This document shows positions 1-64,000 of a DNA stretch of 64,000 bases, piece after piece. The stretch comes from Anaerolineales bacterium (lineage in GTDB: Bacteria > Chloroflexota > Anaerolineae > Anaerolineales > UBA11579): assembly GCA_019637675.1 (NCBI GenBank), contig JAHBVE010000002.1:1-64000 (forward strand). The letters run 5' to 3'. The notes under the pieces were generated by a model. That model was not told where the DNA came from and did not search any database. It was given only the letters and a program-made list of their open reading frames with translations. Both the position numbers and the translations under genes were made by a program. Within the stretch, counting starts at the first letter, position 1, and every line of letters begins with the position of its first letter.

Positions 1-1
1 G

Positions 2-124
2 GCCGCCGCCCAAGCCCTGCTGGGCCACGAGATCACCGACGCCGTCGGCCCGGCCCCCTACCCAGAGGGGGAAGACTGGAAGGCTGTCTTAGACACAGCC
101 CGCATAGAATTCAACCGTAGATGA
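2..124 (+). CDS. C-terminal fragment of an unidentified protein
   Basis: An open frame enters from the left edge and encodes about 40 residues (GHEITDAVGPAPYPEG in the middle) before a TGA at 122-124. I do not recognise the family from so short a tail. The last few codons and the stop lie at the edge of the dispersed repeat that begins near 117, so the natural C-terminus may have been changed by repeat insertion. Proline and acidic residues near the end suggest a surface tail. Whether this is truly coding rests only on the open frame and GC-rich codon use. Confidence 0.4.
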   Translation, partial: AAAQALLGHEITDAVGPAPYPEGEDWKAVLDTARIEFNRR

Positions 125-184
125 ACGCGGATGGACGCAGATAAGAACGGATACTTATCTGTGTTTATCTGCGTTTATCCGCGG
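117..184. repeat. Dispersed palindromic intergenic repeat, copy 1
   Basis: An imperfect inverted repeat. The left arm carries GATGAACGCGGATGGACGCA and the right arm carries TTATCTGCGTTTATCCGCGG. The same core (ATCTGYG TTTATCTGYGG or its complement) recurs at 13018, 14267, 15388 and 59636, always between genes or at gene ends. Related words are common between genes in many environmental bacteria; their function is unknown. Confidence 0.75.
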
Positions 185-211
185 CAGAAATGTTCTTGTA
201 AGGAGTTCACC

Positions 212-1141
212 ATGGAAATCTCCATCATGATCGAAGGTCAGGACGGCCTTACCTGGCCGCGCTGGCAGCGTCTGGCCCAAGCCGCCGAAGATTTCGGCTA
301 CGCCGGCCTCTACCGCAGCGACCACTACACCAACATGAACCCGCCGGAGAAAGACTCGCTGGAGTTGTGGGTCGCGCTCACCTGGCTCGCCAGCCACACC
401 AAGCGCATCCACTTCGGCCCGCTGGTAGCGCCGTTCTCCTTCCGCCATCCCAGCCTGACCGCCCGAATGGCCGCCGCCGTGGACGATCTGAGCGGTAGTC
501 GCCTAGTGCTCGGCCTCGGCGCCGGCTGGCAGGTGCGCGAGCATGAGATGTTCGGGCTGGACCTGCTGGAGATCCCCGAGCGCATGCGCCGTTTCGAAGA
601 AGGGCTCGATGTCGTCACCAGCCTGCTTGGCAGCGACACTCCGGTGGATTACGACGGCGCGCACTACCAACTCAAGCAAGCCATCCTGCTACCGCGGCCG
701 CAGCGGCCCGGCGGCCCACCCATCCTGGTAGGCGGCAACGGCAAACAGCGCACGCTCAAACTGGCCGCCAAGTACGCGCGCGAATGGAACGGCACTGGCC
801 AAACGCCGCAAAGCTTTGCCGAGCGCATGCCCATTCTCGATAGTTTCCTGGCCGCCGAGGGCCGCCAACCCAGCGAGGTCAAGCGCAGCACCATGATCCG
901 CGTCATCTATGGCCGCGATCAAGCGGAGTTGCAGAGCAAGCTAGCCGCCACGCCCTTCGGTGCCGAGGAGTGGCGCGCCCGCGGCGCGCTGGTGGGTGAA
1001 GCCGGCCAACTGCTGGAGCAACTCGCCGCCCTGGCCGCCGCAGGCTGCCAGCAAGTCATGCTGCAATGGATGGAAATGGACGATATCGCCGGGCTGGAAT
1101 CCCTGGCCAAGGATCTGCTGCCACAAGCCGGCAAACTATAG
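212..1141 (+). CDS. LLM-class flavin/F420-dependent oxidoreductase
   Basis: This 309-aa protein has the TIM-barrel layout of the luciferase-like monooxygenase family, whose members use FMN or coenzyme F420. Family hallmarks are the N-terminal barrel strand, GFDSLW-like segment (FGYAGLYRSDHY), the strand HFGPLVAPFSFRHP, the phosphate-binding segment LGLGAGWQVREHE, and PPILVGGNGKQRTLKLAA. The ATG at 212 was chosen over the upstream ATG at 131 because AAGGAG lies 7 bases before it and the barrel begins directly there; the upstream extension is repeat DNA. It is probably cytoplasmic. The substrate cannot be told, and a choice of F420 over FMN is inferred from overall resemblance only. Confidence 0.88.
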   Translation: MEISIMIEGQDGLTWPRWQRLAQAAEDFGYAGLYRSDHYTNMNPPEKDSLELWVALTWLASHTKRIHFGPLVAPFSFRHPSLTARMAAAVDDLSGSRLVLGLGAGWQVREHEMFGLDLLEIPERMRRFEEGLDVVTSLLGSDTPVDYDGAHYQLKQAILLPRPQRPGGPPILVGGNGKQRTLKLAAKYAREWNGTGQTPQSFAERMPILDSFLAAEGRQPSEVKRSTMIRVIYGRDQAELQSKLAATPFGAEEWRARGALVGEAGQLLEQLAALAAAGCQQVMLQWMEMDDIAGLESLAKDLLPQAGKL

Positions 1142-1176
1142 GGAAGAATAGAGAACTCCCACTTGAGGTGAACGGC

Positions 1177-2760
1177 ATGAGATCTCACAAGCTTCGTCCC
1201 CTCATTACCGCCCTGGCTTGCGCAGTTGGCGCGCTGGCGGCTTGCAGCCCCACCGCCGCAACCAGCACACCCATCGCCAGCCCAACTAGCATTCCAGCCA
1301 CCGAGGAGGCCACGCAAGCCCTGGCGCAGCCCGAGCATGTGCTGGGTGCGCTGCAATGGAGCGAGACCAGCTTCCCATCCGGCCCCGCGAAAGTATTAGA
1401 TGGCTGGGCCAACGGTCTGCGCGCCAGCGACTATTGCGAAACCGGCCCATATCGCTGGCTGGATAGCGAACACCTGATGCTGTTCCCAGTCGTGGGCCAG
1501 ACGCAGGTGAACGAGGTGGACTTCTCCAATTGGACTCACCCCATCGTAGTCAGTGTGGATGGCAGCCCAAGCTGGGCGTTAAGTCTGCCGCAAGAATTCT
1601 GCAGCCTGCCCACCTGGTCGGCCGCGCTGGAGCGCGTGATCGAAGCAGACGAGGCCAGCGTGCAACTGCGCACGCTGGCTGGCGATGTGACCGCAACCCA
1701 CCCCGGCAGCTTGCCGCTCAGCCTGTCACCCAGCGGGCTGCGCCTGCTGGCCGGCACGACCTGGCTGGATTTAGAAACAGGCCAAACCGCCACCCTGTCC
1801 GATGCGTGGGGCGCGGCCGGCTTCTTCAAGATCGCCTGGAGCGCTGACGAATTGCGCCTATTCGGCTGCTGCTTCCATTACGCCGACGTGGGCAGCGGGG
1901 ATGCCTGGGAACAGGAGAGCTACAACGAACTCACCGTAGTAGGACGCGGCTCCTGGCCCGGGGAAGAGGTGGCCGCGCGCGCTTTGTGGGTTTCGGGCGA
2001 TGAGCAAGCCGTCATCGATACGCTGGCCATCCAATTCATGCTACCGACATCTGTAGTTACAGCCCTGCCCGTCTTTCTGCCCGCCGAGAACAGCATCATC
2101 GACCTGCGCACAGTGTTGCCGGATGACTTGCCAGATTTGTGTCCTAACCGGCTGGCGCCTCAAGCTACTGCTCTATGGGTCAGCTGCCCTGAGCAAAACG
2201 CCGGCGGGATCACTCCGGCTCAGGATGCCTATTTGATCTCCCTGCCCTCGCTGCAGGTCACCATACTCAGCACCCAGCCTCAATTGCTAGCCTGGTCTGC
2301 AGATGGTCGTTATGCACTCTATCGCCAGAACTCAGACGTGGCCACCAGCCTATGGATACTGGACACCACCACCATCATCAACACCCAGCTGCCCGCACCG
2401 GTTTTAGATGACGTAGCCTGGCACCCGGAGCGTCCGCTGGCCTTGCTATTCACACCCGGCCGGCAAGACCTGCTGGTGGTGGATGCCGCCAGCAGCCTGA
2501 GACGAAACCTGACCGCCGAACTGCCCGTGCGCGCCGCCATCTGGCAGCCGCAAGCCAGCGGGCTGGTACTGCTGGCGCAGGATGGCAGCCTGTGGTGGTT
2601 GGCAGATGCACTGGATCCCGACAGCTTGCCCGAACAACTCACCCCGTCGCTGCCCAACGTTCACAGCATACGCTGGTCGCCGGATGGCCGCTGGCTCGCC
2701 TTCGTCAGCGAAGGCGCGCTGTATCTCATTGAACCCGCCACCCAAGGAGAACAACCATGA
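1177..2760 (+). CDS. Secreted lipoprotein with TolB/WD40-like beta-propeller
   Basis: This 527-aa protein begins with a basic n-region, a hydrophobic stretch and a lipobox (ALAACSPT), followed by a Ser/Thr/Pro linker, so it should be an anchored extracytoplasmic lipoprotein. The body is made of degenerate propeller blades such as WSADGRYALYR and IRWSPDGRWLAFVSEGALYLIE near the C-terminus. The ATG at 1177 follows TTGAGGTG and places the signal peptide at the true N-terminus; an in-frame ATG at 1066 would bury it. The stop overlaps the nitroreductase start by 4 bp (ATGA), so the two are probably cotranscribed. The ligand is unknown. A larger lipoprotein at 43485 has the same general plan. Confidence 0.85.
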   Translation: MRSHKLRPLITALACAVGALAACSPTAATSTPIASPTSIPATEEATQALAQPEHVLGALQWSETSFPSGPAKVLDGWANGLRASDYCETGPYRWLDSEHLMLFPVVGQTQVNEVDFSNWTHPIVVSVDGSPSWALSLPQEFCSLPTWSAALERVIEADEASVQLRTLAGDVTATHPGSLPLSLSPSGLRLLAGTTWLDLETGQTATLSDAWGAAGFFKIAWSADELRLFGCCFHYADVGSGDAWEQESYNELTVVGRGSWPGEEVAARALWVSGDEQAVIDTLAIQFMLPTSVVTALPVFLPAENSIIDLRTVLPDDLPDLCPNRLAPQATALWVSCPEQNAGGITPAQDAYLISLPSLQVTILSTQPQLLAWSADGRYALYRQNSDVATSLWILDTTTIINTQLPAPVLDDVAWHPERPLALLFTPGRQDLLVVDAASSLRRNLTAELPVRAAIWQPQASGLVLLAQDGSLWWLADALDPDSLPEQLTPSLPNVHSIRWSPDGRWLAFVSEGALYLIEPATQGEQP

Positions 2761-3272
2761 AAGTATCCGAAGCCATTCGCCGCAAGCGCGCCATCCGTGA
2801 CTTTATCGATGAGCCGCTGCCCGATGAAGTCGTCATGGCCATCCTCAAAGCTGGCCGCCGCTCCCAATCGTCCAAGAATCGTCAGGCTTGGCGCTTCCTC
2901 GCCATCCGTGACCGCGAGACGCTGCGCCAAGTCAGCAAGCTGGGCCAGTTCGCCGGGCACCTGGCCGGCGCTGCGCTGGGTGTGCTGATCCTCACCCCGC
3001 CGCCGGATAAGTTCTACGGCGCGCTCTTCGATGCCGGGCAGGCGGCCGCCTACATGCAGCTGGCCGCCACCGAGCTTGGCGTCGGCTCCTGCCTCGCCAC
3101 GCTGTACGACAGCGACAAAGTGGCGGCGCTGCTGGGCATTCCGCAGGATTGGCAAGCCCTCATGGCGATCTCGTTCGGCTATCCCGCCCAGAAGGAGAAG
3201 CTGCGCCTCGCCAAACTGCTCAAAGGCCGCAAGGATTTTGATGAAGTGGTGATGTGGGAGAAGTGGTCTTAG
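2757..3272 (+). CDS. Nitroreductase-family FMN oxidoreductase
   Basis: This 171-aa protein matches the small nitroreductase fold: an N-terminal IRRKRAIRDFIDEPLP segment (FMN phosphate-binding Arg residues), GRRSQSSKNRQAWRFLAI, and AAAYMQLAATELGVGSC, followed by ISFGYPAQKEKLRL. Members are FMN-binding dimers that use NAD(P)H to reduce nitro compounds, quinones or related substrates. It is at the short end for the family. It overlaps the upstream lipoprotein gene by 4 bp and meets the DUF1697 gene tail to tail with a 4-bp overlap. The true substrate is unknown. Confidence 0.88.
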   Translation: MKVSEAIRRKRAIRDFIDEPLPDEVVMAILKAGRRSQSSKNRQAWRFLAIRDRETLRQVSKLGQFAGHLAGAALGVLILTPPPDKFYGALFDAGQAAAYMQLAATELGVGSCLATLYDSDKVAALLGIPQDWQALMAISFGYPAQKEKLRLAKLLKGRKDFDEVVMWEKWS

Positions 3273-3802
3273 CCAGCCATCTTGCGCAGGATGCGCTCAA
3301 CGGTTTGCTGCGTGCGTGAGGTCATCTCTTTGCCATAATGCCGCTCGAGCCAGCCGCCAGGGTCGCCCGTGGCCGTAGTGTCCGTAACGCTGCACAACGC
3401 GCCTTGGGCATAGTGCACAAAGCGGAAGGGCCTACCTTCCGGCTGGTACGGCAGTTTAAATCCCAGCTTGGGGCGATTCTTGAAGAACGTGACCAGCAAG
3501 TAGCTCGTTTCGCTGTGCGCCACCTCCGCAAAGGGGGCAGCCGCCAATAGCTTGGCCAGCTGCTTCTCGCTCCTAATGATCGTGGTCGCATTGAAGCCCA
3601 GCCGTTTGGGCCAGGCCGCTTCCAGCTTGCTTTCCCACGCGGCAATATCCGGTGCATCCGCTTCGAAAATAATGTTCCCGCTGGATAGCACCGACTGCAC
3701 ACCGGCAAAGCCCAGCGCCTCGAACACGCCGCGCAGGTCTGCGTTCTTCATATTGGGAAACGCCGGAGCGATGCCGCGTATCAGCGCAACATATTTCTGC
3801 AT
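3269..3802 (-). CDS. DUF1697 family protein
   Basis: The 177-aa product has the characteristic start of DUF1697 proteins (KYVALIRGIAPAFPNMKNADLR, continuing LGFAGVQSVLSSGNIIFEA), then a FATTII-like strand and the conserved C-terminal R-H-x-G-K region (LERHYGKEMTSRT). The family is conserved and cytoplasmic, with no established reaction. It lies 5 bp downstream of the DUF4239 gene on the same strand, so the two are probably cotranscribed. Confidence 0.85.
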   Translation of the reverse strand: MQKYVALIRGIAPAFPNMKNADLRGVFEALGFAGVQSVLSSGNIIFEADAPDIAAWESKLEAAWPKRLGFNATTIIRSEKQLAKLLAAAPFAEVAHSETSYLLVTFFKNRPKLGFKLPYQPEGRPFRFVHYAQGALCSVTDTTATGDPGGWLERHYGKEMTSRTQQTVERILRKMAG

Positions 3803-3807
3803 GCAGG

Positions 3808-4581
3808 CTAGTAGTCTTCTTCGATGTGCTTCAACGCCATCGCGAACGGCGCCGGCGTCAGTTGCATATGCCCCCTAAAGGGGTTATCCAGCTCTTCGAT
3901 CAACTGAAACACCATCGCTTGCAGGAAACCGATCACGAACGCAGAAAACAGGCCGTAAAACGCCACCTCGAACGGCATCAGCAGGAAGGTCACCAGCGCA
4001 AAGCCAGACGCAATATAGATAAAGTACTTGAGGAAGCGCGGCAGGCGGTTGCGGCTCTCGTTGGTGCGCTCGGTACGCAGCTGCGCCACCGCGCCGTAAT
4101 GCTCCACGATCTGCTCGAACACGATGGCGTCATGGTCGTCGTCAAACTCAACGCTCTGAATGATCTCGGAGATCTTGCGCAGCGCCAGGCCGCTCTTGGC
4201 ATTGCGCTCACCCTTGGCCAGCAATCGAAAATTGCCCTCGATGATGTAGTCAATGTATTCGCGGATCCCCGCCTTCATCCGCTGCGTCAGCTGCTCATCG
4301 CGGAAGTACAAGCTCAAGCGGAACAACTGCTCCAGCGATTGCGCCTCCTTGCCGATCAGCGAAGAGATGCGGTTGTACTGGCTCCACACCTCGAACACAA
4401 CGAACGCCGCCAAAATGCCATACAAGGTGCCGAAGACACTGAGGAATGAACTCAGCCCACCGACATCGATCACGTACAACTCAGTATGAAGGTAGTTGCG
4501 CGCCAGCCAGTACAGCCCGGCACACACCAACGAGAATCCCAGCGATTTCAGCACCATGCCCCAGATTGTAGTAGCAATCAT
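3808..4581 (-). CDS. Bestrophin-like DUF4239 membrane protein
   Basis: The 257-aa protein has N-terminal hydrophobic segments at about residues 8-25 and 43-65, a long charged helical middle (about 70-180), and two more membrane segments at about 188-235. These are followed by the family signature ELDNPFRGHMQLTPAPF. This layout fits the DUF4239/bestrophin-like family, proposed to be membrane channels or regulators but not characterised. The start at 4581 lies only 31 bp from the divergent SulP start at 4613, so the two genes share a very short promoter region. Confidence 0.8.
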   Translation of the reverse strand: MIATTIWGMVLKSLGFSLVCAGLYWLARNYLHTELYVIDVGGLSSFLSVFGTLYGILAAFVVFEVWSQYNRISSLIGKEAQSLEQLFRLSLYFRDEQLTQRMKAGIREYIDYIIEGNFRLLAKGERNAKSGLALRKISEIIQSVEFDDDHDAIVFEQIVEHYGAVAQLRTERTNESRNRLPRFLKYFIYIASGFALVTFLLMPFEVAFYGLFSAFVIGFLQAMVFQLIEELDNPFRGHMQLTPAPFAMALKHIEEDY

Positions 4582-4612
4582 GGTATAGTGCGGCGTTTTT
4601 CGATTAACACAA

Positions 4613-6277
4613 ATGCCACGCCGAACGCTTGCCCAGCTGTACCGTTCCGAGTTCTCCGCCTACAACCTGACGAAGTTCCGCCAGGATCTGCTGGCCGGCC
4701 TCACCGTGGCCGCCGTCGCCCTGCCGCTGGCCCTGGCCTTCGGCGTGGCCTCGGGCGCCACGGCCGCCGCCGGCTTGGTGACCGCCATCATCGCCGGTCT
4801 GGTCATCGGCGCGCTCTCCGGCGCGCCGTACCAGATCAGCGGCCCTACCGGCGCCATGAGCGCCATATTGATCGTGCTGGTCAGCCGCTACGGCTTGCAA
4901 GGCATCTGGGCCGCTGGCCTGCTCTCCGGTTTCCTGCTCCTGGTCATCGGCTTGCTCAAGCTGGGCCGCTTCATTGCTTTCATCCCCTCGTCTGTCATCA
5001 CCGGTTTCACCTCCGGCATCGCGCTGATCATCTTCATCGGCCAGATCGATAATTTCCTCGGCGTTCACACGCCCGAAACCGAGACTGCCTTGCAAAAACT
5101 GCTGGGCTACTTCCAAGGCGGCTTCACCCCCAACTGGCAAGTGCTCGTAATCGGCCTGGTGGTCATCGCGCTGATGCTGTTCTGGCCCAAAAAATGGGAC
5201 CGGGTCCTGCCCGCATCCCTGCTGGGCATCATCGCCGCCACGCTGGCCGCCGCGGCCTCCGGCTGGGAGCTCGAGCAGATCGGGGCCATTCCGCAGACCC
5301 TGCTGCTGGAGCAGCGCTTCAACCCGCTCGCCTTCGACTGGAGCCAGCTGCCCGCCCTGCTGCCGCCCACCATCACCATCACCGCGCTCGGCGCGGTCGA
5401 GTCGCTGTTGTGCGGCGCAGTCGCCGCCAATATGACCGGCATCCGCTTGCAGGCCAATCAAGAGCTGGTCGGCCAGGGCATCGGCAATATGCTGCTGCCC
5501 TTCTTCGGCGGCGTGCCCGCCACCGCCGCCATCGCCCGCTCCAGCGTAGGCATCAAGTCCGGCGGGCAGACTCGCCTAACCAGCATCATTCACGCCCTGG
5601 GTCTGCTGCTCTCCATGTTCCTGCTCGCGCCGCTGATGGCGCGCATTCCGCTGGCCGCCCTGGCCGGCGTGCTGATGGTGACCGCCTGGCGCATGAACGA
5701 ATGGCACGCCATTCGCTTCATGTTCAGCCACCGCTTCAAAACCGATATCGCCGCCTTCCTCATCACGATGCTGGCCACCATCAGCCTAGATCTGACCCAG
5801 GCCATTCTGATCGGCTCACTGCTGGCGGGCGCGATCTTCCTAAACCGCATCGCCAGTCTTGAAGTAGAGATCAGCCGGGTGGACCCGGAGCGCTTGCGCC
5901 AGCACGGCGTGCAGGCGGCCAACGCCTGTGAGCATATCCAGGTAGCGTTCGTGACCGGGCCGCTGTTCTTCGCTGCCACAGGCGTATTCGGGGAAGCGCT
6001 TGCCAAACTCGGCCCCACCCATACGCTCATTCTCTCCATGCGCGGCGTGCCGCTGGTGGATACGGCCGGCATCGAAGCCATCCGCCGTCTGCACGAAACG
6101 ATCGCGGCCCAGGGCGGCACGCTGATGTTCGCCGGCGTGCATAAAAGCGTGATGAACATGCTGGAGCGCGGCGGCCTGGTGGATGAGATCGGCGCCCGGC
6201 ACTTCTTCTGGAGCAGCGACCGCGCCATCCTGGCGGCTCAAGAACTGCCCTGCGCATTCTGCGCCGGGCAGCGCTAG
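4613..6277 (+). CDS. SulP-family inorganic anion transporter with STAS domain
   Basis: This 554-aa polytopic membrane protein begins with the SulP entry sequence (DLLAGLTVAAVALPLALAFG). It continues with GAPYQISGPTGAMSAIL, the family's anion-site region, and NMLLPFFGGVPATAAIARS. After the last membrane span (about residue 410) comes a cytoplasmic STAS domain containing SMRGVPLVDTAGIEAI, the loop related to anti-sigma-factor antagonists. SulP proteins move sulfate, bicarbonate, or dicarboxylates; the substrate is not readable here. The motif TATAGT at 4584-4589 is a possible -10 box. A 14-bp hairpin lies just after the stop. Confidence 0.92.
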   Translation: MPRRTLAQLYRSEFSAYNLTKFRQDLLAGLTVAAVALPLALAFGVASGATAAAGLVTAIIAGLVIGALSGAPYQISGPTGAMSAILIVLVSRYGLQGIWAAGLLSGFLLLVIGLLKLGRFIAFIPSSVITGFTSGIALIIFIGQIDNFLGVHTPETETALQKLLGYFQGGFTPNWQVLVIGLVVIALMLFWPKKWDRVLPASLLGIIAATLAAAASGWELEQIGAIPQTLLLEQRFNPLAFDWSQLPALLPPTITITALGAVESLLCGAVAANMTGIRLQANQELVGQGIGNMLLPFFGGVPATAAIARSSVGIKSGGQTRLTSIIHALGLLLSMFLLAPLMARIPLAALAGVLMVTAWRMNEWHAIRFMFSHRFKTDIAAFLITMLATISLDLTQAILIGSLLAGAIFLNRIASLEVEISRVDPERLRQHGVQAANACEHIQVAFVTGPLFFAATGVFGEALAKLGPTHTLILSMRGVPLVDTAGIEAIRRLHETIAAQGGTLMFAGVHKSVMNMLERGGLVDEIGARHFFWSSDRAILAAQELPCAFCAGQR

Positions 6278-6290
6278 CCCCAGACGCGGC

Positions 6291-6320
6291 GGTGCGCATG
6301 CCGCAAGCGGCATGCGCACC
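6291..6320. terminator. Strong hairpin without a T-tract after SulP
   Basis: Perfect 14-bp arms (GGTGCGCATGCCGC and its complement) flank a two-base loop, 13 bp after the SulP stop and between convergent genes. There is no T run on either side, so it may halt RNA decay or support Rho-dependent ending rather than act as an intrinsic terminator. Confidence 0.5.
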
Positions 6321-6347
6321 CAAGGAGAGGAGGAAAGATGCCGAAGG

Positions 6348-6791
6348 CTAAACTGCGCCTACAGCTACAGTCTCTTTATCTAACAAACGCATGAACGCCC
6401 TGAAGATGTCCGATTCGGTGATGATGCCCACCAGCTGACCATCTCGCAGCACCGGCAGCGCACCGATCTTGTGTTGCAGCATCAGGCGGGCCGCTTCCGT
6501 CAGCGCCGTATCCGGGTGCACCGTGATCGGCTTGCGGGTCATCAGTTTTTCCACGCCCAGGCGTTGGAGTAAGTAGCCAATTTCATGAATGCTCAGGCCT
6601 GTTGCGTCAGAAGGCCCAGCTTCCCGCAGATCCCCATAGGTGACGATGCCCACCAGCCGGCCCTCGTCCACCACCGGCAAACGGCGGATATGCTTCTCAC
6701 GCATCAGCGTAAGGGCCTCAGGCAACGTAGTGCCGGGCGCTACACTGATCACATCCGTGGTCATCCATTCTGAAACTTTGTGAGTATCCAT
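6348..6791 (-). CDS. Two-CBS-domain protein
   Basis: This 147-aa protein consists of two CBS motifs, about residues 7-63 (VSEWMTTDVISVAPGTTLPE ... RRLPVVDEGRLVGIVTYGDL) and 85-140 (KLMTRKPITVHPDTALTEAA ... GALPVLRDGQLVGIITESDI). CBS pairs bind adenosine nucleotides and usually regulate partner proteins. The start at 6791 follows a GGAGG site in the complement; the open frame extends further upstream but into the terminator and promoter region. Its partner is unknown, although it sits convergently beside the SulP transporter. Confidence 0.9.
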   Translation of the reverse strand: MDTHKVSEWMTTDVISVAPGTTLPEALTLMREKHIRRLPVVDEGRLVGIVTYGDLREAGPSDATGLSIHEIGYLLQRLGVEKLMTRKPITVHPDTALTEAARLMLQHKIGALPVLRDGQLVGIITESDIFRAFMRLLDKETVAVGAV

Positions 6792-6868
6792 AACTACCTC
6801 CTCGTTCGCCCCTACTTTACGGCCCAGGCGGAGTAGCCAGTAGATACAAATGTCCCAACAAATGTCAC

Positions 6869-6899
6869 AAAAAAAGCCGAGCTTTCGCTCGGCTTTTTT
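6869..6899 (-). terminator. Intrinsic terminator after the CADD-like gene
   Basis: The stem AAGCCGAGC-TTTC-GCTCGGCTT is flanked by A and T runs on both sides, so it could work in both directions. It lies 19 bp downstream of the CADD-like gene at 6918-7511 and upstream of the CBS gene, separating the two transcripts. Confidence 0.9.
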
Positions 6900-6917
6900 G
6901 ATCTGCAAGGCAAACAA

Positions 6918-7511
6918 CTACATGCTGCAGTGCTTGTCGTAAATATCGCTCAGGGCGTCCCACAGCGCCGCGCTCATCTGCTCGCAGGCGGCCAGCGCCT
7001 CGGCCTGCTCTTCGCTGCTCAGCCCGTTGATGGCGGTCAGCAGCTTGGCGGCCTCGTGGTGGTTGGCCGAGTGCACTTCAAAATACGGCTCGGTGCTGGC
7101 CGGCAGGCTGTAGTGGGCGCGCAGGCCCTCCAGCTTGCTCTTGGCCGTCTCGGGCTGCTGGGCCTCGAAGGCATATAGCGCGCCGAGCGCGGTGGCCGGC
7201 TTGGCGAACAGGGCGCCGGATTCGGCCACCAGCTTGCTCACCGCCGGCAACTCAGCCGCGCCCACTTCGGTGTCCAGGCCGGCGGCGAACTCCTGCCACA
7301 GTTCGGCATGCTCGCGCTCTTCCTGGGCGGTCTCGGCATCCTTCAGCGTCTCCCAGCCGGCCGGCATGGTGGCGATGAACGCGCCGTATTCGCGTGCATA
7401 CGTGCGCAGCGCGTCCACCGACAGCTCGCCGGATTCCCAAGCCTGGTAGAAGGGATGCTTCAACAAGGCCTTCTTTTCAATACGTTGGTTAAGCTGCTCT
7501 TGCAGAGTCAT
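6918..7511 (-). CDS. CADD-like di-metal oxygenase (TenA/PqqC fold), possible p-aminobenzoate synthase
   Basis: This 197-aa all-helical protein resembles the iron-containing redox family that includes Chlamydia CADD, which makes p-aminobenzoate from its own residues. The opening LLKHPFYQAWESGELSVDAL lines up with the CADD start; Tyr22 matches CADD Tyr27, the sacrificial tyrosine. Lys126 in EAQQPETAKSKL matches CADD Lys152, the proposed amine donor. Possible metal ligands are Glu65, His68 (EEREHAELW), Glu116, His147 and His151/152. These alignments are from memory and by eye. No folate genes lie nearby. A GGAG site precedes the ATG at 7511. It is probably cytoplasmic. An alternative is a TenA- or PqqC-like enzyme of other function. 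Confidence 0.68.
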   Translation of the reverse strand: MTLQEQLNQRIEKKALLKHPFYQAWESGELSVDALRTYAREYGAFIATMPAGWETLKDAETAQEEREHAELWQEFAAGLDTEVGAAELPAVSKLVAESGALFAKPATALGALYAFEAQQPETAKSKLEGLRAHYSLPASTEPYFEVHSANHHEAAKLLTAINGLSSEEQAEALAACEQMSAALWDALSDIYDKHCSM

Positions 7512-7564
7512 GAGTGGCTCCTTTGTTTCAGACGAATAAGGGAATAGTGTAGCGAAAATTACGC

Positions 7565-8530
7565 TTAATGCAAGCGCTGAACTACATACTCAGCCAGTTC
7601 GGCCAGGCCGTCCCGCTCCGCGCAGGCCGGCAGGGACTGCAATGAATCGAGCGCCAGGCGCACATAGCGGTGCGCCTCTTCGTTGGCCTGCTGCAGCGCT
7701 CCGCTGCTGCGAATATCCTCGATCAGGGCTTCCATGCGCTCTTCTTCCAGCACACCGCCATTCAGCAGCACCTGCACGCGCTCATCCTCCGGCTTGCCGT
7801 CTAAGTAATACAACGTAGGCAGCGTGAACAACCCGTGGCGCAGATCGCTGGCCACGGGCTTGCCCAGCGTGGCTTCGTCCGAGGTGAAGTCGAGCACATC
7901 GTCCACCACCTGGAAGGCCATGCCAATGCTATTGCCGTAGGTGTTGAGCAGCTCGCCATACTGCGGGTAGACGCCGGCCAGGTGCGCCGGCGCCTTGGCC
8001 GCCAGCTCGAACATCGAGGCGGTCTTGGCGTAGATGCGCTGGTTGTATTCCTCGCGCGTCGGGAACATGTTGCGGGTGAAGATCTGGTTGACCTCGCCAT
8101 TCACAATGATGGAGAGCGTCTTGGCGAACATCTGCATCACTTCGACCGACTCAGCCTGCGAGCCCAGCCAGGCCGCCTGCGAGAACAGAAAGTCGCCCGC
8201 CAGGATGGTTGCCGCCGAGTTCCACAACGCATTCAGCGTCGGCTCGCCGCGGCGCAGGGTTGCGCCATCGATCAGGTCATCGTGCACCAGGGTGGCTGTA
8301 TGCAGCATCTCGACCGCCGCCGCCACTGTGACGGCGTGCTGGTGCGGCGCGTTGAGCATACCCGCCACCAACAGGGTCACCGTGGGGCGCACCCGCTTGC
8401 CGCCCGAGTTCAAAAGCTGCTCAAGCGCATAGCCCAACTCCGGATGGTAGCCATCCGCCACACGGCGCATACGCTCCTCAACTTCAGGGAGCTGCGCCTG
8501 CACCTGGGCGTGAAAATCCAGCATGGTCAT
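7565..8530 (-). CDS. Polyprenyl diphosphate synthase
   Basis: The 321-aa protein is a trans-prenyltransferase that extends allylic diphosphates with isopentenyl diphosphate. Both Asp-rich motifs are present: DDLID (residues 84-88) and DDVLD (210-214), along with GGKRVRP (residues 43-49). Small residues (Ala79, Thr80) stand a few positions before the first Asp-rich motif, which in this family favours long-chain products such as a quinone side chain. Product length is an inference. Its ATG overlaps the tatD stop by 4 bp, making it the last gene of a pgm-tatD-prenyl synthase operon. Confidence 0.93.
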   Translation of the reverse strand: MTMLDFHAQVQAQLPEVEERMRRVADGYHPELGYALEQLLNSGGKRVRPTVTLLVAGMLNAPHQHAVTVAAAVEMLHTATLVHDDLIDGATLRRGEPTLNALWNSAATILAGDFLFSQAAWLGSQAESVEVMQMFAKTLSIIVNGEVNQIFTRNMFPTREEYNQRIYAKTASMFELAAKAPAHLAGVYPQYGELLNTYGNSIGMAFQVVDDVLDFTSDEATLGKPVASDLRHGLFTLPTLYYLDGKPEDERVQVLLNGGVLEEERMEALIEDIRSSGALQQANEEAHRYVRLALDSLQSLPACAERDGLAELAEYVVQRLH

Positions 8531-9333
8531 TGCTGTGCCTCAATACGGAACAATTGCCGGGCGTTAGCCGTGGTGGCCGCGGCCACTTCATCAAATACCG
8601 TGCCCTTGAGCTCGGCCAGCTTCTCCGCCACCAGCCTTACGCGGGCGGGCTCATTGCGCTGGCCGCGCAGCGGGTGCGGCGACAGGTACGGGCTGTCGGT
8701 CTCGACCAGGATGCGTTCCAGCGGAGTCTGCTTCGCGATCGCCTGCAGCTCCGGCGCATTCTTGAAGGTCAGCGGCCCAGTGAAGCCGAGGAAATATCCC
8801 GCCGCCACCGCTTTCTCAGCCATGGCGTGATCACCCGAGAACGAGTGCAACACACCCGGCCGGGCGGCCAGCGCCGAGCCACTCGCCTGCAAGCCAGCCT
8901 GCCATTCAAGCAAAATAGCCAGCAAGTCTTCGCTGGCTTCACGGTTATGCACGATCACGGGCAATTCCATCTCTGCTGCCAATTCTAACTGAGCTTGCAG
9001 CGCTTTTTTCTGCACATCGTGCGGCGCCTTGTCCCAGTAATAATCCAAGCCGATCTCACCGATGGCCACAACCTTTGTCTGCTGCGCCAACTGGCGCAGT
9101 TCATCCGCGCTGTTCGCGTTCCATTCGGTGCTGCTGTTCGGATACATGCCAACCGCCGCATACACACAAGCCGTTTGCTGTGCCAGCGCAACCACGCCGG
9201 CCGCACTGGCTATATCAATGCTGGGGTTCACGATCACATCCACACCAGCCTCCTGTGCTCGGGCAACTACCTGCTCCCGGTCCGCATCAAAGGCATCAAG
9301 ATCCAAATGGCAATGTGTGTCTACCAGTGCCAT
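8527..9333 (-). CDS. tatD: TatD-family metal-dependent hydrolase
   Basis: This 268-aa TIM-barrel metallohydrolase begins DTHCHLDLDAFDADRE, with two metal-binding His residues at 7 and 9. It also has GEIGLDYYWD (metal Glu), a conserved VIVHNREA strand, a GVLHSFSGD loop and ILVETDSPYLSPHPLRG with the catalytic Asp. TatD proteins are 3'-5' exonucleases or DNases linked to DNA repair and RNA quality control. The length is normal. It starts 4 bp after the phosphoglucomutase stop and overlaps the prenyl synthase. Confidence 0.93.
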   Translation of the reverse strand: MALVDTHCHLDLDAFDADREQVVARAQEAGVDVIVNPSIDIASAAGVVALAQQTACVYAAVGMYPNSSTEWNANSADELRQLAQQTKVVAIGEIGLDYYWDKAPHDVQKKALQAQLELAAEMELPVIVHNREASEDLLAILLEWQAGLQASGSALAARPGVLHSFSGDHAMAEKAVAAGYFLGFTGPLTFKNAPELQAIAKQTPLERILVETDSPYLSPHPLRGQRNEPARVRLVAEKLAELKGTVFDEVAAATTANARQLFRIEAQQ

Positions 9334-9337
9334 TCAT

Positions 9338-10762
9338 TCACTGCGTAATACCGGCTACGCGCAGGCCGTCCTGCAAGATGGCCGGCACTTTATCGCCATG
9401 CGTGGTTTCGGTGTACACGCGGATCTTCGGTTCAGTGCCAGAGAAGCGCACCAACAGCCAGCCGCCATCCTCCAGGTTGAACTTGAAGCCATCCGTCGTA
9501 TCCAGGCTCGTCACTTTCAAGCCGCCGATCGTCTCGGGCTTGGCGTCCACGATCTGCTTCTCCACCGCGGCGCGGTCACCTTCGAACAGGCTGTCAATGC
9601 GGTCGTAATAGTGCGCGCCCACCTTGGCGAACAACCACTCGATCAGTTCCGTCGGCTTCTTGTTGAGCTTGACCATCATGTCGAGCACATACAGGCCGGC
9701 CAGAATGCCGTCGCGCTCGGGCACATTGCCGCGGAAGGCATAGCCGCCGGATTCCTCGCCGCCAATCATGGCATCCACTTCCATCATCTTGGGAGCTACA
9801 TACTTGAAGCCCACGCCCGTGTCGTAGACCGGCACATCGTAGAGTTTGCCCAACTTGTTGAGCATCGTTGTGGTGGAAAGCGTCTTGACGATCGGGCCGC
9901 GCTCGCCGCGCACTTCCAGCAGGTAGTACGCCAGCAAACCATAGGCGCGCAGCTGGTCAATGAACTGGCCCTTCTCGTCGCCCAGGCCCATGCGGTCAGC
10001 ATCGCCATCCGTGATGAGCAGCACATCGGCCTTGTTGGCCACCGTGGCGGCCAACCCGGCATCCACGTTCGGCTGGATGGGCTCCGGGCGCTCCATCTCC
10101 GGATAGATCGGGTTGCGATGGTTGTGTATCTCCAGCACACGCGTCTTGCCGCCGGCCAACAGCCGCGGGAACCAGCCCGCGCCGTTGCCCCACATCGTGT
10201 CCACCATCACAGTGAAGCCTGCATCCTTGATAGGCTGCAAGTCGATCAGTTTTTCTAAATGCGTAATGTACTTGGGGGCAGCATCGAACAGTTCGATCAA
10301 GCCATGCGCCACCGCGTCGTCAAAGTCCATGTTCGAGACACCAGCCACACTGTCCGGGATGGCCGCTTCGATCTCGGCCAGGCCGTCGGGGTCGATCGCA
10401 CCGCCGTTCTCGTCACGCACTTTGAAGCCATTATCGGTCGGCGGGTTGTGCGAGGCAGTGATATTGATCGCCCCGCCCGCCTTCTGGGTCAGCACTGCGT
10501 AGGCAATCACCGGCGTCGGCGTAGCCTCCTGGGTCAGCCAGGCTTTGATGCCGTTGCCGGCCAGCACGCTGGCCACTGTCGCCGCAAAATTCTCGGAATG
10601 AAAGCGCTTGTCGTAGCCCACCACAACGCCCATGGCGGTCTTGTTGTGGTTCTTGATGTAGGTTGCATACCCCTGGGCAGCGCGCTGCACAGCGTCAAAT
10701 GTGTAATCCTTGGCGATCACCCCGCGCCAACCATCGGTTCCAAAGCGAATGTCTTTGGCCAT
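9338..10762 (-). CDS. Phosphoglucomutase/phosphomannomutase
   Basis: This 474-aa alpha-D-phosphohexomutase interconverts hexose 1- and 6-phosphates. It shows the N-terminal FGTDGWRG, the phosphoserine loop [11 protein letters not shown] with active Ser104, the metal loop DGDADR (Asp252, 254, 256), the sugar-binding [10 protein letters not shown], and the phosphate-binding [12 protein letters not shown] near the C-terminus. Glucose versus mannose preference cannot be decided from these motifs. It is first in the operon with tatD and the prenyl synthase. A plausible promoter lies at 10803-10830, giving a leader of about 40 bases with an AAGGAA site. Confidence 0.93.
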
Positions 10763-10802
10763 GCAGCTTGTTCCTTGTAAATGTGATTTTTAGTACAAGC
10801 TG

Positions 10803-10830
10803 ATTATAGCAGAACGCCTGCAGAACTCAA
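10803..10830 (-). promoter_or_regulatory. Candidate sigma-70-type promoter of the pgm operon
   Basis: On the minus strand, TTGAGT (complement of 10825-10830) is followed after 16 bases by a perfect TATAAT (complement of 10803-10808), about 40 bases upstream of the phosphoglucomutase ATG. It fits the sigma-70 consensus but has not been tested. Confidence 0.6.
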
Positions 10831-10888
10831 AGCAGCTCTGCCTACGCACGGGCTGGCTTGCTGGACTCTTTCCCGTATACTCAGCGGG

Positions 10889-12916
10889 ATGAGTGCCAGC
10901 AAACGTAGCCCCTCCAAAGCCAAACGCAGCGCCAAGCCAGTCACCCGCAGCCAGCGCCTGCAAGCCGCCGCCCCGCGCCTGGCCGCGCTGGCCTTCTGGG
11001 GCATGCTGGCCGCCGTGCTGGCCGTGCGCTTCTGGAACCTGGAGCATTTGCAGGCCGAAGTCTTTGGCGACATCAGCACCGCCACCATCTACGTCTGGGA
11101 TGTGATCCACGGCCGCTGGCCCTTCTACATCCCGCTCAGCACCGGCCCGCTGTTCCATTACCTTGCCGCGCCCGCCGCCCTGGTGCTGGGGCTCAACTAT
11201 CTCAGCCTCAAGCTCACCTCGGTTCTGATCAGCCTGGGCGCGCTGGCATTCACCTATGCGCTGGCCCGCCGCCTGTTGGGGCCACTGTTCGCCAACCTGG
11301 TCACCTTCATCGCCGGCATTTCGTACTGGCTGCTCATTCACAGCCGCCTGGGCAATGTGCCCATCGTGGTGCCGCTGCTCTCGGCCGCCCTCGGCTGGCT
11401 GCTGGTCTGCTACATCCAGCAGCCGCAGCGCCGTTACCTGTTGTGGGCCGGGGTGGTCTCGATCCTCGGCTTGTACACCTACCCCGGCGCCTACCTGCTG
11501 CCCGCCGCGCTCTTGCTGGCCATGCTGGTGCTGCACTTCACCGGGCCGCGCGTCCCGGCCGCCGATTGGCTGCGCGTGGTCGCCCTGCTGCTCGTGCTGG
11601 CTTTGCCTTACGTGTGGATCGTGTCGCAGAACGCAGTCGCCTTCACGTCAGAAGGCTACCTGGGCGGCAAGTTCGAGCTCAGCGCCGCCGGCCTCTGGCA
11701 GCTGGTGCAAAACGGGCTCAAGGCGTTGGCCGCCTACAACCTCAAAGGCGACAGCATCAGCCGCGTCAACATCGCCCATCGACCGCATCTGGATGTGATC
11801 AGCGGCCTCTTTTTGCTGCTGGGCATTGTCTTTTGGCTGCGCCAACCGCGCCGCCGCGAAGGGCTCATCCTGCTCCTCATCTTTTTGCTGATGCATGTGC
11901 CCTCGATGCTGGTGGTCGCCAACAGTCAGGAAGTGCCTTCTGCCACTCGCACCATCGGCGCCGCGCCGTTTGCATACATATTCGTCGCCGGTGGCCTTTG
12001 GCAACTAAGCACCTGGCTTCACGCCCGCCTCAGCAAAGTCACCGCGGCTGCCATCATTGTTTTCCTCGTCGCCGCCATTGCGCTGCTCAATCTGGTGGGC
12101 TACTTCGGCGCCTACATCAATGGCCTGCCGTATCGCAACACGCCGATCGCCCGCCACATTACCGACTACACCAACCTACTTCCCGATAACACACAGGTCT
12201 ACCTGGTGGGCTGCTGCTGGGAATCGAGCATGCCTGAGCCGATCAGCATCCACGACGAGATGGACCGGCCCGAGAACTTCCACTACATCCAATCCAACGA
12301 GCTCAATTGCACTGCGCTGGAAGCTACGCTGCAAGGCCCGGCGGTAATGATCTGGAGCTACCGCGAGAGCTTGCCTGCCGCCCAGCTTGAAGCCTGCGCA
12401 GAGCGCTTCCCAGCCCAGTTGTTCACCAGCCGCGCCGGCCTGCCCATGTTCCACGCTGCCCCCGTGCAAGGCCTGCGCGTGATCCAGCCCGTGGCCGGGT
12501 TGGAAACCCAGTGGGTCGAGTGGCAGGGCAGCCAGGCGCTGGTGCACTACTCCACCCTGGATGGTGGCCGCATCGAGGATGCGCTCGACGGCAACTTCGA
12601 CTCGCTGATGCGCGGCGCGGCCGCCAACCCGTTCGTGATCGAGTTCGAGTTCGACCCGCCGCGCCAAGCGCGCGGCCTGGAGTTGAGCCTCGCCGGCATG
12701 CAGCAATTCGAGGTCAATCTCTTCCTCACCTACGAGGACGGCAGCCTGCACGATGTGCAGCAAAGCTACCGCGACCTGCCCTCCGACCCCACCATCCGCA
12801 TCGAGCTCCCCGCCAGCGAAGCCGCCCTACGCATCCTCCACATCGAGATCAAGGACCTGGCCCCCGAGCCGGTCAACGGATATCACATCCACGTCCGTGA
12901 GCTCACGCTCGAGTAG
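10889..12916 (+). CDS. GT-C family membrane glycosyltransferase (GT39/PMT-like)
   Basis: The 675-aa protein has a basic N-terminus, about a dozen predicted membrane segments between residues 30 and 430, and a soluble C-terminal half. The acidic motif in FGDISTATIYVWD after the first span is where GT-C enzymes keep their catalytic Asp. The C-terminal part ends in beta-rich sequence resembling a discoidin-like fold (LDGNFDSLMRGAAANPFVIE). Such enzymes use polyprenyl-phosphate sugars on the outer membrane face, which fits the prenyl synthase nearby but is inference. The TATACT at 10876-10881 lies only 7 bases before the ATG and no Shine-Dalgarno site is seen, suggesting a leaderless message. Confidence 0.78.
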   Translation: MSASKRSPSKAKRSAKPVTRSQRLQAAAPRLAALAFWGMLAAVLAVRFWNLEHLQAEVFGDISTATIYVWDVIHGRWPFYIPLSTGPLFHYLAAPAALVLGLNYLSLKLTSVLISLGALAFTYALARRLLGPLFANLVTFIAGISYWLLIHSRLGNVPIVVPLLSAALGWLLVCYIQQPQRRYLLWAGVVSILGLYTYPGAYLLPAALLLAMLVLHFTGPRVPAADWLRVVALLLVLALPYVWIVSQNAVAFTSEGYLGGKFELSAAGLWQLVQNGLKALAAYNLKGDSISRVNIAHRPHLDVISGLFLLLGIVFWLRQPRRREGLILLLIFLLMHVPSMLVVANSQEVPSATRTIGAAPFAYIFVAGGLWQLSTWLHARLSKVTAAAIIVFLVAAIALLNLVGYFGAYINGLPYRNTPIARHITDYTNLLPDNTQVYLVGCCWESSMPEPISIHDEMDRPENFHYIQSNELNCTALEATLQGPAVMIWSYRESLPAAQLEACAERFPAQLFTSRAGLPMFHAAPVQGLRVIQPVAGLETQWVEWQGSQALVHYSTLDGGRIEDALDGNFDSLMRGAAANPFVIEFEFDPPRQARGLELSLAGMQQFEVNLFLTYEDGSLHDVQQSYRDLPSDPTIRIELPASEAALRILHIEIKDLAPEPVNGYHIHVRELTLE

Positions 12917-12933
12917 ATTTGCGGTAACTGCTT

Positions 12934-13010
12934 AACCACAAAGACACAAAGAGCACAAAGTCTTGAATCAACCTTCGTGACCTTTGTGTCTTTGTGGTTC
13001 AGTTTTTTTA
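12934..13010 (+). terminator. Repeat-derived inverted repeat acting as a likely terminator
   Basis: Perfect 18-bp arms (AACCACAAAGACACAAAG at 12934-12951 and its complement at 12982-12999) are followed by a run of seven T at 13003-13009. It sits just after the glycosyltransferase stop. The ACAAAGACACAAAG word is a familiar dispersed intergenic repeat in environmental genomes, so a mobile repeat may have been recruited as a terminator. Confidence 0.65.
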
Positions 13011-13017
13011 CCAGAGT

Positions 13018-13036
13018 CATCTGTGTTCATCTGTGG
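13018..13036. repeat. Dispersed repeat, copy 2 (half-site)
   Basis: CATCTGTGTTCATCTGTGG is one arm of the repeat family also seen at 117, 14267, 15388 and 59636. It lies directly upstream of the TATAAT box of the cysteine desulfurase gene. Confidence 0.7.
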
Positions 13037-13066
13037 ACAATTCCAAACCGCTATAATCCCCCTGCC

Positions 13067-14236
13067 ATGAACACGCCGGTGCGCTACTTCGACTATGCAG
13101 CCACCACCCCGCTTGACCCGCAGGTGTGGGCGGCCATGCAGCCCTACTTCGAGGCCGAGTTTGGCAATCCGTCCTCCGTGCACGGCTACGGCCAGCGCGC
13201 CGAGGCCGCCGTGGAGAATGCCCGCGGCGGCCTGGCCGCCGCCCTCGGCTGCCAGCCTGAGGAGATATTGTTCACCTCCGGCGGCACCGAGAGCAACAAC
13301 CTGGCCCTGCGCGGCGCGGCCCTGGCCGCCCGCCGCCAGCGCGGCGCCAATCGCCTGCTGGTCAGCCCGGTAGAGCACCCCGCCGTAGCCCGCACGGCCC
13401 AGCAGTTGGCGGCCGAATTCGGCTTCGAGCTTACCTACCTGCCCGTTGACGAATACGGCATGCTGCACCCGAAGGATGTTGCCCGCCTGCTCACCCCCGA
13501 CACTGCCCTGGTATCGGTCATCCTCGCCAATAACGAAGTCGGCACCATCAACCCCATCGCCGAAATTGCCGCCATCTGCCGCGAGCGCGGCATACCCCTG
13601 CACAGCGACGCCATCCAGGCGCCCGCCCACCTCCCGCTCACTGTCACCGAGCTGGGCGTAGACCTGCTCAGCCTGGGCGCCCACAAGCTCTACGGCCCCA
13701 AGGGTGTCGGCCTGCTTTATGTGCGTGCCGGCACACCGCTGCTGCCCACCCAGACCGGCGGCGGCCATGAAGCCGGCCTGCGCGCCGGAACGCATAACGT
13801 GCCGTACATCGTCGGCATGGCCGAAGCCTTCGACCTGGCCCAAGCCGAGCTCGACCAATCAGCCCGTCGCCTGGCCAACTTGCGCGACCAGGTGATTTCG
13901 AAAGTCCTGCAAATCCCCGATTCCAAGTTGACCGGCCACCCCAGCCAGCGCCTCGCCAATCACGCCAGCTTCGTCTTCAAAGGCATCGACAGCAACGCGC
14001 TGCTCATGCTGCTGGATGCGGCCGGCTTCGCCTGCTCCTCCGGCTCGGCCTGCAAGACCGGCGACCCGCAGCCCAGCGAGGTCTTGCTCGCCATGGGCCT
14101 GGCGCCCGAGTGGGCCGCAGGCTCCCTGCGCATCACGCTCGGCAAGCACACCACCCAAGCCGATGTCGACGCGCTGCTCACCGCCTTGCCCGGCCTCATC
14201 GAACGCGCCCGTATGCTGGAAGGAGCACTCCGGTGA
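13067..14236 (+). CDS. Cysteine desulfurase (IscS/NifS family)
   Basis: The 389-aa PLP enzyme takes sulfur from cysteine as a persulfide. It shows the GGTESNN cofactor loop, EHPAV with a cofactor-stacking His, HSDAIQA, the Schiff-base lysine Lys207 in GAHKLYGPKG, and the mobile-loop cysteine Cys329 in SSGSACKTGDPQPS. The ATG at 13067 removes a 30-residue repeat-encoded extension. A TATAAT at 13052-13057 lies 9 bases before it with no ribosome site, so the message may be leaderless. With mnmA 74 bp downstream, the obvious role is sulfur supply for tRNA 2-thiouridine, and possibly for Fe-S clusters. Confidence 0.92.
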   Translation: MNTPVRYFDYAATTPLDPQVWAAMQPYFEAEFGNPSSVHGYGQRAEAAVENARGGLAAALGCQPEEILFTSGGTESNNLALRGAALAARRQRGANRLLVSPVEHPAVARTAQQLAAEFGFELTYLPVDEYGMLHPKDVARLLTPDTALVSVILANNEVGTINPIAEIAAICRERGIPLHSDAIQAPAHLPLTVTELGVDLLSLGAHKLYGPKGVGLLYVRAGTPLLPTQTGGGHEAGLRAGTHNVPYIVGMAEAFDLAQAELDQSARRLANLRDQVISKVLQIPDSKLTGHPSQRLANHASFVFKGIDSNALLMLLDAAGFACSSGSACKTGDPQPSEVLLAMGLAPEWAAGSLRITLGKHTTQADVDALLTALPGLIERARMLEGALR

Positions 14237-14266
14237 AAACGGCCATGCTCGTAGGGGCGCAACACG

Positions 14267-14295
14267 AATCTGCGTTCATCTGCGTTTATCTGCGG
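14267..14295. repeat. Dispersed repeat, copy 3
   Basis: The word ATCTGCGTTCATCTGCGTTT, followed by ATCTGCGG, fills most of the gap between the desulfurase and mnmA. It belongs to the same family as the repeats at 117, 13018, 15388 and 59636. Confidence 0.75.
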
Positions 14296-14309
14296 CTCAA
14301 GGTTCTCGC

Positions 14310-15437
14310 ATGAGCAAGGGCAAAGTCGTCGTCGCCATGAGCGGCGGAGTGGACAGCTCCGTCGCCGCCGCCCTGCTCCAGCAACAAGGCTACGAGGTCA
14401 CCGGCATGATGCTGCGCCTGTGGAGCGAGCCCGGCCGCGAGGCCAGCAACCGCTGCTGCACGCCCGCCGCGATGAGCGTGGCCCGCCGCGTGGCCGGCCA
14501 GCTCGGCATCCCCTTCTATGCCATCAACGCCCAAGACGCCTTCCGCGAGATCGTGGTGCAAAGCTTCCTGGATGGCTACGCCGCCGGCGGCACGCCCAAC
14601 CCCTGCCTGGCCTGCAACCGCCAGATCCGCTGGGAGTATCTGCTCAACCGCGCCCTGGCCCTCGGCGCAGACTACATGGCCACCGGCCACTATGTGCGCC
14701 TGACCCGCAACCCCGGCGAGCCCGTGCGCCTCTTCGAAGCCGTAGACAGCCACAAGGATCAATCCTACGTGCTGCATGTGCTCAACCAGGCCAAGCTGCA
14801 GCACGCCCTGTTCCCACTCGGCGAGCTGACTAAGCCGCAGGTGCGCGCCATCGCTACCGAGCTCAAGCTGCCCGCCGCCACCTCAAAAGAGAGCATGGAC
14901 CTGTGCTTCCTGGCCGGGCAGGACTATCGTGACTTCCTGCATCGCTACCAGCCGCAGCTCATCCAGCCCGGCGATATCGTCAACACCGCCGGCCAGCCCA
15001 TCGGCCAGCACGAAGGCCTGGCCAACTACACCATCGGCCAGCGCAAAGGGCTCGGCATCCCCGCCGCCCACCCGCTATACGTCATCGCCAAAGACATGAC
15101 CAGCAACCAGCTCATCGTCGGCACACAAGACGAGCTGGGCGGCACGCAGCTCACCACCGAACCGGTGCACTGGGTTAGCGGGCACGCGCCCGCCACCCCC
15201 TTCGAGGCCGAGGTCAAGATCCGCTACAGCGCCCGCAAGGCGCCCGCCCGCGTGACCCCCCTGGCGGATGGCCGCGCCGAGCTTGAATTCGCCCAGCCGC
15301 TGCGCGACATCACGCCGGGCCAGGCCGCAGTCGTCTACGTCAATGGTGAAGTCCTGGGTGGTGGGCTGATCGCAACCAATCAAGAATCCACAGATGAACA
15401 CAGATACAAAACAGATAAAGCTGATATCGTTATCTGA
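14310..15437 (+). CDS. mnmA: tRNA-specific 2-thiouridylase MnmA
   Basis: The 375-aa enzyme thiolates U34 of Lys, Glu and Gln tRNAs. It has the PP-loop SGGVDSSVAA (residues 11-20), the first catalytic Cys in PNPCLACNRQIRWEYLL, the tRNA-binding ATGHYVR and DQSYVLHVL segments, and the second Cys in SMDLCFLAGQDYRDFL. The ATG at 14310 is chosen because the domain begins at once. The normal C-terminus GEVLGGGLI is followed by about 20 unusual polar residues (ESTDEHRYKTDKADIVI). From residue Ser/Thr onward these are encoded by the repeat at 15388-15471, which supplies the stop codon. Confidence 0.95.
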   Translation: MSKGKVVVAMSGGVDSSVAAALLQQQGYEVTGMMLRLWSEPGREASNRCCTPAAMSVARRVAGQLGIPFYAINAQDAFREIVVQSFLDGYAAGGTPNPCLACNRQIRWEYLLNRALALGADYMATGHYVRLTRNPGEPVRLFEAVDSHKDQSYVLHVLNQAKLQHALFPLGELTKPQVRAIATELKLPAATSKESMDLCFLAGQDYRDFLHRYQPQLIQPGDIVNTAGQPIGQHEGLANYTIGQRKGLGIPAAHPLYVIAKDMTSNQLIVGTQDELGGTQLTTEPVHWVSGHAPATPFEAEVKIRYSARKAPARVTPLADGRAELEFAQPLRDITPGQAAVVYVNGEVLGGGLIATNQESTDEHRYKTDKADIVI

Positions 15438-15471
15438 TTGATCGTCTTAAAGCATCTGCGTTTATCTGTGG
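15388..15471. repeat. Dispersed inverted repeat, copy 4, overlapping the mnmA 3' end
   Basis: Left arm CCACAGATGAACACAGAT at 15388-15405 and right arm ATCTGCGTTTATCTGTGG at 15454-15471 pair with one mismatch around a 48-base centre. The mnmA stop at 15435-15437 lies inside the element, and the next gene starts 8 bases after it. Confidence 0.8.
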
Positions 15472-15478
15472 AAGAACA

Positions 15479-15745
15479 ATGACCCTGCCCTCATTCGTCC
15501 TCGGCGCCACCATCGCCACGCTGTTCGGCGCAGCCTTCCACCTCTGGCGCGGCGGCGGCATGGGCCGCCTGCTGCTGTATCTCGGCCTGGCTTGGGCTGG
15601 CTTCTGGGGCGGCCACCTCGCCGCCCAGCAAATGGGCTGGACCCTCTTCCGGCTTGGCCCGCTATTCCTGGGCATCGCCGTGCTGGCCAGCCTGGCGGCT
15701 CTGTTCGCCGGCCACTGGGTGTTCGTGGTGCAGCCGCGTGAGTGA
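15479..15745 (+). CDS. Small hydrophobic membrane protein, unknown function
   Basis: The 88-aa protein has three predicted membrane segments (about residues 4-20, 29-49 and 58-82) separated by short loops with Arg/Gly. I do not recognise a family. It lies between mnmA and trmI, overlapping the latter by 8 bp, so it is probably translated with trmI. No clear ribosome site is visible because the upstream bases belong to the repeat element. No catalytic residues stand out. Confidence 0.7.
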   Translation: MTLPSFVLGATIATLFGAAFHLWRGGGMGRLLLYLGLAWAGFWGGHLAAQQMGWTLFRLGPLFLGIAVLASLAALFAGHWVFVVQPRE

Positions 15746-16538
15746 GCCGCACGCCAACGCTCGCGCCGGCGATCTGGCCTTCCTCTCCGGCCCACGCGGC
15801 CACTCCCTCACCATCAAGCTCACCCCCGGTGAGCGCGTCCAAAGCATGCACGGCGTGATCCAGCACGAAGACATCATCGGCCGCGAGTGGGGCACGCAGA
15901 TCAGCACCCACCTCGGCACAATCTTCACCATCCTGCAACCTGCGCTGGACGATCTGCTGCGCGATATCGAACGCGCCAGCCAGGTCATCTACCCCAAGGA
16001 CATTGGCTACATATTGCTCAACCTCGGCGTCGGCCCTGGCACGCGCGTGATCGAGGCCGGCACGGGCTCCGGCGCGCTGACCGTGGCGCTGGCCCACACC
16101 GTCGGCGAACACGGCCATGTCTACAGCTACGAGACGCGCGACAAAGCCCAGGCTTTGGCCCGCCAGAACCTGCAGCACCTCGGACTCGAGGGCCGCGTGA
16201 CCCTGCACCTGCAGGATATCGGCGATGGCTTCCTGGAGCACGACATCCCCGCGATCTTTCTTGACCTGCCCAACCCGGAAGACTATCTGGCCCAGGTGCG
16301 CGCCGCCTTGCAGCCCGGCGGCTTCTTCGGCTGCATCCTGCCGACCACCAACCAGGTCAGCAAAGCGCTCGAGGCGCTCAAACAGCACTCCTTCGGCTTC
16401 GTCGAGGTCTCTGAGCTGATGCACCGCTATTACAAAGCCAGCGCCGGCCGCCTGCGCCCGGCCGACACCATGGTCGCCCACACCGGCTTCCTCATCTTTG
16501 CCCGCCGCCTCGCCGAAGGGCTGCACGCGGAGCTCTAA
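15738..16538 (+). CDS. trmI: tRNA (adenine-58-N1)-methyltransferase TrmI
   Basis: The 266-aa AdoMet enzyme methylates A58 in the tRNA T-loop. An N-terminal OB-like domain (GDLAFLSGPRGHSLTIKL) precedes a Rossmann core with motif I IEAGTGSGALT at about residues 113-123, YETRDKAQALA and the acidic IFLDLPNPEDY, which corresponds to the family's conserved D-x-P loop. The GTG at 15738 overlaps the preceding gene by 8 bp. Length matches bacterial TrmI. The stop overlaps the next start (TAATG). Its place behind a desulfurase and mnmA makes a tRNA-modification cluster. Confidence 0.92.
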   Translation: MSEPHANARAGDLAFLSGPRGHSLTIKLTPGERVQSMHGVIQHEDIIGREWGTQISTHLGTIFTILQPALDDLLRDIERASQVIYPKDIGYILLNLGVGPGTRVIEAGTGSGALTVALAHTVGEHGHVYSYETRDKAQALARQNLQHLGLEGRVTLHLQDIGDGFLEHDIPAIFLDLPNPEDYLAQVRAALQPGGFFGCILPTTNQVSKALEALKQHSFGFVEVSELMHRYYKASAGRLRPADTMVAHTGFLIFARRLAEGLHAEL

Positions 16539-17137
16539 TGCCTGGCAAACCTCGCCGCCGCTTCCCCTACGCGCGCCGCCCGCTATCCGAGCGCCTGCAG
16601 GATTTTCGCGAACGTCGCCCGCGTGGCCCGCTGGTGCCCGGGCGCTCGCTCAACCCGCGCCAGCAGAAAGAGCTGCAGCGCGCCAATCACCTGCTGGCCG
16701 TGGGCGACCATGTGGCCGCGGCTCGCATCTTCGAAGATATGGCCGGCCGCGCCCACGACCGCGCCATCGTCTACCCCGTCCCCATGTTGTATCTGCAAGC
16801 CGCTCACGCCTACCTGCTGGGCGAGCAGCTTGAGCTCTCGCTGCAGCACGCCCGTCGCGGCCTGGAGCAGCTCGCCAGCCAGGAGCGCTGGCCCTTGCTG
16901 CAGAACGAGAGCCAGCGTTATCTGGCAGAGCTGAGCGTCCAGCACAGCCAGCCGGCCGTCGCATTCCATACCTGGCTGAGCGAGCTCATCCCGCAGCCCC
17001 TGCCAGATTCGCCCGCACCGAACGCCGACACCTGCCCCTACTGCGGCGCCCACGGCAGCCTGGAGCCGTTGGCGGCCGGCCGCGCCACCCGCTGCCGCTA
17101 CTGCGCCAGCGTGGTGCACACGGAACGCTCAAGCTAA
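16538..17137 (+). CDS. Helical repeat protein with C-terminal zinc ribbon
   Basis: The 199-aa protein starts with an Arg/Pro-rich segment (residues 1-35), followed by TPR-like helical hairpins (ANHLLAVGDHVAAARIFEDM and a following pair, about 48-155). It ends with a zinc ribbon formed by CPYCGAHG and CRYCAS. No named family is recognised. The start and stop overlap trmI and the Nudix gene (TAATG at both junctions), so translation is coupled. A nucleic-acid or protein adaptor role is possible, but only by inference from the zinc ribbon and context. Confidence 0.75.
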   Translation: MPGKPRRRFPYARRPLSERLQDFRERRPRGPLVPGRSLNPRQQKELQRANHLLAVGDHVAAARIFEDMAGRAHDRAIVYPVPMLYLQAAHAYLLGEQLELSLQHARRGLEQLASQERWPLLQNESQRYLAELSVQHSQPAVAFHTWLSELIPQPLPDSPAPNADTCPYCGAHGSLEPLAAGRATRCRYCASVVHTERSS

Positions 17138-17748
17138 TGGTCTCCATCCCCGATCTCAGCGAGAACGAGATTCGCCAACGCCTGCAAGCCCGCAAGGCAG
17201 ATCCACTCATCAGCGTGATGAACGAGGGCTACGAAGTGCTCACGCCGCGGCCCGCCGCCGTGCTGCTGCCGCTGCTGCGCCAGGACGATGAGTGGCACCT
17301 GCTCTACATCCTGCGCTCCGTCCACGAGAGCGATATGCACAGCGGCCAGGTTGCCTTCCCCGGCGGCCGCTGGGAGCCGGGCGAAACCAGCCCAGAGCAA
17401 GCCGCGCTGCGTGAAGCGCATGAGGAGATCAACCTGCCGCCCGATCAGGTGCATTTGCTCGGCAATCTGGAAGACTTCATCACCATCAGCAGCTACCGCG
17501 TCACTCCCGTGGTCGGCGTGATCCCCTGGCCGGTCAAGCTCGACCCGCAACCCGGCGAGGTCCAGCGCATCTTCACCATCCCGCTGCCCTGGCTGGCCGA
17601 CCCCGCCAACCGTGAGGAACGCGAACGCACCGCGCCCAACGGCGCGGCGGTGCGCGTGGTCTATTTCACTCAATATGATCGTGAATTGCTGTGGGGCGTG
17701 ACGGCCCGCATCACGCTGATCTTCTTGCAGGCGCTAGGTTTGGCCTAG
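17137..17748 (+). CDS. Nudix hydrolase, NudL/CoA-pyrophosphatase type
   Basis: The 203-aa protein contains [16 protein letters not shown] at residues 68-83 followed after eight residues by REAHEEINL, the variant Nudix box with one extra residue seen in NudL-type enzymes. It binds divalent metal through the Glu residues. That subgroup hydrolyses CoA and derivatives to 3',5'-ADP and phosphopantetheine, but assignment to CoA is inferred from the motif spacing. It is the last gene of the plus-strand cluster and its end overlaps the end of zwf by 4 bp. Confidence 0.87.
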
Positions 17749-19253
17749 CCCGGCACCTGAGCCATTTCTCGCCAGGTGTGCCCGTGCTCCTGGATGAACT
17801 TCTGGTTCTCCTGCGGCCCCCAGCTGCCGGGCGCATACTGCGGCAGCTTGCGCGCCGGTTGCGCCTGCCACGCCTGTAATACCCCATCGATAAATTTCCA
17901 AGCTTCCAGCACTTCGTCGCTGCGCGTAAATAGCGTGGCATCGCCATGCATGCAGTCGAGCAGTAAGCGCTCATACGCCTCCGGCGTGCTGGCGCCAAAA
18001 GCCTCCGCATACGAGAAATCCATCTTGACCGACTTGAGCTTATTGTCCGGCCCGGGCACCTTGGCGCCAAAGGTCAGCGTAATGCCCTCGTCCGGCTGGA
18101 TGTTGAGCACCAGCCGGTTGGGCGCATCGCCGGCCATGTTCTGCGCGCCGAACAAGGCCAGCGGCACCTGCTTATATTGCACCGCGATCTCGGTGACCCG
18201 TTCCGCCAGGTGCTTGCCGGAGCGGATGAAGAATGGCACGCCCGCCCAACGCCAGTTGTCGATGGCCACCCGCATCGCCAGGAAGGTTTCGGTCTGCGAG
18301 TTCTTGGCTACGCCCTCATGCTCCAGATAGGCGTCAACCTGCTTGCCGTTTTGCTTGCCGCCGCCATATTGCGCCCGCAAGGTGTTGCGCAGGGCTTCGT
18401 CACCCGTCAGCGGGCGCAGAGCCCGCAGCACTTTGACCTTCTCGTCGCGCACGGAATCTGCATTGAACGCCACCGGGGCTTCCATCGCCGTCAGGGTCAG
18501 CAGCTGCAGCGCGTGGTTCTGCACAATATCGCGGATCACGCCTGCGCTGTCGAAGTACGCCGCCCGCCCGTCCACGCCGATCGTCTCCGCTACCGTGATC
18601 TGCACACAGTTGACATAGCGGCGGTTCCACAGCGGCTCAAAGATTCCATTGGCAAAGCGGAAGAACAGAATGTTCTGCACCGTCTCTTTGCCCAGGTAAT
18701 GGTCAATGCGGTAGATCTGCTCCTCATCAAACACACTGTGGATCATGGCTTCCAGCTCTTGCGCCGAAGCCAGGTCGTGCCCGTACGGCTTTTCCACGAT
18801 GATGCGCGTCCAGCCGCGCTCATTCTGGGCCAGGTTGGCCTCGCCCAGATTGGAAATGATCTCCTCATAAACGCTGGGCGGCGTCGCCAGGTAGTACAGG
18901 CGGTTGTACGCGCCCAACTCTTCCAGCTTGGCGGCCAGGCGGGCATAGCCCGGCTTCTCGCCAAAATCCCCATACACATACTGCATGCGGCTCAATACAT
19001 TATCCAAAGCGGACGGGTCTACCGGTTGCGTGCGCGCGAACTTCTCTATGGCTATGCGCATCTCGCTGCGAAGTTTGTCGTCTGACCACTCCCGGCGGCC
19101 CACACCAATAATGCTGGTCTCCGGCGGCAGCTGCCCGTCCAGCACCAGCTGGTACAAGGCCGGCACCAGCTTGCGGTGCGCCAGATCGCCCGTGATGCCG
19201 AAGATAACCAGTGCCGCGGCTTTGGCCGCCCGGCCGTTCTTGCTGGCGCTCAT
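17745..19253 (-). CDS. zwf: Glucose-6-phosphate 1-dehydrogenase
   Basis: The 502-aa enzyme oxidises glucose 6-phosphate to 6-phosphogluconolactone with NADP(+) or NAD(+). The dinucleotide-binding [13 protein letters not shown] is at residues 18-30 and the substrate and active-site segment [14 protein letters not shown] includes the catalytic His. [11 protein letters not shown] and [17 protein letters not shown] are also conserved. Length is normal. Its start overlaps the gnd stop by 4 bp, so gnd and zwf are translationally coupled. The lactonase gene that completes the oxidative branch is at 58515. Confidence 0.96.
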
Positions 19254-20161
19254 TCGGCCTTCTTGACCGCATGCCCGCCGAATTGATTGCGCAGCGCCGC
19301 GATCAATTTGTTGGCAAAGCTTTCCGGCTGGCGGCTAGCAAAGCGCTGCATCAGCGAAAGTGTGATGACCGGCGCGGGAACATCCTGGTTGATGGCCTCA
19401 AAAACGGTCCAACGCCCCTCGCCAGAATCTTCTACGTAACCAGCAATATCCGTCAGCTTCGCGTCAGATTCCAGGGCGCGGGCTGCCAGATCGAGCAGCC
19501 AGGAGCGCACCACCGTGCCATGCCGCCACATCTCGGCGATCTGGTGCACATCCAGAGCGAACTCCTCTTTGGTCGCCATCAGTTCGAAACCCTCGGCGTA
19601 CGCCTGCATCAAGGCGTACTCGATGCCGTTGTGTACCATCTTGACGTAGTGTCCAGCCCCGCTCGGGCCAACCCGCCCCCAGCCCTTGTCCTCGGCGGGC
19701 GCCAGCACCTTGAACACCGGCTCCAGGCGGCTCACCGCCGCCGCATCCCCGCCGACCATCAGGCCATAGCCATTCTCCAGCCCCCACACGCCGCCGCTGA
19801 CGCCCACGTCCACAAAGTGGATGCCACGCTCAGCCAGCGTTGCCGCCCGCCGCATACTGTCACGAAAGTTGGCGTTACCCCCGTCAATGATCGTGTCGCC
19901 CGCCGCCAGCTGCCCAGCCAGCGTCTCGATGGTGCTCTCGGTCACCTCGCCCGCCGGCAGCATCAGCCACACCGCCCGCGGCGCTTCGAGTTGGCCTACC
20001 GCCTCCTCGAGCGAGAAGGCCGGCAGCAGCCCGGCTTCCGCTTGCAGTTGGCGGGTAGTCTCTTCGCTGAGGTTGTAGCCCACCACCTGGTGGCCGGCTT
20101 TCAGCAAGCGGCGGCTCATGTTGCCGCCCATGCGGCCCAAACCGATCATGGCGATCTTCAT
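19250..20161 (-). CDS. gnd: 6-phosphogluconate dehydrogenase, decarboxylating (short type)
   Basis: The 303-aa product is the short form related to Bacillus YqeC/GndA, lacking the long C-terminal extension of the E. coli enzyme. It starts with [19 protein letters not shown], the cofactor-binding fold. It also has the substrate segment [22 protein letters not shown] and [20 protein letters not shown] with catalytic Lys and the conserved HNGIEY. Short forms often prefer NAD; this is family knowledge and not proved here. It is coupled to zwf by a 4-bp overlap. Confidence 0.94.
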
Positions 20162-20185
20162 ATAACAGCTCCTGTAACGGACGGG

Positions 20186-20614
20186 TTACTTCTTAGCAAC
20201 CCGCTTTTTGGCAGTCTTTTTAGTGGCAGCTTTCTTGGCAGCAGGCTTCTTGTTCGCCTGCATAGCGCGCACGCGCTTCACATGCCCCTGGGCCACTTTG
20301 CGGATCAGCCCCAGCGGCAGCGGCTCGTCCAGCGCGAAGCGCAAGGTGCCCTTGGCGACCAAATACGGCTTGATCTCTTTTTCCGTTGCAGCGGGAAGCG
20401 GAGGAATGGGATAGACGGCCACATGCTTGCTATGGCCGGCAAAATACATCAGCGCTTTGCCATCCAGCTTATAGCCGGCGATCCGGTAGCTGACCGATTC
20501 GACCGCAGCCGGAGCAACCTCTTTGATGACCTTGCGAATGGCCGCCAGTTTTTCTTGCGTGCCTTTGGGAAACGTCTTGATGTATTCGCTAACTGTTTGT
20601 GGCGAAGCGGCCAT
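20186..20614 (-). CDS. DUF1801 family protein with Lys/Ala-rich tail
   Basis: The 142-aa protein has a DUF1801 core (residues 5-112): SEYIKTFPKGTQEKLAAIRK, SVSYRIAGYKLDGKALMYFA and a KGTLRFALDEPLPLGLIRK strand-helix. This family includes proteins once described as iron chaperones related to frataxin; no reaction is established. The last 25 residues are a histone-like Lys/Ala tail, suggesting electrostatic binding to nucleic acid. It lies 24 bp upstream of gnd, with a GAGGTTG site near its ATG at 20614. Confidence 0.82.
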   Translation of the reverse strand: MAASPQTVSEYIKTFPKGTQEKLAAIRKVIKEVAPAAVESVSYRIAGYKLDGKALMYFAGHSKHVAVYPIPPLPAATEKEIKPYLVAKGTLRFALDEPLPLGLIRKVAQGHVKRVRAMQANKKPAAKKAATKKTAKKRVAKK

Positions 20615-20659
20615 GGCAACCTCCTCAGGTTACCGCTCTACTATAGCCTAAGCCGGGAG

Positions 20660-21154
20660 TTAAAAGCCGCGCGCACCGATCATCATCGAAACAAAGATGA
20701 CCAGCATCACGCACAGGCCCACCCGCGGCACCAGCGTCAGCACCTTGACGATCCGCGCTGCCTCTTGCGGGCTGACCTTCTTCGCCATCACCTTGACCCC
20801 CGGTTCAATGCGGTGCTCAACAAAGAAATGGAACAGCGCCAGCAGCAAGCCCATACCGCCGCCAATGGCGATGAATACACCGCGCGGCGATGTGAAATAG
20901 CCCTGCAGGTTCTGCCACCCGGTCAGCAGATAGTTGAGCGCCGCGCCGGCCACCAGGGTGATGAACGCCAGCACCGAAGCCAGCCGGAAGATGCGCGGGA
21001 AGACTCGGCTGATGAAATCGAGGCGGGCCGCCGGCTGCATGCTCAACGCCGAGGGCACCAGCACGAATACGATCACGATGACTTCGCCCAGCCAGGCAGC
21101 CCCGGCCAGCACATGCGCCCAGCGGGCAAATGTAAGCAGACTGATATCAGGCAT
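20660..21154 (-). CDS. Four-helix membrane protein, CopD/DUF4149-like
   Basis: The 164-aa integral membrane protein has four predicted helices (about residues 7-34, 52-73, 90-112 and 138-160). A conserved-looking WAHVLAGAAWLGEV motif in helix 1 and a His in HFFVEHR recall the CopD/DUF4149 group, whose His residues may bind heme or metal. The family assignment is tentative. It is upstream of DUF1801 on the same strand. Confidence 0.65.
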   Translation of the reverse strand: MPDISLLTFARWAHVLAGAAWLGEVIVIVFVLVPSALSMQPAARLDFISRVFPRIFRLASVLAFITLVAGAALNYLLTGWQNLQGYFTSPRGVFIAIGGGMGLLLALFHFFVEHRIEPGVKVMAKKVSPQEAARIVKVLTLVPRVGLCVMLVIFVSMMIGARGF

Positions 21155-21226
21155 GCGGGAATACTAGTGGAATAGCCCCAGGAATCTAGACACCTGGTTT
21201 AACACTGCCTTCACCCTGCCCAGCGC

Positions 21227-21982
21227 TCAGCCGCGCTTGAGGAAGCGCGCCACCGCCTGGCGGCGATACTCGGTGTCCCACAAGAACGAGAACAAGCGCC
21301 GCTCGGCGTGCCGCGCCACCAGCGGGCTGGCCACTGCGAACTGCAGCAGCCGCTTGGCGGCCTGCACCGCTTCCGCCGGGTGCTGGGCCATCTCGGCCGC
21401 CAGCGTGCGGGCCGCCTCCAGCGCGCCGCCGGGCGCCGTCAGATGTCCCACCAGGCCGATCGCCTTGGCTTCGCCGGCGGCCAGCACCCGCGCCGTGCTC
21501 AGCAGCTCCAGCGCGGTGGGATACCCGACCAGCTGCAAGAGATAGCGCGCCCCGCCCCACGCCGTAGTGATGCCCAGCTTGGCATGCACGAAGCCAATGT
21601 CAGCATCCTCGGCCATGATGCGCTGGTCGCACGCCACCGCGATCTCGGCGCCGCCCCCGCGCGCCGGGCCATTGATGGCGGCGATCGTCGGGCAGTGCAG
21701 GCCGCGCAAAGCGCGCAGCGCCTTGCCCATCACGGTGGCCAGGCGCATACCATCCTTGCGCTTGGTGTAAGGGGCCAGCGCTTTCAGATCACCGCCGGAA
21801 ACGAAGGTCTGCCCCGCCCCGGTGATGATCAACGCCCGGATGCGCTTGTTGTTTGCCACGCGCTTGATGGCGGCCGCGAACGAATCCATAGCGGCCCAAT
21901 CCAGCCCATTGCGCACCTGTGGCCGGTTCACGACCAAGGTCGCGATCGAGTTACTGTCGAGGGTGAATTCAATCCCGTTCAT
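21227..21982 (-). CDS. Enoyl-CoA hydratase/isomerase family protein
   Basis: The 251-aa crotonase-fold protein has the oxyanion-hole segment ALIITGAGQTFVSGGDLKAL and the second oxyanion strand AAINGPARGGGAEIAVACDQ. At the position of the second catalytic Glu it has LGITTAWGGARYLLQLVG rather than the usual P-E-G-G loop, so hydratase chemistry is not assured and isomerase or other activities are possible. The ATG at 21982 is preferred over the TTG two codons upstream. A hairpin separates it from the upstream tal gene. No beta-oxidation partners lie nearby. Confidence 0.88.
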   Translation of the reverse strand: MNGIEFTLDSNSIATLVVNRPQVRNGLDWAAMDSFAAAIKRVANNKRIRALIITGAGQTFVSGGDLKALAPYTKRKDGMRLATVMGKALRALRGLHCPTIAAINGPARGGGAEIAVACDQRIMAEDADIGFVHAKLGITTAWGGARYLLQLVGYPTALELLSTARVLAAGEAKAIGLVGHLTAPGGALEAARTLAAEMAQHPAEAVQAAKRLLQFAVASPLVARHAERRLFSFLWDTEYRRQAVARFLKRG

Positions 21983-22004
21983 GAGCAAGTTAGGTTCTTA
22001 AACA

Positions 22005-22034
22005 CAACGAGGCGCGTTGGGTTGCGCCTCGTTG
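22005..22034 (-). terminator. Hairpin after tal
   Basis: Perfect 11-bp arms CAACGAGGCGC and GCGCCTCGTTG enclose an 8-base loop, 20 bp beyond the tal stop on the minus strand. The following bases TGTTTAAG contain only a weak T tract, so termination may be partial. Confidence 0.6.
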
Positions 22035-22054
22035 CCTAAAATTACGAAGAAAAA

Positions 22055-23182
22055 CTAAGACTGGCGAAACTCAGCCGCGCGCTGGTCGATCGTGGCGAAC
22101 AGGTCGGCGATGGCCTTGCTGAAAGCCGCCACACCCTCCTGCTCCACCTCATCGGTGGCCTTGTCCAACGACAGGCCCAGCATCTCTAGATTGGCAAGCT
22201 GAAAGCGCGCCTCATCCATCCCATCCTCAATGCTGAGCGCCGCGGCGGCATGGTGCTTGACCGCATCCAAGGTCTGATGCGGGACAGTGTTGACCGTGTC
22301 CTTGCCCACCAACGTATCCACATACAGCAGGTCAGGGTAAGCCGGGTTCTTGGTGCTGGTCGAGGCCCACAGCGGGCGCTGCGCCCGGCCGCCCTTCTGG
22401 GCGATAGCCGCAAAACGAGGCCCGGAGAACTGCTCGCGGAACAGACGATAGGCCAGCTTGGCATTCGCCACGGCGATCTTGCCCTTCAGCGCCTCAGCCT
22501 TGCGCGCCACGTCCCCGCCCTGGCCAGCCAACTCATCCAGCCAGCCGTCCACTTTGGTGTCAATGCGCGAGATGAAGAAAGAGGCCACCGAAGCAATATG
22601 GGCGATCGGCAGGTTATTGGCGGTGCGCTCTTCCAGCCCCGCCAGGTACGCTTCGATGACTTCGGCATAGCGCTGCAGCGAGAAAATGAGCGTGATGTTG
22701 ATGTTGATGCCGTGCGCGATCGAAGACCGGATCGCCGGGATGCCTTCCCGCGTGGCCGGGATCTTGACCATCAGGTTCGGCCGGTCCACCAGCGCCCACA
22801 GGCGCTGGGCCTCGTGCTCCGTGGCCGCGGTGTCGTGCGCCAGGTCCGGATGCACCTCGATGCTGACGTAGCCATCCCCGCCGCGCGTGCTGTCATACAG
22901 CGGTCGGAACAGGTCGCACGCCGCCTGAATATCCGCCACGGTCAGCGCATCGTAGATCTCGGCCGTGCTCTTGCCCGCCCGCGCCAACTCGCCCAACTGG
23001 GCGTCGTAATCCGTGGACTTGCCGATGGCGTTGTTGAAGATGCTGGGGTTCGAGGTGACGCCGTAAATATCGCCGCGCTCGATCATGGCCTTGAGCTGGC
23101 CATCCTCCAGCAGGCGGCGTTCGATGTTGTCATACCATAGGGACTGCCCTAGGGCATAGAGTTTTTGCGGGTTGGTGGTCAT
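22055..23182 (-). CDS. tal: Transaldolase
   Basis: The 375-aa enzyme moves a dihydroxyacetone unit from sedoheptulose 7-phosphate to glyceraldehyde 3-phosphate. Characteristic are DIYGVTSNPSIFNNAI (residues 38-53), LYDSTRGGDGYVSIEVHP and the Schiff-base lysine Lys140 in NLMVKIPATREGIPAI. The length puts it with the roughly 370-residue transaldolase group found alone or fused to a phosphoglucose isomerase. Here the isomerase is a separate gene at 56193. A strong AAAGGAG site precedes the ATG. Confidence 0.95.
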   Translation of the reverse strand: MTTNPQKLYALGQSLWYDNIERRLLEDGQLKAMIERGDIYGVTSNPSIFNNAIGKSTDYDAQLGELARAGKSTAEIYDALTVADIQAACDLFRPLYDSTRGGDGYVSIEVHPDLAHDTAATEHEAQRLWALVDRPNLMVKIPATREGIPAIRSSIAHGININITLIFSLQRYAEVIEAYLAGLEERTANNLPIAHIASVASFFISRIDTKVDGWLDELAGQGGDVARKAEALKGKIAVANAKLAYRLFREQFSGPRFAAIAQKGGRAQRPLWASTSTKNPAYPDLLYVDTLVGKDTVNTVPHQTLDAVKHHAAAALSIEDGMDEARFQLANLEMLGLSLDKATDEVEQEGVAAFSKAIADLFATIDQRAAEFRQS

Positions 23183-23204
23183 AAGACTCCTTTATTCGAA
23201 CGGC

Positions 23205-23245
23205 AAAAAAAGAGAGCAGAGATTCAATCTCCAACCTCTATTCTC
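23205..23245 (-). terminator. Possible imperfect terminator between methyltransferase and tal
   Basis: In minus-strand reading, AGAGAATAGAG and CTCTGCTCTCT can pair imperfectly just after the methyltransferase stop and are followed by TTTTTTT. This would partly separate tal from the upstream genes; it is weaker than other terminators in the window. Confidence 0.45.
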
Positions 23246-24105
23246 TATCCATTTTCTACAAACTCGACGGCCTGCCCCTTAAACCGCTCCTTCATCACTT
23301 CAATGGCTTCTTTGTTACTGTCCACCAGTAGGAAACGGCGGCCGAGTTCCAGGGCAGCCGCACCCGTGGTGCCGCTGCCGGCGAAGAAATCGAGCACCAG
23401 GTCGCCCGGGTTCGACGAGGCAGTGATGATGCGGCGCAGGATGCCCAGCGGCTTCTGCGTAGGGTACCCGGTTTTCTCCTTGCCCGTGGGGCTCACGATG
23501 GTATGCCACCAGGTGTCCGTAGGCAGCTTGCCGCGCGCCGCCTTGGCCTCACCGGCCAGGGCCGGCGCCATATAGGGTATGCGCTCGATGTCCTCAACGT
23601 TGAAGGTGTAGCGCTTGTTATCTTTGACGTACAGCAAGATGTTGTCGTGCTTGGCCGGCCAGCGATCCTTGGAACGGCCACCGTAATCGTAGGCCCAGAT
23701 GATCTCGTTCAGGAAGTTCTGACGGCCAAAGATCTCGTCGAGCAGGACCTTGCAGTAGTGCACCTCGCGATAATCCACATGGAAGTAGAAGCTGCCATCC
23801 GCCGCCAGCACGCGGTGCGCCTCACGCAAACGTGGCTCCAGAAACTCCAAATAGTCGTCGAAGGCATCGTCGAAGGCGCGGCTGCCCAGTACCGTGGTGG
23901 CATAGCGCCGGCCGCCAAAACCCACCCGGTCGCCCTGTTGGCTACGCTCCGTGCGCAGGCGGCTGCGCGCCTGCTTCTTGCCGGTGTTGAACGGCGGGTC
24001 AATGTAAATGAGGTTGACGCTCGCGTCGGGCAGGCTGCGCAGCACGGCCAGGTTGTCGCCGTGCACTACGCGTGCCTTCACAGCCAGCTTGCGGCGTGCC
24101 GGCAC
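23245..24105 (-). CDS. Orphan site-specific DNA methyltransferase (beta-class order)
   Basis: The 286-aa protein has the target-base motif IV DPPF at residues 36-39 (LIYIDPPFNTGKK) and the AdoMet motif I DFFAGSGTTG at 239-248, the order of beta-class N6-adenine or N4-cytosine DNA methyltransferases. It begins 3 bp after the transketolase stop and is followed by tal, so it sits inside a sugar-phosphate operon. No restriction endonuclease or specificity gene is seen nearby. It could be a regulatory orphan enzyme. The recognition site is not readable from sequence. Confidence 0.88.
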   Translation of the reverse strand: MPARRKLAVKARVVHGDNLAVLRSLPDASVNLIYIDPPFNTGKKQARSRLRTERSQQGDRVGFGGRRYATTVLGSRAFDDAFDDYLEFLEPRLREAHRVLAADGSFYFHVDYREVHYCKVLLDEIFGRQNFLNEIIWAYDYGGRSKDRWPAKHDNILLYVKDNKRYTFNVEDIERIPYMAPALAGEAKAARGKLPTDTWWHTIVSPTGKEKTGYPTQKPLGILRRIITASSNPGDLVLDFFAGSGTTGAAALELGRRFLLVDSNKEAIEVMKERFKGQAVEFVENG

Positions 24106-24108
24106 CGG

Positions 24109-26118
24109 CTACCTCTTCTTGGGCAGCAAGGCGCGGGCGTGCTTGAGCACATTGGCAACGCTGAAGCCCAGCTTGCGCAGCGCCTCGTCGCCCGGCGCCG
24201 AGGCGCCGAAGCGCTCCAGGCTCACCTGGGCGCCGGCCCACTGCTGCCAGCCTTGCGCCACGCCCGCCTCCACCGAGAGGCGCGCCGTCACTGCGGGCGG
24301 CAGCACCTTGTCGCGGTAGCTCTTGGGCTGGGCCGCGAACAGCTCCCAGCTCGGGAAGGACACCAGGCGCACGGTGACGCCGTCCTTGGCCAGCTTGCGG
24401 CCAGCTTCAACGATCAGCGGCACTTCTGAACCAGAGGCCATCAGGATAATGTCGGGCTTTTTCTTCTTACCCCAATCGGCCAGCACGTACGCGCCCTTGT
24501 GCAGCCCCTTGGCCGGGGCGAACTCCTTGCGGTCAAGCGTGGGCAGGTCCTGGCGCGAGAAGATCAGCGTCGTGGGGTTCTTGCGGTCGCGCACGGCTGC
24601 GATCCAGGCTTCGCGCACTTCGTTGGCGTCGGCCGGACGGATGACGCGCATATTGGGGATGCTGCGCAGCGCCGCCAGGTGCTCGATCGGCTGGTGGGTC
24701 GGGCCGTCCTCGCCTACGCCGATGCTGTCGTGCGTGAACACCCAAATGCTCGGATACGGCGAGAGCGCCGACAGGCGCATAGAAGCGCGCATGTAATCGG
24801 AGAAGACAAGGAACGTAGCGCCAAAAGGAATCACGCCCGGTGTCACGCTGAGCCCGTTGACGATGCCGCCCATGCCGTGCTCACGCACGCCATAGTGGAT
24901 GCTGCGCCCTTCGGGCGTGCCGGGTTGAAAGTCCGGCGCGGAATTGATGAAGGTCTTGGTCGAAGGATGCAGATCAGCCGAGCCGCCCAGCAGGTCAGGC
25001 AGCTTGTCGGCGAGGGCGTTGATGACCTTGCCGGAGGATACCCGCGTAGCCATGCCCTTCGTATCCGCCTCGAAGACCGGCAGCTCCGCATCCCAGCCCG
25101 CCGGCAACTCCCCAGCCACTATGCGCTGCAACTCAGCATGCAGCTCCGGGTACGCGGCCTTGTACGCGGCCAGCTTGCTTTCCCAGGCTGCCTTGAACTC
25201 AGCCCCGTGCTCCACCGCGCCGCGGAAATGTTCGAGCGCCTCCCCCGGAATAAGAAAGTGCGGCTCCAGGGGCCAACCGAGGGCGCGCTTGGCGCCGTCG
25301 AGCTCTTCGTTGCCCGGCGGCTCGCCGTGCGCCTTCTCGGTACCCTGCCGCTTGGGCAAGCCATAGCCGATGATGGTCTTGACCCGGATCAGTGAGGGGC
25401 GCGGGTCCGCCTGCGCCGCCGCCAGCGCCGCGTCGATGGCTTCGATGTCGTTGCCATCCGCCACGTGCTGAACGTGCCAGTCATACGACTCAAAACGCAT
25501 GCCCACATCCTCGGTGAAGGTGAGGTGCGTGCTGCCGTCGATCGAGATGTTGTTGTCGTCGTACAAGAAAATAAGTTTGCCGAGCTTAAGATGCCCAGCC
25601 AGCGAGGCGGCCTCGGCCGTGATGCCTTCCATCAGGTCGCCATCCGTGACGATGGCATAGGTGTAATAGTCGAAGATGTCGTGGCCCGGCCGGTTGAAGC
25701 GCGCCGCCAAGTGGGCCTGGCCAATGGCCATGCCCACCGCATTGGCGAAGCCCTGGCCCAGCGGGCCAGTGCTGGTCTCGACCCCGGGCGTCACCCAGTA
25801 CTCCGGATGCCCAGGCGTCTTGCTCTCCCACTGGCGGAAGCGCTTAATCTCCTCCAGCGTCAGGGGATAGCCGGTCAGGTGCAGCAGCGAATACAGCAGC
25901 ATGGAGCCATGCCCGCCCGAAAGCACAAAACGGTCACGGTTGGCCCATTGGGGGTCTTTGGGGTTGTGGCGCAGATGCCGCGTCCACAGCGTGTACGCCA
26001 TGGCCGCCGCGCCCATGGGCAGGCCCGGGTGGCCTGAGTTGGCTTGCTGCACCGCATCCGCTGACAGAAAACGGATGGTGTTGATGGCTAAACGTTCGAG
26101 TTCAGGTGTAGGTTTCAT
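24109..26118 (-). CDS. tkt: Transketolase
   Basis: The 669-aa thiamine-diphosphate enzyme exchanges two-carbon units in the non-oxidative pentose phosphate branch. N-terminal [20 protein letters not shown], the cofactor motif [19 protein letters not shown] ending in DDNNISIDG, and the pyrimidine-domain segments [20 protein letters not shown] and [18 protein letters not shown] are all present. Length is normal. A TAGAAT element lies about 12 bases upstream of the ATG, and an exact 26-bp inverted repeat separates it from the divergent DUF5996 gene. Confidence 0.96.
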
Positions 26119-26140
26119 ATCGCTGGGATGATTCTACTCT

Positions 26141-26202
26141 AGCTATAAGCCATAAGCTGTAAGCAAGACGCGCGCTTTGCTTACAGCTTATGGCTTATAG
26201 CT
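26141..26202. repeat. Perfect 26-bp inverted repeat between divergent genes
   Basis: Arms at 26141-26166 and 26177-26202 (starting AGCTATAAGCCATAAGCTGT and ending with its exact complement) flank a 10-base GC-rich loop. It is AT-richer than its surroundings and each arm contains internal direct repeats of ATAAGC. There is no T-tract and no transposase nearby. It could be a small non-autonomous repeat or a regulatory hairpin. Confidence 0.8.
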
Positions 26203-26234
26203 TACAGCGAACAGTATAGTAATATTAGGAAGCT

Positions 26235-27029
26235 ATGGCTCGCGAAGATAAATCTCAATTCCCCGTTTTCGGTGATTGGCGCGGCACGCGCGAGACGCTG
26301 CACGCCTACTGCAAAGTAGCCAGCGCCATCCGCGCCGCCTTCACGCCCGAGCAGCCGCGCCACAGCCACCTGAGCCTGCGCGTCTACACCTCCGGCCTCA
26401 CCACCACGCCGATCTCGTTCCCTGAAGACCCGGCCCAGACCTTTGCGCTGAGCCTCGACCTGCGCAACCACTACATGATCCTCAGCACCAGCGGCGGGCA
26501 GGTGCAGCAGATCCGCCTGAGCGAAGGGCTGACCGCCACCCAGCTCGGTGAAGAGCTGGTCGCCCGCCTGGCCGAGCTGGGCGTGCAGGGCAAAGTGCCC
26601 ACCAAGAGCTACCACAGTGAAGTCAAGCGCGAATACGCGCTCGACGAGGCTGAGCGCTTCCTCGCTGCCATCCGCCTGGCCAATCAAGTCTTCGAGCAAG
26701 CCCGCACCCAGTTGGGCCAGGGCTCTGACCCCGTGCAGTTGTGGCCGCGCCTGTTCGACCTTTCATTCACCGCGCCCGCCAACGGCGAGGACAAGGGCAT
26801 CACCTTCGGCCTGGCCACTCAGCCAGGCAATGAATACTTCTATGTCAGCCCGCATCCGTTCGACAAGGCGCTGGCGCAGACCGAACTGCCGGCCGGAGCG
26901 CGCTGGAACACGGACGGCTGGAGCGGCGCCATGCTCCCCTATAGCGAAGTCGCCGGCACGCCAGACGGCGCAGACCGCCTGCTGGCCTTCCTGCAGGCCG
27001 CATACGCACTGCAGCACCCCACCCTATAA
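26235..27029 (+). CDS. DUF5996 family protein
   Basis: The 264-aa protein carries the features I associate with DUF5996: an opening W-x-x-T-R-E-T-L-H-A-Y, the SLRVYTSGLTTTPISFP strand, and SYHSEVKREYALDEAERFLA. It also has a LWPRLFDLSFT strand and a C-terminal FYVSPHPFDKALAQTELP. No reaction is known for the family. It is probably soluble. TATAGT at 26215-26220 and a GGAAG near the ATG give a likely short leader. It is 5 bp upstream of the S51 peptidase. Confidence 0.78.
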   Translation: MAREDKSQFPVFGDWRGTRETLHAYCKVASAIRAAFTPEQPRHSHLSLRVYTSGLTTTPISFPEDPAQTFALSLDLRNHYMILSTSGGQVQQIRLSEGLTATQLGEELVARLAELGVQGKVPTKSYHSEVKREYALDEAERFLAAIRLANQVFEQARTQLGQGSDPVQLWPRLFDLSFTAPANGEDKGITFGLATQPGNEYFYVSPHPFDKALAQTELPAGARWNTDGWSGAMLPYSEVAGTPDGADRLLAFLQAAYALQHPTL

Positions 27030-27034
27030 CCCGA

Positions 27035-27724
27035 ATGCAGCAGATCATCGCCGTTGGCTCAGGATATAAAGCCATTGGCCGCCGCGGCATGCAGCTGGAG
27101 CGTTACCTGCTGGCTGCCAGCCGCGCTCGCAGGCCGCGCCTGTGCTTCCTGCCCACCGCTGCCGGCGATCTGCCACGCCACATCAAGCGTGTGACCCGCG
27201 TATTCGGCGAGCTAGGCGCACGCGTTTCCACCCTGACCCTCATCCAACCCAATACGGCCGACGTGGCCAAGCTTCTGCTGGCGCAGGACATCATCTGGGT
27301 CGGCGGCGGGAATACGCGCAACATGCTGGCGCTCTGGCGCGCCTGGGGTGTGGACGAAGCGCTGCACAAGGCCTATAACAACGGCGCGGTGTTGGCCGGC
27401 GGCAGCGCCGGTGCCATCTGCTGGTTTGAGCAGGGCATCACTGACTCCGTGCCGGGCAAGCTGTTGCCGATGGATTGTCTCGGCTGGCTGCCCGGCAGCT
27501 GTTGCCCGCACTACGACACGGAGCCGGGCCGTCGCCCCATTTTCCGCAAGCTGGTCGCCGCCGGCAAGGTCAAAGCCGGCCTGGCGTTGGATGATCTGGC
27601 CGCGGCTCACTACATCAACGGCAAGCTGCACAAAGTGCTGGCCTTTGGCCGCGGCGCGCAGGCCCATCGGGTCCAGCGCAAGCGCGGCCGCGCACACGAA
27701 ACACTGCTGGAACCGAGCCTGTAA
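27035..27724 (+). CDS. Peptidase S51 family protein (dipeptidase E-like)
   Basis: The 229-aa protein has the S51 layout: glycine-rich N-terminal strand (AVGSGYKAIGRRGMQLERY), LCFLPTAAGD, IIWVGGGNTRNMLALW and the nucleophile elbow AVLAGGSAGAICWF with Ser in GGSAGA. S51 members are Asp-specific dipeptidases or cyanophycinases. Substrate is uncertain. The final 25 codons and the following bases are duplicated just downstream (27773-27900) with a frameshift, so the copy is not translated in frame. Confidence 0.86.
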   Translation: MQQIIAVGSGYKAIGRRGMQLERYLLAASRARRPRLCFLPTAAGDLPRHIKRVTRVFGELGARVSTLTLIQPNTADVAKLLLAQDIIWVGGGNTRNMLALWRAWGVDEALHKAYNNGAVLAGGSAGAICWFEQGITDSVPGKLLPMDCLGWLPGSCCPHYDTEPGRRPIFRKLVAAGKVKAGLALDDLAAAHYINGKLHKVLAFGRGAQAHRVQRKRGRAHETLLEPSL

Positions 27725-27900
27725 CACTCGTGTCGCCCTGAGCGTAGCGAGGGCATTCGCTTACCCGATCTCGGCCGCGGCGCGCAGGCCCATTTGGGTG
27801 CAACGCAAGAACGGCCGCGCACTCGAAACACTGCTGGAGCCGAGCCCGTAAGACTCGTGTCACCTTGAGCGTAGCGAAGGGCATTCGCTCACCTGATCTC
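27647..27900. repeat. 126/128-bp tandem duplication of the S51 gene 3' end
   Basis: Copy 1 (27647-27772) contains the last codons of the S51 gene, its stop and the word CCTGAGCGTAGCGAGGGC; copy 2 (27773-27900) repeats the same order with scattered substitutions and two single-base insertions. The first insertion shifts the reading frame, so copy 2 is a pseudogene fragment. The shared GAGCGTAGCGA-AGGGCATTCGCT tail resembles a dispersed intergenic repeat and may have driven the duplication. Together with the terminator at 27978 this accounts for the roughly 310-bp gap. Confidence 0.85.
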
Positions 27901-27977
27901 AAAAACTTGCTTGCTGAAAACAACGAGATAGGCGCAGGGCTTTTGCGCAGCCTGACTACGCACGCGCACCTGGACAT

Positions 27978-28009
27978 AAAAAAAAGCCCGCCAAATTGGC
28001 GGGCTTTTT
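27978..28009. terminator. Bidirectional intrinsic terminator
   Basis: The stem AAGCCCGCC-AAATT-GGCGGGCTT is bordered by A and T runs, between the convergent S51 and L25 genes, and can serve both. Confidence 0.9.
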
Positions 28010-28034
28010 ATGTACACAATAGCTTAGCGGCGTA

Positions 28035-28685
28035 CTATTTCTTCTCAGCGTCGCCGCCAGCAGCAGGAGCCGCAGCCGGGGCAGCTTCGGCGGCCGCAGC
28101 GCCATCACGCGGGGCAGCCTCAGCTTCGGTCACCGGGGCGTTCGCCACAACCAGCAACTCGTCCGGGTCACTCAGCACGGTCACATTGGCCGGAACCACC
28201 AGGTCACGCACAAAGATGCCGTCACCAAAGTTCTCGAGGCCAGACACGTCCACAATGAAACGCTCCGGCAGATCCTGCGGCAACGCTTCCACTTCCACGT
28301 GCTCCAGGCCGTTCACCAGCAGACCACCCAGGTTGGTGATCACGGGCGACTTGCCTTCCAGCACCACGCTCACTTCAGCGCGCACGGTCTCGGTCAGGGA
28401 GACCACCAGGAAGTCCACATGGGTCAGTTCGCGCAAGATCGCATCCACCTGGAAATCACGCACCAGCACATTGTGCTCCTCGCCATCCAGGTCGATCAGC
28501 ACCAGGCTGGAGTAGTTGATGCGCTTCATTACCTTGGAGGTTTCGCCGCGGTCCAGAGTGACCGCGATCGGCTTGTCTACATGACGGCCGTACAGTACGG
28601 CAGGCAGTTTGCCCTCGCGGCGCAGTTGGGCAACCTTCTTGCCAACCACATCACGCTTGGACGCTTTCAGAGTGAAACGTTCCAT
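28035..28685 (-). CDS. rplY: Ribosomal protein L25, long (Ctc/TL5) form
   Basis: The 216-aa protein has the 5S-rRNA-binding L25 domain (residues 1-95: FTLKASKRDVVGKKVAQLRR, GKLPAVLYGR, VLVRDFQVDAILRELTHVDF) and the C-terminal TL5/Ctc beta domain (about 96-190: LEHVEVEALPQDLPERFIVD). An Ala/Glu-rich tail ends in AEKK. The start at 28685 is preceded by AAGGATGG and begins the domain; the in-frame upstream ATG would include the hairpin-rich leader. No pth gene, a frequent partner, is next to it. Confidence 0.94.
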   Translation of the reverse strand: MERFTLKASKRDVVGKKVAQLRREGKLPAVLYGRHVDKPIAVTLDRGETSKVMKRINYSSLVLIDLDGEEHNVLVRDFQVDAILRELTHVDFLVVSLTETVRAEVSVVLEGKSPVITNLGGLLVNGLEHVEVEALPQDLPERFIVDVSGLENFGDGIFVRDLVVPANVTVLSDPDELLVVANAPVTEAEAAPRDGAAAAEAAPAAAPAAGGDAEKK

Positions 28686-28717
28686 TCTTCCATCCTTAGG
28701 GACGCCTCTCACACGCG

Positions 28718-28749
28718 CTCGCCAGCAGTTCGTAGAACTGCGCAGCGAG
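28718..28749 (-). promoter_or_regulatory. Stem-loop in the rplY leader
   Basis: In the presumed 5' leader, CTCGC-GCAGTTC style arms (28718-28731 and 28735-28749) can form a stem of about 13 pairs with one or two mismatches and a 3-base loop, 33 bases before the rplY ATG. Ribosomal protein leaders often bind their own product, but no known L25 motif is recognised. Confidence 0.4.
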
Positions 28750-28788
28750 AGCATATTACCAATCATCCCGCTAGACCATTCCGCGAAA

Positions 28789-28826
28789 ACGTCTCCGTTC
28801 CGGAGACGTAAGTTGCCCGTGCAACT
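28789..28826. other. Two adjacent short hairpins upstream of rplY
   Basis: ACGTCTCCG-TTC-CGGAGACGT (28789-28809) and AGTTGC-CCGT-GCAACT (28811-28826) are consecutive perfect hairpins between the divergent rplY and 28945 genes. They may be leader structures of rplY or operator-like sites. Confidence 0.45.
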
Positions 28827-28944
28827 TGTCGAAATGCAGGCCGCATTTTAGCCCAATCGCCCCCTGCCGTCAATTCCCACCCACCCAAAATAGGCACACT
28901 TCTTGCAACATGGCATTCACTTTGGTCTTTTCTCGGAGGAAGAC

Positions 28945-29274
28945 ATGTACGTACTGAACCAATCTGACACCCTGTTGTTGATGGCCGCCGCCCTGTTCTT
29001 CTTTGGCATGTGCGCCCTGGCCATGGGCCTGTTCGTGCTGGTGACTCGCACCCACAGCAAGGACGTCAAAAAGCTGAGCGCCAATGCTGCCCAGCTTGTG
29101 CAAAAAGGCATCGCAGAAGACGTAGCCCAGCTCGTCAGCGGCGCCACCGCGCTGTTGGATGGTGTCCAGCAGCTGGTCAAGACCGCAACCGGCGTGGGCA
29201 TTTTCCTGACCTCGCTCGGCCTGGCCCTGATGGCCGGCGGTTTCTGGGTTGTCTTGCAAGTCAACTGGGCCTAA
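28945..29274 (+). CDS. Small two-TM protein, first gene of the TPR/caspase-like operon
   Basis: The 109-aa protein has membrane helices at about residues 9-33 and 82-106. They flank a soluble amphipathic helical middle (KDVKKLSANAAQLVQKGIAE ... LLDGVQQLVKTA). I know no family for it. The ATG at 28945 follows GGAGGA. The stop is 27 bp before the giant TPR gene, and all three genes share one strand with a single terminator at 37662. It might anchor the TPR partner at the membrane, by inference only. Confidence 0.78.
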   Translation: MYVLNQSDTLLLMAAALFFFGMCALAMGLFVLVTRTHSKDVKKLSANAAQLVQKGIAEDVAQLVSGATALLDGVQQLVKTATGVGIFLTSLGLALMAGGFWVVLQVNWA

Positions 29275-29301
29275 CAAAACCAACACAGAACGGAAGCACG
29301 C

Positions 29302-32300
29302 ATGAGCTCATTCATCGCAGACCTCAAAAACGCCCTCCCGCAAAGCGAATGGCCGCTAGTCGTGGCCGCCCTGCGCAACGAGCCCACCCTGTGGGCTGCG
29401 TTGCAGGAGGCCGAGTTTGGCACACAAGCCCTGCAAGCCGCCGGCGTCCAACGCATTGCGTGGTCGCCGGCCTTCCTGGGCTTGCTGCGCCTGGGCCAAC
29501 CCGGCCTGCATGAGGAACTGCGTGCTGAGTTGCTGGAGCCAGTCGCGGAGAAGCTGCGCTATCAGGCCGCCAGCGCCTATGAGCAAGTAGCCACCCAGGG
29601 CGCCGGCGCCGCGCCCGGCCTGGAGCAGGCCGCGCTGCTGGCGTTGGCCCTGCGTGAGCGCCGCCGCGTGCTGGGCAACTGGGAGCAGCTGACCCAGGAT
29701 CTCAGCATTGCCCCCGCCGACTTCTGGAAGCTGCCGGTCGCCATACTGTTCGGCTTGCTGCCGGAACCGCAGGAACTGCTGGCCGCCCTGTTGCGCGCCA
29801 GCGATGCTGATCTGCACAAGCTGGGCCTGCACGCCCTGGTCAGCAATCCGCTGACCCTCGAAGAGCAGAGCACCGCGCTGCTACAGACCATCGCCGAGCA
29901 TCCCGTGCCGCAATTCATCGCCGTGCTGCGCCAGCTGGCTCACATGCACTTGCCGTTGGCCCAACAGGCCGCCCGCTTCGTGCTGCACAAGTTGGATACC
30001 GAGCCGGAGGGCGAAGCCAGCGAGCTGAGCCAGATCGAGCGCTTGCTGCTGCAGGCCGAGATCCGCCAGCTCAGCGGCCAGCCCGAAGAGGCTGCGCCGC
30101 TGCTGCACGCCGCCTGGGGCGCCGCGCAGCGCGTGCAAGCCGAGTTGGCTGGCAAGCTGGCCGAGAATGCCGCCGCCCACGCTGACACGCCCGCCCTGCC
30201 GGAGAGCGCCGCTGCCGCCGCCAAGAGCGCCGGCAGCAAGCACCCCGCCGCGCTGATCGCCGCCGCCCGCGTGTCGCTGAAGTCTGGCGATGCGGCCGAA
30301 GCCCAGCGCATGGCCGCCGCCGCGCTGGCCGCCGCCCAGGACAGCCCGGCCGGCGAGAACGCAACCTTGATGCGCCAGCTTGGCGAAATTTTTGTCGATC
30401 TCAAACTGGGCGAGGCCGCCCGCCAGGCCGCCGAACTGGCCGTGCAGCATGCTCCCAACGACGCCGACAGCGCAGCCTTCCTGAGCCGCGTGATGGCGCT
30501 CTGCAACGAGCCGGAGCGCGCCCTGCAAGCCGCCCACCTGGCCGCCGCCCTGGCTCCCGAGCGCACAGATCTGCGCCGTCAGCTGGCCAAGGCTATGCAG
30601 GCCAACCAGCAAGGCGCGGCCGCCTACAGCGAATGGCAGGCTGTGATGGCCCAGGATGACCAGCCCAGCTTCGAAGACGTGTACGGCCTGGCCCAGGCCG
30701 CCCTGGCCGCCGACGCGCTCGGCGAATGCATCCAGGCCTGCCAGCGCGTCCTCGCTGTGCAAGCCACCCACGGCGGCGCACACGCGCTGATGGGCAAAGC
30801 CCTGGTAGCCCAGGGCGATGCCAACAGCGCCATTGAGCATCTGCGCCGCGCCACCGAGCTGGCCCCGGCTCAACACGAAGCCTGGATCGTGCTGGCAGAG
30901 CTGCTGCGCGACCAAGGCGATATGCAAGCTGCCCGTGACACGCTGTTCAACGCCCAGCAGTTCACCAAGCCCAGCGCAGAGCTGCAATACCTGCTGGGTG
31001 AGATCTATTTGGCGCTGGCCGAGAACGAAGCCGCTCTCGGCGCCTTCTCCCGCACTGTGGAATTATTGGCTGAGCCCGCCGCTCAACCCAACACCTATTT
31101 GAACCAGCGCGCTGCATTGCAGCTCGGCCGCCTGCAGCGCATGCTCGGCCACACCAACCAGGCCCGCCACACACTGGAGCGCGGCGTACACACCTTCCCC
31201 CAGCATGCCGGCTTGCAGCACGAGCTGGGCAAGTTGTTGCTGGCCGCCAAAGAAGCCCCCGCCGCGCTGGCCGCCCTGCAGGTCACCCTGCAGGCCGAGC
31301 CGCTCAACACCGAAGCCATGCTCGACGCGGCCCAGGCCCAACTCCTGAACCACGCCCCGCTCGAAGCTGAGGCCTTGCTGCGCGCCGCGCTGGAACAAGG
31401 CGCGTCGGCGCTCGCCACCGCCCTGCTGGGCGAAGCGCTGGCCGCACAAACCAAATACACCGAAGCCATCCACGAGTTCGAAGCCGCCCTGCGCTCTGAG
31501 CTGGCCGAGACGCCCAGCTGGAACAAGCGCCTGGTGCTCGGCAAAGCGTTGGCGCAAGCCAAGCTAGGCCAGCACGAGGAAGCCCTCAGCATCCTGGAAG
31601 CTTTGGATGCCACCGCTCCGGGCGACCCTGACGTACTGCACGCGCTGTGCATGGCCTACAGCCAGGCCGGCCGCAACGAAGAAGCCTTCCAGATCGCCAG
31701 CAAGGTCTACCTGACCAGTGCCAAAGACGAGCAGGACGTGCTCTGGTTTGCCGATCAGGCCGAAGCGCTCGGCAAGGGTGAAGATGCCCGCCGCGCCCTG
31801 GGCAAGGGCATCGCCGAGCACAACTCCGCCGCCCACATCCTGCGCCTGGCCGAACTGGAATGGCAGGACGGCACGCACGAGAAGGCCGTCGACACGCTGG
31901 CCGCCCTGCTGCGCAGCGCCAACAGTGCGGCGCTGGCCAAGGCCGGCCGCTTCCTGCTGGAGCGCCGCGCCGCTGCCACCAGCGTGTCGTATTTCAAGCG
32001 CGCCCTCGAGTTGGACGAGAACCCGGCCCTGCTCGATGCGCTGACCGAGGCCTACGAGCACAGCCAGCAGTGGACCGAGGCGCTGGGCACGATCGAGAAG
32101 AGCCTGACCGCCGAGCCGGGCCAGCCCGCCCTGCTGGCTCGCAAAGCTCGCGTGCTGCAGGCCGCCGGCCGCCCGCAGGCTGCGCTCGAAGCATTGGAGC
32201 AGGCCATCGAACGCATGCCCGATGATCTCGGCCTGCTCGCCAACAAGGCCCGCCTGCTGCGCGCCGCCGGTGAATGGGCCACCGCCCTCACCGCCGCCGA

Positions 32301-34419
32301 AAAAGCCTTCCACCTGGATGTGACCCACCAGCCGCTCCTGCAGCTGGCCGTCGAGCTGGCCGTCGCCACCCTGCAGCCCGAGCGCGCCCGTGCCTTGCTC
32401 GCCGAGGCCAAGCTCAGCGCCGCGCCGGACGCCGCGCTGGCCTGCCTGCAAGCCGAGCTGGCCCTCGACAGCAATGAAGAGCTGGCCGCCGCCAAGGCGC
32501 TGGCCCCTGCGCTGGAAGGCGACGAGCAGTCGCCGCGTGTGCTGGCCCTGCAAGCCCAGCTGGCCGCCCGCCGCGGTGACCGCACCCAGGCCGAGCACTA
32601 CTTGAATACCGCGCTGGAGTTGGTCAACACCAAGTTCAGCGAGCCGCAAGACGCCTTCACCCTCATCAGCCTGGCGCGTGCCGCCCAAGGCCTGATGAAC
32701 TATGAAGCCGCCGTGAACCTGCTGCAGTTGGCCGTCAAGCTGGTGCCCAGCCAGGCCCTGGCGCAGTTCGCCCTGGGCAAGGCCATCGTGCAGCGCGCCG
32801 AATGGCAGCAGTTGTGCGCCGCCAGCGACGCCGTATCCGGCGCCCCCGGCGCAGACGCGGCCAGCCCCGAGGCGTACGCCGCGGCCCGCGCCGCTTTCTC
32901 CGCCGCGCTCAGCACCGCGCCGTTCGCCGCCGCCCGCGCCCAGTTGGAGCACTGGCTGGCCCGCGCCGCCCTGCGCTTCGGCCATGACGCCGAAGCCGGC
33001 AGCCTGCCCACCGGCTACCCCAGCAGCGCCGGCGAAGCCGCCGCCGTGGTGCACGCCGCCCGCGTGCGCGGCGACCTGCGCACCGTGCAAGAGAACGCCA
33101 AGGGCTTCTGGCGCTCACCCGAAGTGCTGGTCGAGCGCGCCCTTGCCTTCGGCGACGCCGATGCCAGCAGCGCCCTGAAATGGCTGCTCGGCGCGCTGGA
33201 GCAGAAGCCCCACACCGCGCCCTATCACGCCCTGGCCGCCCGCTATGCCCTGCAAGCCAGCCAGCCGCACGCCGCGCTCGAGCATATCCGCCAGGCGATC
33301 GCCCTCTCCCCCGTGCAGGCCCTTTGGCACGCCTTCGCAGGCAAGTTGCTGCAGCAGGCCGGCGCACTGGCTGATGCGATCGATTATTTGCAACACGCCG
33401 TGGCCATGCAGCCCAGCGAAGCTGAGCGCCACTACGAGCTGGGCCAGGCCCAGATGGAAGCCGAGCAGTATCCGCTAGCCCAGAAGTCCTTCGAGCAGGC
33501 CGCCAAGCTGCAGCCCAAGTCCGGCGCCTACATGCTGGCGCTGGCCCAGGCCCACAAGCAGGCCGGCGATCTGAAGCAGGCCAGCGAGAAGGCCGCCGCG
33601 GCCCACAAGCTGGCGCCCAATTCCAACACGGCGCTGGTATTGCAGGCCGAGATCGCCCTACACAACAACGAGACCGCCGCGGCCAAGAGCCTGGCCGAGA
33701 GCGCCTTGCGCCTCGCGCCGACCGACAGCCACGCCCTGAACCTGTACGCAGAATGCCTGCACGCCGTGGGCGAAGTTGAAGACGCCCTGGCCGTGCTCGA
33801 ACGCTCCGAGCAGTACGCACAAGACAAGCTGCCCATCCAACTGCGCCGCGCCCAACTGCTGCCGGCCGAGAAGGGCCTCAGCGAAGTGCTGCGCCTGAGC
33901 AAGGCCAACACGGAGCGCCCGGATGTGTACCTGACCCTGTCCGAAATACTGGCGACCACCGGCGAGACGATGGACGCCATCCAGGCCGCCCAGCGCGCTG
34001 CCAAGAAAGCCGACACGCTCCCGCTGCCGCAGCAAGCCCGCCTGCACCTCCACCTCGGCAAGCTGCTCAAGAGCAGCGGCCAGTTGGACCAATCCTTGCA
34101 TCACCTGGATGAAGCCGCGGCCCTCGCCCCGCACCTCAGCGATGTGCAGATCGAGCGCGGCCAGGTCTTCCTCAGCCGCCGCCAGTTCAAGCAGGCCATG
34201 CAGGCCTTCGAGCTGGCCGCCGCCGCCGCCCCCCACAGCCCGCAGCCGCATCTGCAGGCGGCCCAGGCGCTGAAGGACGTCAAAGACTACAACGCCGCCG
34301 AGGCGGCGCTGCGCAAGGCCGCCCAGTTGGCGCCGCGTGAGCGCAGCATCCAACGCCAGTTGGCCGCCGTGATCGCTTTGAATTTGATCCACCAACCGCA
34401 GGAAGTGAGTGCGCTATGA
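29302..34419 (+). CDS. Giant tetratricopeptide-repeat protein (1705 aa)
   Basis: Almost the entire 1705-aa sequence reads as helical hairpins with TPR spacing (for example AHALMGKALVAQGDANSAIE, HYELGQAQMEAEQYPLAQKS, ALLARKARVLQAAGRPQAAL). It is rich in Ala, Leu, Glu and Gln. There is no signal peptide or membrane segment, so it should be a cytoplasmic superhelical scaffold. Residues about 1-200 are less repetitive and may form a separate cap. It overlaps the caspase-like gene by 4 bp (ATGA), indicating translational coupling. No enzymatic motif is seen. Cargo is unknown, but the coupled protease-like protein is the obvious partner. Confidence 0.88.
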   Translation: MSSFIADLKNALPQSEWPLVVAALRNEPTLWAALQEAEFGTQALQAAGVQRIAWSPAFLGLLRLGQPGLHEELRAELLEPVAEKLRYQAASAYEQVATQGAGAAPGLEQAALLALALRERRRVLGNWEQLTQDLSIAPADFWKLPVAILFGLLPEPQELLAALLRASDADLHKLGLHALVSNPLTLEEQSTALLQTIAEHPVPQFIAVLRQLAHMHLPLAQQAARFVLHKLDTEPEGEASELSQIERLLLQAEIRQLSGQPEEAAPLLHAAWGAAQRVQAELAGKLAENAAAHADTPALPESAAAAAKSAGSKHPAALIAAARVSLKSGDAAEAQRMAAAALAAAQDSPAGENATLMRQLGEIFVDLKLGEAARQAAELAVQHAPNDADSAAFLSRVMALCNEPERALQAAHLAAALAPERTDLRRQLAKAMQANQQGAAAYSEWQAVMAQDDQPSFEDVYGLAQAALAADALGECIQACQRVLAVQATHGGAHALMGKALVAQGDANSAIEHLRRATELAPAQHEAWIVLAELLRDQGDMQAARDTLFNAQQFTKPSAELQYLLGEIYLALAENEAALGAFSRTVELLAEPAAQPNTYLNQRAALQLGRLQRMLGHTNQARHTLERGVHTFPQHAGLQHELGKLLLAAKEAPAALAALQVTLQAEPLNTEAMLDAAQAQLLNHAPLEAEALLRAALEQGASALATALLGEALAAQTKYTEAIHEFEAALRSELAETPSWNKRLVLGKALAQAKLGQHEEALSILEALDATAPGDPDVLHALCMAYSQAGRNEEAFQIASKVYLTSAKDEQDVLWFADQAEALGKGEDARRALGKGIAEHNSAAHILRLAELEWQDGTHEKAVDTLAALLRSANSAALAKAGRFLLERRAAATSVSYFKRALELDENPALLDALTEAYEHSQQWTEALGTIEKSLTAEPGQPALLARKARVLQAAGRPQAALEALEQAIERMPDDLGLLANKARLLRAAGEWATALTAAEKAFHLDVTHQPLLQLAVELAVATLQPERARALLAEAKLSAAPDAALACLQAELALDSNEELAAAKALAPALEGDEQSPRVLALQAQLAARRGDRTQAEHYLNTALELVNTKFSEPQDAFTLISLARAAQGLMNYEAAVNLLQLAVKLVPSQALAQFALGKAIVQRAEWQQLCAASDAVSGAPGADAASPEAYAAARAAFSAALSTAPFAAARAQLEHWLARAALRFGHDAEAGSLPTGYPSSAGEAAAVVHAARVRGDLRTVQENAKGFWRSPEVLVERALAFGDADASSALKWLLGALEQKPHTAPYHALAARYALQASQPHAALEHIRQAIALSPVQALWHAFAGKLLQQAGALADAIDYLQHAVAMQPSEAERHYELGQAQMEAEQYPLAQKSFEQAAKLQPKSGAYMLALAQAHKQAGDLKQASEKAAAAHKLAPNSNTALVLQAEIALHNNETAAAKSLAESALRLAPTDSHALNLYAECLHAVGEVEDALAVLERSEQYAQDKLPIQLRRAQLLPAEKGLSEVLRLSKANTERPDVYLTLSEILATTGETMDAIQAAQRAAKKADTLPLPQQARLHLHLGKLLKSSGQLDQSLHHLDEAAALAPHLSDVQIERGQVFLSRRQFKQAMQAFELAAAAAPHSPQPHLQAAQALKDVKDYNAAEAALRKAAQLAPRERSIQRQLAAVIALNLIHQPQEVSAL

Positions 34420-37400
34420 ACGACACCATGAAGAAACACATCACCGCTGGCAAGGCCGTAGACCGCGCCGCAGTATTGACTCTGCTGCAGGTCGGCCTGA
34501 ACGCGGGCGAGATGCGCTTTGTGCGCCAGGTCGCCGAGGATTGGCTCAACGCCTATCCCTACGACCTGCATGTGGAGCTGCTGCGCGCCCAGGCCCTCAT
34601 CAAAGACAACAAGGCCGAGGTGGCTTTCAAAGTATTGCGCCGCCTATGCGAGCTGGATCCGGAATTCCTCGAAGCCCAGGAGCAGCTGGCCAAGCTGTCG
34701 CGCCGCGTCAAGCCGGCCGTTGCCGAGGCGGCCCGCGCCGCCGCCACACTGCTGCGCCAGCCCTTCCAGGTTCCGACCGATATTCAAGACTGGGCGCAGC
34801 ACGCCCTGCGCGCCCAGCAGGCCTTCAAGGTCGGCGATCTTGAGCAGGCCGAGCTGCACGTGCAGGCCGCCCTGCTGGCCCAGCCGCCCTCGCCGTTGCC
34901 CGCGCTGCTGCACATCCAGATCGCCCAGGCCCAGGGCCTGACCTGGCTGGCGATCGAGAATTTGGTCGAACTCTACAGCGGCAGCTGGCCGCACTGCCTG
35001 CAGCTGCGCCTGTTGCACGCCAACTTCCTGATGGAAAGCGGGCAAGAGAACGCCGCGGTGGATGCGTTGCACGACTGCGCCGCCGAAGATGTCAGCGGCC
35101 AGGTGGCCCGCCGCATGTGGGGCGCCGGCCACCGCTTCGCAGCCCTGTGGCCCGCCGGCCTGCAGCAAGCCATCACCACGCCCATCCCCGCCAAGGTGGC
35201 GGCCGGCCTGGGCTGGAACCAGATCGATACGCTGACCTATGCCCTGCCCGCTGAGGCCAAGGCCTTTGAGGCTCCGCTGGAGTCGACCCATGTGCCCATG
35301 CTCGACGCCGGCGCGCTAAAGACCCGCGAAGTCAAGAAAGATTTTGCCAAGCGTATCAAGGACCAGACGCCGGTGCTGGATGAAGAAGCCCATGCCCCGA
35401 TGTTCGACGGCAAGGCACTGCGTTCTGGCAAGGTCAAGGCGGAGTTCGCCAAGTCGATCGACATCGATGACGCGCTCGAGTTGACCCCACCGCCCGCGAT
35501 CCCTGACGAGTCGTACGAGCCCCAGGTGTCGTACGAAACCCAGGTTTCGTACGAACCCGAAGTGGCCTACGAGCCCGAAGGGTCGTACGAGTCCGAAGGC
35601 CACGGTCTACTGAGCGACGAGCTGGTCGCCGATATGGCCGCCCAGGCCGAAGTCGAGTCGAAATCGATCTTTGACGCCAGCGAAGCCCACGCACCTGGCC
35701 TCTCCAACAGCGAGCCGTCCGATCTCGATCATCTCGTCGAATCCAAAACGATCGACGAATTCGGCGAGAACGAAGCTCACACGCCAGGCACCGACGATCA
35801 CGCGGCCGCAGGTGGTGAGGATTTTTTGGACCTACAGCCTGAACCATCCATCAGCTATAGCAATGACTCTGCACAACCCTACGCTGACATGGGCGGGCCG
35901 GATTTTTTGGAGGCCAAGTCTGAACCCGCCGTCGCCCATAGCGACGAAGCCATCAACGAGACCCTGCAGCACGCGCTTTCAGCCCTGCCGGAGACCCTAA
36001 TCGATCTCGAAGAGGTCAACACCGCCACAGCCGAGTCTCTGCGCCTGCGCGCAGATGGCCGCTTCCCGGCCTACATCCTGCTGAGCTCCAAAGAGAACCT
36101 GGTGCGCCAATACGGCATGGACGGCTTCGCCAGCGTTGATGCCAGCCTGCGGGCCGTGGCCGCCGCTACCGACGCGCTGCCCAAATGGGGCGCGTATGTG
36201 GTCTATGTAGATGACCCCGCCTGCATGGATGCCTTCGGCCTCAACGCCATCAGCGGCAACGACCCCTGGGCCATCAAGCACCTCCTGGCTGACCTTGACG
36301 AGGCTCTCCGCCAGAACGGCGAGATGATCGGCGCGCTCATGATCGTAGGCGGGCCAAAGATCGTGCCCTTCCACCACCTGCCCAACCCAGTCGATGATGA
36401 CGACAAGGATGTGCCATCCGACAATCCCTACGCCAGCCTGGACGAGAATTACTTCGTGCCCACCTGGCCTGCCGGCCGCCTGCCGACCGGCACCGAGAAG
36501 GATCCAGCCGCGCTGCTGAAAGCCCTCAACCGCATCGAAGCCAGCCGTGACACGGTCGTGGCGCAGCAAGACCCGGTGCGCCAGCTGATCACGCGCCTGC
36601 TGATGATGTTCGGCCTGTGGAAGCCCAAGCGCAGCAGCTTTGGCTACACCGCCCAGGTGTGGCAGCGTGCGTCGCACTCGGTCTACCGCACCATCGGCGA
36701 GCCCAAGCGCCTCAGCCTCAGCCCGCCCACCCAGACCGGCAAGCTGCCCAAGGAAGCTAACAAGGCGCTACAGGTCGCCTACTTCAACCTGCACGGCGTG
36801 GAAGACGGGCCAGACTGGTACGGCCAGCGTGACCCGCTCCTCACCCCCACCGGGCCTGACTATCCTGTGGCCCTCAGCCCCAGCGATGTGGTCAATCACG
36901 GTCGCGCCCCGCAAGTCGTCTTCAGCGAAGCCTGTTTCGGCGCCAACATTTTCAACAAGACCGTAGACAACGCTCTTGCGCTCAAGTTCATCGACTCGGG
37001 CAGCAAGGCGGTCGTAGGCTCCACTGTCACCTCATACGGCGCAGTCTCCACGCCACTGATCGCCGCCGATCTGCTGGGCCAGACCTTCTGGCGTCTACTC
37101 AACGAAGGCCACCCCGCCGGCGAAGCCCTGCGCCGCGCCAAGATCGCCATGGCGCAGACCATGCACCGCCGCCAGGGTTACCTGGACGGCGAGGACCAGA
37201 AGACCCTGATCTCCTTCATCCTCTACGGCGACCCGCTGGCCCAGGTCAGCACCGATGCCAGCCTACCCAAGCGCATCCTGCGCGCCGAGAGCAGCGAGAT
37301 GAACACGGTCTGCGATCTGCCCGATGCGTTCGGCCTGGGCGACAACATCCCCATGGAGTCTCTGCCACAAGACACCCTGGCGACCGTCAAGGCTGTCGTA

Positions 37401-37649
37401 AAGGAGTACTTGCCCGGCATGCAAGGCAGTGAAGTCAGCGTCAGCCACGAGCACACCAACTGCCAGAACCACAACTGCCCGCTGCCGCATCCGCACAACA
37501 CTGGCGCCAAGCGCACCATCATGGCGCCCAGCCGCAGCCTGGTCACCCTCAGCAAGAAGGTCCAAGGCGCCGGCCGCATGCACCCCAAGTACGCCCGCAT
37601 CACCATGGATGCCCAGGGCAAAGTCGTCAAGCTGGCGGTCAGCCGGTAA
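34416..37649 (+). CDS. TPR and caspase-fold (C25/gingipain-like) putative protease, 1077 aa
   Basis: Residues about 1-250 are TPR-like helices. Residues 285-530 form an acidic, low-complexity linker with two related segments (PMLDAGALKTREVKKDFAKR at 294 and PMFDGKALRSGKVKAEFAKS at 328) and five SYE-type hexapeptides (366-395). From about 548 the sequence resembles peptidase C25 (FPAYILLSS, MIVGGPKIVPFHHLPNP, YFVPTWPAGRLP). It includes a likely catalytic His793 in YFNLHGVEDG and Cys840 in VFSEACFGAN, then VVGSTVTSYGA and FILYGDPLA. There is no signal peptide, unlike secreted gingipains. The C-terminus has a His/Cys cluster HEHTNCQNHNCPLPHPHN (1011-1028). Protease activity is inferred from the His/Cys pair. 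A strong terminator follows. Confidence 0.8.
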   Translation: MNDTMKKHITAGKAVDRAAVLTLLQVGLNAGEMRFVRQVAEDWLNAYPYDLHVELLRAQALIKDNKAEVAFKVLRRLCELDPEFLEAQEQLAKLSRRVKPAVAEAARAAATLLRQPFQVPTDIQDWAQHALRAQQAFKVGDLEQAELHVQAALLAQPPSPLPALLHIQIAQAQGLTWLAIENLVELYSGSWPHCLQLRLLHANFLMESGQENAAVDALHDCAAEDVSGQVARRMWGAGHRFAALWPAGLQQAITTPIPAKVAAGLGWNQIDTLTYALPAEAKAFEAPLESTHVPMLDAGALKTREVKKDFAKRIKDQTPVLDEEAHAPMFDGKALRSGKVKAEFAKSIDIDDALELTPPPAIPDESYEPQVSYETQVSYEPEVAYEPEGSYESEGHGLLSDELVADMAAQAEVESKSIFDASEAHAPGLSNSEPSDLDHLVESKTIDEFGENEAHTPGTDDHAAAGGEDFLDLQPEPSISYSNDSAQPYADMGGPDFLEAKSEPAVAHSDEAINETLQHALSALPETLIDLEEVNTATAESLRLRADGRFPAYILLSSKENLVRQYGMDGFASVDASLRAVAAATDALPKWGAYVVYVDDPACMDAFGLNAISGNDPWAIKHLLADLDEALRQNGEMIGALMIVGGPKIVPFHHLPNPVDDDDKDVPSDNPYASLDENYFVPTWPAGRLPTGTEKDPAALLKALNRIEASRDTVVAQQDPVRQLITRLLMMFGLWKPKRSSFGYTAQVWQRASHSVYRTIGEPKRLSLSPPTQTGKLPKEANKALQVAYFNLHGVEDGPDWYGQRDPLLTPTGPDYPVALSPSDVVNHGRAPQVVFSEACFGANIFNKTVDNALALKFIDSGSKAVVGSTVTSYGAVSTPLIAADLLGQTFWRLLNEGHPAGEALRRAKIAMAQTMHRRQGYLDGEDQKTLISFILYGDPLAQVSTDASLPKRILRAESSEMNTVCDLPDAFGLGDNIPMESLPQDTLATVKAVVKEYLPGMQGSEVSVSHEHTNCQNHNCPLPHPHNTGAKRTIMAPSRSLVTLSKKVQGAGRMHPKYARITMDAQGKVVKLAVSR
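35511..35600 (+). repeat. Five tandem 18-bp coding repeats
   Basis: Five in-frame copies starting TCGTACGA (one starts GCCTACGA) encode the hexapeptides SYEPQV, SYETQV, SYEPEV, AYEPEG and SYESEG in the linker of the caspase-like protein. Copies differ at third and some first positions. Copy number could vary between strains. Confidence 0.92.
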
Positions 37650-37661
37650 GGAAAAAAGCTA

Positions 37662-37709
37662 GCCAACAAAAAAAAGAGCTGCGATCTCTCGCAGCTCTTT
37701 TTTGTTGGC
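37662..37709 (+). terminator. Strong intrinsic terminator of the TPR/caspase-like operon
   Basis: AAGAGCTGCGA-TCTC-TCGCAGCTCTT is followed by TTTT. Outer arms GCCAACAAAA and TTTTGTTGGC extend the stem through the A/T runs, giving a long nearly perfect hairpin 12 bp after the stop codon. Confidence 0.93.
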
Positions 37710-37763
37710 ATCAGTGCATCCCAAGCGCAGCGAGGAAAAAACACCACCGTCATTGCGAGGATT

Positions 37764-37794
37764 GCTGAAAGTTGCATGACATGCAACTTTCAGC
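37764..37794. repeat. 15-bp-arm palindrome within a CATTGCGAGG repeat
   Basis: GCTGAAAGTTGCATG and its exact complement are separated by a single A. The palindrome is framed by CATTGCGAGGATT and CCGAAGCAATCTG, words of a dispersed intergenic repeat type. With a one-base spacer it is either a tight hairpin or a symmetric binding site. Confidence 0.75.
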
Positions 37795-37814
37795 CCCGAA
37801 GCAATCTGCCCGCC

Positions 37815-37977
37815 TGTCATTCCGAGGCAGCCTTCTTAACCCAATCACAAGCCAAGTACCAGTGAGCCGAGGAATCCTTTAGGTCGACATAAGTCTAGTC
37901 GTATTTGCAATGCCCTAAAGGATTCCTCCTCGCACTAGCGCCGCTTTGCGGCGCTACGCTGCTCGTTCGGAATGACA
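37815..37977. repeat. Nested large imperfect palindrome (TGTCATTCCGA element)
   Basis: Outer arms TGTCATTCCGA (37815-37825) and TCGGAATGACA (37967-37977) enclose inner perfect 14-bp arms AGGAATCCTTTAGG (37870-37883) and CCTAAAGGATTCCT (37914-37927). A further hairpin GCGCCGC-TTT-GCGGCGC lies at about 37938-37954. The structure recalls small non-autonomous palindromic elements. No open frame or transposase is present. Confidence 0.75.
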
Positions 37978-37993
37978 TGCGCTCCCCAGCACT

Positions 37994-38369
37994 CGTAGGG
38001 GCGTACGCTGCTTCGCAGCGCAGCATGCTGCGCCCACACCAACCACCCGTGTCATTCCGACCGGATTTATAAACCTGCACCCGACCGCCGGACCCAGACC
38101 AGGGAGGAATCCTTATTCACTCATCTTCCAAACAGCGCGTGCCAAACCACCCGTAGAGGCGTAAGCTGCTTCGCAGCGCAGCATGCTGCGCCCACACCAA
38201 CCACCCGTGTCATTCCGACTGGGTTTATCAACCCGCACCAGACCGCTGGACCCAGACCAGGGAGGAATCCTTATTCACTCATCTTCCAAACAGCGCGTGC
38301 CAACACCACCCGTAGGGGCTTACGCTGCTTCGCAGCGTAGCGTGCTGCGCCCTAGACATCCACCCAACT
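37994..38369. repeat. Tandem direct repeat, period 158-159 bp, about 2.4 copies
   Basis: Copies begin at 37994, 38152 and 38311 (the last partial), each starting CGTAGRGGCKTAMGCTGC followed by two short palindromes (GCTGCTTCGCAGC and GCAGCATGCTGC). The rest of the unit includes GTGTCATTCCGAC, a CCAGACCAGGGAGGAATCC segment and AAACAGCGCGTGCCAA. Copies 1 and 2 differ at scattered positions. Direct repeats are far too long and contiguous for a CRISPR array. Confidence 0.88.
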
Positions 38370-38656
38370 TCCTTGACATCAGTACCCAATCCGCCCTGGA
38401 TTCCCCAAACCAAGCTATACCAAGAGCATGCCAGCCACAGCCGTTAAAACATTAAATACATTCAATACATTTCCCGTAAGCGCAGGCTAAAACCGCCGCC
38501 AAAATCGGGGCAAATGTTTTAACTTTTTTGTACGACCAGGGGGCTACACAAAAATGACTATGATGATGATTAAAGCTTTTTGCAACGGTGTCTGTCGGGC
38601 AGCTGAGGAATCCCAATGCTGGCCACGGCATCCGCACATAGTAGAATCACTCGCCT
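38370..38656. other. AT-richer non-coding stretch upstream of smpB
   Basis: No open frame with coding character, tRNA or terminator was recognised. The stretch is noticeably AT-richer than neighbouring genes and holds short repeats such as AATACATTCAATACATTTC near 38454. The end holds TAGAAT at 38642-38647, 9 bases before the smpB ATG with no Shine-Dalgarno site, so smpB may be leaderless. Confidence 0.5.
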
Positions 38657-39109
38657 ATGGCAGAAAAAGTAGTCGCCCGCAACCGCAAGGCCAGCCATGA
38701 CTACGTCCTCAAAGAGAAGTACGAGGCCGGGCTGGCCCTCATGGGCAGCGAGATCAAGTCCATCCGCGCCGGGCAGGTCAGCCTCAAAGAGGCTTATGTG
38801 CGCACCAACGGGCACGAGGCCTACCTGGTCAACGCCCACATCGCCCCCTACAACCAGGCCGGCAAAGACGGGCACGAACCGCTGCGCGAGCGCAAACTGC
38901 TGCTGCACGCCAAAGAGATCGCCGAGCTCTACGATGAGGTCAAGCGCAACGGCAGCACCATCGTGCCCTTGCAGATCTACCTGAAGAAAGGCCGCGCCAA
39001 GCTGGAGATCTCGGTGGCCAAGGGCAAAAAGAAGTGGGACAAACGCCAGGATATTGCCAAGCGGGATGCCGAGCGTGAGATGGCCCGCGCCATGAAGCAC
39101 CGCGACTGA
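38657..39109 (+). CDS. smpB: SsrA-binding protein SmpB
   Basis: The 150-aa OB-fold RNA-binding protein delivers tmRNA to stalled ribosomes. It shows NRKASHDYVLKEKYEAGLAL, the signature MGSEIKSIRAGQVSLKEAYV, HIAPYNQAGKDGHEPLRERK LLLH, and the basic C-terminal tail needed in the mRNA channel (KGKKKWDKRQDIAKRDAE). Length is typical. No tmRNA gene was recognised in this window. It lies 10 bp upstream of the HutH-like gene. Confidence 0.96.
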   Translation: MAEKVVARNRKASHDYVLKEKYEAGLALMGSEIKSIRAGQVSLKEAYVRTNGHEAYLVNAHIAPYNQAGKDGHEPLRERKLLLHAKEIAELYDEVKRNGSTIVPLQIYLKKGRAKLEISVAKGKKKWDKRQDIAKRDAEREMARAMKHRD

Positions 39110-39119
39110 CAGGAGTTGC

Positions 39120-40664
39120 ATGTCCAAAACCCGCATTGAAATAGACGGCGAACATCTCAGCCTGCACGCTGTCGTGCAGGTGGCCTACGGCCAGGCTGAG
39201 GTTCGCCTCGCTTCGGCCGCCCGCCAGCGGGTCGCCCAGTCCCAGGCTTGGGTGGACGAGATCATCGCTCGCGGCAAGCCGGTCTACGGCATCAACACCG
39301 GCTTCGGCATCTTTGCCGATAAACAGATCTCGCCCGATGACGCCCGCACCCTCAACCGCAATCTGATCCTCAGCCACGCCACCGCCACCGGGCTGGAACT
39401 ACCGGCCGAGGTGGTACGCGCCGCCATGCTCATCCGCGCCAACACGCTGGCCGCTGGGCACTCCGGCGCCCGCCCCGAGCTGATCGAAACCCTGCTGGCC
39501 ATGCTCAACCAGGGCGTCATCCCCATCATCCCCTCGCAGGGCTCGCTGGGCTCCTCCGGCGACCTGGCCCCCCTATCCCAACTGGCGCTCGTGCTCAGCA
39601 CGGACGCGGCTGACCGGGCCGAGGACTCCGGCTGGGCTATCTACGACGGCCAGCGCATGGACGGCAAAGCCGCCATGGCCGGCGCCGGGATCCAGCGTCT
39701 GGTGCTGGGGCCGAAAGAAGGCCTCGCCATCACCAACGGAGCCACTTTCTCGGCCGCGCTGGGTGCATTGACCCTTTCGCTGGCCGAGACGCTGCTCGAC
39801 GCGGCTTCGCTCAGCGCCGCCATGGCGCTGGAGGCGATGCAAGGCGCTTCCGCCGCGCTGGACCCGCGGCTGCACGCCGCCCGCAAGCAGCCCGGCCAGA
39901 TGGCCGTGGCCGAGCGTATGCGCCAGCTCACCGAGGGCAGCACCCTGCTGGATACGGCCGGCCGCGTGCAGGATGTGTATTCGCTGCGCTGCGCGCCGCA
40001 GATCCAAGGCCCGGCCCACGAGGCGCTGGCCTATGTGCGCACCATCATCGAGCGCGAGATCAACGCCGCCACCGACAACCCACTGCTTTTCGACGGCATC
40101 AGTATTTCCGGTGGCAACTTCCACGGCGAGCCGGTCGGCATGGCGCTCGACTTCCTTAAGATCGCCCTGAGCGAGATCGCCGCCGTCTCCGAGCGGCGCA
40201 GCTTCCTGCTCCTCGACAGCAAAATGAACGGCGGCCTGCCGCCGATGCTGGTCGCCACGCCGGAGGCGGCTGGTCTCAACTCCGGCATGATGATGCTGCA
40301 GTACACTGCCGCCTCGCTGGTGCTCGAGAACCAAACGCTGGCCGCGCCCGACTCAGTGCGCTCGCTGCCCACCAGCGCCGGCCAGGAGGATCACAACGCC
40401 AACTCCATGACCGCCGCCCGCCACGCCTGGCAGGTGGCGTACAACACAGCCCATGTGCTGGCCGTGGAGCTGACCCTGGGCGCACGCGCCCTGGCGCTGC
40501 GCCTGCGCCAGCATCCGCAGGCGCAGGCCGGCCGCGGCACGGCCGCCGCCCTGGCCACCATCCACTCCGAAGCGCCCTTCGAGGCGGGCGACGCGCTCTG
40601 GGCGCCAGCCGTCGAGCGCGTGAAGACTCTGCTGCTGGCAGGCAAGCTACAGGAACCGGCATGA
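39120..40664 (+). CDS. hutH: Histidine ammonia-lyase family protein with Ser-Ser-Gly at the MIO site
   Basis: The 514-aa protein belongs to the MIO aromatic ammonia-lyases, which turn histidine into urocanate. It has YGINTGFGIFAD (catalytic Tyr57), RNLILSHATATG whose His86 matches the histidine-binding His83 of HutH, and QGSLGSSGDLAPLSQ, where Ser145-Ser146-Gly147 replaces the usual Ala-Ser-Gly that cyclises to MIO. It also has ATDNPLLFDG and the SAGQEDHNANSM segment. Length is normal. No other hut genes are nearby. An aminomutase or other MIO enzyme is possible. The last 4 bp overlap the next gene. Confidence 0.86.
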   Translation: MSKTRIEIDGEHLSLHAVVQVAYGQAEVRLASAARQRVAQSQAWVDEIIARGKPVYGINTGFGIFADKQISPDDARTLNRNLILSHATATGLELPAEVVRAAMLIRANTLAAGHSGARPELIETLLAMLNQGVIPIIPSQGSLGSSGDLAPLSQLALVLSTDAADRAEDSGWAIYDGQRMDGKAAMAGAGIQRLVLGPKEGLAITNGATFSAALGALTLSLAETLLDAASLSAAMALEAMQGASAALDPRLHAARKQPGQMAVAERMRQLTEGSTLLDTAGRVQDVYSLRCAPQIQGPAHEALAYVRTIIEREINAATDNPLLFDGISISGGNFHGEPVGMALDFLKIALSEIAAVSERRSFLLLDSKMNGGLPPMLVATPEAAGLNSGMMMLQYTAASLVLENQTLAAPDSVRSLPTSAGQEDHNANSMTAARHAWQVAYNTAHVLAVELTLGARALALRLRQHPQAQAGRGTAAALATIHSEAPFEAGDALWAPAVERVKTLLLAGKLQEPA

Positions 40665-41185
40665 AATATATTCAAACGATGCAACGGGGCGGCCGCCTGC
40701 TGTTCGCTTTCATGTGGGTGCCCTTCATCTGCATCTTCGCCGGCACCGCCAGTGAGATGTTCGGCAGCGCCGGGGTGCGTTTCACCGACTGGGTCAACCA
40801 ATATCTGCCCGGCTTTGTCAGTTCCAATGGCGAGCTGTCCTTGCTGTCCGAGATCTCGATCGGTGTCACCATCGCCCTCTCAGTGCTATCCATGTTCCTC
40901 ATCTTTGGCAGCGTGTTCGTCTCCGCCGCGTTCAACAAACGGCTGCGCCAGAATGGCAAGCCGGCCACCGCCAAAGTCGTCAGCCTCGCCTCCACCGGCA
41001 CGCGCATCAACGGCCAGCCGGTGGTGCGCTTCATGCTCGAGGTCCAACCGAGCGACCGCAGCGCCTTCCACGCTGAAACGGAGCAGCTGGTCGATCAGGT
41101 GAACCTGCCCCGCTTGCAGCCCGGCCATGAGGTCCAGGTGCGCTACGACCCTGACAGCCTCGATGTTGCCCTGGCCGATCTCTAA
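40661..41185 (+). CDS. Two-TM protein with DUF3592-like domain
   Basis: The 174-aa protein has membrane helices at about residues 11-31 and 65-88. They are followed by a cytoplasmic or external beta domain: TAKVVSLASTGTRINGQPVV RFMLEV, ending with LQPGHEVQVRYDPDSLDVAL. That arrangement resembles DUF3592 domains, which have no known role. It is coupled to the HutH-like gene through a 4-bp overlap. No catalytic residues are evident. Confidence 0.65.
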   Translation: MKYIQTMQRGGRLLFAFMWVPFICIFAGTASEMFGSAGVRFTDWVNQYLPGFVSSNGELSLLSEISIGVTIALSVLSMFLIFGSVFVSAAFNKRLRQNGKPATAKVVSLASTGTRINGQPVVRFMLEVQPSDRSAFHAETEQLVDQVNLPRLQPGHEVQVRYDPDSLDVALADL

Positions 41186-41205
41186 TTTCGGCGTCAGGGT
41201 TTTGC

Positions 41206-41235
41206 TTGCGTTTGGGCAAAGAATGTTGATAAAAT
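41206..41235 (+). promoter_or_regulatory. Candidate promoter of the Fe-S carrier gene
   Basis: TTGCGT at 41206-41211 is followed after 18 bases by TAAAAT at 41230-41235, with an AAAAGGAG ribosome site near 41254 before the ATG at 41266. No IscR-like site is recognised. Confidence 0.45.
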
Positions 41236-41265
41236 AGACGGGTATCACTTTGAAAAGGAGCTTTC

Positions 41266-41751
41266 ATGGCACTCGCTGAAACCCAGATCACCGCTCAACC
41301 GATGGTTGAGACCCAACTGACGATCACTGCCACCGCAGCGGAAGCTGTGCGTGGTTTGATGGCCCAACGCAACCTGGAAGACCACGCCCTGCGTGTGTTC
41401 GTACAGGGTGGCGGCTGCAGCGGCTTCCAATACGGGATGGCGCTTGAATCCACTGTGCGCGACAGCGACCTGGTGGTGGAGCAGCACGGCGTGCGCGTCG
41501 TCGTAGACGAAGTTTCCGTCGGCTACCTGCGCGGCGCCAGCATCGACTACGTGAACGATGTGATGGCCAGCGGCTTCAAGATCGAGAACCCTAACGCCAC
41601 CTCGGCCTGCGGCTGCGGGCACTCCTTCCGCACGGACGGCCAGGACGCCCCTGACCACCACGGCGCATCCGGCTGCGGTTGCGGCGGCAGCCACGAGCAC
41701 AGCGGCCACTCGCACGCCAGCGGCGCAAGCTGTGGCTGCGGCGGGCACTAA
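41266..41751 (+). CDS. A-type iron-sulfur carrier (IscA/ErpA family) with His/Cys-rich tail
   Basis: The 161-aa protein contains a full A-type scaffold: LRVFVQGGGCSGFQYGMAL with Cys51, GASIDYVNDVMASGFKIENPN, and the C-terminal CGCGHSF with Cys115 and Cys117, the three cluster ligands. Residues 124-161 are an unusual extension holding two further CGCGG clusters and about nine His (GSHEHSGHSHASG). This is absent from ordinary family members, which end soon after the third Cys. The tail could store or receive metal, by inference. A terminator follows at once. The cysteine desulfurase at 13067 is a possible sulfur source. Confidence 0.9.
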   Translation: MALAETQITAQPMVETQLTITATAAEAVRGLMAQRNLEDHALRVFVQGGGCSGFQYGMALESTVRDSDLVVEQHGVRVVVDEVSVGYLRGASIDYVNDVMASGFKIENPNATSACGCGHSFRTDGQDAPDHHGASGCGCGGSHEHSGHSHASGASCGCGGH

Positions 41752-41765
41752 GCCCACACTCTCAA

Positions 41766-41801
41766 ACAAAAAAAGCTGCTCATTCGAGCAGCTTTTTTTA
41801 T
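41766..41801. terminator. Bidirectional intrinsic terminator
   Basis: AAAGCTGCTC-ATTC-GAGCAGCTTT with A and T runs on the two sides, between the convergent Fe-S carrier gene and the 41807-42127 gene. Confidence 0.92.
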
Positions 41802-41806
41802 TGGGC

Positions 41807-42127
41807 TTAGCGCTTTCTGCGCTGGATAAGTATTGTCAATGCAGTCGAGATAAGCACGAGCACGAACAAGGTGACCCGCAACGCACCACCCTGCTCCGGA
41901 TTGGTGACGCCGTTCTGCAGCAGAAACAGCGCATTCAACCCCAGATAGACGGCCAGCGCGCCCCAGCCCGCGGCCAGGTTGGCCCTACCTGCCGAAAGTG
42001 CCCATACGGCCAACACCAGGCTGGCGACGACACGCATCGGCTCAAACTGTCCGGTGGCTACATGCAGGGCGATATCTGCCAGCTGCACCAATACCAATAC
42101 GATACCCAGTGTTCGGATCTGCTTCAT
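41807..42127 (-). CDS. Small membrane protein, unknown function
   Basis: The 106-aa protein has four hydrophobic segments (about residues 6-24, 30-47, 52-71 and 82-101) and a basic C-terminal IQRRKR that predicts a cytoplasmic end. I do not recognise a family. It lies 29 bp downstream of the SH3-domain gene and probably shares its transcript. A GAGGAGAG site is seen before the ATG. Confidence 0.7.
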   Translation of the reverse strand: MKQIRTLGIVLVLVQLADIALHVATGQFEPMRVVASLVLAVWALSAGRANLAAGWGALAVYLGLNALFLLQNGVTNPEQGGALRVTLFVLVLISTALTILIQRRKR

Positions 42128-42156
42128 CTCTCCTCGCTTCTATGTGGGGACAACGA

Positions 42157-42786
42157 TCAACGCTCGCGCAGGTAGCTGACGGCGGCGGCGAACAACCCCA
42201 TCAGTCCGACGCCGGTGATGAGCATACCCACCGGTACGCCGCCCACGCGGCCGGTACCCGCCTGCTCAAACTCGGGGATCTCGAGCGGCTCGGGCGGGGT
42301 GAAGGTGGGCATGCGCGTGGCCGGGATCTCCAGCAGGAACTGGGCGGCCAGCGTGGGGTCAATGGTGGGCGTGACCCGCGGCGTAGGCGTTGGCGGCGGC
42401 TCAATGATGCCGAGCTGCGCCGTGCCGAAGAGAGCCACCAGCGGAGCATATACCCAGGCCACGCCTTCGGCCACCGCCGGGTAAAAGACCTGGATCCATT
42501 CGCCAGCTACAGAACGGCCCTTGGCCGGCACCTGCTCGCCGCCCACCAGCACGCCCACAGTCGGGTAATCGGTGCCGGGGCCGCTGCGCACATTCACCTG
42601 GACATGCGAAGGGTCAACGATGATATAGGCGCCCATCGGCGTGCCGGTGACCGTGGCGATGGATACGGTGGGCTGCTGCAGATCCGGCGCGGCGTAGGCC
42701 GGGGTGAACAACGGCGCGGCCAGCAAGCTAAAAATACCCGCCAACATGACTGCACAACTAATCGAGAAAATTCGCAGGGATCGCAT
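42157..42786 (-). CDS. Secreted SH3-domain protein with C-terminal membrane anchor
   Basis: The 209-aa protein has a signal peptide (residues 1-33, cleavage after AYA), a bacterial SH3b domain at about 50-115 (VQVNVRSGPGTDYPTVGVLV ... EWIQVFYP ... GVAWVYAPLV), a Pro/Thr linker and a final membrane helix at about 183-203 followed by LRER. SH3b domains usually bind the cell wall. The start at 42786 is chosen because the signal peptide begins there; the longer frame overlaps the divergent gene. The TATAAT 13 bases upstream is shared with the opposite gene. Confidence 0.82.
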   Translation of the reverse strand: MRSLRIFSISCAVMLAGIFSLLAAPLFTPAYAAPDLQQPTVSIATVTGTPMGAYIIVDPSHVQVNVRSGPGTDYPTVGVLVGGEQVPAKGRSVAGEWIQVFYPAVAEGVAWVYAPLVALFGTAQLGIIEPPPTPTPRVTPTIDPTLAAQFLLEIPATRMPTFTPPEPLEIPEFEQAGTGRVGGVPVGMLITGVGLMGLFAAAVSYLRER

Positions 42787-42799
42787 GGGAAACGCCAAG

Positions 42800-42807
42800 A
42801 TTATAAT
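42800..42807. promoter_or_regulatory. Palindromic -10 element of a divergent promoter
   Basis: ATTATAAT is its own complement and holds TATAAT on both strands. It lies 13 bases from the SH3 gene ATG (minus) and 9 bases from an ATG at 42817 (plus). Symmetric -10 elements are known to drive transcription both ways. Confidence 0.6.
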
Positions 42808-42816
42808 CAGCGGCGG

Positions 42817-42831
42817 ATGAGTGCGCGATGA
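42817..42831 (+). CDS. Possible four-codon leader ORF overlapping the next start
   Basis: ATG AGT GCG CGA TGA (MSAR) begins 9 bases after the -10 box, where a leaderless transcript would start, and its TGA overlaps the ATG at 42828. It could couple translation to the following zinc-ribbon gene, or simply be chance. Confidence 0.3.
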   Translation: MSAR

Positions 42832-43415
42832 AAACCAAGCGATACCACGGCGAGCTTGACCATGAGGAGATGGCAGCCACACTGGCCAACTTCTTCAACC
42901 GCGGCGGGCTGGCTGCGCAATCTTCGGTGCGTGGCGACACCGCATACGTGAGCATCAGCACGCGCGAGAACCGCAGCAGCGGCGGGCGCACCAGCCTGGC
43001 GGTGGCGCTGGCCAAGCGCGGCGAGCGCATCGAAGCCAGCGTGGGCGAGCAGTCCGTGCTGGGCCTGGCGGGCAGCCTGGGCGCCAGCGCCCTACTGACC
43101 TGGCTTAACCCGATGAACTTGCTGGGCCGGCTGGACGATATTGCCGCCGACATCGAGAACCTCTCGCTGGAGCAGCAGGTCTGGAAGCTACTCGACCGCA
43201 TGGCCGCCAACGGCGGCGCCGGCACGCAGCTGGCCCGCCGGCTGCAGCGCATGGCATGCAGCTACTGCAACACGGCCAACGCGGTGGGTGAAGGCCGCTG
43301 CGTGGCGTGCGGGGCGCCCATGGGCGACGTGCAGCCCAGCGGCTGCCCGAAGTGCGGATTTGTAGTGCTGGCAAATGAGAAGGCCTGCCCGAACTGCGGG
43401 CAGAAGTTGAAATGA
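42828..43415 (+). CDS. Protein with two C-terminal zinc ribbons, unknown family
   Basis: The 195-aa protein has an N-terminal domain of unknown type (residues 1-100, with VRGDTAYVSISTRENRSSGG and a hydrophobic GLAGSLGASALLTWLNPMNL). A helical link (LEQQVWKLLDRMAAN) and two zinc ribbons follow: CSYCNTAN with CVACGAP, and CPKCGFVV with CPNCGQKL. Repeated zinc ribbons are common in adaptor proteins of the cytoplasm. The ATG at 42828 follows a possible mini-ORF. No enzyme signature is seen. Confidence 0.72.
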   Translation: MKTKRYHGELDHEEMAATLANFFNRGGLAAQSSVRGDTAYVSISTRENRSSGGRTSLAVALAKRGERIEASVGEQSVLGLAGSLGASALLTWLNPMNLLGRLDDIAADIENLSLEQQVWKLLDRMAANGGAGTQLARRLQRMACSYCNTANAVGEGRCVACGAPMGDVQPSGCPKCGFVVLANEKACPNCGQKLK

Positions 43416-43484
43416 GCGAAGCTACGCAATAATCAATGTAGAATAAATCGCATTAACGATCCAAATGTCAGGCGGGAGACCTGT

Positions 43485-46169
43485 ATGCAACGAAGACTTC
43501 TTGGCCTACTTCTCATTATTGTATTCCTCGTGGCTTGTGCACCTGCGGCTCCAACCGCTACAGCGGAGGTGACCCCGAGCCCTTCACCAACTCCTGTTCC
43601 ACCCACCACCACGCCTACTCTCCCGAGTATCTATTTGCGTGAACTAGAACCCGTCTATGCCCATGCCGCCGGAGGCAACTTTTGTATTGGCCGCGAGCCC
43701 GTAGGTGACCCGGTCAAATGCACTGGCCGCACTCTTCAGCGAGATGGTACGAGTTATCCCAACAGCATCTTTGCACATGCAAACTCGGCAGTTGAGTTTG
43801 ATCTGAGCGGCGAATATGGCACCCTAAGCTTCAGTCCGCTTATATTAGGACCAAACTGCGGTGATGGAGTTGTTTTCTCTGTCCTTTTGGATGGCCAGGA
43901 AGTTTATAAGAGCCCTGTCATCAAACGCGAAACCAATCCACAGGAAGTAGAGGTAGATGTTACAGGCGGGCGCGCCTTGATTCTGCAAGTGGATCAACTT
44001 ACAAATCTAGAGTGCGATTGGTCTACCTGGGGAGAGCCCCAGCTGGTATTAAGCGAACCCAAAACGGCTGTGCCCCAGCCCACTCCTTCTGGGCCAATCG
44101 AGCCTCCAGTTAATCCGTTCCAGCCGCTGCCTGGCCCTCGTCTGCCTATTACTGCAGAGAACATCCATGCGCTGGAACCATTGGCCTATATCGGCGAGGG
44201 AACGCTTGTTGAGATTGTCAGCCTGCCTGATCCAGCTCTTGTGGCGCTAATTTACTCAACTGGTATCGAGGTCCTAGACCGAGATACAGAGCAAGTTGTT
44301 GCTAAGTACCCTATTAGCCTGCCCCCCACGAACCAACAGACCTACATATACCGTACTTCAGATGATGGCCAGTATTTTCTATACACGCGCCCTTCAGAAA
44401 CCGTGATCGTTGACCTTACCGACGGCAGCGAATTGCTCTTGGACTACGAGGCTGCCTCACTAAGTTTTTCGCCCGATGGTGTTTATATACTGCTAACTTC
44501 TGAAGACCAGAGAACCACACAGTTAATTACTCTCGGCACTGGAGAAGTACACGAATTCCGAGAACCGATAGCAGCCAGCAGCTTCAGCGAAGATGGGCAG
44601 CATCTCGTAATCGCAACCAGCTGGGTAGCCACGGCCTACACACTGCCAGACTTGCAACAGAACGGTTCGATCACTAGCTCCCGTCGTATCGAAGGCGTGG
44701 AGATCCTTTCCAGCGGGGTCTTATTGTTCATAACTGAAAACAACCTCCGCAGCTATGTTTACCCGGGCTTGCAGCAATTGGGGGATGTAAGTGACCCAAG
44801 CGGTTTCTTCGGTTTCCTTGGGGATATTGAACTCTCAGAGGACGAGAGTTTGCTTCTTGTGCGGTCAAGAACAGATACTTCTCAATTCCGCATATGGGAT
44901 ATTGCCACCATGAAACCTTTGGCGACAATGAAGGACCAGTATCAGGTGACCCTTTCCCCAGATAACAAAACCGCTATCAGCCGCGGTCGAGATGGTGTGA
45001 TCCTTTGGGACCTGGAGACAGATTCGCGTCTGCTTACCTTGCCTGCTTCTTCAAGCTACACCTTCAGTTATTCCGAAACGGGCGATCATGTGATCGTGTA
45101 CTCAACTTTCGACGCCTTCATCGTGAACACGCGCACACAAGCTGTAGAAGATCTTTCCAACAGCCGAGTCCTACGCGCGACGCCAACAAACATCATATAC
45201 CTTCACAACAACCGGCTGGTTATCCGCAACCACTCAGGCACGCAACAGCAGAGCGCCTCTGCTCCCGGCTTTGATGGCCGTGCACTTTCCAATGCGGGCA
45301 TGGTAGCTGTATGGGGAGGTGCCAACTACATTGGTTTGTATGACGCTCAGAGCGCCGATTATATTGGGCGACTGCCAATGCGCACTCCGCTTGACATGAT
45401 CCTGCAAGACCGCCAAAGCTTGGCTGGCTGGGATCTGGATGCAGATCTGAAGGCCAAACTTAATGCGCTTGCCTTCTCAAGTATTGGTAGTAGGCCTGAA
45501 TACTCCGGAGATCTAACGTACCGGATCAATGACAACCGCGTCATTTTTTATGAGAAGTTAACCAACGGGAATTTCAATGAGAATAGCCCGCTATTTGAGT
45601 TGATCATCCCCGAATACATCCGTGACCGCGTCACCCGCGAGATCTATGTACAGGCCACCGCAATAGACCCGATCAACAATCTTTTTTACCTGACGGCTGC
45701 AGGGGGAGGACGCCAGGTTATGGTGAGAGCATACAATCTCGAAACTCGCTCTGTTGTGCGGGAGTATTTATACGAGGCGATGAAGGAGCAAGGGCCTTAT
45801 CTATACTACTGTGACTATGCTAACTTTAGCCTTTCGCATGATTACACACGCCTAGCCCTTATCGACGAGAATTGCAATATTCAAGTAGTCGACACTGCCA
45901 GCTGGCGTACTCTTTATGCAGTAGATGCTGGCCCTCCACTGAGCAATCATTACATAGGGTTTTCACCCGACAACAGCCTTCTTGTCACTGTTTTCAACGG
46001 CGATCTAGTCAACATTTGGAATGCAGAAAACGGCGAGCTGCTAAAAAGCCTGCACCCAATGGGCGGGTATCCTGACAACAAACCCTATGTGAATTTTGCT
46101 TTCCTAGATGATGCGTTTGGTCTCTATCACGGTGGTCAATACAGTATCTGGGGTGTGCTCGAAGAATAA
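43485..46169 (+). CDS. Large lipoprotein: NPCBM domain plus beta-propeller repeats
   Basis: The 894-aa protein starts with a signal peptide and lipobox (FLVACAPA), a Thr/Pro linker, and a domain at about residues 50-190. That domain recalls NPCBM/NEW2 carbohydrate-binding modules (SYPNSIFAHANSAVEFDLSG, VVFSVLLDGQEVYKS, GGRALILQVD). Residues 220-890 are propeller-like blades such as LSFSPDGVYILLTSEDQRT and YIGFSPDNSLLVTVFNGDL. Compared with neighbours the codons use more A and T, which suggests later acquisition. It is probably extracytoplasmic and may bind sugar polymers. It has its own terminator. Confidence 0.8.
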   Translation: MQRRLLGLLLIIVFLVACAPAAPTATAEVTPSPSPTPVPPTTTPTLPSIYLRELEPVYAHAAGGNFCIGREPVGDPVKCTGRTLQRDGTSYPNSIFAHANSAVEFDLSGEYGTLSFSPLILGPNCGDGVVFSVLLDGQEVYKSPVIKRETNPQEVEVDVTGGRALILQVDQLTNLECDWSTWGEPQLVLSEPKTAVPQPTPSGPIEPPVNPFQPLPGPRLPITAENIHALEPLAYIGEGTLVEIVSLPDPALVALIYSTGIEVLDRDTEQVVAKYPISLPPTNQQTYIYRTSDDGQYFLYTRPSETVIVDLTDGSELLLDYEAASLSFSPDGVYILLTSEDQRTTQLITLGTGEVHEFREPIAASSFSEDGQHLVIATSWVATAYTLPDLQQNGSITSSRRIEGVEILSSGVLLFITENNLRSYVYPGLQQLGDVSDPSGFFGFLGDIELSEDESLLLVRSRTDTSQFRIWDIATMKPLATMKDQYQVTLSPDNKTAISRGRDGVILWDLETDSRLLTLPASSSYTFSYSETGDHVIVYSTFDAFIVNTRTQAVEDLSNSRVLRATPTNIIYLHNNRLVIRNHSGTQQQSASAPGFDGRALSNAGMVAVWGGANYIGLYDAQSADYIGRLPMRTPLDMILQDRQSLAGWDLDADLKAKLNALAFSSIGSRPEYSGDLTYRINDNRVIFYEKLTNGNFNENSPLFELIIPEYIRDRVTREIYVQATAIDPINNLFYLTAAGGGRQVMVRAYNLETRSVVREYLYEAMKEQGPYLYYCDYANFSLSHDYTRLALIDENCNIQVVDTASWRTLYAVDAGPPLSNHYIGFSPDNSLLVTVFNGDLVNIWNAENGELLKSLHPMGGYPDNKPYVNFAFLDDAFGLYHGGQYSIWGVLEE

Positions 46170-46193
46170 TTCCCCATCTCCCAAAAAACAAAA

Positions 46194-46226
46194 AAGAGCT
46201 TCGCAAAATTGCGAGGCTCTTTTTTG
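46194..46226. terminator. Bidirectional intrinsic terminator
   Basis: AAGAGC-TTCGCAA...TTGCGA-GGCTCTT with flanking A and T runs (one bulged base), between the convergent lipoprotein and rsmD genes. Confidence 0.88.
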
Positions 46227-46243
46227 CTCTCATGCAAACTTTT

Positions 46244-46807
46244 TTACTCGCCTGCGCGTTCATAGAACACCAACAGCACATTCCCATACTTGCGCTGGTC
46301 AAACTCTTCTAAATTCTGCAGTTCAACAGATTCGTATTCGGTGGGGTCGATCTGCACGATGACCCAGGCATCGTCCACCAGCCAGCCGGGCGCAGCGTCC
46401 AGCGCCAACAGGGCACGCTTCCACAGGCCGTGAAATTGCGGCGGGGCGATGAAGGCATAGTCGAACTGACGGTCGGGCGGCAGCGCCAGGTGCGCAAAAG
46501 CGTCGGCCTGGCGCACCTCAGCCCTGTTCTGCAACTTGGCGGAGGTTAGATTGCTATAGATCGTCTCGACGGCGGCGCGGTTGTTATCGATGAGGCGCAC
46601 ATACCCGGCACCCTGGCTCAGCGCCTCAATGCCCACGGAACCGGTGCCGGCGAACACATCCAGGAAGGCGCCGCCGGGCAGATCAGGCCGCAGGATGTTG
46701 AAGAGCGACTCTTTGGCACGGTCGGTGATGGGCCGGGTGCCGTCACCCGGCACGGATTTAAGGCGCAGGCCGCGAGCTGTGCCGGCGATGATGCGCGGCG
46801 CGCTCAT
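46244..46807 (-). CDS. rsmD: RsmD-family 16S rRNA (guanine-966-N2) methyltransferase with altered motif IV
   Basis: The 187-aa protein has the RsmD opening (PRIIAGTARGLRLKSVPGDG TRPITDRAKESLFNIL), the AdoMet motif LDVFAGTGSVGIEALSQGA (residues 49-67), and NNRAAVETIYSNL. The catalytic motif IV, normally D-P-P-Y/F, is replaced by Ala121-Pro-Pro-Gln124 in YAFIAPPQFHGLWK. The target-base Asp is therefore missing. It may be a lineage variant that still works, or a changed function. It overlaps the thioesterase gene by 4 bp on the same strand. Confidence 0.85.
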   Translation of the reverse strand: MSAPRIIAGTARGLRLKSVPGDGTRPITDRAKESLFNILRPDLPGGAFLDVFAGTGSVGIEALSQGAGYVRLIDNNRAAVETIYSNLTSAKLQNRAEVRQADAFAHLALPPDRQFDYAFIAPPQFHGLWKRALLALDAAPGWLVDDAWVIVQIDPTEYESVELQNLEEFDQRKYGNVLLVFYERAGE

Positions 46808-47310
46808 GCCTCAGATTCTTTGCCGAAGAAGGAGCGCTCTTGCTTGGCTTGCTCGAGGCGATACTTCTGGCGGGCAGCGCCCTGCTCCATGCGCTGGCGC
46901 TGGAAGTCGTTCTCGGCTTCCAGCGGCGGCACGCGCACCGGCTTGCCGTCTTCCCCCAAGGCTACGTAGACCAGGTAGGCGGTGTTGGTGTGCCAGCTCT
47001 CGCCAGTGGTAGGGTTCTCGGCGTGCACGGAGACTTCAGCCTCCATCGAAGTGCTGCCGACATAGCTGACTTCGGCATGGATGATGATGAGGTCACCGAT
47101 GCGGATGGGATGCTGGAAGGTCATGCGGTCGACCGCCACGGTGACGACGCGCTGGCGGCTGTGCTTCATGCAGGCCAGGGCGCCGGCCTCGTCGACCAGC
47201 TTCATGATGTGGCCACCATGCACGTTGCCGAGGATATTGGCATCGTCCGGCTGCATAAGCTGGGAGATAGTGATGCGCGAGGCGGAGACGGGTTGAGGTT
47301 TGACTGTCAT
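46804..47310 (-). CDS. Acyl-CoA thioesterase, hotdog fold
   Basis: The 168-aa protein shows the hallmark LMQPDDANILGNVHGGHIMKLVDEAGALAC, with the Asn/His-Gly-Gly turn and catalytic Asp, then VDRMTFQHPIRIGDLIIIHA and VSYVGSTSMEAEVSVHAENP of the BFIT/YciA type. Such enzymes hydrolyse acyl-CoA esters. The charged tail from about residue 130 (EAENDFQRQRMEQGAARQKY) is longer than the core requires and may form a helix. Substrate length is unknown. It is upstream of rsmD. Confidence 0.9.
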   Translation of the reverse strand: MTVKPQPVSASRITISQLMQPDDANILGNVHGGHIMKLVDEAGALACMKHSRQRVVTVAVDRMTFQHPIRIGDLIIIHAEVSYVGSTSMEAEVSVHAENPTTGESWHTNTAYLVYVALGEDGKPVRVPPLEAENDFQRQRMEQGAARQKYRLEQAKQERSFFGKESEA

Positions 47311-47383
47311 ATCGACTCATTATAGCTGTGAGCATGTATTGAATTTCAAGATTTCTTTAAGTGATTTCCGATACAATTTCCGC

Positions 47384-49264
47384 ATGTCCAGCACCACCTA
47401 CCCGCAATCATATAGCCCGGCCCCGCCGCGCTTCGTAGCGCAGGCGGCGGCCGCCCTGGCGGTGGCCGCCGGGCTGCTGGCGCTGGGCGCCTTCCTGTTC
47501 TCGGCGATCTTCGGCCTGATGTACCTCGGCCGCGTGTACCCGGGCGTGAGTGTGGGCGGCGTTGATATCGGCGGGCTGCGCCGCACCGAAGCCATCGCCT
47601 ACCTAAGCCAGCAGCTCACCTACCCGCTCAGCGGGCAGGTGACGCTGACCTATGGCGAGCAGAGCTGGACTTACAGCCCAGCACAGCTCGGCCTGCTGTT
47701 GGATGCCTCGGCCAGCGCCGAGGCGGCCTACGGCTTTGGCCGCAGCTGGCTGCCGTGGGAAGGCATTGCTGAGAAGATCCAATCGCTGCGCGGTGGCGCA
47801 CAACTGGCGCCGCGCCTGATCTTTAACGGCGACCAGGCCCAGATCATATTGCAAAGCCTGGCCAGCCAGTTCAACCGCCCCACTGTGGAAGCCCAGCTGA
47901 CCGTGAACGGATTGGATGTGCAAGTCCAGCCCGGCCAAGTTGGCCTGACGCTGGATACCGAGCGCACGGGCGCCTTCCTGGCCGCCACCCTACTGGATAT
48001 GCAAGACGTGCGCGTGCCGCTGGCGGTCGTGGAACAGCCACCGCGCATTCTGGATGTCAGCGCGCAGGCCGAGATCGCCCGCAACATTCTGAGCCAGCCG
48101 CTCGTAATTGCCCCTGGGGGCAATTACGAAGGCAGCCCCGGCCCGTGGACGCTGGAGCCGGAGCAGTTGGCTGGCATGCTGAGTATCGAGCGAGTGGAAT
48201 CGGCCGAGGGCGCGCATTACCAAGTCGGCCTGCAGTCAGACAAACTGGCGGCGATCCTGCTGCCGCTGTCCGCAGATGTAGCTGCCACACCTCGCAATGC
48301 GCGTTTTATTTTCAATGATGATACGCGTGAGCTCGATCTATACAAATCGGCGGTGATCGGCCGTCAGTTGCATGTGCAAAGCAGTATTGACCACATCAAC
48401 GCCCAGTTGGCCCAGGGCGCGCACCAGATCGATCTGCAATACACCTTCACCGAGCCTACCGTGCAGGATGATGCCAAGGCGGCCGACCTCGGCCTGCGCG
48501 AGCTAGTGGTGGAAGCCACCACTTACTTCTACGGCTCCAGTCCGGAGCGTATCCAGAACATCCAGACCGCAGCTGAGCGCTTCCACGGCCTGCTGGTGCC
48601 GCCGGGTGCGGTGTTCTCGATGGTTGACAACATTGGTGACATCAGCCTCGACTCCGGCTTCGCCGAAGCGCTCATCATCTTCGGCGGGCGCACGATTCAG
48701 GGCGTGGGCGGCGGCGTGTGCCAGGTGAGCACCACCCTGTTCCGGGCGGCGTTCTTTGGCGGCTTCCCCATCGTGGAGCGCTGGGCGCACGCTTACCGCG
48801 TGAGCTACTACGAGTACAATGCCGCCGTACAGCGTGATCCGCGGCTGGTTGGTCTGGACGCTACGGTGTACGCGCCGGTGGTTGATTTCAAGTTCCAGAA
48901 CGATACCGACAGCTGGCTGCTGATGGAAACCTACGTCAACCCGGCGGCGCGCTCCATCACGTGGAAGTTCTACTCGACCTCGGATGGGCGCAGTGTGGAA
49001 TGGAACACGACCGGGCCGCGCGATATTCTGCCGGCGCTGGATGACAAGTACGAAGAGAACCCGGAATTTGCCACCGGCCAGATCAAACAAGTGGATTATG
49101 CTGCTGAGGGCGCAACCGTGCGGGTGACCCGCACGGTGTACCGCAATGGTGAAGTGATCAACGAAGATGTCATCACGACCAAATACCAACCCTGGGCAGC
49201 AGTCTACCAATACGGCCCCGGCACGCCGGGTATGCCGCCTGCTCCCCCTTCCTCTGGAGATTAA
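47384..49264 (+). CDS. VanW-family protein with PG-binding-4 and G5-like regions
   Basis: The 626-aa protein has one N-terminal membrane helix (about residues 21-52), so most of it lies outside. Repeated peptidoglycan-binding-4 type segments (GVDIGGLRRTEAIAYLSQQL, TYGEQSWTYSPAQLGLLLD and a second set) precede the VanW domain from about 385. That domain shows LLVPPGAVFSMVDNIGDISL, GVGGGVCQVSTTLFRAAFFG with a conserved Cys, and ERWAHAYRVSYYE. A C-terminal NGEVINEDVITTKYQP resembles a G5 strand. VanW was named from a vancomycin operon but its role is unknown. TACAAT at 47372-47377 lies 6 bases before the ATG. The stop overlaps murA (TAATG). Confidence 0.88.
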   Translation: MSSTTYPQSYSPAPPRFVAQAAAALAVAAGLLALGAFLFSAIFGLMYLGRVYPGVSVGGVDIGGLRRTEAIAYLSQQLTYPLSGQVTLTYGEQSWTYSPAQLGLLLDASASAEAAYGFGRSWLPWEGIAEKIQSLRGGAQLAPRLIFNGDQAQIILQSLASQFNRPTVEAQLTVNGLDVQVQPGQVGLTLDTERTGAFLAATLLDMQDVRVPLAVVEQPPRILDVSAQAEIARNILSQPLVIAPGGNYEGSPGPWTLEPEQLAGMLSIERVESAEGAHYQVGLQSDKLAAILLPLSADVAATPRNARFIFNDDTRELDLYKSAVIGRQLHVQSSIDHINAQLAQGAHQIDLQYTFTEPTVQDDAKAADLGLRELVVEATTYFYGSSPERIQNIQTAAERFHGLLVPPGAVFSMVDNIGDISLDSGFAEALIIFGGRTIQGVGGGVCQVSTTLFRAAFFGGFPIVERWAHAYRVSYYEYNAAVQRDPRLVGLDATVYAPVVDFKFQNDTDSWLLMETYVNPAARSITWKFYSTSDGRSVEWNTTGPRDILPALDDKYEENPEFATGQIKQVDYAAEGATVRVTRTVYRNGEVINEDVITTKYQPWAAVYQYGPGTPGMPPAPPSSGD

Positions 49265-50565
49265 TGAACACCTGGGCAATTGATGGCGGCGAACCTCTGC
49301 GCGGCGAAATTGGCGTAAGTGGAGCCAAAAACTCCATTACCAAGCTGCTGGTGGCCTCGCTGCTGAGCGATCAGCCCAGCCATTTCAGCAACGTACCCAA
49401 TATTGGCGACCGCGACATCACGCAAGAGATGTGCGCCGCAGTCGGAGCCCAGTTTGCCAGCAAGAACGGCAACAGCCTGCAAGTTCACACCCCACAGATC
49501 ACCAGCAACATCATCACGAAGGAGCTGGGCGGCCGCAACCGCCTGGCGATCATGCTGCTCGGCCCTCTGCTGCACCGCACGGGCCGGGCGGTCATCCCGG
49601 CCGCGGCCGGCGGTGACCAGATCGGCCCACGCCCGGTGGACTTTCACCTGCAGGGCGTGCAGCGCATGGGCGCCCGGGTCGAAGTCAAGGATGGCGACTA
49701 CGTCATCGAGGCGGATGGTCTGCGCGGGGCCGAGATCCATCTGGAGTATCCCAGCGTCACCAGCACCGAGAACCTGCTGATGGCCGCCAGCATGGCCCGC
49801 GGCCGCACCGTGATCCACAACGCCGCCATCGAGCCGGAAGTGGTGGACCTGGTGAGCTATCTGCAAAAGATGGGCGCCATCATTGACTACCAAGTGGACC
49901 GTACGTTTGTGATCGACGGCGTCGAGAAGCTCAGCGGGGCCAGCCACCGCCTGCTGCCTGACCGCATCGTGGCCGCATCCCTGGGCGCGGCAGCCGTGGC
50001 CACCCGCGGCGACGTCTTCGTGCGCAATGCCCGCCAGCAAGACATGCTGACCTTCCTCAACACCCTGCGCCGCGTGGGCGGCAAGTTTGAAGTGCAGGAA
50101 GATGGCATTCGCTTCTACCATGACGGGCCGCTGCAAGCCATTCACCTGGAAACCAGCGTGCACCCCGGCTTCATGACGGATTGGCAATCCCCCTTCCTGC
50201 TGCTGCTCACCCAGGCCGAGGGCATGTCCGTTGTGCATGAGACCGTGTTCGAGGATCGCTTTGGCTATGTCAAAGCGTTGCAAGACATGGGCGCCGAGGT
50301 GGCGTTGTATGACAGATGCCTGGGCCACCGCTGCCGCTTTGCCAGTAGCAGTTACAAGCACAGCGCCGTTATCAAGGGTCCAAGCCAGTTGCGCTCCGCC
50401 GAAGTGATCGTGCCTGACCTGCGGGCCGGGTTTACTTACCTGATCGCAGCCATCATGGCCGAGGGCAAGTCTCGCGTGCACGGCATAGAGCACATCACCC
50501 GCGGGTACGAGGATCTGGAAGCCAGCCTGCGCAGCCTGGGCGCCCGCATCCAGGCTATACAATAA
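49264..50565 (+). CDS. murA: UDP-N-acetylglucosamine 1-carboxyvinyltransferase MurA, Asp-type
   Basis: The 433-aa enzyme adds enolpyruvate to UDP-GlcNAc in the first step of peptidoglycan synthesis. [11 protein letters not shown] holds Lys22 and Asn23, [12 protein letters not shown] holds the catalytic Asp, and the mobile loop reads [17 protein letters not shown]. Asp118 replaces the usual active-site Cys of PGGCxIGxRP, while the following Arg123 is kept. Cys-to-Asp enzymes are active and resist fosfomycin in other bacteria. The sequence is otherwise complete. It lies between VanW and a Trm112-like gene. Confidence 0.92.
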
Positions 50566-50579
50566 AACGAGGAGACCCG

Positions 50580-50807
50580 ATGGTAAGCAAAGAACTCATT
50601 GAAATCTTGCGCTGCCCTGACTGCGTACAGAACGGCAAAGGCGAACTGGAGTTTTACAAAGAGGCCTGGTTCGTGTGCGCGGAGTGCGGGCGTAAATACC
50701 CGGTTATTGACGAGATCCCAGTGATGCTGATCGAAGTTGGCGACAAATGGGTCAGCACGCCCAAGGACCAGCTGGAAGTGCCGGCGCCCAAAACCGCGGC
50801 CGACTAA
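50580..50807 (+). CDS. Trm112/YcaR-family zinc-ribbon protein
   Basis: The 75-aa protein has ILRCPDCVQNGKGELEF, FVCAECGRKYPVIDEIPVML and a charged C-terminus, which is the Trm112/UPF0434 fold with four Cys zinc ligands. Eukaryotic Trm112 activates methyltransferases; in bacteria the partner is often unknown. ACGAGGAG lies 9 bases upstream. It is 14 bp after murA and 5 bp before the HEAT gene, on one transcript. Confidence 0.9.
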   Translation: MVSKELIEILRCPDCVQNGKGELEFYKEAWFVCAECGRKYPVIDEIPVMLIEVGDKWVSTPKDQLEVPAPKTAAD

Positions 50808-50812
50808 GGACT

Positions 50813-51391
50813 GTGAGCACACTCGGCGAGCTGCTGGCTGACCTGCAAAGTGGCGACAGCACGCGTGCGGAGGCCGCCGCCACCGCCCTGCCCGCCCATG
50901 CTGACGCGGCGTTGACGGGGCTGCAGCCGCTGCTTCAAAGTAATGACCCTGAAACCCGCTGGTGGGCTGTGCGCTCGCTGGCGGGTTTTTCGCATCCAGA
51001 GGCCAGCGAGCTTTTGACCCAGGCGCTGGCGGACCCTGATGCCGGCGTGCAGCAGTGCGCCGCGCTGGCGTTGAGCCAGCGCACGCACGCGGGCGCCCTC
51101 GCCCCACTGGTGAGCCTGCTGGCCAACCCTGACAGCCTGCTGGCGCGACTGGCAGGCGATGCGCTGGTGGCGCAGGGTGCCGCGGCTCTGGAACCGCTGG
51201 CGGCGGCCCTGCAAGACAGCCCATCGCCCAGCGCACGCGTGGAAGCGGCCCGGGCTCTGGCGCTGATCGGCGATACCCGCGCCATCCCCGCCCTCTTCAA
51301 GCTGCTGGATAGCGAGTCGGCCATGCTGGAGCATTGGGCCAGCGAAGGCCTGCAGAAAATGGGCGTGGGCATGAGCTTCTTCAAGCCATAA
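50813..51391 (+). CDS. HEAT-repeat protein
   Basis: The 192-aa protein is built of about five HEAT or PBS-lyase-like helical pairs (PETRWWAVRSLAGFSHPEAS, GVQQCAALALSQRTHAGALA, SARVEAARALALIGDTRAIP and others), suggesting a protein-binding scaffold. The GTG at 50813 follows TAAGGA and avoids overlap with the Trm112-like gene that an upstream start would produce. No catalytic residue is recognised. Confidence 0.82.
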   Translation: MSTLGELLADLQSGDSTRAEAAATALPAHADAALTGLQPLLQSNDPETRWWAVRSLAGFSHPEASELLTQALADPDAGVQQCAALALSQRTHAGALAPLVSLLANPDSLLARLAGDALVAQGAAALEPLAAALQDSPSPSARVEAARALALIGDTRAIPALFKLLDSESAMLEHWASEGLQKMGVGMSFFKP

Positions 51392-51413
51392 ACGCAGCCG
51401 CTACAATAGACCG

Positions 51414-52181
51414 ATGAACAAAACCCTGCCTCTGGTAGATGACATTCGTATTCCGCAAATGGGCTTCGGCACCTATGCGCTGAAGGACGCCAAGCAGGCC
51501 ACGCTCCACGCCTTGCAGACCGGCTACCGCCATCTGGACACCGCCGACTATTATCGCAACCACGTCGAAGTGGGCCAAGCTATGCAGGCTAGCGGGTTGC
51601 GGCGCGAGGAGATCTTCCTCGTGACCAAGCTGTACGGCAACACCCTGGCCCCGGACAAAGTCGGTCCGGTAGTGGACCGCTTTTTGAAAGAGCTCGACAC
51701 TGATTACATTGATCTGCTATTGATTCATTGGCTGTCTGGTATCCCTGCGGAAGACAGCCTGGCCGCGATGGAAACCTCGCGTGCAGCTGGCAAAGTACGC
51801 GCCCTGGGCGTCTCGAACTTTGAGGTGGAAGACATGCAAGCCGCCCTGGCAACCGGGCTGCCGGTGTGCAACAACCAGATCGAATACAACCTGGAGGAGC
51901 ACCCGGAAGATGTGGCCGAATTCTGCCTGGCGAACGGCGTCACGGTAACGGCCTACAGCCCGGTCAAAGTGAGCGGCGGCGCTCAGACGCGCAAGCTGGT
52001 GGCTGGTCTGGCTGAGAAGTACGAAAGCACCGCGGAGCAAGTCACCCTGGCCTGGCTGATGGCCAAGGGCTTTATCGTCATCCCGCGCTCGAACAACCCC
52101 AAACATATCGAGAGCAACTTCCGCTCATTGGAGCTCACACTATCGAAGGAGGATGTGGCCGCGCTCGACGCCAGCGAATAG
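51414..52181 (+). CDS. Aldo/keto reductase (first of a tandem pair)
   Basis: The 255-aa NADPH-dependent oxidoreductase has the family tetrad: Asp and Tyr in GYRHLDTADYYRN, Lys in LVTKLYGN and His in LLLIHWLSG. NFEVEDMQAALATG and IPRSNNPKHIESNFRSLEL are the conserved substrate and cofactor segments. It is shorter than most AKRs at the C-terminus, so the substrate loop is reduced. TACAAT at 51402-51407 is 6 bases before the ATG and no ribosome site is seen, suggesting a leaderless start. The next gene is a close paralog. Confidence 0.9.
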   Translation: MNKTLPLVDDIRIPQMGFGTYALKDAKQATLHALQTGYRHLDTADYYRNHVEVGQAMQASGLRREEIFLVTKLYGNTLAPDKVGPVVDRFLKELDTDYIDLLLIHWLSGIPAEDSLAAMETSRAAGKVRALGVSNFEVEDMQAALATGLPVCNNQIEYNLEEHPEDVAEFCLANGVTVTAYSPVKVSGGAQTRKLVAGLAEKYESTAEQVTLAWLMAKGFIVIPRSNNPKHIESNFRSLELTLSKEDVAALDASE

Positions 52182-52197
52182 CACGGCTGCCATTGCC

Positions 52198-52971
52198 ATG
52201 AACAAGACGATCGCCCTCACCAACGAGATCCAGATCCCACAACTAGGCTTCGGCACTTCCGGCCTCAAGGAGCTGGCCCAGGCCAGCGTGTTGCATGCTC
52301 TGCAAACCGGCTACCGCCATATCGACACGGCCGATATTTACGAGACTCACACCGCAGTCGGCGCCGCCTTGCGCGAGAGTGGCCTGCCGCGCCAGGATGT
52401 GTTCATCACCACCAAGCTGTGGCGCCACTCGGTAACCGCGGACAAGGTTGCGCCAGCCGTGGATCGTTTCCTGAACGAGCTCGGCACAGACTACATTGAC
52501 CTGCTGCTCATCCACTGGCCGCGTGAAGAAGCCGAGCCGGAGGAGACGCTGCCCGCAATGGAAGCCGTGCGCCAAGCCGGCAAAGTGCGCGCGTTGGGCG
52601 TATCCAATTTTGATGTAAGCCTGCTGGAACGCTCGCTAAAGACCGGCATACAGATCGTCAATAATCAGATCAAGTTCAACTTAGAAATGCGCGAAGATGA
52701 AATATTGGCGTTCTGCAAAGCCAACAACATCACAGTGACGGCCTACAGCCCCATCCGCAGCCTGGGCAGCGATGCCGCCCAAACGCTGCTGGGCGAGCTG
52801 GCCGCCAAATACGGCGCCAGCCCGCAGCAGATCGCGCTGGCCTGGCTGCTGGGCAAGGGTCTGATCCCGATCCCGCGCTCCACCAAGCCTGCCAATATCG
52901 AGGCTAACTATCAGGCGCAGCAGATCGAGCTGAGCGCTGAGGATGCCGCCGCGCTCGAGGCGGCACGCTAG
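52198..52971 (+). CDS. Aldo/keto reductase (second of a tandem pair)
   Basis: The 257-aa protein resembles the preceding gene across its length (QIPQLGFGTSGLKELAQASV, GYRHIDTADIYET, ITTKLWRHS, LLLIHWPREE, IPRSTKPANIEANYQAQQIE). The catalytic Asp, Tyr, Lys and His are all present. The pair likely arose by tandem duplication and then diverged. The ATG at 52198 is 16 bp after the first stop; an upstream in-frame start would overlap it. Substrate unknown. Confidence 0.9.
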   Translation: MNKTIALTNEIQIPQLGFGTSGLKELAQASVLHALQTGYRHIDTADIYETHTAVGAALRESGLPRQDVFITTKLWRHSVTADKVAPAVDRFLNELGTDYIDLLLIHWPREEAEPEETLPAMEAVRQAGKVRALGVSNFDVSLLERSLKTGIQIVNNQIKFNLEMREDEILAFCKANNITVTAYSPIRSLGSDAAQTLLGELAAKYGASPQQIALAWLLGKGLIPIPRSTKPANIEANYQAQQIELSAEDAAALEAAR

Positions 52972-52972
52972 T

Positions 52973-53398
52973 ATGGGCCACTCGTGGGTCTTCTGGGCCT
53001 TCGTCTCAGCGCTGTTCGCGGCGGCCACGACGCTGTTGGGCAAGCTGGGCATCAGCGGCATCAGCTCCGATGTCGGTGCGTTCGTGCGCACACTGATCGT
53101 GGTGCCGGCTATGGCGCTGGTGCTGTGGTCCACCGGCCAGTTCGCCCAGACGCAGGAGTGGACGCCGCGCAATGTGCTGCTGCTGGCGCTCTCCGGCTTG
53201 GCCACGGCGGCCTCCTGGCTGGCCTTTTACCGCGCCCTCAGCACGGGGCAGGCTGCTCAGGTGGTCTCGATCGATAAACTCAGCGTCGTCTTCGTGGCGT
53301 TGTTCGGCGTCACACTCCTGGGTGAAACGCTCACTCCGCTGAACTGGCTGGGCATTCTGCTAGTAGCCGGCGGCACATTCCTAGTGGCGTTGCGCTGA
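52973..53398 (+). CDS. EamA-domain transporter, single-domain
   Basis: The 141-aa protein has about five membrane helices and the EamA motif [20 protein letters not shown] then [24 protein letters not shown] and [21 protein letters not shown]. It has one EamA unit instead of the usual two, so it should work as a dimer. Single-domain members are known and may carry small metabolites. It overlaps the YyaL-type gene by one base (TGATG). Confidence 0.88.
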
Positions 53399-55419
53399 TG
53401 CCGAACCGACTGGCGAACTCCAACTCGCCCTACCTGCTCCAACATCAGGACAACCCGGTGGATTGGTATCCCTGGGGGCCGGAAGCCTTGGCCCGCGCCA
53501 AGGCCGAAGACAAGCCCATCTTCCTGAGCATTGGGTATGCGGCCTGCCACTGGTGCCATGTGATGGCGCACGAGTCATTCGAGGACGAGACGACTGCGGC
53601 CTACATGAACGAGCACTTCATAAACATCAAAGTGGATCGCGAAGAGCGGCCAGATATTGACGGCATCTACATGGGGGCCGTCGTGGCGATGACCGGCTCA
53701 GGCGGCTGGCCGATGAGCGTGTTTCTCACGCCGGATGGCCAACCGTTTCTGGGCGGCACCTACTTCCCGCCCACGCCGCGCCACAACCTGCCATCATTCA
53801 TGGATGCGCTGCAGCATGTGCAGCGCATCTGGAGCGAACAGCGCGAGCAGGTGCTGGAGAACGGACGCATCATTACTCAGCACCTGCAACCGCCTGCCGC
53901 GCAGCAAGCAGACGGCAGCCTGCCGCCTGAGGCGCTGAGCCAGGCGGTGATGGCGCTGGCCCAGGCTTACGACTGGCGGCACGGCGGCTGGGGCCAGGCG
54001 CCCAAGTTTCCCCAGCCGATGGCGATCGACTTCCTGCTGGCGCGGGCCACCCAAGGCGACCAGCTGGCGTTGGACATGGCGCGCCACGCCCTGCAAAGCA
54101 TGGCGCTGGGCGGCATGTACGACGTGGTGGGCGGCGGCTTTGCCCGTTACAGCGTGGACAACTTTTGGCGCGTGCCGCACTTTGAAAAGATGCTGTATGA
54201 CAATGCCCTGCTGGCGCGGGCTTACCTCCACGGCTACCTGGTGACCAAAGATGAAACGCTGCGCCAGGTATGCGAGCGCACACTGGATTTTGTAGCGCGT
54301 GAACTGCGCCATGCGGACGGCGGTTTCTACAGCAGCCTGGATGCTGACTCTGAAGGCGAAGAGGGCAAGTTTTACGTATGGAGCCTGGCAGAGATCCAGG
54401 CCAGTTTGGATGAAGCCCAGACCGAGCTGGTGATCGCCGCTTACGGCGTGAGCGCGGCAGGCAATTTCGAAGGACACAATATATTGCAACGCGTCAAAGG
54501 CGACGAAGAGCTAGCTAAGCAATTCGGCACGGACACAGCCGAGGTGCGCGGCCAGCTGGACGCGGCGCACGCCGCCCTGCTGGCCGCCCGCAGCAGCCGC
54601 GTGCGCCCCGGCACGGACGACAAGGTGCTGACCGCCTGGAATGGCCTGATGCTTATCGCCTACGCCGAGGCAGCCCGCTACCTTAAGCGTGCGGATTATT
54701 TGCAGATCGCCCAAACCAACGCAGACTTCCTCCTGCGCGAGATGCACGCGGGTGACCGCCTGCTGCGCTCCTGGCGGGCAGGCCGCGCCGAGCACAACGC
54801 ATACCTTGAGGACCACGCCGCCATGACGCTGGGCCTGCTGGCGCTATACCAAAGCGATGGTGATGTGCGCTGGTACTCCGCGGCCGAGTCGCTGGCGGGC
54901 GAATTCACCCAGCATTTTGCGGACCCGGCCGGCGGCTTCTTCGACACGCGCAGCGACCATGAGGCGCTGATCACACGGCCTAAGGACCAGCAGGACAACG
55001 CCACCCCCAGCGGCAACGCCCTGGCGGCGCTGGCGCTGCTGCAGTTATATGCCTATACAGGGAACAGTGCTTGGCATGACACGGCCAGCGCCATGCTGGG
55101 CGGCATGGCCGCGGCCGCGGTTCGTTATCCCACCGCGTTTGCCCAGTGGCTATACGCAGGCAGCTGGCTTTTGGCCGGCGGCCGCGAGGTAGCCGTAGTT
55201 GGCAAGGGCGCAGATGCCTTGCTGGATACTTTGTGGAGCGCGTGGCGACCCTTTGACGTAGCTGCCATCTCGGGAGCAAAGAGCCCAGAGGACGCGCCGC
55301 CCCTGCTCAACGACCGCCCGCTCAAAGATGGCAAAGCCACTGCGTATGTGTGCCGCAACTTTGCCTGCCAGTTGCCCGTGAACAATGCGGTCGAGTTGGC
55401 TCAGCAGCTACAGAGCTAG
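53398..55419 (+). CDS. Thioredoxin-like DUF255/YyaL-type protein
   Basis: The 673-aa protein begins [20 protein letters not shown], then a thioredoxin fold with CHWC at residues 50-53 ([20 protein letters not shown]), [14 protein letters not shown] and [20 protein letters not shown]. The large C-terminal part is an alpha/alpha-barrel like that of sugar epimerases or glycosidases. This family (spermatogenesis-associated protein 20 in animals) lacks a settled activity. Length and domains are complete. It is probably cytoplasmic. Confidence 0.92.
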
Positions 55420-56123
55420 GTCTCCAGTTCGTTCACTAAGCCTGTTACGTGGGCAAGTTCCTCAGAAATTGCGGCCCGTTCTTCTAACGTGAGTTCGATC
55501 TGCGTGGCCTGGGCCATCGCCTCCCTGGCTAGCGCGCCGTTGCCAAGCCGTACCGCCAATTCTGTCTTGTACATGTGGGCGCGCACCCGTTCGAGCGAGC
55601 TGGCCTGCGGGTAGCGCGCCAGGCCATTATCCAGTGCCTGCAAGGCCTTCGCTTCGTCCCCGTGAGCATCGCCGAGGCGGGCGGCCACTTCAATAAAGTG
55701 CGCCAAGCCTTCGGTTTTCTCCTCGTCCTCTTCCGTGGCGCCTAGCTGCGAAACTCGCAACCAGTTGCCGCCCGGGTCCACAAGGCTGAAGCCAGTGACC
55801 GTGCCGAATTTCTTGCGCGGGCGCGTGACGCGCGGCAAGCCGGAAACGGGCAACTTGCCAAAGGCGGCTCTGAGGCGCTCCGCAATGTGGCGATAGAACG
55901 CATCCGTATCCGGCACGACCACGATCGCGGTGCCATAAGAATCCGCGGGGTTGAAGCCCTCCATGCCGAATATATGCAGATGGATATCCTCGTATTGCAC
56001 TACGGCATAAGGGTTCGGCCGCAGCTGGCGGTAGGTGCGTTTGAAACCGAGGTTTTCGTAGAAAGTGACCGATTCGTCCAGATCTCGACAGGGAAAACAG
56101 GGATACGTGCGTTCATTGGCCAT
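55416..56123 (-). CDS. VOC-superfamily (bleomycin-resistance/glyoxalase-like) protein with helical tail
   Basis: The 235-aa protein has a VOC domain at about residues 1-122 ([60 protein letters not shown]), the fold of glyoxalases and antibiotic-binding proteins. Residues 123-235 are TPR-like helices, an unusual extension. The start at 56123 was chosen because the fold begins there and a TATAGT element lies 6 bases upstream, suggesting a leaderless message. It overlaps the YyaL-type gene end by 4 bp. Confidence 0.82.
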
Positions 56124-56192
56124 TCGAGGACTATACCGTAAACGATCGCAGGACATTTTGTGCTCGCCTGGCCTTTGTGGTTTACTAGGCAC

Positions 56193-57830
56193 ATGGATAT
56201 TCGCTTGCACTTAGGCTCGGCCACCCCCGCATATGAAACCGCGCTGGGATCGGCGGCGGGCAGCAACTTGGTGGAACGCATCTGGCAGCGCGACCACACG
56301 GTGTGGGCGTCTGAGCCAACCGAGATCAGCAATCGCCTGGGCTGGCTGGATGTTGCCGAACGCATGCGCCCGGAGGCCGCCGCCCTGACGCTGTATGCGC
56401 GCCAGCTACAACGCGAAGGCTTCACGCACGCGCTACTACTTGGGATGGGCGGCAGCAGTCTGGCACCTGAGGTGTATAGCAATTTGATGGGCGCAGCAGG
56501 CGGCATGCAGTTGGGCGTACTAGATAGCACCGACCCGGACTACATTCGTCGATACGCCGAGCAATACGACCCGGCCTACACCCTGTACATCGTCTCCACC
56601 AAATCGGGCGGCACGGTCGAGACGCTCTCGCTGTTCAAGTATTTCTACAATCAGGCGCAGGCCGCGCTGGGCGAAGGAGCTGGCCGGCATTTCATTGCCA
56701 TCACTGACCCTGGCAGCAGCCTGGCCACATTGGCCGAGCAATACACATTCCGCAGCATCTTTTTGGCCGACGCGAACATCGGCGGCCGCTATTCGGCGCT
56801 ATCGCATTTCGGGCTGGTATCGGTTGCCCTGCTGGGCATAGACCTGGGCAGGTTGCTGGCCGCCGCCGGGGCGAGCGCGGCCGCCTGCCGCCAGCCCGCC
56901 GCGCACAACCCTGGCCTGCAACTGGGCCTGGCGCTGGGCGTGCTGGCACAAGCGGGGCGCGACAAGGCCACCTTTATTGCACCTGCGCATTTACAAAACT
57001 TTGGGGACTGGGCTGAGCAGCTGATCGCCGAAAGCACCGGCAAGCACGGCCAGGGCATCCTGCCCGTGGTGGCTGAACCGTATGGCAGCCTTAGCGATTA
57101 TGGCGAGGATCGCGTGTTCATTGCGCTGGGCGCGCCGGATGAAGCCGGCGCCCGCGTGCTGGCGGCCGCCCGCGCCGCTGGCCACCCTGTGATCGAAGTC
57201 AGTTGGGAGGATGAGTACGCGCTCGGCGCGCAATACTTCCTGTGGGAGTTTGCCACGGCGGTGGCCGGGCATGTGCTCGGCATTCAGCCGTTCGACCAGC
57301 CGGATGTCGAGTCGGCCAAGGTGCAGGGCCGCGCCTTCGTAGAGGAGTACACGCGCACCGGCGCCCTGCCCGCTGGCCAGCAGCAGACGCTGAGCGCCGA
57401 TGCGCTGCGCAGCGCCCTGGGCCGGGCCGCCGCGGGAGACTATGTAGCCCTGCAGGCCTACGCCGCGTCCAGCCCGCAGCTCGCCGAGACGCTGCAAGAG
57501 TTGCGTAGCTATATCCTGCATACGCAGCATGTCCCCAGCACGCTGGGCTATGGCCCGCGCTTCCTGCATTCCACCGGGCAGCTACACAAAGGGGATGCGG
57601 GCCGCGGCCTGTTCATCCAGTTCGTCACGCAGCCTCCGGCCAATGACCTGCCAATTCCCGACGAGGCAGGCAAGCCCGACAGCGCGCTCAGCTTCGGCGT
57701 GCTGAAAGCGGCTCAGGCCCTGGGCGACGCGGCCGCGCTCCGCGCCGCCGGCCGCCGGGTGACCAGCTTCGCGGTCACCGGCAACCTGGTGGCGGAGCTA
57801 CAAGCCGTGCTGCGAGAGTTGCAAAGATGA
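56193..57830 (+). CDS. pgi: Glucose-6-phosphate isomerase (Tal-Pgi fusion type, here unfused)
   Basis: The 545-aa protein has the SIS fold: ALLLGMGGSSLAPEVYSNLM at about residues 84-103, YIVSTKSGGTVETLSLF, KHGQGILPVVAEPYGSLSDY and the C-terminal TLGYGPRFLHSTGQLHKGD with catalytic His and Lys candidates. The sequence resembles the isomerase half of bifunctional transaldolase-phosphoglucose isomerases, but no transaldolase part is joined; tal is at 22055. It is first in an operon with rpiA, which overlaps its end by 4 bp. Confidence 0.9.
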   Translation: MDIRLHLGSATPAYETALGSAAGSNLVERIWQRDHTVWASEPTEISNRLGWLDVAERMRPEAAALTLYARQLQREGFTHALLLGMGGSSLAPEVYSNLMGAAGGMQLGVLDSTDPDYIRRYAEQYDPAYTLYIVSTKSGGTVETLSLFKYFYNQAQAALGEGAGRHFIAITDPGSSLATLAEQYTFRSIFLADANIGGRYSALSHFGLVSVALLGIDLGRLLAAAGASAAACRQPAAHNPGLQLGLALGVLAQAGRDKATFIAPAHLQNFGDWAEQLIAESTGKHGQGILPVVAEPYGSLSDYGEDRVFIALGAPDEAGARVLAAARAAGHPVIEVSWEDEYALGAQYFLWEFATAVAGHVLGIQPFDQPDVESAKVQGRAFVEEYTRTGALPAGQQQTLSADALRSALGRAAAGDYVALQAYAASSPQLAETLQELRSYILHTQHVPSTLGYGPRFLHSTGQLHKGDAGRGLFIQFVTQPPANDLPIPDEAGKPDSALSFGVLKAAQALGDAAALRAAGRRVTSFAVTGNLVAELQAVLRELQR

Positions 57831-58513
57831 GCGCCGACCAATACAAGCAAGCCGCAGCCCAGGCGGCGGTCGCCTTTGTTGAAAGCGGCATGGTGGTTGG
57901 CCTCGGCCATGGCAGCACCGTGCAATATGCGCTCGAGGCGCTGGCCGCCCGGCTGCAGGCTGGCGAGTTGACCGGCATCATTGGCATCCCCTGCTCCAAG
58001 CACACCCAGAACGAAGCAACCCGCCTGGGCATCCCGCTCGGCGATATCAACCAGCATGCCCACATTGACCTGACGCTCGACGGAGCCGACGAAGTGGACC
58101 CGCAGCTGAATCTCATCAAGGGCGGCGGCGGGGCGCTGCTACGCGAAAAGATCGTGGCGCAGGCCAGCCAGCGTGAAGTCATCATGGTGGACGAGGGCAA
58201 GCTCTCCGACGCGCTGGGCACGCGCTTTGACCTGCCGGTGGAGGTGCTGCCATTCGCCTGGCAACACGCCCTGGCTTTCATTGCCGGCCTGGGCGGCAAC
58301 CCGCGCGTGCGCGAGCAGGCCGGCATGCCAGTGCTGAGCGACCAGGGCAATTACTTGCTGGATTGCATGTTCGGCCCGATCCCCGATCCGCACGCGTTGG
58401 CGCGCCAGCTGGAAGGCCGCGCCGGGATCGTGGAGCACGGCCTGTTCCTTGGCCTGGCGACCGACGTTTTCGTAGCCGGGCCGGCCGGGGTCAGACATCT
58501 CACCAGGGGGTAG
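57827..58513 (+). CDS. rpiA: Ribose-5-phosphate isomerase A
   Basis: The 228-aa enzyme interconverts ribose 5-phosphate and ribulose 5-phosphate. It has GLGHGSTVQYALEALAARL (the loop is usually GTGSTA), LTLDGADEVDPQLNLIKGGG, ALLREKIVAQAS with the catalytic Lys, and EGKLSDALGTRFDLPVEVLP. Length is normal. It is between pgi and pgl, with a 4-bp overlap and a 1-bp gap respectively. Confidence 0.95.
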   Translation: MSADQYKQAAAQAAVAFVESGMVVGLGHGSTVQYALEALAARLQAGELTGIIGIPCSKHTQNEATRLGIPLGDINQHAHIDLTLDGADEVDPQLNLIKGGGGALLREKIVAQASQREVIMVDEGKLSDALGTRFDLPVEVLPFAWQHALAFIAGLGGNPRVREQAGMPVLSDQGNYLLDCMFGPIPDPHALARQLEGRAGIVEHGLFLGLATDVFVAGPAGVRHLTRG

Positions 58514-58514
58514 T

Positions 58515-59240
58515 ATGCAACGCAAGATCTACGCAGCTCCTCAACAGCTTGCCGCAGCAGCGGCCGCACTCGTAGCCGAGTGCGCCGCGGATGCCATTGC
58601 AGCCCGCGGCCGCTTTGACCTGGCGCTCAGCGGCGGCAGCACGCCGCTGAGCGCGTTTGCGCAGCTGGCCGCCCCGCCCTATCAAGAAGGTATTGACTGG
58701 GCCCGCGTATACATTTTTTGGAGTGATGAGCGCTGCGTACCCGCCACACACCCAGATAGCAACTACGGCGCGGCCAAAACCGCCCTGCTCGACCATGTGG
58801 CCATTCCGTCCGGTAACGTACACCGCATGCGCGGTGAGCTGGTGCCTGCCCAAGCTGCCGAGGAGTACCAGCAAGAGTTACAAACCCACTTTGCCACGCC
58901 AGCCTTCCCGGTCTTTGACCTGATCCTGCTGGGTTTGGGCACGGATGGCCACACGGCCTCGCTGTTCCCTGGCAGTGCGGCCCTGCGCACCGGCGAAGTG
59001 CCGGTGACGGAGAACTATGTTGCCAGTCTGGAAAGCTGGCGGCTGACCTTCACCCTGCCGCTCATCAACGCCGCCCGCCGGGTCGTCTTCCTGGTCTCGG
59101 GGGCAGGCAAAGCCTCGATCGTGCAGGAGATCATGCAGCCCGGTGGCCGCCCCCTGCCCGCAAAAGCAGTCAACCCGCACTCGGGCGGGTTGACTTGGTT
59201 GCTGGATGCGGAGGCAGCCAGTTTGCTGCCAGTGGAGTAA
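58515..59240 (+). CDS. pgl: 6-phosphogluconolactonase
   Basis: The 241-aa DevB-type enzyme hydrolyses 6-phosphogluconolactone between Zwf and Gnd. It has LALSGGSTPLSAFAQLA, VYIFWSDERCVPATHPDSNYG, DLILLGLGTDGHTASLFPGS with the catalytic His, and TLPLINAARRVVFLVSGAGK. It is the last gene in the pgi-rpiA-pgl operon and abuts the convergent small lipoprotein stop with no spacer. Confidence 0.95.
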   Translation: MQRKIYAAPQQLAAAAAALVAECAADAIAARGRFDLALSGGSTPLSAFAQLAAPPYQEGIDWARVYIFWSDERCVPATHPDSNYGAAKTALLDHVAIPSGNVHRMRGELVPAQAAEEYQQELQTHFATPAFPVFDLILLGLGTDGHTASLFPGSAALRTGEVPVTENYVASLESWRLTFTLPLINAARRVVFLVSGAGKASIVQEIMQPGGRPLPAKAVNPHSGGLTWLLDAEAASLLPVE

Positions 59241-59522
59241 CTACGGATTCGGCCGGCGGCCGACCAGCGCGATCACCAGCGCAATGATGGCCAGGAACAG
59301 CGCCACCACAACGGCCAGGATGATGACATTGTTCGTCGTCATCCCACCTGAGTTGCCAGACTCGCCGCCGCCTTCGCCCGAACCGATGATGTCGATCGTG
59401 CCCTGACCCGTCTCCGGGTCAACATTCACATCAATGCTCGCTCCACCGGCACAAGCCGTCAGCAGCGCGCCACCCAGGATCGCAATCAGAACAGTAAGGG
59501 CAATAAGTTTCTTACTCAACAT
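59241..59522 (-). CDS. Small putative lipoprotein with C-terminal membrane helix
   Basis: The 93-aa protein has a basic start and lipobox (GGALLTACAGG), an acidic and glycine-rich middle (DVNVDPETGQGTIDIIGSGE), and a second hydrophobic helix at about residues 66-87 ending in GRRPNP. A lipid anchor plus a transmembrane segment in so small a protein is unusual. The start at 59522 follows GAGGAGG. Function unknown. Confidence 0.75.
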   Translation of the reverse strand: MLSKKLIALTVLIAILGGALLTACAGGASIDVNVDPETGQGTIDIIGSGEGGGESGNSGGMTTNNVIILAVVVALFLAIIALVIALVGRRPNP

Positions 59523-59635
59523 GATGAACCTCCTCAAAGATGAGTTCTACTCTTGCGAACGGACGCAAAAATAGGCTCGTTATGGCGTTGCTATGAGGAG
59601 AGAATGAGCTAATGTGTTTCTAAGGGGAGGAATGA

Positions 59636-59663
59636 ATCCACAGATGAACACAATTTATCCGTG
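59636..59663. repeat. Dispersed repeat, copy 5
   Basis: ATCCACAGATGAACACA followed by ATTTATCCGTG matches one arm of the family at 117, 13018, 14267 and 15388. It lies 3 bp beyond the stop of the FAD/Fe-S dehydrogenase gene. Confidence 0.7.
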
Positions 59664-59665
59664 AA

Positions 59666-62599
59666 CTATTTGAGTTGCGCCGCGATCAACGAAACCGGAT
59701 GCAGCGCCTCGCGGCCTGTGCCGCTGGCGATCTGTGAACGGCAGGATACGCCTGCGGCAACCACATGCTGACCTTCGGCGGCATTGCGCACGGCAGGGAA
59801 CACGGCCAGCTCGCCAATTTGCATAGAAAGCTCATAGTGCTCGGCCTCATAGCCAAACGAGCCGGCCATGCCGCAGCAACCCGAGTTGACCTGCTCGACC
59901 TCGAAGCCGAGCTGGGTGAGGAGCGCGGCGGTGGCGGCGGCGCCAGCCGGCACGCCATCGTCGGCGGGCGCCTGGGCCTTCTGGTAGCAGTGCCCGTGCA
60001 TCAGCACGGAGCGCTGCGCCGGTTGGGCCAATGCGCCGCGCAAGCCATCCAGCCCCTGGCGCAGCAGGAACTCATCCAGCATGTAGCTGCGCCGGGCCAG
60101 CGCGCTCACGCCATCTTCGCCGGGCAGCAAGTCCAGATACTCGTCCTTGAACGTGTAGATCTCGGACGGCTCGATGCCCACGACAGGGATCTTGCGCTCG
60201 GGGTCCCATTCTTCGATAGTGGCCAGTACCCGGCGAGCGTGCTCCTTGGCTTGCGGCAGCAAGCCCTTGGAGATCAGCGTGCGGCCAGCCCCGTTGAAGG
60301 GCAGCACGGCCGCCTTCAGGCCGGCGGCGGCCAGCACGCGGATCGCATCCTGGGCGATCTCAGGATAGAAGAATTCAATGAACGGGTCGGGCAGGAAGAA
60401 AACATCCGCTTCCTGCGGCGCAACCGCGCCCGTAGCACGCGCCGGCACGAACTTGGGCAGGCCGCGCTTGGCGGAGAGGCCGAACAGCTTCTCACCCAGC
60501 GCTTTGCCAATGCTGCTCTGCAGCATCAAGTTGCTGATGGGCGCCGCGGCGCGGCCCAGCTTGCCGAGCACCCCGATGTAGCCAAACAAATAGTCACGCA
60601 ACGGGCGGCTGTGGGTCTTGTAATAGTCGTTCAAGAAGTCGTACTTGATCTTGGCCATGTCCACGCCGGAGGGGCATTCGGCCTTGCAACCCTTGCACTC
60701 CAGGCACAGATCCAGCGCGGCATGGGCCGCCTTTTGCGCATTGGCAGCCACCGCGCCCTGCCCCGGCAGGCCAGTCGAGATCATGGCGCGCAGCAGGTTG
60801 CCGCGGCCGCGGGTGCTATGCTCTTCCTCACGCGTGGCCTGGAACGATGGGCACATCACTCCGCCGTCTTTGCGGCACACGCCGGCGCCATTGCACATCT
60901 CGATCGCTCCACCCAGGCCGCCTTGGCTCGAGAAATCGAGGATAGGCAGCCACGGGTCGGACTTGTACTCCGTGCCGTAGCGCAAGTTGAGATGCATCGG
61001 CTGCGGGTCAAGGATCTTGCCCGGGTTCAGCCGCGCCTGCGGGTCGGCAGCGCGCTTTAGGTCGCGGAAGGCATTGTTGATCTCCGGCCCAAAGGTTTCT
61101 TCAAGCCATTCGCCGTGCGAGAGGCCGTCGCCGTGTTCGCCGCTCATCGAGCCGTAATATTGCTTGGCAGCCGCCATCACGTCCTGTGTGATGCCACGCA
61201 TTTGCTCGATGCCGCGCAGGGTCTTGAGATTGATCAGCGGGCGCACATGCAAACAGCCCGCTGAAGCATGCGCGTAAAAATCGCCACCAGTGCCATACCC
61301 TTCCAGGATACGCATAAAGGCGCGCACGAACTGGCCCAGGTTCTCGACCGGCACGGCCACGTCCTCAATAAAGGGCAGCGGCTTGGCATCGCCCGGGCGC
61401 GACATCAAAAGCCCCAGGCCGACTTTGCGCACGCCCCACACGTTGTCCTGCTCAGCCTGGGTGATGGCGCGCACCGCGCCGGGGCCAAGGGTGGCCAGGC
61501 GCCTTTCCAGCTCCTCTTCTGAGTCGCCGGCAAATTCGATGATGAGAATGGCAGCCGGATCACCCTTCACGAAGCCGAGGCGCTGGGCATACGCCGGCAC
61601 GCTACGCGCCAGGTTGATCATGGCACGCGGGATGAGTTCGATCGCCGAGGGCTCCAGTTTCAGCAAATCCGGCGCGGCGTCGCAGGCTTCGGCAATGCTG
61701 GGATACGACAGCACGCCCAGCACGGTGCGCTTGGGCTTGGGTACCAGGCGCAGCTGCATGCGCTTGAGCACCACCAGCGTACCCTCTGAGCCGACGATGG
61801 CCGGCGCCAGGTTGATGTGCCCCTCGGCGATCGGGGGATACGTATCGCCCGCGCCAGCCCGCGCCCACATGGGCGGCCGGCTGGGCGACCAGGGCAGCAG
61901 GTAGTTGAGGCTGTAGCCGGAAGCCCGCCGCCAGGTGCGCGGCCAGCTCTGCTTGATGCGCTCGCCATGCTGCTCACGGATGCTGAGCGCCTGGCGATAC
62001 AGGCTGCCCTCCAGCGTATCCGTCTCGGCGCGGTTGAACGCGTCGTGCAGCGCCATTTCTTCCAGCCGCGCTCGCGAGCCGTCCGCCAGCAGCACATCGC
62101 TGGCGATGATGTTGTCGGAGGTCATGCCGTAGCTGATGGAGTGCGCGCCGGTGGAGTTGTTGCCGGCCATGCCGCCCAGTGTGGCGCGGTCAGACGAGGC
62201 CGGGTCTGGGCCGAACATCAGCCCGTGGGCCGCGGCTACCTTGTTGAAGGCGTTGAGGACGATGCCCGGCTGAACCCAGGCGGTGCGCTGCTGCGGGTCG
62301 ATCTCCAAAACCTGATTGAGATAACGGGTGAAATCCAGAATGATGGCGGGGCCAATGGTTTGGCCGGCCAGGCTGGTGCCGGAGCCGCGCGGCAGGATGG
62401 GCAGGTTGTATTGCGCGGCCAGCTCTACGATGGCTTCCAGGTCCTCTTCGTGGCGCGGCAGGGCCACGCCCAGCGGCTCGATCTGGTAGATCGACGCATC
62501 TGTGCTGTACAGACGGCGGCTGGGAGCATCCAAACGCAATTCGCTGACGGTGCGCTTGCGCACTTCGGCGGCAAAATCCTGCAACAGTTCTGGGGCCAT
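59666..62599 (-). CDS. FAD-linked 2-hydroxyacid dehydrogenase fused to Fe-S/CCG domains
   Basis: The 977-aa protein combines a GlcD-like FAD domain (LPILPRGSGTSLAGQTIGPA, GNNSTGAHSISYGMTSDNII) with a FAD-oxidase C-terminal region (HASAGCLHVRPLINLKT). After these come iron-sulfur motifs (CNGAGVCRKDGGVMCPSFQA and CLECKGCKAECPSGVDMAKI) and a CCG domain (HGHCYQKAQ, NSGCCGMAGSFGYE). Such fusions oxidise D-lactate, glycolate or 2-hydroxyglutarate and pass electrons to quinones or other carriers. The substrate cannot be specified. It overlaps HflX by one base (TAATG) on the minus strand. Confidence 0.9.
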   Translation of the reverse strand: MAPELLQDFAAEVRKRTVSELRLDAPSRRLYSTDASIYQIEPLGVALPRHEEDLEAIVELAAQYNLPILPRGSGTSLAGQTIGPAIILDFTRYLNQVLEIDPQQRTAWVQPGIVLNAFNKVAAAHGLMFGPDPASSDRATLGGMAGNNSTGAHSISYGMTSDNIIASDVLLADGSRARLEEMALHDAFNRAETDTLEGSLYRQALSIREQHGERIKQSWPRTWRRASGYSLNYLLPWSPSRPPMWARAGAGDTYPPIAEGHINLAPAIVGSEGTLVVLKRMQLRLVPKPKRTVLGVLSYPSIAEACDAAPDLLKLEPSAIELIPRAMINLARSVPAYAQRLGFVKGDPAAILIIEFAGDSEEELERRLATLGPGAVRAITQAEQDNVWGVRKVGLGLLMSRPGDAKPLPFIEDVAVPVENLGQFVRAFMRILEGYGTGGDFYAHASAGCLHVRPLINLKTLRGIEQMRGITQDVMAAAKQYYGSMSGEHGDGLSHGEWLEETFGPEINNAFRDLKRAADPQARLNPGKILDPQPMHLNLRYGTEYKSDPWLPILDFSSQGGLGGAIEMCNGAGVCRKDGGVMCPSFQATREEEHSTRGRGNLLRAMISTGLPGQGAVAANAQKAAHAALDLCLECKGCKAECPSGVDMAKIKYDFLNDYYKTHSRPLRDYLFGYIGVLGKLGRAAAPISNLMLQSSIGKALGEKLFGLSAKRGLPKFVPARATGAVAPQEADVFFLPDPFIEFFYPEIAQDAIRVLAAAGLKAAVLPFNGAGRTLISKGLLPQAKEHARRVLATIEEWDPERKIPVVGIEPSEIYTFKDEYLDLLPGEDGVSALARRSYMLDEFLLRQGLDGLRGALAQPAQRSVLMHGHCYQKAQAPADDGVPAGAAATAALLTQLGFEVEQVNSGCCGMAGSFGYEAEHYELSMQIGELAVFPAVRNAAEGQHVVAAGVSCRSQIASGTGREALHPVSLIAAQLK

Positions 62600-63954
62600 T
62601 ACTCGACTTCCCTCGTGGATGCGGCGGCGGCTTTGCGGCCTTTCGCAAATTCGCTAAAGCGGGCCAGCAGACGGCCCGGCAGGCGCCCGCTGAGCCTGAC
62701 GCCCGCGCGGGTGTGTTCCACAACATCCACCTGACCCTGCTCGTGGAACAAGGCGATGAGCGCCCCCTGCTCATACGGCAGCAACACTTCGATCGGCGTT
62801 AGCGTCTCGTACAGCTTGCGCGTGACAGCCGCCAGCAGTTCATCCAAGCCTTGCTTGGTGAGCGCGGACACCGCGACCGCGCCATCAAACTCGGCCAGCG
62901 CGGCCTGCGCCGCGGCCGGGTCATCCAAGCGGTCGATCTTGTTGAGCACGGTCAGCATCGGCACATGCCGCGCCTCGATCTCATCCAGCGTCTGCATCAC
63001 CGCCTCGGCATGTTCATGCACATTAGGATGGGTGACGTCCATAACATGCAGCAGTAGATCGGCTTCTTTGACTTCTTCCAGCGTGGCCTGAAATGCCTTG
63101 ACCAGGCCATGCGGCAGTTTTTGGATGAAACCCACCGTGTCGGTGAACAAGGCTTCGCGACCGCCGGGCAGGCGCACCTTGCGCGTGGTCGGATCCAGCG
63201 TAGCGAACAGCTTATCGGCCACATAGACCTGCGCATCGGTGAGGGCATTCAGCAGCGTGGACTTGCCCGCGTTGGTATAGCCTACCAGTGCAATAATGGG
63301 AATACGCGCTCGCTTGCGCTGGGCGCGGTAACGGCCGCGGTGGGCGCGCACTTTCTCGAGATCACTGCGCAGGCGCGAGATACGCTTGCCGATCTCACGC
63401 CGGTCAGATTCCAGCTGGGTTTCACCCGGGCCGCGCAGACCCACGCCACCCACCCCGCCGGAGCGGCCGCCGCCACCGCCGGATTGGCGCGCAAGGTGGG
63501 TCCAGGCGCGGGTCAGGCGCGGCAGGCGGTACTCGTACTGCGCCAGCTCGACTTGCAGCGCGCCTTCATGCGTGCTTGCGTGCTGGGCAAAAATATCCAG
63601 GATGAGCGCGGTGCGGTCGATCACGCGACGCTTGGTGCCGAACTCTTCTTCAAGCTCGCGCTGGTGGCGCGGTTGCAGTTCATCATCAAACAGGATGACT
63701 TGAGCGTCCAGCTCCTCAGCCAGCGCTTTGATCTCCTGCACCTTGCCTTTGCCGATCAGTGTCTTGGGATTGGGCGCGTTGATGCGCTGGTAGGTCTGGG
63801 TGACCACTTCCAGCCCAGCTGTATCGGCCAGCAAGGCCAACTCATCCAACGAATCCTCCAGCGGCAGCAGACCCGGGTCAGCCGCGATCTGCACGCCCAC
63901 CAAAATGGCGCGTTCAGGCACGCGCTCGGTGTTGTGCAGTTTGCCTTTTGCCAT
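62599..63954 (-). CDS. hflX: Ribosome-associated GTPase HflX
   Basis: The 451-aa GTPase has the HflX N-terminal domain (INAPNPKTLIGKGKVQEIKA, VILFDDELQPRHQRELEEEF, RTALILDIFAQHASTHEGAL), the Gly-rich linker (GGGGRSGGVGGVGLRGPGET) and the G domain: P-loop GYTNAGKSTLLNALT, switch DTVGFIQKLPHGLV, and NKIDRLDD. HflX splits stalled ribosomes. The C-terminal segment from about 365 is a further conserved domain. The ATG at 63954 begins the normal N-terminus. Length is normal. Confidence 0.94.
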   Translation of the reverse strand: MAKGKLHNTERVPERAILVGVQIAADPGLLPLEDSLDELALLADTAGLEVVTQTYQRINAPNPKTLIGKGKVQEIKALAEELDAQVILFDDELQPRHQRELEEEFGTKRRVIDRTALILDIFAQHASTHEGALQVELAQYEYRLPRLTRAWTHLARQSGGGGGRSGGVGGVGLRGPGETQLESDRREIGKRISRLRSDLEKVRAHRGRYRAQRKRARIPIIALVGYTNAGKSTLLNALTDAQVYVADKLFATLDPTTRKVRLPGGREALFTDTVGFIQKLPHGLVKAFQATLEEVKEADLLLHVMDVTHPNVHEHAEAVMQTLDEIEARHVPMLTVLNKIDRLDDPAAAQAALAEFDGAVAVSALTKQGLDELLAAVTRKLYETLTPIEVLLPYEQGALIALFHEQGQVDVVEHTRAGVRLSGRLPGRLLARFSEFAKGRKAAAASTREVE

Positions 63955-63999
63955 CTATCGCCTTCGTTGCAGCCAGTCAGAGATGCGCTCGACGCCTTC
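63955..63999 (-). CDS. C-terminal fragment of the gene upstream of hflX
   Basis: The last 14 codons (EGVERISDWLQRRR) of a minus-strand frame run off the right edge and end with TAG directly before the hflX ATG. An amphipathic helix ending in Arg residues is compatible with the C-terminus of a class I/II aminotransferase, but that is a guess. The tight junction suggests an operon with hflX. Confidence 0.4.
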   Translation of the reverse strand, partial: EGVERISDWLQRRR

Positions 64000-64000
64000 G

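Follow-up and report, generated by a model that had tools for sequence, protein, structure and literature searches.

Bacterial proteases with a caspase fold are known in two settings, as secreted enzymes of virulence and as effectors of defence and cell death. The gingipains RgpB and Kgp of peptidase family C25 (PF01364) are secreted, and PorU is a C25 sortase. Separase (family C50) is a eukaryotic protease that cuts cohesin. In FtsZ of Escherichia coli, the T7-loop aspartate is required for GTP hydrolysis. The three-gene operon P1-P2-P3 of a Chloroflexota genome, conserved in many relatives, encodes a predicted membrane anchor, a giant TPR protein and a predicted caspase-like protease. Predicted sigma-54 switches upstream of it and of a second, altered ftsZ suggest a previously undescribed machine, which likely helps these bacteria to build or divide their envelope.

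Layout and domains of the P1-P2-P3 operon

ORF calls in the window (the whole 64-kb stretch of DNA analysed) place P1, P2 and P3 in one cluster on the + strand, with a 27-bp gap between P1 and P2 and a 4-bp overlap between P2 and P3. P1 (28945..29274, +) encodes 109 aa, P2 (29302..34419, +) 1705 aa and P3 (34416..37649, +) 1077 aa; this layout and these sizes are as given by an earlier sequence-only reading. P2 and P3 start with ATG. P1 also has an in-frame TTG at 28903, but cggagg, which resembles a ribosome-binding site, lies directly upstream of the ATG at 28945. A sigma-54-type promoter match, AGGCACACTTCTTGCA (GG-N10-GC; 28892..28907, +), ends 37 bp upstream of the P1 start codon. A terminator is predicted downstream of P3 at ~37662..37709 (+), read from the sequence as a GC-rich hairpin with a T-run; it had been called strong, but it is absent from the list of the consensus terminator scan. 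A 158-bp unit (37990-38352, 2.3 copies, 92% match) lies in the intergenic sequence between P3 and smpB, and a 127-bp tandem duplication (27647-27900, two copies) begins inside the 3' end of the ORF at 27035-27724. The tandem repeats found in the window include no CRISPR-like array.

P1 has two hydrophobic helices by hydropathy and is a predicted membrane anchor. Its family of 44 ORFs in 43 loci shares, by eye, a hairpin whose conserved loop of ~45 residues starts basic and is predicted to be cytoplasmic. P2, a predicted scaffold, matches PF14559 in 13 stretches (E 1.5e-39), and Pfam TPR repeats cover much of its length. The description of the pair as a two-TM protein and a giant TPR protein is borne out.

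P3 comprises an N-terminal TPR region (residues 1-268; 34416..35219, +), an acidic linker (residues 269-546; 35220..36053, +), a catalytic C25/caspase-fold domain (~residues 547-945; 36054..37250, +) and a C-terminal domain (residues 985-1077; 37368..37646, +). Of the TPR helices and acidic linker that had been claimed, the linker is clear (61 D+E against 18 K+R in 278 aa), while the TPR match is weak (E 3.6e-4, below the Pfam cut-off). Linker length is not conserved; the long form is lineage-specific (279 aa in the window species group against a median of 81 among 121 aligned proteins), and most P3 relatives have a far shorter one. An 18-bp unit in 4.9 copies (35510-35598) lies inside the linker at SYEPxV-like repeats.

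Structure prediction gives the catalytic domain a gingipain-type caspase fold, with C25 scoring above the CHAT-type matches. PF01364 is matched by 8 of 12 P3 family members at E<=0.1 (best 2e-17) and is a precomputed annotation in 120 listed P3 homologues; the window P3 itself has no PF01364 match at E<=1 in the Pfam scan. Predicted fold and relatives together uphold the C25/caspase-like domain first proposed from the sequence. His793 (NLHG; codon 36792..36794, +), predicted to be catalytic, and Cys840 (SEACFGA; codon 36933..36935, +), the predicted nucleophile, are unchanged in all of the 120 homologues with the best scores and in a set of 12 diverse homologues. The C-terminal domain of ~90 residues ends in S-R/K and is homologous to s1, a stand-alone protein encoded 3' of a second FtsZ gene; its predicted shape is alpha-beta4. 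In G111 (L173:8357-10461), a P3-type catalytic domain and an s1-type C-terminal domain are two adjoining separate ORFs. Rhizobium/Bradyrhizobium plasmids encode C25 peptidases ~26% identical to the P3 catalytic domain.

How widely the operon is conserved

Of 61 genomes sampled from the genome's own order, 50 encode P3 (38 of the 42 of good quality), and P1-P2-P3 stand in a row at 31 of 36 order loci read in context. The exceptions are two loci cut by contig ends (L042, L066), one with P1-P3 and no P2 (L063) and two with P3 apart from P1-P2 (L056, L060). A P3-type match at E<=1e-10, weak in some cases, is found in 36 of 400 genomes of the phylum sample; the order and phylum counts share ancestry and are not independent events. 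Outside the order, P1-P2-P3 is present at 11 of 20 P3-type loci, with P2 of 2124-2549 aa; L167 has a 256-aa ORF between P2 and P3. P2 is in pieces at L170, and the operon was not seen at L173 and L174. At six further loci (L159-L164) P3 is followed by a gene named X, without P1-P2 directly upstream; L159 and L162 are near a contig end and the TPR ORF of L161 runs off one. The co-occurrence in Chloroflexota relatives that the sequence-only reading proposed as a check is found. The features of the operon exceed chance, since relatives well outside the species share both the gene order and the dyad.

Regulated proteolysis, stress or defence had been proposed as the role. The predicted fold and the dyad agree with proteolysis, and the distribution argues against defence. 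In a TPR-CHAT/Craspase-like or other caspase-based system of defence or regulated cell death, P2 would be the sensor, P1 or a membrane target would be cut, and the cell would die or stop. Such a system would account for a caspase fold with a TPR partner and for Csx29 and SAVED-CHAT among the fold matches, and caspase-bearing conflict systems of multicellular prokaryotes, some of them Chloroflexi, are described in the available part of PMC7159879. The presence of P3 in those 38 of 42 good genomes, with a fixed architecture, is however neither mobile nor patchy, and no P3 relative was found in viral contigs. PADLOC, run on P1-P3 only, gave no match for P1 or P3. With dyad and gene order so strongly conserved and division and wall genes as context, a defence system is distinctly improbable.

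The second FtsZ, sigma-54 elements and division genes

In many relatives, X (~440 aa) and an FtsZ paralogue adjoin the P1-P2-P3 operon, which in some of them is preceded by genes for a histidine kinase and a sigma-54-type response regulator. In the genome of the window, X-FtsZ2-s1-s2-s3 lies ~150 kb beyond P3 (G000:C2 ~187.2-191.2 kb). X occurs in 50 of the 61 order genomes, always with an FtsZ gene <0.7 kb downstream on the same strand (50/50); 46 genomes have both P3 and X, and in 17 of these the two genes share a contig and are within 10 kb. Besides these 46, there are 7 genomes with neither, 4 with P3 only and 4 with X only. All eight discordant genomes are <90% complete or >5% contaminated, and among the 42 of good quality P3 and X both occur in the identical 38. 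Order genomes that lack both P3 and X, from families f11 and f6 and G026, have a single FtsZ each in 11 of 11 tested, and the genus-mates of G026 (G039, G052) retain both genes; these three separate absences back the co-occurrence. In the phylum sample, the 12 P3 carriers of the own order are also its 12 X carriers. Outside the order, full-length X is found in eight genomes, each time adjoining P3. In all, 30 genomes have an X match, and in the remaining 10 it is partial and weaker.

FtsZ2 carries PF00091 and PF12327 in the four proteins scanned. In a tree of 50 FtsZ sequences, one branch (support 100/100) splits 20 FtsZ1 from 30 FtsZ2. The GGGTG[TS]G signature is kept in 30 of 30 FtsZ2, and the second aspartate of the T7 loop in 20 of 20 FtsZ1 against 4 of 30 FtsZ2 (H 19, N 6, A 1, D 4; H in the FtsZ2 of this genome). 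Because this hydrolysis residue is mostly lost, poor GTP turnover is predicted for FtsZ2. Most FtsZ2 retain, by eye, the C-terminal tether peptide, which is DIPAFLRR-like. In G176, from another order, a strongly degenerate FtsZ lies directly 3' of P3.

At its C-terminal end, the profile of the X family resembles the cell-wall-binding repeats found in clostridial S-layer and Cwp8 proteins (E 5e-4; L097:7251-8591), yet by eye X has no obvious signal peptide. P3 could be a maturation or sorting peptidase like PorU, with the domain shared with s1 as a sorting tag for an envelope structure and X and s3 building its glycan part. This would be consistent with the C25 fold, the common C-terminal domain ending in S-R/K and the wall-binding match of X. 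By eye, though, neither P3 nor s1 has an obvious signal peptide, and such sorting appears improbable.

The sigma-54 motif was picked after the window site and NtrC-type neighbours had been seen, and the window was left out of the test set. Two one-mismatch matches were found in the window against 3.8 expected, and the P1 site is unremarkable by itself. An element scoring >=6 of 7 lies 5' of P1 in 16 of 28 non-duplicate order loci and 5' of X in 19 of 28, against 2 of 273 other genes in these loci (Fisher p 3e-17 for P1 and 2e-21 for X, relatedness ignored), and the reversed motif gives 0 in every set. Outside the order, 0 of 10 tested P1 loci score above 4. P1 and X operons are predicted from these motifs to be under sigma-54 promoters in the order. 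In the genome of the window, GGCAY-N4-YTTGCA has 12 matches and the reversed pattern 3. These sites include the P1 and X operons and an RpoN - PAS kinase - NtrC-type regulator operon just outside the window (G000:C2:68295; L229:769-5374). One is 5' of a LytR-CpsA-Psr lipoprotein gene whose neighbour is weakly DivIC-like (E 8.6e-4, below cut-off), two are at a two-gene locus with a polysaccharide deacetylase, one is 5' of ftsI and follows a gene that by eye looks like mraW, and the remaining five are unremarkable.

RpoN, by coordinates, is directly 5' of a kinase-regulator-P1 run in G045, G035, G031, G048 and G060, and it is above cut-off in 51 of 61 order genomes. It is missing in the sampled f11 (11/11, one sub-cut-off match) and f6 (2/2), which are also without P3, X and FtsZ2; G026 keeps RpoN and is without P3, X and FtsZ2, and four drafts (G052, G018, G019, G023) have P3 and no RpoN match. 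The available part of PMC3162934 puts sigma-54 forward as a factor that controls the bacterial exterior, and reports it from only some Chloroflexi.

In G190, one strand carries mraW, a membrane-looking protein, P1, P2, P3, a 128-aa protein in the ftsL position (no Pfam match), ftsI and a mur ligase, and continues with two mraY-type genes, murD, a 250-aa ORF, ftsW, murG, a mur ligase, ddl, ftsQ, ftsA, ftsZ and ftsZ; in the ORF list, ~0.95 kb before ddl is covered by an opposite-strand ORF. The tandem ftsZ pair that ends this dcw cluster (L207:1808-4371) has the T7 aspartate in both copies, and the C-terminus of the second differs. G407 belongs to the genus of G190. Its P3 and a fragmented P2 are preceded by mreB, mreC, a weak mreD (below cut-off), a PBP and a 468-aa gene, and no P1 was found at this locus. 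The dcw and mre linkages are a single case each, among loci whose other flanks are partly annotated. This context occurs in a lineage without RpoN and without the order's FtsZ2 type, so the division link has a basis outside the order as well. A membrane-looking protein of 386-482 aa with no convincing Pfam family is encoded 5' of P1 in the three f69 genomes read (L208:1157-2317, L210:2854-4302, L211:11689-13110).

P3 might alternatively be an envelope-stress signalling protease that cuts a membrane regulator, such as an anti-sigma factor, to express wall genes, the division links being outputs rather than substrate. The operon, however, looks like a sigma-54 output and not an input, no anti-sigma factor is named among the Pfam-scanned neighbours, and the genes physically linked to it are FtsZ2 and, in one case each, those of the dcw and mre clusters. 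Stress signalling is unlikely.

Proposed function and comparison with known systems

We infer, with about even confidence, that P1-P2-P3 forms a membrane-tethered cytoplasmic protease complex, predicted to be turned on by sigma-54 along with a second FtsZ, which would cut a division or cell-wall protein and so drive a specialised step of septation or envelope building. The P1 hairpin is predicted to anchor P2 at the membrane, the TPR superhelix of P2 would hold P3 and its client, and the caspase-fold domain of P3 is predicted to cleave through the His793/Cys840 dyad. Since s1 and the P3 C-terminal domain are homologous, with a predicted shape weakly like cystatin, PepSY and NTF2-like folds, s1 may act as an inhibitor or docking factor, either by competing with that domain or by mimicking it, in analogy with securin and separase. 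FtsZ2 would form stable rather than turning-over filaments because it keeps the GTP-binding signature and mostly loses the T7 aspartate, and P3 might dismantle these filaments.

A bolder and rather doubtful proposal is that the separase principle has a bacterial version in Chloroflexota: a membrane-anchored, sigma-54-expressed TPR/caspase-fold machine, with a GTPase-impaired FtsZ2 and a free copy of its own regulatory domain, whose cut would release or reshape the septum and, in filamentous members, perhaps the septal channels too. Cryo-tomography of filamentous Chloroflexota has revealed septal channels and, in the available part of that report, no homologues of known septal-junction genes (PMC7332563). 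If true, the caspase fold would gain a housekeeping or developmental role in bacteria, near-universal in an order and tied to FtsZ, sigma-54 and wall genes. To our knowledge, it would be the first known case of a bacterial division machinery with a caspase-fold protease as one of its parts. It would open the division biology of a large, hard-to-grow phylum and make it testable whether controlled proteolysis at division, carried out on scaffolds of helical repeats, extends beyond separase.

Among described systems, the vWA-MoxR and 'System 4' conflict systems have a caspase-superfamily peptidase in common with the operon, and System 4 also has a membrane gene, according to the available part of PMC7159879; here, in contrast, order and dyad are fixed, effectors are not shuffled, and no vWA or MoxR is named among scanned neighbours. 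TPR-CHAT/Csx29 (Craspase) and SAVED-CHAT are among the P3 fold matches with scores below C25, and P3 differs from TPR-CHAT/Csx29 in being near-universal in its order. A CHAT-type assignment was rejected (PF12770 at 15.1-16.1 bits against a cut-off of 24, fold score under that of C25), and a TPR-CHAT-type system, as first suggested from the sequence, is improbable. Archaeal FtsZ1/FtsZ2 and CetZ-like proteins in Dehalococcoidia are covered in PMC9871819, where the three mentions of Chloroflexota in the available text omit the FtsZ2 paralogue. Like other second FtsZ paralogues and CetZ-like proteins, FtsZ2 is the specialised copy of a duplicated FtsZ with PF00091 and PF12327; unlike them, it is tied to a protease cluster and is mostly without the T7 aspartate. 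The C25 gingipains share with P3 the predicted caspase fold, the catalytic His and Cys and, in P3 relatives, PF01364. P3 differs from them in being fused to TPRs and to a separate C-terminal domain, in having by eye no obvious signal peptide, and in its operon partners, the membrane hairpin protein P1 and the giant TPR protein P2. P3 has no separase Pfam match, and, compared with separase-securin, the repeat part in the Chloroflexota operon is mostly a separate protein.
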